A stretch of DNA of 13,918 nucleotides from the NCBI GenBank assembly GCA_021163155.1, contig JAGGXI010000046.1, positions 1 through 13,918 on the forward strand, written 5' to 3'. How positions within the stretch are numbered: position 1 is the stretch's first letter; each line of letters starts with the position of its first letter. Source of the stretch: Candidatus Aerophobota bacterium (GTDB lineage: Bacteria; Aerophobota; Aerophobia; Aerophobales; JAGGXI01). Made by a program: the position numbers and the translations under genes. Shown one piece after another: positions 1-13,918 of the stretch. Below the pieces are notes generated by a model. The model worked only from the letters and a program-made list of their open reading frames with translations, was not told the DNA's origin and ran no database searches.

Positions 1-1
1 A

Positions 2-589
2 GACACCTCCAAACAAAATAACAATTATACAACAATACATTCTTCTTATCTTTATGTAGCATGGATAGCCAACTTTGCCAGCTATTTTTCTTTTGGGATA
101 CTCCGATATATCTTTCCTAAACTATTCATAGGAATAGGATTTTCTTCTTCAACCTTAGGAGTTTTAATGTCTACAATCTCTATTTCTCAAGCTTTTACCT
201 TTTACATATTAGGACAAACCTCACGTTGGCACTATCGATTGGCTCCTCTGCTTTCGGCGCAATTACTAATAGCGTTTGCTCTCATTATTATCTTTCTAAG
301 TAACTCCTTAATTATTTTCTTCCTCTCCTTTATATTTATAGGAATAGGGATGGGAATATGCTCTTTTTCAAGTTTATTTTATAGTATAAATACCTATCAT
401 AATAGAGGAGCAAGAGCAGGGATTCATGAAACATTTTTAGGTAGTGGAGTCTTAATAGGCCCTCTGGTAGGGGGAATAACTGCTCAAATTTACAGCTTAA
501 AAACTCCTTACATTACAGCTGCGTTAATAAACGGAATCTTTATAATAGTAGAAATTAAACTGATTTTGAAGAGAAAAAATCTAATTTAA
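2..589 (+). CDS. MFS-type transporter, C-terminal part (5' end outside window)
   Basis: The reading frame is open from base 2, so this is the last ~195 residues of a gene beginning upstream; the internal ATG at 167 is unlikely to be the true start. The protein is a run of hydrophobic helices: AWIANFASYFSFG near the left edge, a pair around LLSAQLLIAFALIIIFLSNSLIIFFLSFIFIGIGMG (split by a short turn), and a last pair near GSGVLIGPLVGG and YITAALINGIFIIVEI. The cytoplasmic loop NRGARAGIHE followed by a glycine-rich helix is typical of the C-terminal six-helix half of major facilitator superfamily permeases. It ends in a basic tail (KRKN). The substrate cannot be told. It converges with the membrane-protein gene that ends at 646. 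The family call rests on topology and the glycine-rich motifs rather than on a diagnostic signature. Confidence 0.7.
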   Translation, partial: DTSKQNNNYTTIHSSYLYVAWIANFASYFSFGILRYIFPKLFIGIGFSSSTLGVLMSTISISQAFTFYILGQTSRWHYRLAPLLSAQLLIAFALIIIFLSNSLIIFFLSFIFIGIGMGICSFSSLFYSINTYHNRGARAGIHETFLGSGVLIGPLVGGITAQIYSLKTPYITAALINGIFIIVEIKLILKRKNLI

Positions 590-645
590 TAGGAAGCTAA
601 AAGCTTACAGCCTTTAATAGCATTTGCGAGTACCTAAAACAACCC

Positions 646-1230
646 TCACCTTTTTACAAATAGAAGAGGATATATTATATCACTCGTACAGCAAGGAAGC
701 CAAACAGCAAGAAATAAAAATAAGAAGATAAAAGGAAACATCCAGCCCGCTATCATTATCTGATATTGCATAATATTGAATAATGACGCCCAGGTACTCA
801 ATAATACATGCCCGGCATGTGGAAATTTAGTTGTAGGCCTCCAATAACCAATTATAATGCCAACAAATGCAAATAGGCTTATCCACCATTTTGCGATAAA
901 CGGGATAATAAGTGGTATCTTAATTCCAAGTAAATATGCCCCTATATAAGGAATTATTGCATCGCTTATTGTGGCTATGCCGATTGAGCCTGTATAGCCA
1001 ATTAAAATCGTTACCCAAAGTTTACTATGTGTATGCAACCTATACATTGCTGTAGTTGCTAAGGCACTTAATATAACATGAAGTGGATGTAGGATGTAGA
1101 AAGCAGTGTATGAAATTTTAGGGGAGATATTGCAGAAAATCATTATGCTCATAATAACAATTCCTGTAGCAGCCCCACAAGCAGTAAATGGAGCATGCCT
1201 TTTAAGCTCCTTTGTTATGTATATAATCAT
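646..1230 (-). CDS. Polytopic membrane protein of unknown function, coupled to a Fur-family gene
   Basis: The function is not recognised. The 194-residue protein has about five hydrophobic segments (roughly residues 16-35, 41-60, 72-92, 105-128 and 162-182). Possible metal ligands lie in or near the membrane: HPLH at 48-51, a His pair in YRLHTH at ~63-68, PHAGH near 137, and a Cys pair in LPCC near 179. The start codon overlaps the stop of the upstream fur-like gene (ATGA), with AAGGAG 7-8 nt before it, so the two are transcribed and translationally coupled. That arrangement suggests a role in metal uptake, efflux or sensing under the neighbouring regulator, but this is inference from context only. 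No ATPase, permease or enzyme signature is visible. It could equally be a membrane partner in oxidative-stress response. Confidence 0.75.
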   Translation of the reverse strand: MIIYITKELKRHAPFTACGAATGIVIMSIMIFCNISPKISYTAFYILHPLHVILSALATTAMYRLHTHSKLWVTILIGYTGSIGIATISDAIIPYIGAYLLGIKIPLIIPFIAKWWISLFAFVGIIIGYWRPTTKFPHAGHVLLSTWASLFNIMQYQIMIAGWMFPFIFLFLFLAVWLPCCTSDIIYPLLFVKR

Positions 1231-1685
1231 TTTTTAAACTCCTTTCTCATTTTTTCCCTTTGTTTGCACTCCGAGCATAATCCTTCTATTTGCATAAAAT
1301 GCGAGGTTATCTTACAATTCAATTTCTTCTCAATATCTCCGGCTATACTCTTAAAATTGCAAAACTCCACCCCAATTACCCGACCGCATTTCTGACAAAC
1401 GAAATGGTGATGTTTTATTCTCTTACCCAAACGACAGGTAGCATAATAAAGCTGCTGATCGGACCGACTTACCCTAACGAGAATTCCGATATTCTCAAAC
1501 TCTTTTAAATTACGATAAATAGTGGGGAGCCCTAAATGCTTAAAATCTATCTTGAGAGCTGCCCAAACCTCTTCAGGAGTGAAGTACCTTACATTTTCTA
1601 AGAAGAACCTAATGATTGCTCTCCGCTTTGGGGTAATTTTTAGGTTGGTCTTCTTTAATATTTCGATGCAACGATTAATCCCCAT
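1227..1685 (-). CDS. Fur-family metal-dependent transcriptional regulator (Fur/Zur/PerR type)
   Basis: A DNA-binding repressor of the ferric uptake regulator superfamily, 152 residues, the usual family length. The N-terminal winged helix contains KITPKRRAIIRFFLEN, the TPEEVWAAL helix and the recognition segment GLPTIYRNLKEFENIGIL. The C-terminal dimerisation domain has the metal-binding HHHFVCQKCGRVIGVE stretch (His92-94, Cys97, Cys100) and a second pair CSEC (Cys137, Cys140), the four Cys of a structural zinc site. The start chosen is the ATG at 1685 (GGGGA seven bases upstream); a TTG two codons earlier is also possible. A near-perfect sigma-70 promoter precedes it. Subtype cannot be assigned safely: the triple His occurs in Fur, Zur and PerR. 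It is co-transcribed with the membrane protein that begins at its stop codon. Confidence 0.93.
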   Translation of the reverse strand: MGINRCIEILKKTNLKITPKRRAIIRFFLENVRYFTPEEVWAALKIDFKHLGLPTIYRNLKEFENIGILVRVSRSDQQLYYATCRLGKRIKHHHFVCQKCGRVIGVEFCNFKSIAGDIEKKLNCKITSHFMQIEGLCSECKQREKMRKEFKK

Positions 1686-1728
1686 TAACAAATCCCCATT
1701 TGACTAAATAGAAATCATTTTTATTTAT

Positions 1729-1756
1729 ATTATAACAAATTTTCTTAAAGTGTCAA
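1729..1756 (-). promoter_or_regulatory. Sigma-70 promoter of the fur-like operon
   Basis: On the minus strand, TTGACA (1756-1751), a 16-bp spacer, and TATAAT (1734-1729). Both hexamers match consensus perfectly. The AT-rich stretch just downstream would be a natural place for autorepression by the encoded Fur-family protein, but no convincing Fur, Zur or PerR palindrome is visible. Confidence 0.8.
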
Positions 1757-1844
1757 GAGAATGGGATGAATGGGATGAGTGTTAGCATCTACTCATTTAC
1801 CCTTTCACTCATCTACCCATCTACCCAAAATTGACGTTCTCTTG
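1751..1844. repeat. Imperfect inverted repeat and short direct repeats between the divergent fur and phoP promoters
   Basis: Outer arms CAAGAGAA (1754-1761) and TTCTCTTG (1837-1844) are exact inverted copies. Inside are the tandem GGGATGAAT / GGGATGAGT on the left and repeated CTACCCAT / CTACCCAA and ACTCAT words on the right, partly complementary to the left arm. The function is unknown. It could be a small intergenic repeat element or a decayed bidirectional hairpin. Confidence 0.45.
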
Positions 1845-1859
1845 TAATAGTATTAGAAT
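1831..1859 (+). promoter_or_regulatory. Promoter of the phoP-phoR operon
   Basis: TTGACG (1831-1836), a 17-bp spacer, and TAGAAT (1854-1859), each one mismatch from consensus. No 11-bp periodic TTAACA repeats overlap it, unlike the promoters of the phosphoesterase, pstS and pstC. The regulatory genes therefore look constitutively expressed rather than Pho-activated. Confidence 0.7.
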
Positions 1860-1876
1860 AAATTAATAAATATTTG

Positions 1877-1908
1877 CTCCATTAGATAGTGGTAAGCATC
1901 TAATGGAG
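1877..1908 (+). promoter_or_regulatory. Perfect 11-bp hairpin in the phoP leader
   Basis: CTCCATTAGAT (1877-1887) and ATCTAATGGAG (1898-1908) pair perfectly around a 10-nt loop. The hairpin lies between the promoter and the ribosome binding site AAGGAGA (1914-1920), ending 17 nt before the ATG. It is not followed by a U tract, so it is not an ordinary terminator. It may be an mRNA stabiliser, a protein-binding operator or a translational control element. Confidence 0.55.
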
Positions 1909-1925
1909 TTTACAAGGAGATTTTT

Positions 1926-2606
1926 ATGAGTAAATTGATAGCTGTTGTTGACGATGAACCTGATATTGTGGAACTTATAACTCACCACTTAAAAAAAGAA
2001 GGATTCAGAACCAAAGACTTTTACGATGGCGAAAGCTTGCTCAACTTTGTTAAAATTACCCTCCCTGAGCTTATAATTCTGGATTTAATGCTCCCAGGGA
2101 TAGATGGTTTGGAAATCTGTCGAATACTTAAGAGAAACGAAAAAACATCTTTTATCCCTGTTGTAATGCTTACAGCTAAGGGGACCGAGACTGACATAGT
2201 TGTTGGCCTAGAACTTGGAGCCGATGATTATATAGTAAAACCCTTCAGCCCGAGGGAACTTGTAGCTCGTGTGAAGACTGTATTAAGAAGAGCAGAACCA
2301 AAAAAAGAAAAGACGAAGTCAATTAAATTAGACGACTTATTGATAGATTTAACCAGATATGAAGCAAGAGTAAATAACAAAAAGATTGACCTTACTACTA
2401 CGGAGTTTAAAATCTTGGTTCTTCTTGCCGAAAGACCTGGATGGGTTCTCACAAGAAATCAAATTCTTAAGGACCTATGGGAAGACGAAAAAATTGTCCT
2501 GGATAGAACTATTGATGTGCACATTAAAAACTTAAGAGAAAAATTAGGGGAAGTAGGCAAATTAATTAAAACTATCCGAGGAATTGGGTATAAAATAGAG
2601 GAGTGA
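1926..2606 (+). CDS. phoP: OmpR/PhoB-family response regulator, phosphate regulon activator
   Basis: Two-domain transcription factor of 226 residues. The receiver domain (~1-120) has the acidic pair Asp9-Asp10, phosphoacceptor Asp53 (LDLMLPG), Thr83 (MLTAK) and Lys105 (VKPF). The winged-helix effector domain (~130-226) shows the LTTTEFKILVLLAERPGWVLTR region and the recognition segment DRTIDVHIKNLREKLG, ending in RGIGYKIEE. An RBS AAGGAGA precedes the ATG. The gene overlaps or abuts the kinase gene, and the same locus holds pstSCAB-phoU, so it is most likely the phosphate regulator (PhoB in proteobacteria, PhoP in Firmicutes). Its probable targets are the 11-bp periodic repeats upstream of the phosphoesterase, pstS and pstC. 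The family is certain; the phosphate role is a strong inference from context. Confidence 0.92.
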   Translation: MSKLIAVVDDEPDIVELITHHLKKEGFRTKDFYDGESLLNFVKITLPELIILDLMLPGIDGLEICRILKRNEKTSFIPVVMLTAKGTETDIVVGLELGADDYIVKPFSPRELVARVKTVLRRAEPKKEKTKSIKLDDLLIDLTRYEARVNNKKIDLTTTEFKILVLLAERPGWVLTRNQILKDLWEDEKIVLDRTIDVHIKNLREKLGEVGKLIKTIRGIGYKIEE

Positions 2607-2608
2607 AG

Positions 2609-4348
2609 ATGGCTAAATGGGGAATAGTGTGGAAACAGTTCTTTTATTATCTTTTAATTATTCTTTTAACAATTCCCCCTCTTACTTTTTTTGTCTCCAG
2701 GGAAATAAAAAGGCATTATATTAGTATAATAGAGATTAATCTCAAACATCAAGCTGCATTAACTGAAGAGTTTGTTGAGGGTCTTTTACCTTACGAAAAA
2801 ACAAGAGAAATTGATGAGCTTGCCAAGAGAATAGGAAAACAGACAGATACCAGAATTACAGTCATTGCACCGAATGGGAAGATCTTAGGGGATTCCAAAG
2901 AGGACCCCACAAAAATGGAAAATCATCTGGGGAGACCCGAGGTTGAACAAGCCATGAGGGTGGGAATTGGAAAGAGCATCCGATATAGCACTACTTTAAA
3001 AGAGGAAATGCTATATATAGCACTTCCTGTAAAAGAGGATGGCAGAACTATAGGAGTTATTAGAACCAGTCTCCCTCTTGGTCAAATAAGAGCACTTGTA
3101 TGGGGTGTAAATAGCAAAATCATCTACTTTGCCTTTATATTAACAATCTTTGCCTTTATATTATCCCTCATCTCAATAAAGGCGGCCACAAAACCCATTA
3201 AGGAAATGGCCCTTGCGGCTAAGAAAATAGCTAAAGGTAATTTCAACGTCAGAATATCCACAAAGGCTAAGGATGAAATAGGAGAGCTCTCCTCTGCTCT
3301 CAATCAAATGGCTCAGGAAATTAAAAGATTATTTACTGCCCTTGGCATGGAAAAAGAGGAGCTTCAAAAAACCCTTTCGACAATGGTTGAGGGAGTAGTT
3401 GTATTGGACTCCCAGAAAAGGGTTGTCCTTGCTAACAAAAGTTTTAAAAATATGTGCGGTCTTCCTTGGGAGTCCATCATTGGAAAAGCCTATTGGGAAA
3501 TTTTGAGAAATATAGAGTTTAAAGAATTAGTAGATAAGGTTTTTAAAACTAATAGACCAGAAACTTCCGAAATTCAACATCAAAATAAAGTTTATCTGGG
3601 AAATGGGACCCCGTTTTCCAAAACAAAGGAAAAGAGAATAGTCATCGTCTTACATAACATCACTAAAATTAAACAATTAGAAAAGGTAAAAGCAGATTTT
3701 GTTGCCAACGTCTCTCATGAATTAAGAACCCCGCTTACTGCTATTAAGGGTTTCGTAGAAACATTGGAAGAAGAAGCATCCGAAAAAGAGCAACGTTTCT
3801 TAAAGATTATTAGGAAGCATACAGACCGCCTGATCAACCTCATTTCTGACTTACTCTTGCTTTCCAAACTGGAAGATAGAGAAAAAAGGATAGAAATAGA
3901 GGAGGTAGATCTAAAGAAACTTATTTTTAATGTTTCAAAAATTTTTGAAGAAAAAATAAAAGAGAAAAATCTGAAGTTAGAGCTTATCGCCCCTCAAAAT
4001 CTTCCTTTAGTAAAGGTAGATTCATTCCTCATGGAACAACTATTTATAAATCTCATAGATAATGCAGTAAAATATACAAAAGAGGGAAAAATAAAAATAG
4101 AAATTATCCCCATAAATCATAGAGTAAAAATTAAAGTCTGTGATACGGGGATAGGAATACCAAAAGAACACCTTTCAAGGATATTTGAGCGCTTCTATGT
4201 GGTAGATAAAACCCGTTCAAGAGAGCTTGGAGGGACAGGCTTAGGCCTTTCTATAGTAAAACATATTGTTCTTCTTCATAATGGAGAAATATCTGTTGAC
4301 AGTCAGGTAGGCAAGGGAACCACTTTTACTATCCTCCTTCCCGTTTAA
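2609..4348 (+). CDS. phoR: PhoR-type membrane sensor histidine kinase
   Basis: A 579-residue sensor kinase paired with the upstream regulator. A first membrane helix (~residues 9-29) is followed by a ~135-residue extracytoplasmic domain with a PAS/Cache-like core (RITVIAPNGKILGDS). A second helix follows (~170-190), then HAMP (~190-240), a PAS domain (~255-345, MVEGVVVLDSQKRVVLANKS) and the dimerisation domain with phosphoacceptor His370 in NVSHELRTPLTAIKGF. The catalytic domain has the N box (LIDNAVKYT), G1 (DTGIGIP), F box (FERFY) and G2 (GGTGLGLS). The large external domain resembles Bacillus-type PhoR more than the short E. coli form. The ATG at 2609 is preferred: AGGAG ends 5 nt upstream. 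A GTG at 2603 that overlaps the regulator's stop is possible but leaves no room for an RBS. Confidence 0.92.
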   Translation: MAKWGIVWKQFFYYLLIILLTIPPLTFFVSREIKRHYISIIEINLKHQAALTEEFVEGLLPYEKTREIDELAKRIGKQTDTRITVIAPNGKILGDSKEDPTKMENHLGRPEVEQAMRVGIGKSIRYSTTLKEEMLYIALPVKEDGRTIGVIRTSLPLGQIRALVWGVNSKIIYFAFILTIFAFILSLISIKAATKPIKEMALAAKKIAKGNFNVRISTKAKDEIGELSSALNQMAQEIKRLFTALGMEKEELQKTLSTMVEGVVVLDSQKRVVLANKSFKNMCGLPWESIIGKAYWEILRNIEFKELVDKVFKTNRPETSEIQHQNKVYLGNGTPFSKTKEKRIVIVLHNITKIKQLEKVKADFVANVSHELRTPLTAIKGFVETLEEEASEKEQRFLKIIRKHTDRLINLISDLLLLSKLEDREKRIEIEEVDLKKLIFNVSKIFEEKIKEKNLKLELIAPQNLPLVKVDSFLMEQLFINLIDNAVKYTKEGKIKIEIIPINHRVKIKVCDTGIGIPKEHLSRIFERFYVVDKTRSRELGGTGLGLSIVKHIVLLHNGEISVDSQVGKGTTFTILLPV

Positions 4349-4362
4349 CTCCCTTCTTAATT

Positions 4363-5079
4363 CTAGCCATAATTTTTTAGCCTGTAAAAAACAATTTTGT
4401 AATTATAAGTAATTAATGGATCAAGCACTGTATCGGCAACGAAGCTGAACATTTTAATAAGTCGTTTGGGTAATTCTTCAGGAAACATTGCTAAATGCTT
4501 ATCTTGCTTTTCACCAGGAAAGTTCCAATGTCCTGTAAAATATTGGTTCCATTCTTCCTGAGTTAATTTCGATTGTTCTTTAACTTCGTGGTTTACTTTT
4601 GGTTGATTGCCATATTTTTTGAAAATCAAGATAAATTCATAGTCAAGTTTAAGAATCCCACTTCTTGGATAAGGGAAAGAACCCATTACAGTAGCACCGC
4701 CTGTCGTATGGCAAGTTGTTACTTTTTGCCAGATGATAGCTCCCATATAATCAAAACCGACACTCTCACAAAACTTGATTATTTCTGCCCTTATTGGAAT
4801 AACTTTGTATCTTCCGTAATAAACCGAACGAGCAAACTGGTCGCCTATGTTAATACATAAACGACAACCTTTGTGTAAAATCCTATGGCATTCATTCCAA
4901 ACCAGATTAAGATTGTTAATATACTCCTCATATGTGTCATTAAAACCTATCTGCTTCCCATTTCCATAATCTTTCAGTTGCCAATAGGGTGGAGATGTAA
5001 TAATAAGATGGACTGACTCATTTGGAACTTCCTTCATCCATCTTGAATCACCAATTATTATTTTGTGAAATATTTTCAT
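4363..5079 (-). CDS. DNA methyltransferase (beta-class, N4-C/N6-A type), C-terminally truncated and probably inactive
   Basis: A site-specific amino-methyltransferase recognised by the catalytic motif IV TSPPYW at residues 28-33, preceded by the typical GDSRWMKEVPNESVHLIITS start. Later conserved segments include HRILHKGC, the MGAIIWQK strand, YEFILIFKK and the terminal AMFPEELPKRLIKMFS followed by VADTVLDP. In intact relatives this is followed by the SAM-binding motif I (F-x-G-S-G-T-T) and a further helix. Here the homology stops exactly at DP (residues 220-221, about base 4417) and continues as 17 unrelated residues. The enzyme thus lacks motif I and should not bind S-adenosylmethionine. 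No cognate endonuclease is present. It has a good RBS (AAAGGAA) and sits 45 bases beyond an attC-like site, so it may be a former integron cassette gene. Confidence 0.8.
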   Translation of the reverse strand: MKIFHKIIIGDSRWMKEVPNESVHLIITSPPYWQLKDYGNGKQIGFNDTYEEYINNLNLVWNECHRILHKGCRLCINIGDQFARSVYYGRYKVIPIRAEIIKFCESVGFDYMGAIIWQKVTTCHTTGGATVMGSFPYPRSGILKLDYEFILIFKKYGNQPKVNHEVKEQSKLTQEEWNQYFTGHWNFPGEKQDKHLAMFPEELPKRLIKMFSFVADTVLDPLITYNYKIVFYRLKNYG

Positions 5080-5123
5080 GCCATTATTCCTTTAGAATTT
5101 TAGCATATTTAAAATTACCATTC

Positions 5124-5212
5124 GTCTAACGTTTCCGGTATAAAAAAAGTTTTTACGAAGCAAAAATTTGGGTGAGTGCCGTAAGGTACGAACCTTTTAC
5201 GCTGTGTTAGGC
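5124..5212 (-). repeat. attC-like integron recombination site
   Basis: Read on the minus strand, the 89-bp element starts with GCCTAAC (5212-5206), matching the R'' core RYYYAAC. It ends with GTTAGAC (5130-5124), matching the R' core GTTRRRY. Inner arms are imperfectly complementary across most of the length: GCGTAAAAGG on one side pairs with CTTTTTTTATACCGG-like sequence on the other. A central inverted repeat, AAGGT-acga-ACCTT, could add a hairpin. It begins 9 bases after the rubrerythrin stop codon, the normal position of attC at the 3' end of a cassette gene, and the methyltransferase gene follows in the same orientation. Length fits the known attC range. A covariance-model search would settle it. 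Confidence 0.65.
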
Positions 5213-5221
5213 GACGTTGTT

Positions 5222-5758
5222 TTAATAATTTTTGTCCAATATTTCAAAATATGCTTTTGGATGTGCACATACTGGGCATATCTCTGGTGCTTCAGTTCCT
5301 TCATGAATATGTCCGCAGTTCCTGCATCTCCAGTATACTCTACCCTCTTTTTTGAAAACCGTGCCGTCTTCAAGATTTTTTAGTAATTTCTTGTAACGTT
5401 CTTCGTGTTCTTTTTCTATCCTGGCTATACCTTCAAACATTACTGCGATTTCCTCAAACCCTTCGTCTCGAGCTTCTTTTGCCATTCGAGGATACATATC
5501 TATCCATTCAAAATTTTCTCCCTTTGCAGCAGCTTCCAGATTATCAATTGTACTTCCTATTCCATTCAATTTTTTAAAATGGAGTTTTGCATGCTCTTTT
5601 TCGTTTCCGGCAGTTTCAAGAAATATTGAGGCTATTTGTTCATACCCTTCTTTTTTTGCCACTGATGCAAAATAGGTATATTTGTTTCTTGCTTGGGACT
5701 CACCTGCAAATGCTTCTAATAAATTTTTTTCTGTTTTTGTTCCTTTTAAATTTGCCAT
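5222..5758 (-). CDS. rbr: Rubrerythrin
   Basis: A cytoplasmic non-haem iron peroxidase of anaerobes that reduces hydrogen peroxide with electrons passed through its rubredoxin-like domain; 178 residues, within family range. The N-terminal ferritin-like four-helix domain carries diiron ligands Glu20 ([10 protein letters not shown]), Glu53 and His56 ([13 protein letters not shown]), an acidic helix [13 protein letters not shown] near 93-105, and Glu115/His118 (IEKEHEERY). The C-terminal rubredoxin-like domain has two Cys pairs, CRNC (145, 148) and CPVC (161, 164), for a single iron. AAGGAGAT precedes the ATG. It lies 13 bases downstream of the hydroxylamine reductase remnant in the same orientation and is followed by an attC-like site. 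All ligands appear intact, so it is probably functional, although the original promoter may have been lost with the truncated gene upstream. Confidence 0.95.
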
Positions 5759-5771
5759 TTTATTTATCTCC

Positions 5772-6053
5772 TTATTGTTTTGTAATTCCCTGCTTTAAGA
5801 TGCTTTTAATATCATCTTCTGAATTTCCTATGAGCCGTATGTCGTAGTTATTTCTAATCACTTTCAGTATCTCCTCATTCACCCAATCAGAGAGTATAGG
5901 ACCCAGAAATATACCTTTTACTCCGAGTGCAAAAAGGCTCCAAAGGATAGCCATTGCTTTTTGCTCCATCCAACTGAGAATTAAAGTAAGTGGAAGTTCA
6001 TTTATAGTTGCAACTTTATGTGAAGCCTCAAGAGGAAGCTTGCAAGGTAGAGT
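5772..6053 (-). pseudogene. hcp: Hydroxylamine reductase (hybrid cluster protein) C-terminal remnant
   Basis: Only the last ~90 residues of a protein that is normally ~540 residues remain. The frame is open from a TAG at 6056-6054 to the TAA at 5774-5772. The conserved end of hybrid cluster proteins is clear: [17 protein letters not shown], then [18 protein letters not shown], then a tail VLKVI-like helix ([15 protein letters not shown]) and EDDIKSIL. The region carrying most ligands of the Fe-S-O cluster is missing, so the product cannot be active. The 5' side is joined to the remains of a tyrosine recombinase gene read in another frame, which indicates a deletion junction near 6030-6053. 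Rubrerythrin follows 13 bases later, so an hcp-rbr operon for nitrosative or oxidative stress may once have existed. Confidence 0.72.
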
Positions 6054-6257
6054 CTAGTTGAATATTTTCTCCATCAAAAACGGACAAAATCCTTTTCAGA
6101 ATGCCTTTTCAGTAGGGAAAACTTCAATATTTTTTATCAGGGTGCCAACGATAGCCAGGGATAGTCTTGATTTTTCGATATGAATAGGATTGTAAGGAAA
6201 AGTTAATTTAATCCTTTTATCTTCTCTTTCCAGCTTTATTTGAGATATAGGATTCAT
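6031..6257 (-). pseudogene. Tyrosine recombinase (integrase), N-terminal fragment with frameshift and stops
   Basis: From the ATG at 6257 the frame reads MNPISQIKLE then RIKLTFPYNPIHIEK. After the A5 run (T5 on the plus strand, 6171-6175) the homologous frame shifts by one base and reads IKTIPGYRWHPDKKY, stop, SFPY, stop, [19 protein letters not shown]. This matches, by my recognition, the N-terminal arm/SAM-like domain of phage- or integron-type tyrosine recombinases, where the tract normally reads KYWSxPY. The lesions are a one-base deletion in the A run, a TGG-to-TGA change (stop at 6126-6124) and another TGA at 6111-6109. The catalytic domain is absent, replaced by the hcp remnant. Open sequence continues upstream of 6257 to 6437, but the promoter placement argues that this part is not translated. 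Confidence 0.6.
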
Positions 6258-6266
6258 ATTATAATT

Positions 6267-6296
6267 ATTATATACCAAAAAATCTGGTTGTGTCAA
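6267..6296 (-). promoter_or_regulatory. Promoter of the integrase remnant
   Basis: Minus strand: TTGACA (6296-6291), an 18-bp spacer, and TATAAT (6272-6267), both perfect consensus hexamers. The ATG at 6257 lies only 9 bases after the -10 box and has no visible Shine-Dalgarno, so the transcript would have almost no leader. The promoter may still drive the downstream hcp remnant and rubrerythrin. Confidence 0.6.
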
Positions 6297-6397
6297 GAAT
6301 ATCTCGGGAACAGTCCCTCGATAACCATATAAACCCCGAATTAATATTTTCTTATATGATCCAGTTAATAAACAAATGTCTGGTAAAAAGAGATAAC

Positions 6398-6451
6398 TTA
6401 ACGAGAAATTAATGTTTTCTTTATACAAAACTAACAATTGTAATCTATAAT
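6398..6451 (+). promoter_or_regulatory. Pho-box promoter of the metallophosphoesterase gene
   Basis: Four hexamers start exactly 11 bp apart: TTAACG (6398), TTAATG (6409), TTTATA (6420) and CTAACA (6431). A 9-bp gap and a perfect -10 box TATAAT (6446-6451) follow. There is no separate -35 box; the repeats take its place, as in activator-dependent Pho promoters. The layout is identical base for base in spacing to the elements upstream of pstS and pstC. Confidence 0.8.
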
Positions 6452-6478
6452 AATCTAAAAACTTAAAAGGAGATTTTT

Positions 6479-7210
6479 ATGATAATCGTTCACTTATCGG
6501 ATCTTCACTTCGGGATGCCAGAATACGTAGAAAAATTAGGCGAGAACGTCTCAAAAAAAATTGAACAGATAAAACCGGAGCTCCTTATAATTACAGGAGA
6601 TATAACTGATTGTGGCTACCTTGAGGATTACGAGGAGGCAAAAAAATTTATAGATTTATTGAAAAGTGAAAAAAAGCTCATTGTTCCGGGAAATCACGAT
6701 GCCAGAAATGCAGGCTATCTTTTATTTGAGGAATTCTTTAAAACGAGATATCCTGTGATGAAAATAGGAAACCTTAAGATAGTGGGAGTGGATTCAAGCG
6801 AGCCGGACATAGACGACGGTCACATAGGAAGGTCAACTTACAACTTTGTGAGAAGAGAGTTGAAGGGGGTTCCCCTAAAGATGGTGGTTCTTCATCATCA
6901 CTTAATTCCCGTTCCCAATACGGGAAGAGAGAGAAATATACCTGTGGATGCCGGAGATTTTCTAAAGCTTATCGGTGAGTTACATGTTAATCTTGTCTTG
7001 TGGGGGCACAAACACGTTCCCTGGTTTTGGAAGCTAAATGGAACCTTAATGGTAAATGCGGGGACGGCAACGACAAGGAGAACTAAAGCAAGAATAGAAC
7101 CATCATTCAATGTGATAAATCTCAATGAAACAAGCACCAAGATTATCATCAAACAAATTTCTTCCAAGACACTTAAGGAGAAGATAATCTATAAAGGTAT
7201 GCTTAAATAA
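6479..7210 (+). CDS. Calcineurin-like metallophosphoesterase (CpdA-like phosphodiesterase family)
   Basis: A 243-residue cytoplasmic phosphoesterase with the full set of dinuclear-metal motifs: D-x-H (Asp8, His10 in LSDLHFG), GD (Gly40-Asp41 in ITGDITD), GNHD (71-74), a His cluster LHHH (138-141) and GHxH (Gly176-His179 in WGHKHVP). No signal peptide or membrane segment is visible, so it acts inside the cell. Relatives cleave phosphodiesters such as cyclic nucleotides, but the substrate cannot be read from sequence. AAAAGGAGA precedes the ATG. Its promoter carries the same four-repeat Pho element as pstS and pstC, so it is very probably induced by phosphate starvation and may scavenge intracellular phosphate or tune a nucleotide signal. 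It lies 152 bases upstream of pstS, which has its own promoter. Confidence 0.9.
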   Translation: MIIVHLSDLHFGMPEYVEKLGENVSKKIEQIKPELLIITGDITDCGYLEDYEEAKKFIDLLKSEKKLIVPGNHDARNAGYLLFEEFFKTRYPVMKIGNLKIVGVDSSEPDIDDGHIGRSTYNFVRRELKGVPLKMVVLHHHLIPVPNTGRERNIPVDAGDFLKLIGELHVNLVLWGHKHVPWFWKLNGTLMVNAGTATTRRTKARIEPSFNVINLNETSTKIIIKQISSKTLKEKIIYKGMLK

Positions 7211-7246
7211 ACGCCTTTCCTGTAAGAAAATTGTGATTATGGAAAC

Positions 7247-7300
7247 TTAACAGAGGATTAACATTTTCCTTATACATATTTAACAATAATATTGTAGAGT
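7247..7300 (+). promoter_or_regulatory. Pho-box promoter of pstS
   Basis: Hexamers at 11-bp spacing: TTAACA (7247), TTAACA (7258), CTTATA (7269) and TTAACA (7280). A 9-bp gap follows, then a -10-like TAGAGT (7295-7300). The geometry is the same as at the metallophosphoesterase and pstC. The -10 box is weaker (two mismatches), so this promoter may depend most on the activator. Confidence 0.8.
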
Positions 7301-7315
7301 ATTACAAAATAAAAA

Positions 7316-7348
7316 GGACGAAGTGAAATAAAGAAATTCTCTACGTCC
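7316..7348 (+). promoter_or_regulatory. Imperfect hairpin in the pstS leader
   Basis: GGACG (7316-7320) pairs with CGTCC (7344-7348). The stem continues with AG/CT and GAA/TTC, interrupted by two single mismatches, around a loop rich in A. It ends four bases before the strong ribosome binding site AAGGAGG, so it could influence pstS mRNA stability or translation. Function is unproven. Confidence 0.4.
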
Positions 7349-7362
7349 AAAAAGGAGGAAAG

Positions 7363-8208
7363 ATGAAGACAAGAAGAATCATAGGGTTAATAGCCTTTAT
7401 GATTATGGTAATGACTACTATCTGTGGGTGGTCATGGGCAAAAGGAGAAAATCGTCTCTCCTTGCAAGGTTCAACTACTGTTCTTCCTATAGCTCAAGCA
7501 GCGGCTGAGGAATATATGGATCTTGTGGATATGGATCTTTTACCAGAAGCAGACATCACTGTTAGAGGTGGAGGCTCTGGAGTAGGCATTGCTGCACTCC
7601 TTGATGGCACCATAGATATCGCTAATGCTTCAAGGCCGATGAAGCCCAAAGAAATTGAAAAGGCAAAGGTAAAAGGGATTAAGCCATTTGCTACGGTAAT
7701 AGCCAAGGATGGGATTGCCGTAATTGTTTATCCATCCAATTCAGTAGCTGAATTGAGCATGAGAGACCTTAAGGCAATTTACACAGGTCAAATAAACAAT
7801 TGGAGTGAGTTAGGAGGAGAGGCAAAGCCTATGGTGGTTATCTCAAGAGATACTGCTTCGGGTACTTTTGAGACTTTTAATAAGCTTGCCCTCAAAGGCG
7901 CAAAAGTAAGAAAGGATGCTCTTATGCTCGCCTCAAACCAAGGAGTTGCCACTACAGTATCTAAGACACCGGGAGCAATAGGATATATAGGTTTAGGCTA
8001 TTTATCCCCAAAAGTAAAGGCACTAAAGATTGATGGAGTAGAGCCCTCACAGAAGACAGTGGTCAGCGGAGAATATAAGCTCTCCCGTCCACTCTTTATG
8101 TATACTAATGGGAAGCCAAAGGGATTGGCAAAGAAATTTATAGATTTTGTGCTTTCCTTATCTGGCCAGAGGATCGTTGAGGATATAGGCTTTGTTCCTT
8201 TAAGATAA
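7363..8208 (+). CDS. pstS: Phosphate ABC transporter, periplasmic phosphate-binding protein PstS
   Basis: Captures phosphate outside the inner membrane and delivers it to PstC-PstA. The 281-residue precursor has a Sec signal peptide: basic MKTRR, hydrophobic core to ~22, and a likely signal peptidase I cut after SWA26. Cys21 is not in a lipobox, so it is a soluble periplasmic protein rather than a lipoprotein. Ligand-binding loops of the family are present: GSTTVLP (36-42), GGGSGVG (69-75), SRP (90-92) and SRDTASGTFE (161-170), the last supplying the Arg, Asp and Ser groups that bind phosphate. A strong RBS (AAGGAGG) precedes the ATG. A Pho-box promoter drives the gene and a terminator hairpin follows, so PstS can be made in excess over the membrane components. 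Confidence 0.96.
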   Translation: MKTRRIIGLIAFMIMVMTTICGWSWAKGENRLSLQGSTTVLPIAQAAAEEYMDLVDMDLLPEADITVRGGGSGVGIAALLDGTIDIANASRPMKPKEIEKAKVKGIKPFATVIAKDGIAVIVYPSNSVAELSMRDLKAIYTGQINNWSELGGEAKPMVVISRDTASGTFETFNKLALKGAKVRKDALMLASNQGVATTVSKTPGAIGYIGLGYLSPKVKALKIDGVEPSQKTVVSGEYKLSRPLFMYTNGKPKGLAKKFIDFVLSLSGQRIVEDIGFVPLR

Positions 8209-8217
8209 ATTTCACCT

Positions 8218-8256
8218 GGCGAGAGCAGCCTGGCTTCTCTCGCCTCTCCCTTTTTC
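8218..8256 (+). terminator. Intrinsic terminator after pstS
   Basis: GGCGAGAG (8218-8225) pairs perfectly with CTCTCGCC (8237-8244) around an 11-nt loop, followed after a short gap by T5 (8251-8255). It separates pstS from the pstC promoter and would end or attenuate the pstS transcript. Confidence 0.65.
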
Positions 8257-8268
8257 CTACCCGTAAAA

Positions 8269-8322
8269 TTAACACATTCTTAACAATTTCTTTATATTTC
8301 CTTAATAGTCAAGTTCTATAAT
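8269..8322 (+). promoter_or_regulatory. Pho-box promoter of pstCAB-phoU
   Basis: Hexamers at 11-bp spacing: TTAACA (8269), TTAACA (8280), TTTATA (8291) and TTAATA (8302). A 9-bp gap and a perfect -10 box TATAAT (8317-8322) follow. The pstC ATG begins six bases after the -10 box, placing the expected transcription start at or next to the initiation codon. Confidence 0.82.
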
Positions 8323-8328
8323 AAAATT

Positions 8329-9186
8329 ATGAAAAAGAATTTCATTGAAAAATTGCTTCCCATCTTTGCTTCGCTATCCTGTCTATTTCTTTTTGGTATA
8401 ATCCTAACTTTATTTATTGAGGGATTGCCGATTTTTAAAACCGTGGGATTTTTTGAGTTTATCTTTAGTAAATCCTGGCATCCCACTTATGAGCCTCCAG
8501 AATTTGGAATATTGCCCCTTATTCTAAGCTCTCTTTGGGTCACCGTTTTTGCTCTCGTTATCGCCATTCCTCTCAGCCTCGGGTCCGCAATATACATATC
8601 TGAACTTGCCTCCCCAAGAATGAAAGAGATTTTAAAACCGATAATAGAGCTTCTGGCAGGAATACCCTCTGTAGTTTATGGTTTCTTCGGTATGGTCTTT
8701 CTCGCTCCCCTGGTTCAGAAAATATTTAATCTACCCACCGGATTAACCTGTTTCACTGCCTCCGTAATTTTAGGTATTATGGTAGTTCCCACTATTACCA
8801 GTCTCGCCGAGGATGCCATTTCTGCTATTTCAAAGGATACGAGAGAGGCTTCTTTTGCCCTGGGAGCGACAAAGTGGGAAACAATTACAAGAGCAGTTGT
8901 TCCTGCTGCTTCCTCAGGTATTGTTACAGCAATTATTCTGGGAATGGGAAGAGCAGCAGGAGAAACAATGACTGTTTTAATGGTGGCTGGCGGAGCAACT
9001 ATGATACCTAAATCTCTTTTTCAGCCTGTCCGCCCAATGACGGCGACAATTGCCGCTGAAATGGGAGAGGCGCCAATGGGCAGTGCTCACTATCACGCCC
9101 TTTTTGCTATTGCCCTGGTTCTATTTTTCCTAACTTTAATTCTCAATCTTTTAGTTGATTGGCTATCTTCAAGGAGAAAAAGATGA
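8329..9186 (+). CDS. pstC: Phosphate ABC transporter permease PstC
   Basis: One of the two inner-membrane permeases that form the phosphate channel. The 285-residue protein has about six hydrophobic segments (first at ~10-31, last at ~258-277). The cytoplasmic EAA loop that contacts PstB is [20 protein letters not shown] (173-192), and the conserved GRAAGETMTVLMVAGG stretch (207-222) follows. A periplasmic segment with SWHPTYEPPEFGILP after the first helix distinguishes PstC from PstA. There is no Shine-Dalgarno: the ATG lies six bases after the TATAAT -10 box, so translation may start on a leaderless mRNA. No later in-frame start with a ribosome site would preserve the first helix. Its stop overlaps the pstA start (ATGA). 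Confidence 0.95.
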   Translation: MKKNFIEKLLPIFASLSCLFLFGIILTLFIEGLPIFKTVGFFEFIFSKSWHPTYEPPEFGILPLILSSLWVTVFALVIAIPLSLGSAIYISELASPRMKEILKPIIELLAGIPSVVYGFFGMVFLAPLVQKIFNLPTGLTCFTASVILGIMVVPTITSLAEDAISAISKDTREASFALGATKWETITRAVVPAASSGIVTAIILGMGRAAGETMTVLMVAGGATMIPKSLFQPVRPMTATIAAEMGEAPMGSAHYHALFAIALVLFFLTLILNLLVDWLSSRRKR

Positions 9187-10031
9187 GAAAGTTTAAGCAA
9201 AAGTTTGGATTTACCCTTTTAAGAATTTCTGTAGCCATTGTCTTTCTTTCTCTCCTTTCCCTTGTTGTATTTATCTGTTTAAAAGGTTTTAAAGTGTTAA
9301 ACTTATCTTTTCTTTTAGAATTCCCTCGAAGGGGAATGACTAAGGGGGGAATATTTCCAGCCATAGTAGGAACTTTTCTCTTATCCACAGGAGCCATTCT
9401 TTTCGCCTTACCATTGGGTATTTTAGCGGCCATCTATTTAAAGGAGTATGCTAAAGGGGGAAAATTGGTAAGAATGATAAGAATTGGGATAAACAATTTA
9501 GCTGGTGTACCCTCTGTAGTCTTTGGGCTTTTTGGGCTAACTATATTTGTTAAACTCCTCGGTTTTGGTGTTTCCATTCTTTCAGGCTCACTTACTCTAG
9601 GGATATTAATTTTACCGATGATAATAAGGACATCTGAAGAAGCTATTAGCTCAGTTCCTTCCTCTTTTAAAGAGGCATCCTTTGCACTGGGAGCAACAAA
9701 ATGGCAAACAATGAGAAAAGTAATTTTACCTACCGCCCTTCCTGGCATTTTAACCGGTGCTATTTTAAGTATAGGTCGAGCTGCGGGTGAAACAGCACCA
9801 ATTCTATTTACGGCTGCTACTTTTTATACTCGCCATCTTCCTAAATCGGTCTTTGATGAAATTATGGTGCTACCCTATCATATATATGCTTTAATGACTG
9901 AGGGAACAAAACCTGAACTTCAAGTTCCCATTGCTTATGGGACTGCTTTAGTGCTTCTTCTTTTAGTTTTTATTATAAACTTTGTAGCTATAATTATAAG
10001 AGCTCGGGCAAGGAGAAAAAGAAAATGGTAA
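9183..10031 (+). CDS. pstA: Phosphate ABC transporter permease PstA
   Basis: Second channel subunit of the phosphate importer, 282 residues with about six membrane helices. The EAA loop reads [20 protein letters not shown] (164-183), followed by [15 protein letters not shown] (198-212), the PstA form of the permease signature. The start is placed at the ATG at 9183, preceded by AAGGAG six bases upstream and overlapping the pstC stop as ATGA, which implies translational coupling. A TTG 24 bases earlier extends the frame but has no ribosome site. The C-terminus is strongly basic (ARARRKRKW) and overlaps the pstB start by 7 bases, so expression of the operon is tightly coupled. Confidence 0.95.
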
Positions 10032-10780
10032 ATAAGATAACCATAAGAAACTTAAACTTTTGGTTTGGAGAGAATCACATTTTAAAAGATATAAATATTT
10101 TTATTCCTGAGAAACAAATAACAGCCATTATGGGACCCTCTGGATGCGGAAAGTCAACTTTTCTTCGCTGTCTTAACCGAATGAATGATTTAATTGATAA
10201 GACTAAAATCACCGGTGAGATTCTCATTGACGAAAAAGAGATTTACAGCAATAATATAGATATCTTTGATTTGCGCAAGAGGGTGGGTATGGTATTCCAA
10301 AAGCCAAATCCTTTTCCAAAATCGGTATTTGAAAATGTAGCTTACGGGCTTAGAATCCACGGGATAAGAAATAAGATGATAATTTTTGAAAAAGTTGAAA
10401 AAGCTCTGCGAGACGCCAATCTCTGGGATGAGGTAAAGGACAGACTTTTCTCCTCAGCCTTTGACTTATCTGGTGGTCAGCAACAAAGACTATGTATAGC
10501 TAGAGCTCTGGCTATTGAACCAGAGATTATTCTCTTTGATGAACCCGCCTCTGCTTTAGATCCCATCTCCACGGCAAAACTTGAGGAGTTGCTTGGAAAA
10601 CTAAAGAAAAGCTACACTATTGTTATAGTCACTCATAATTTACAACAGGCAGCAAGAATATCCGATTGGACGGCATTTTTGATGCTGGGAGAACTCGTTG
10701 AATTTGATAAAACAGAAAAAATATTTACTACTCCTCAAGACAAGCGGACAGAAAACTATTTAATAGGTAAATTTGGATAA
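10025..10780 (+). CDS. pstB: Phosphate ABC transporter ATP-binding protein PstB
   Basis: ATPase that powers phosphate import from the cytoplasmic face of PstC-PstA; 251 residues, the usual PstB length. Walker A is GPSGCGKST (37-45), the Q-loop is [11 protein letters not shown] around Gln92, the ABC signature is LSGGQQQRL (148-156), Walker B is IILFDEP (168-174) with Glu173 as catalytic base, the D-loop is SALD, and the switch His is His204 in VTHN. The family-specific [10 protein letters not shown] tract after Walker A and the FPKSVFENV segment identify PstB rather than a generic importer ATPase. The ATG overlaps the end of pstA by 7 bases with AAGGAG upstream. phoU follows after 10 bases. 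Confidence 0.97.
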
Positions 10781-10790
10781 GGAGGATAAA

Positions 10791-11453
10791 ATGTTAGAAC
10801 AAAAAATCACCAAACTTAAAGAAAAACTTTTTACTATGGCCTCTTTGGTAGAGTCGATGCTTGAAAAAAGCATAAATTCACTGGTTAATAAAGATGAAAG
10901 ACTCGCCAAAGAGGTCATCGAGAAAGACGAACCAAAAACCAATGATTTAGAAATAGAAATAGAGGATTTGGGAATAAAACTTATGGCTTTATATCAACCG
11001 GAAGCCTCTTCTCTTCGTGTTATAGTAGCCATAATCAAGATAAACAATGATTTAGAGAGAATAGGAGACCATGCAGTTAACATCGCTGAACGGGCGCTTT
11101 ACTTAATCCCCAGACCCCTCGTTAAACCCTTGATTGACCTTCCAAGAATGGGTGAGGGCACAAGAAAAATGCTCAAGGAAAGTCTTGATTCCTTTGCAAG
11201 AAAAGATGCGAATTTAGCAATCTTAGTCTGCAAAGAAGATGAAGAGATAGATTCACTTCGTGACCAGGTCATTAGAGAACTCATAACCTATATGATAAAC
11301 GATTCTTCAACAATAGAACGTTCTATACAATTAGTCTCTATAGCAAGGAACCTCGAGAGGGTAGCGGATTTAGCAACCAACATCGCCGAGGATGTCATTT
11401 ACTCAGTAAAGGGTAAGGTTATAAAACATCACAAGGAAGAGAGGAAAAGTTAG
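10791..11453 (+). CDS. phoU: Phosphate signalling protein PhoU
   Basis: Cytoplasmic all-helical regulator that links PstSCAB activity to the PhoR kinase and represses the Pho regulon when phosphate is plentiful. The 220 residues form two homologous three-helix bundles. Each has the metal-binding E(D)-x-x-x-D signature: LERIGDHAVNIAE (Glu89, Asp93) in the first and LERVADLATNIAE (Glu189, Asp193) in the second. The ATG at 10791 is chosen because AAGGAGG lies just upstream; an upstream TTG at 10773 lies inside pstB and lacks support. It is the last gene of the pst operon. No obvious terminator hairpin follows, and a promoter-like sequence begins 34 bases beyond its stop. Confidence 0.95.
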   Translation: MLEQKITKLKEKLFTMASLVESMLEKSINSLVNKDERLAKEVIEKDEPKTNDLEIEIEDLGIKLMALYQPEASSLRVIVAIIKINNDLERIGDHAVNIAERALYLIPRPLVKPLIDLPRMGEGTRKMLKESLDSFARKDANLAILVCKEDEEIDSLRDQVIRELITYMINDSSTIERSIQLVSIARNLERVADLATNIAEDVIYSVKGKVIKHHKEERKS

Positions 11454-11487
11454 CTTTAGTCTTCACTGTTTATAATGCTTACAAAAA

Positions 11488-11515
11488 TTGACTTATTTTG
11501 TTTGTAACCTATAAT
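11488..11515 (+). promoter_or_regulatory. Promoter-like sequence downstream of phoU with no clear gene
   Basis: TTGACT (11488-11493), a 16-bp spacer, and TATAAT (11510-11515). The next ~330 bases on this strand hold no convincing coding frame. It could start a small RNA or be the leftover promoter of a decayed element. Confidence 0.45.
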
Positions 11516-11592
11516 AAAAATGCCATAAAATAAGTGCTAAAAGGTAGTGCCAAATAAATAATGAAAGATTCTTACGAAAATAGAGAAAGAAT

Positions 11593-11678
11593 TTCCTCTC
11601 CCTTGAGGGGCTAACCTTTACCCACATCTTCCTTTCCATTGTGGGGCAACCTTTTACCACGAGTCTTCTATCCGTTGA
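11593..11678. repeat. Degenerate 36-bp tandem repeat (about 2.4 copies)
   Basis: Two full units begin with GGGGC at 11607 and 11643 and share about 23 of 36 positions (GGGGCtAACCtTTaCC versus GGGGCaACCttTTACC). A partial unit lies upstream, ending CTCTCCCTTGA. Units are directly adjacent, with no unique spacers, so this is not a CRISPR array. On the minus strand it reads as a loose 12-residue peptide repeat. Confidence 0.4.
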
Positions 11679-11848
11679 CAATATTTTTATCCTATCATTT
11701 TTACTCTCTTTAAACAATATTGCACTTTCAAATTAATAAACATAGTGTTTACAGTCCTACCAAATTTTTTTACCAAGTCTACCTTTTTTGCCGAGGGCTG
11801 GACACAAAAAAATTTATGATATAATAATTATACCCATTGAACTCATTA

Positions 11849-12853
11849 ACAAAAAATTCTTTCAAGAGAAACGCATTGAAACCTATATCAATCTGTGTTC
11901 ATCAAATGTCCAGTGATGATTTGAATCTTCTAAAGAGAATTGTAGAGCAGCACCAAAAAAGCAACCACAATACTATCTCCAGAGAATTATGTAAAGTATT
12001 TAAATGATATCAGCCAAACGGCAAACTCAAAGAAATGAGTTGCCGGGTAGCCTTATTAAAACTTCATCGACAAGGTTTTATAAAACTTCCGGAGCCTACC
12101 CATAAAAATAGCAATGGTAAAAACTGCATTGAACACACTCTTAAGGGTAATCCCGGTAAAATCATTAACCAACCTTTAAAGGCACTTTTGCCCATTGGAA
12201 TATCATTAGTTAATAATTCTTTCCAATCCCAATTATGGAATGAATTGGTAGAGAGATACCACTATCTGGGTTACAAACCCCTAGCAGGCGCCCAAATCAG
12301 GTATCTATTTCGCTCTTTCTCTTACATTCTGGGAGTTATTGGTTTTAGCGCTACTGCATGTGGAGGATTGCCTCCCGAGATCAATGGATAGGCTGGTCAG
12401 AGCCTCAGCGCAAGAAAAATTTGATCTATGTAGTTAATAACGCTCGCTTCCTTGTCTTGCCCTGGATTCAATGCAAAAATTTAGCTTCTAAACTACTATC
12501 ACTAAGCATTCAACGGTTACCTCATGATTGGCTTTCACTGTATCGATATAAACCGGTATTGCTCGAGACCTTTGTAGAGCAAAACCGTTTTCGTGGCACC
12601 TGCTACCGGGCCAGCAATTGGATCGGAGTTGGCCAAACCAGAGGAACGGCAAGCTTTTTATTGCTTTATCAATCAAACCAAAACTCCACCATCTGAGGTG
12701 CCAACTTTGATAGAAGCTACCCGCATGATTGCTAAACTTGGGGATTTCCTTGGGCGTAAGCAGGATGGCCATCCAGGTTCCACTGTTATCTGGCGAGGAC
12801 TTCAACGCCTAAGTGATATTGCTTTTGTCTGTAGCCTTGCTCGAGCCCCATAA
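11849..12853 (+). pseudogene. Decayed transposase: DUF4338/DruA-like domain with an IS4/Tn5-type C-terminal tail
   Basis: The coding signal survives across three frames. It starts near FFQEKRIETYINLC (from ~11850), shifts frame near 11900 to MSSDDLNLLKRIVEQH, meets a nonsense codon TGA (12005-12007, where Trp is expected before YQPNGKLKEMSCRVALLKLH), and continues through ELVERYHYLGYKPLAGAQ to about 12355. It then shifts frame again to RIASRDQWIGWSEPQRK, VVNNARFLVLPW and PVLLETFVEQNRFRGTCYRA, which I recognise as the DUF4338 domain also found in the Druantia protein DruA. From about 12640 it changes frame once more to FYCFINQTKTPP, MIAKLGDFLGRKQDG and WRGLQRLSD, a tail typical of IS4/Tn5-type transposases. 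The whole DDE catalytic core is missing. It is non-functional; no terminal inverted repeats were found. Confidence 0.7.
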
Positions 12854-13045
12854 CCATACCTTGTTTCTTCTCAATTTTCAAAGATCAGTCTCAACTTCTC
12901 CTTAACTACCTCTCTCTATTTTATTGTACCAGGAGACTGGTATAACACCATGATTAGCTTCCTGTCTGCGTCTGCGTGCTGCGTACAGGCAGATATGATT
13001 CAACCGATACCTCTTCGGTTATTTTAGATGATTCAATGCGTACTC
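12854..13045. other. Non-coding interval with small hairpins
   Basis: No gene seen. Two weak structures occur: CCTGT (12961-12965) against ACAGG (12985-12989) flanking repeated TCTGCG words, and AACCGA (13002-13007) against TCGGTT (13015-13020) with a 7-base loop followed by ATTTTA, a possible weak terminator. The G+C-rich CTGTCTGCG tract differs in composition from its surroundings and may be transposon-end debris. Confidence 0.4.
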
Positions 13046-13074
13046 TTGACAAAAAAATAAAATATGCTAATAAT
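13046..13074 (+). promoter_or_regulatory. Promoter of the cobalamin-riboswitch transcript
   Basis: TTGACA (13046-13051) with a -10 region TGCTAATAAT ending at 13074; read as TAATAA with an extended TG the spacer is 16 bp, read as AATAAT it is 17 bp. It lies about 40 bases upstream of the riboswitch aptamer. Confidence 0.6.
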
Positions 13075-13110
13075 ATATTAGACTAAAATTTTATTTGACA
13101 TATATATCTT

Positions 13111-13280
13111 TTAGGTTTCTCGAGAGAGGACTAATAGGGAATCCTGTGCAAATCAGGAATGGACCCACCGCTGTAACCGGGGACGAAAGCTATAAAAAGT
13201 CACTGTTCCTATTTTTGGAACGGGAAGACATAGCGAGTAGGATGATTCGGAAGTCAGAAGACCTGCCTGAAAGACAGAAA
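13111..13280 (+). ncRNA. Cobalamin (B12) riboswitch
   Basis: The aptamer shows the conserved blocks in order: AGGTTT at the start, CTAATAGGGAATCC (13131-13144), the GTGCAAATC turn, CACCGCTGTAACCGGGGACG (13166-13185) with the B12-box-like core, GTCACTG (13199-13205), CGGGAAGAC (13221-13229), AGGATGA, and the closing GTCAGAAGACCTGCCTG (13253-13269). Together these are diagnostic of the cobalamin riboswitch family (Rfam RF00174), which binds adenosyl- or aquocobalamin and usually turns expression down when B12 is plentiful. The variants GCTGTAAC for GCAACTGT-like and GTCACTG for GCCACTG are within family variation. The open frame that runs through it is not a gene. Confidence 0.93.
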
Positions 13281-13306
13281 TCTCGCCTTAGGGGTAGTAG
13301 GTGAGA
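13281..13306 (+). promoter_or_regulatory. Hairpin between aptamer and terminator, possible part of the expression platform
   Basis: TCTCGCCT (13281-13288) pairs with AGGTGAGA (13299-13306), including one G-U pair, around a 10-base loop containing GGGG. The loop GGGG could pair with the CCCC of the terminator stem downstream, giving a possible switch between alternative folds. This is inference from complementarity only. Confidence 0.4.
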
Positions 13307-13333
13307 AGTTTATTTTGGAGATAAAACTGGGTA

Positions 13334-13368
13334 ATCCCCAATCAACTTTGTTGGTTGGGGATTTTTTT
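13334..13368 (+). terminator. Intrinsic terminator controlled by the cobalamin riboswitch
   Basis: ATCCCCAATCAAC (13334-13346) pairs with GTTGGTTGGGGAT (13350-13362), 13 bp with one G-U pair and a 3-base loop, followed immediately by T7 (13362-13368). It lies between the aptamer and the transporter ATG, so the switch probably acts by premature transcription termination. Confidence 0.85.
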
Positions 13369-13413
13369 ATGGGAATATTTTTAGCATATATTTAAGGGAA
13401 GTTGAGAACTCAA

Positions 13414-13918
13414 ATGATCAGAGTAGAAAATCTTACTAAAAAATACCGAAATATAATCGCCGTTAACAATCTTAACCTGGAGATTAAAAAACAGGAAATC
13501 TTTGGACTTTTAGGACCTAACGGTGCCGGTAAGACAACCACTATCAGGATATTATCAACCCTGACTCTTCCAACTTCTGGTAATGTTTATATTAACGGAT
13601 ATGATATAGTGAAAAATCCTGTGCAGGCAAAAAAAGAGATAGGAGTTATACATCAGACCCATAATATTGACCTGGAACTTACCGGTTTTGAGAATTTAAT
13701 TATCCATGGACTGCTATTTAAGATGAAAATTAGCAAGATAAAACGAAAAGCAGAGGAGCTACTAGAACTTATAGATTTAAAAAAAGATATGCACAAATTT
13801 GCAGATAAATATTCTGGTGGAATGCGTCGACGGCTCACTATAGCCCGTGCTCTTCTGCACAATCCCAATTTATTGATTATGGACGAGCCAACAGCGGGTC
13901 TGGATGTCTATACAAGAA
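13414..13918 (+). CDS. ABC-2-type transporter ATP-binding protein, N-terminal part (runs off window)
   Basis: The first 168 residues of an ABC ATPase, open to the end of the window. It shows Walker A GPNGAGKT (34-41), the Q-loop Gln81 (IHQTHNIDLELT), the signature YSGGM (133-137) followed by RRRLTIARALLHNP, Walker B LLIMDEP (153-159) and the D-loop AGLD. The LLGPNGAGKTTTIRILSTL start, the SGGMRRR signature and the TAGLDVYTR end are typical of the DrrA/NatA/CcmA-like ATPases of ABC-2 exporters, not of the BtuD-type B12 importers. The ATG at 13414 begins the conserved N-terminus; the ribosome site is weak (AGGGAAG about 14 bases upstream). It is preceded by a cobalamin riboswitch with terminator, so it should be expressed when cobalamin is scarce. 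The partner permease is presumably beyond the window. Confidence 0.9.
   Translation, partial: MIRVENLTKKYRNIIAVNNLNLEIKKQEIFGLLGPNGAGKTTTIRILSTLTLPTSGNVYINGYDIVKNPVQAKKEIGVIHQTHNIDLELTGFENLIIHGLLFKMKISKIKRKAEELLELIDLKKDMHKFADKYSGGMRRRLTIARALLHNPNLLIMDEPTAGLDVYTR

What the first reader, a model, noticed from the sequence alone, without database searches (positions are those of the whole stretch)
6398..8322. Three promoters share an exact 54-bp Pho element: four hexamers at 11-bp pitch, 9-bp gap, then -10
Seen directly: hexamers start at 6398/6409/6420/6431, 7247/7258/7269/7280 and 8269/8280/8291/8302, each set followed by a -10 box 9 bp later (6446, 7295, 8317). Position-specific patterns recur: repeats 1 and 2 are TTAACA-like, repeat 3 is YTTATA in all three, repeat 4 is TTAACA-like. 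Known: PhoB and PhoP bind direct repeats with 11-bp pitch upstream of Pho genes. Inference: this is the site for the regulator at 1926-2606, binding as two head-to-tail dimers in place of a -35 box. The rigid layout gives a search pattern for the whole regulon of this lineage.
Basis: partly seen in the sequence, partly recalled or inferred. Interest (0 to 1): 0.7.

Follow-up and report, generated by a model that had tools for sequence, protein, structure and literature searches.

The report
Three phosphate-starvation (Pho box) promoters
Three promoters in the phosphate-uptake gene cluster of an uncultured bacterium share a rigid four-repeat Pho box; it is the ordinary phosphate-starvation switch, but its precise layout, including an odd third repeat, recurs at phosphate genes across many bacterial phyla.

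Summary
Three sets of four hexamers lie exactly where stated, at 11-bp pitch and 9 bp from a -10 box. Layout and repeat identities are shared, not the full 54-bp sequence. In the 1.83-Mb genome these are the only matches with up to 3 mismatches (control 0). They precede a metallophosphoesterase gene, pstS and pstCAB-phoU. The neighbouring PhoB-like regulator is the only OmpR/PhoB-type DNA-binding protein found in the genome. The layout is not lineage-specific. In 80 pst loci from many phyla the repeats occur at pitch 11 almost exclusively. A leave-one-out count gives TTAACM / TTAACA / YTTATA / TTAAYA, with the -10 usually 9 bp away. In a scan of 386 genomes all 8 hits (control 0) lay at Pho genes. 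E. coli pstS has the same order, including a deviant third repeat (CTTACA), but an 11-bp gap. The own-genome regulon is just these three promoters; phoB shows no such site. Extra finding: the pstC promoter puts the predicted start nucleotide on or 1 nt before the ATG, with no Shine-Dalgarno, in three genomes (leaderless mRNA inferred).

The parts
6398..6436 (+). Pho box 1: four hexamers at 11-bp pitch, TTAACG/TTAATG/TTTATA/CTAACA, upstream of the phosphoesterase gene
   Evidence: ortholog in G006
6446..6451 (+). -10 box TATAAT of promoter 1 (9 bp after repeat 4); +1 predicted near 6458
7247..7285 (+). Pho box 2: TTAACA/TTAACA/CTTATA/TTAACA, upstream of pstS
   Evidence: orthologs in L004 and G006
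7295..7300 (+). -10 box TAGAGT of promoter 2
7316..7348 (+). pstS leader hairpin (GGACG..CGTCC) directly upstream of the Shine-Dalgarno; different stem sequences at the same place in L004 and G006
   Evidence: z -2.4, -3.3, -4.5
8218..8257 (+). hairpin followed by a T-rich run after pstS, likely terminator of the pstS transcript; similar hairpin in L004
   Evidence: z -4.05; L004 z -4.58
8269..8307 (+). Pho box 3: TTAACA/TTAACA/TTTATA/TTAATA, upstream of pstC
   Evidence: orthologs in L004 and G006
8317..8322 (+). -10 box TATAAT of promoter 3; predicted +1 is the A of the pstC ATG (8329), no Shine-Dalgarno
1926..2606 (+). PhoB-like response regulator (receiver + winged-helix Trans_reg_C), the only Trans_reg_C protein found in the genome
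2603..4348 (+). PhoR/PnpS-type sensor histidine kinase
   Evidence: NF046044 PnpS over cut-off
6479..7210 (+). calcineurin-like metallophosphoesterase, gene of promoter 1
7363..8208 (+). pstS, phosphate-binding protein, gene of promoter 2
   Evidence: TIGR02136
8329..9186 (+). pstC, first gene of promoter 3
   Evidence: TIGR02138
9183..10031 (+). pstA
   Evidence: TIGR00974
10025..10780 (+). pstB
   Evidence: TIGR00972
10791..11453 (+). phoU
   Evidence: TIGR02135

Best explanation
These are three PhoB-dependent promoters. Under phosphate starvation the PhoR/PnpS-type kinase (2603-4348) phosphorylates the PhoB-like regulator (1926-2606). Four protomers (two head-to-tail dimers) bind the four 11-bp repeats on one face of the DNA, where a -35 element would be, and recruit sigma-70 RNA polymerase to the -10 box 9 bp downstream. 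This turns on three transcripts: phosphoesterase, pstS (ending at its own terminator), and pstC-pstA-pstB-phoU. The third repeat, YTTATA, is a distinct half-site. Shown here by computation: layout, rarity, phosphate-gene linkage, conservation, single candidate regulator. Inferred: phosphorylation, binding, dimer number, sigma recruitment. The pstC transcript is inferred to be leaderless.
For: Only three matches in the genome, all at phosphate genes, control 0. Single Trans_reg_C protein in the genome, in the same cluster as the sites. DNA-recognition helix close to that of E. coli PhoB (DRTVDVHIRRLR against DRTIDVHIKNLR). Spacing scan across 80 pst loci: 23 matches at pitch 11/22, 0-1 elsewhere. 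Leave-one-out repeats and 9-bp gap in 23 of 31. Scan of 386 genomes: 8 hits, control 0; the four hits outside this phylum are at pstS, at phoB, and at genes next to phoR. Presence/absence within the phylum. E. coli pstS has CTGTCA-CTGTCA-CTTACA-CTGTCA at the same pitch. No consensus TTGACA at the right distance from these -10 boxes, although other promoter-like sites in the window have perfect ones.
Against: No expression or binding data. The regulator scores below the curated PhoB cut-off (237.7 against 296.2 bits), and BaeR is nearly as good a match. The genome is 93% complete, so a missed regulator or site is possible. The gap to the -10 differs from E. coli (9 against 11 bp). The PhoB/site co-occurrence rests on few genomes, some with truncated contigs.
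Confidence: 0.93

Rival explanations
1. Sites for a different regulator (another OmpR-family or unrelated protein) that happens to control the pst genes.
For: The regulator is only distantly PhoB by score and resembles BaeR almost as well.
Against: It is the only Trans_reg_C protein found in the genome; sites sit in the phoBR-pst cluster, and in other phyla beside phoR, phoB or pstS.
Confidence: 0.04
2. Chance or composition: AT-rich upstream DNA with TTAA-like words.
For: The region is AT-rich and the hexamers are low in information individually.
Against: Shuffles and simulation give none, reversed-pattern controls give none, orthologous sites are conserved.
Confidence: 0.01
3. The third repeat (YTTATA) is not a regulator half-site but a relic -35 or sigma-contact element, so that only three repeats bind the regulator.
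For: It differs from the other three consistently. TATACA 18 bp from the -10 is a weak -35 match at site 1.
Against: It keeps the 11-bp register and the YT..YA frame of the other repeats, and the sequence just after it is not conserved as a -35 would be. E. coli pstS has CTTACA at the same place.
Confidence: 0.2

Closest known systems
Bacillus subtilis PhoP box (TTAACA-like repeats; from general knowledge, primary papers not held)
   Same: Repeat sequence TT(A/T/C)ACA, about 5-bp spacers, four repeats upstream of the -10, phosphate genes
   Different: Here the third repeat is consistently YTTATA; a B. subtilis promoter was not examined here (a Paenibacillus locus was: 9-bp gap at two sites, one with TTTATT third)
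Escherichia coli Pho boxes (pstS, phoA)
   Same: 11-bp pitch direct repeats replacing the -35 (PMC4415409, PMC3616915); pstS has four repeats with a deviant third, CTTACA
   Different: CTGTCA rather than TTAACA; gap to -10 is 11 bp rather than 9
Cyanobacterial SphR Pho boxes (PMC1906773)
   Same: 8-bp repeats with 3-bp linkers (11-bp pitch), CTTAACCT-like; a few end in TTTATATT or CTTATATT
   Different: Three repeats described; only about 3 of 30 listed sites show the TTATA repeat

Membership tests
Pho box (PhoB/PhoP operator) | Direct repeats of 6-7 bp at 11-bp pitch, at least two | tested here: met
   pitch scan
Pho box (PhoB/PhoP operator) | Lies upstream of phosphate-starvation genes | tested here: met
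Pho box (PhoB/PhoP operator) | Takes the place of the -35 element, about 10 bp upstream of the -10 | tested here: met
   9 bp from hexamer end to -10, no consensus -35; E. coli is 11 bp by the same measure
Pho box (PhoB/PhoP operator) | Bound by phosphorylated PhoB/PhoP | not testable with these tools
   needs footprinting
PhoB regulator | Receiver domain plus OmpR-type winged helix, clustered with phoR and pst | tested here: met
PhoB regulator | Score above the curated TIGR02154 PhoB cut-off | tested here: not met
   237.7 against 296.2 bits, though TIGR02154 is the best hit; called PhoB-like here
Leaderless mRNA (pstC) | Start site at the ATG and no Shine-Dalgarno | tested here: inconclusive
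   predicted +1 at 0 or 1 nt before the ATG and no SD in window, G006, L004; start site not mapped

The most novel reading that the evidence does not exclude
The canonical bacterial Pho promoter is an asymmetric four-half-site element in which the third half-site (YTTATA; CTTACA in E. coli pstS) is a distinct position conserved across phyla, with its own role at the sigma-contact region, and the distance to the -10 is fixed at 9 bp outside E. coli-type boxes.
Probability: 0.35. Interest if true: 0.45.

Novelty: new member of a known kind. Interest (0 to 1): 0.33.

Why it matters
It extends a classical promoter class, with almost no change, to an uncultured phylum. It also yields a search pattern that, in a scan of 386 genomes, hit only phosphate genes. 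That gives a simple way to read phosphate regulation in unculturable lineages. The conserved oddity of repeat 3 and the 9- versus 11-bp gap pose a concrete structural question about how PhoB positions RNA polymerase.

Tried and rejected
First genome pattern was mis-spaced and found nothing. Relaxing the pattern to find weaker regulon members gave extra hits no better than the reversed control (1 extra against control). Autoregulation of phoB: best match upstream has 9 mismatches, rejected. A scan of mostly proteobacterial and other divergent loci for the -10 gap found only E. coli pstS and two Paenibacillus sites, so the 9/11 difference could not be mapped further. Cyanobacterial Pho boxes as support for the third repeat: only about 3 of 30. 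Key structure and Bacillus papers are not in the library.

Full report
What was checked. The four hexamers and the -10 boxes are at the stated coordinates in all three promoters, at 11-bp pitch and with a 9-bp gap. The sites share layout and repeat identity rather than one 54-bp sequence: hexamers are 79-92% identical between the three window sites, spacers 27-60%. This is the pattern expected if the hexamers are under selection.

Chance. Shuffles of the window give no match. In the whole genome (1,832,017 bases, 119 contigs, 93% complete) only these three match at up to 3 mismatches with the -10 included, and the reversed pattern gives none. Simulated sequence of the same dinucleotide make-up gives none at up to 4 mismatches. 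Because the pattern came from the sites, independent sequences are the better test. In 80 loci around PstS relatives, three TTAACA anchors with repeat 3 left free gave 23 matches at pitch 11 and 22, and 0 or 1 at each of 62 other spacings. In 386 genomes the pattern with up to 1 mismatch gave 8 hits, control 0. Four of these are in the window's genome and its relative G006; the other four are upstream of pstS (L143), of phoB (L145), and of genes directly next to phoR that look like porins (L142, L144; the porin reading is from the sequence by eye).

Surroundings. Downstream of the sites are a calcineurin-like phosphoesterase, pstS, and pstC-pstA-pstB-phoU. phoB and phoR lie upstream at 1926-4348. 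The regulator is the only protein with a Trans_reg_C domain found in the genome; the same search finds the domain in 10 of 14 control genomes. Its recognition helix is close to that of E. coli PhoB. By curated score it is PhoB-like rather than a certified PhoB. Within the phylum (17 genomes held) G006 has an orthologous PhoB, the same gene order from phoB to phoU and the same three sites. G005, G008 and G010 have pst genes, only receiver-domain matches to PhoB, and no element near pst (G010's contig starts inside pstS). G002 has phoBR on a contig that carries no pstS, pstC, pstA or phoU match. The nearest named relative, with 80% identical PstS, is a MAG labelled Candidatus Cloacimonadota (L004).

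The shape of the element. Leaving out one repeat at a time and reading it from sites chosen on the other three gives TTAACM, TTAACA, YTTATA, TTAAYA (20, 21, 30 and 27 sites). Repeat 3 is thus consistently different. The -10 is 9 bp away in 23 of 31 sites. E. coli MG1655 pstS reads CTGTCA-CTGTCA-CTTACA-CTGTCA at the same pitch, so it too deviates at repeat 3, but its -10 (TATTTT) is 11 bp away, as is TATAGT in phoA. Published cyanobacterial boxes show a TTATA repeat in only a few cases (PMC1906773).

How it works. By the established model, phosphorylated PhoB binds 11-bp direct repeats head to tail and takes the place of the -35 (PMC4415409; PMC3616915). E. coli PhoB recruits polymerase to pstS (PMC10294691). 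The window promoters lack a consensus -35 while other promoter-like sites nearby have one. Two dimers per promoter is inferred from four repeats.

Three transcripts. A hairpin with a T-rich tail follows pstS (8218-8257; z -4.05), with a similar one in L004. Promoter 3 then starts pstCAB-phoU. Its -10 ends six bases before the pstC ATG, so the predicted first nucleotide is the A of the ATG; in G006 and L004 it falls one base before. None has a Shine-Dalgarno sequence, whereas the phosphoesterase and pstS genes do. A leaderless pstC mRNA is inferred; start sites are not mapped.

Limits. All evidence is sequence-based. Co-occurrence counts are small. The general claim on repeat 3 and the 9-bp gap rests on loci selected for PstS similarity and on TTAACA-type anchors, and for the gap on a pattern that fixed all four repeats.

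Noticed in passing
8317-8331; G006 and L004 orthologs: Predicted leaderless pstC mRNA: +1 at or 1 nt before the ATG, no Shine-Dalgarno, conserved in three genomes. Similar ATG-at-+1 arrangements occur in L019 (3), L046 (12412) and L038 (10146).
   Followed up: partly
7316-7348; L004 3550-3580; G006 pstS leader: Hairpin directly upstream of the pstS Shine-Dalgarno with a different stem sequence in G006 than in the window and L004; perhaps an mRNA stabiliser. No Rfam match there.
   Followed up: partly
13096-13363: Cobalamin riboswitch (114 bits) followed by a terminator-like hairpin at 13333-13363, upstream of an ABC-transporter ATPase-like ORF at 13402.
   Followed up: no
L141 541-594, minus strand (G003): A 46%-identical PhoB-like gene is followed by TTTACA-TTTACA-TTAACA-TTTACA at 11-bp pitch, then 8 bp, then TATAAT: a variant with an ordinary third repeat.
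   Followed up: no
L019 (3), L029 (5986): Pho elements upstream of genes that look, by eye, like sigma factors, in Omnitrophota and Elusimicrobia MAGs.
   Followed up: no
12035-12853: Overlapping short ORFs in different frames that look like one broken gene.
   Followed up: no
1227-1691 and 5222-5758, minus strand: A Fur-family regulator and a rubrerythrin lie in the same window; perfect TTGACA/TATAAT promoter-like sites at 1756-1729 and 6296-6267 on the minus strand.
   Followed up: no
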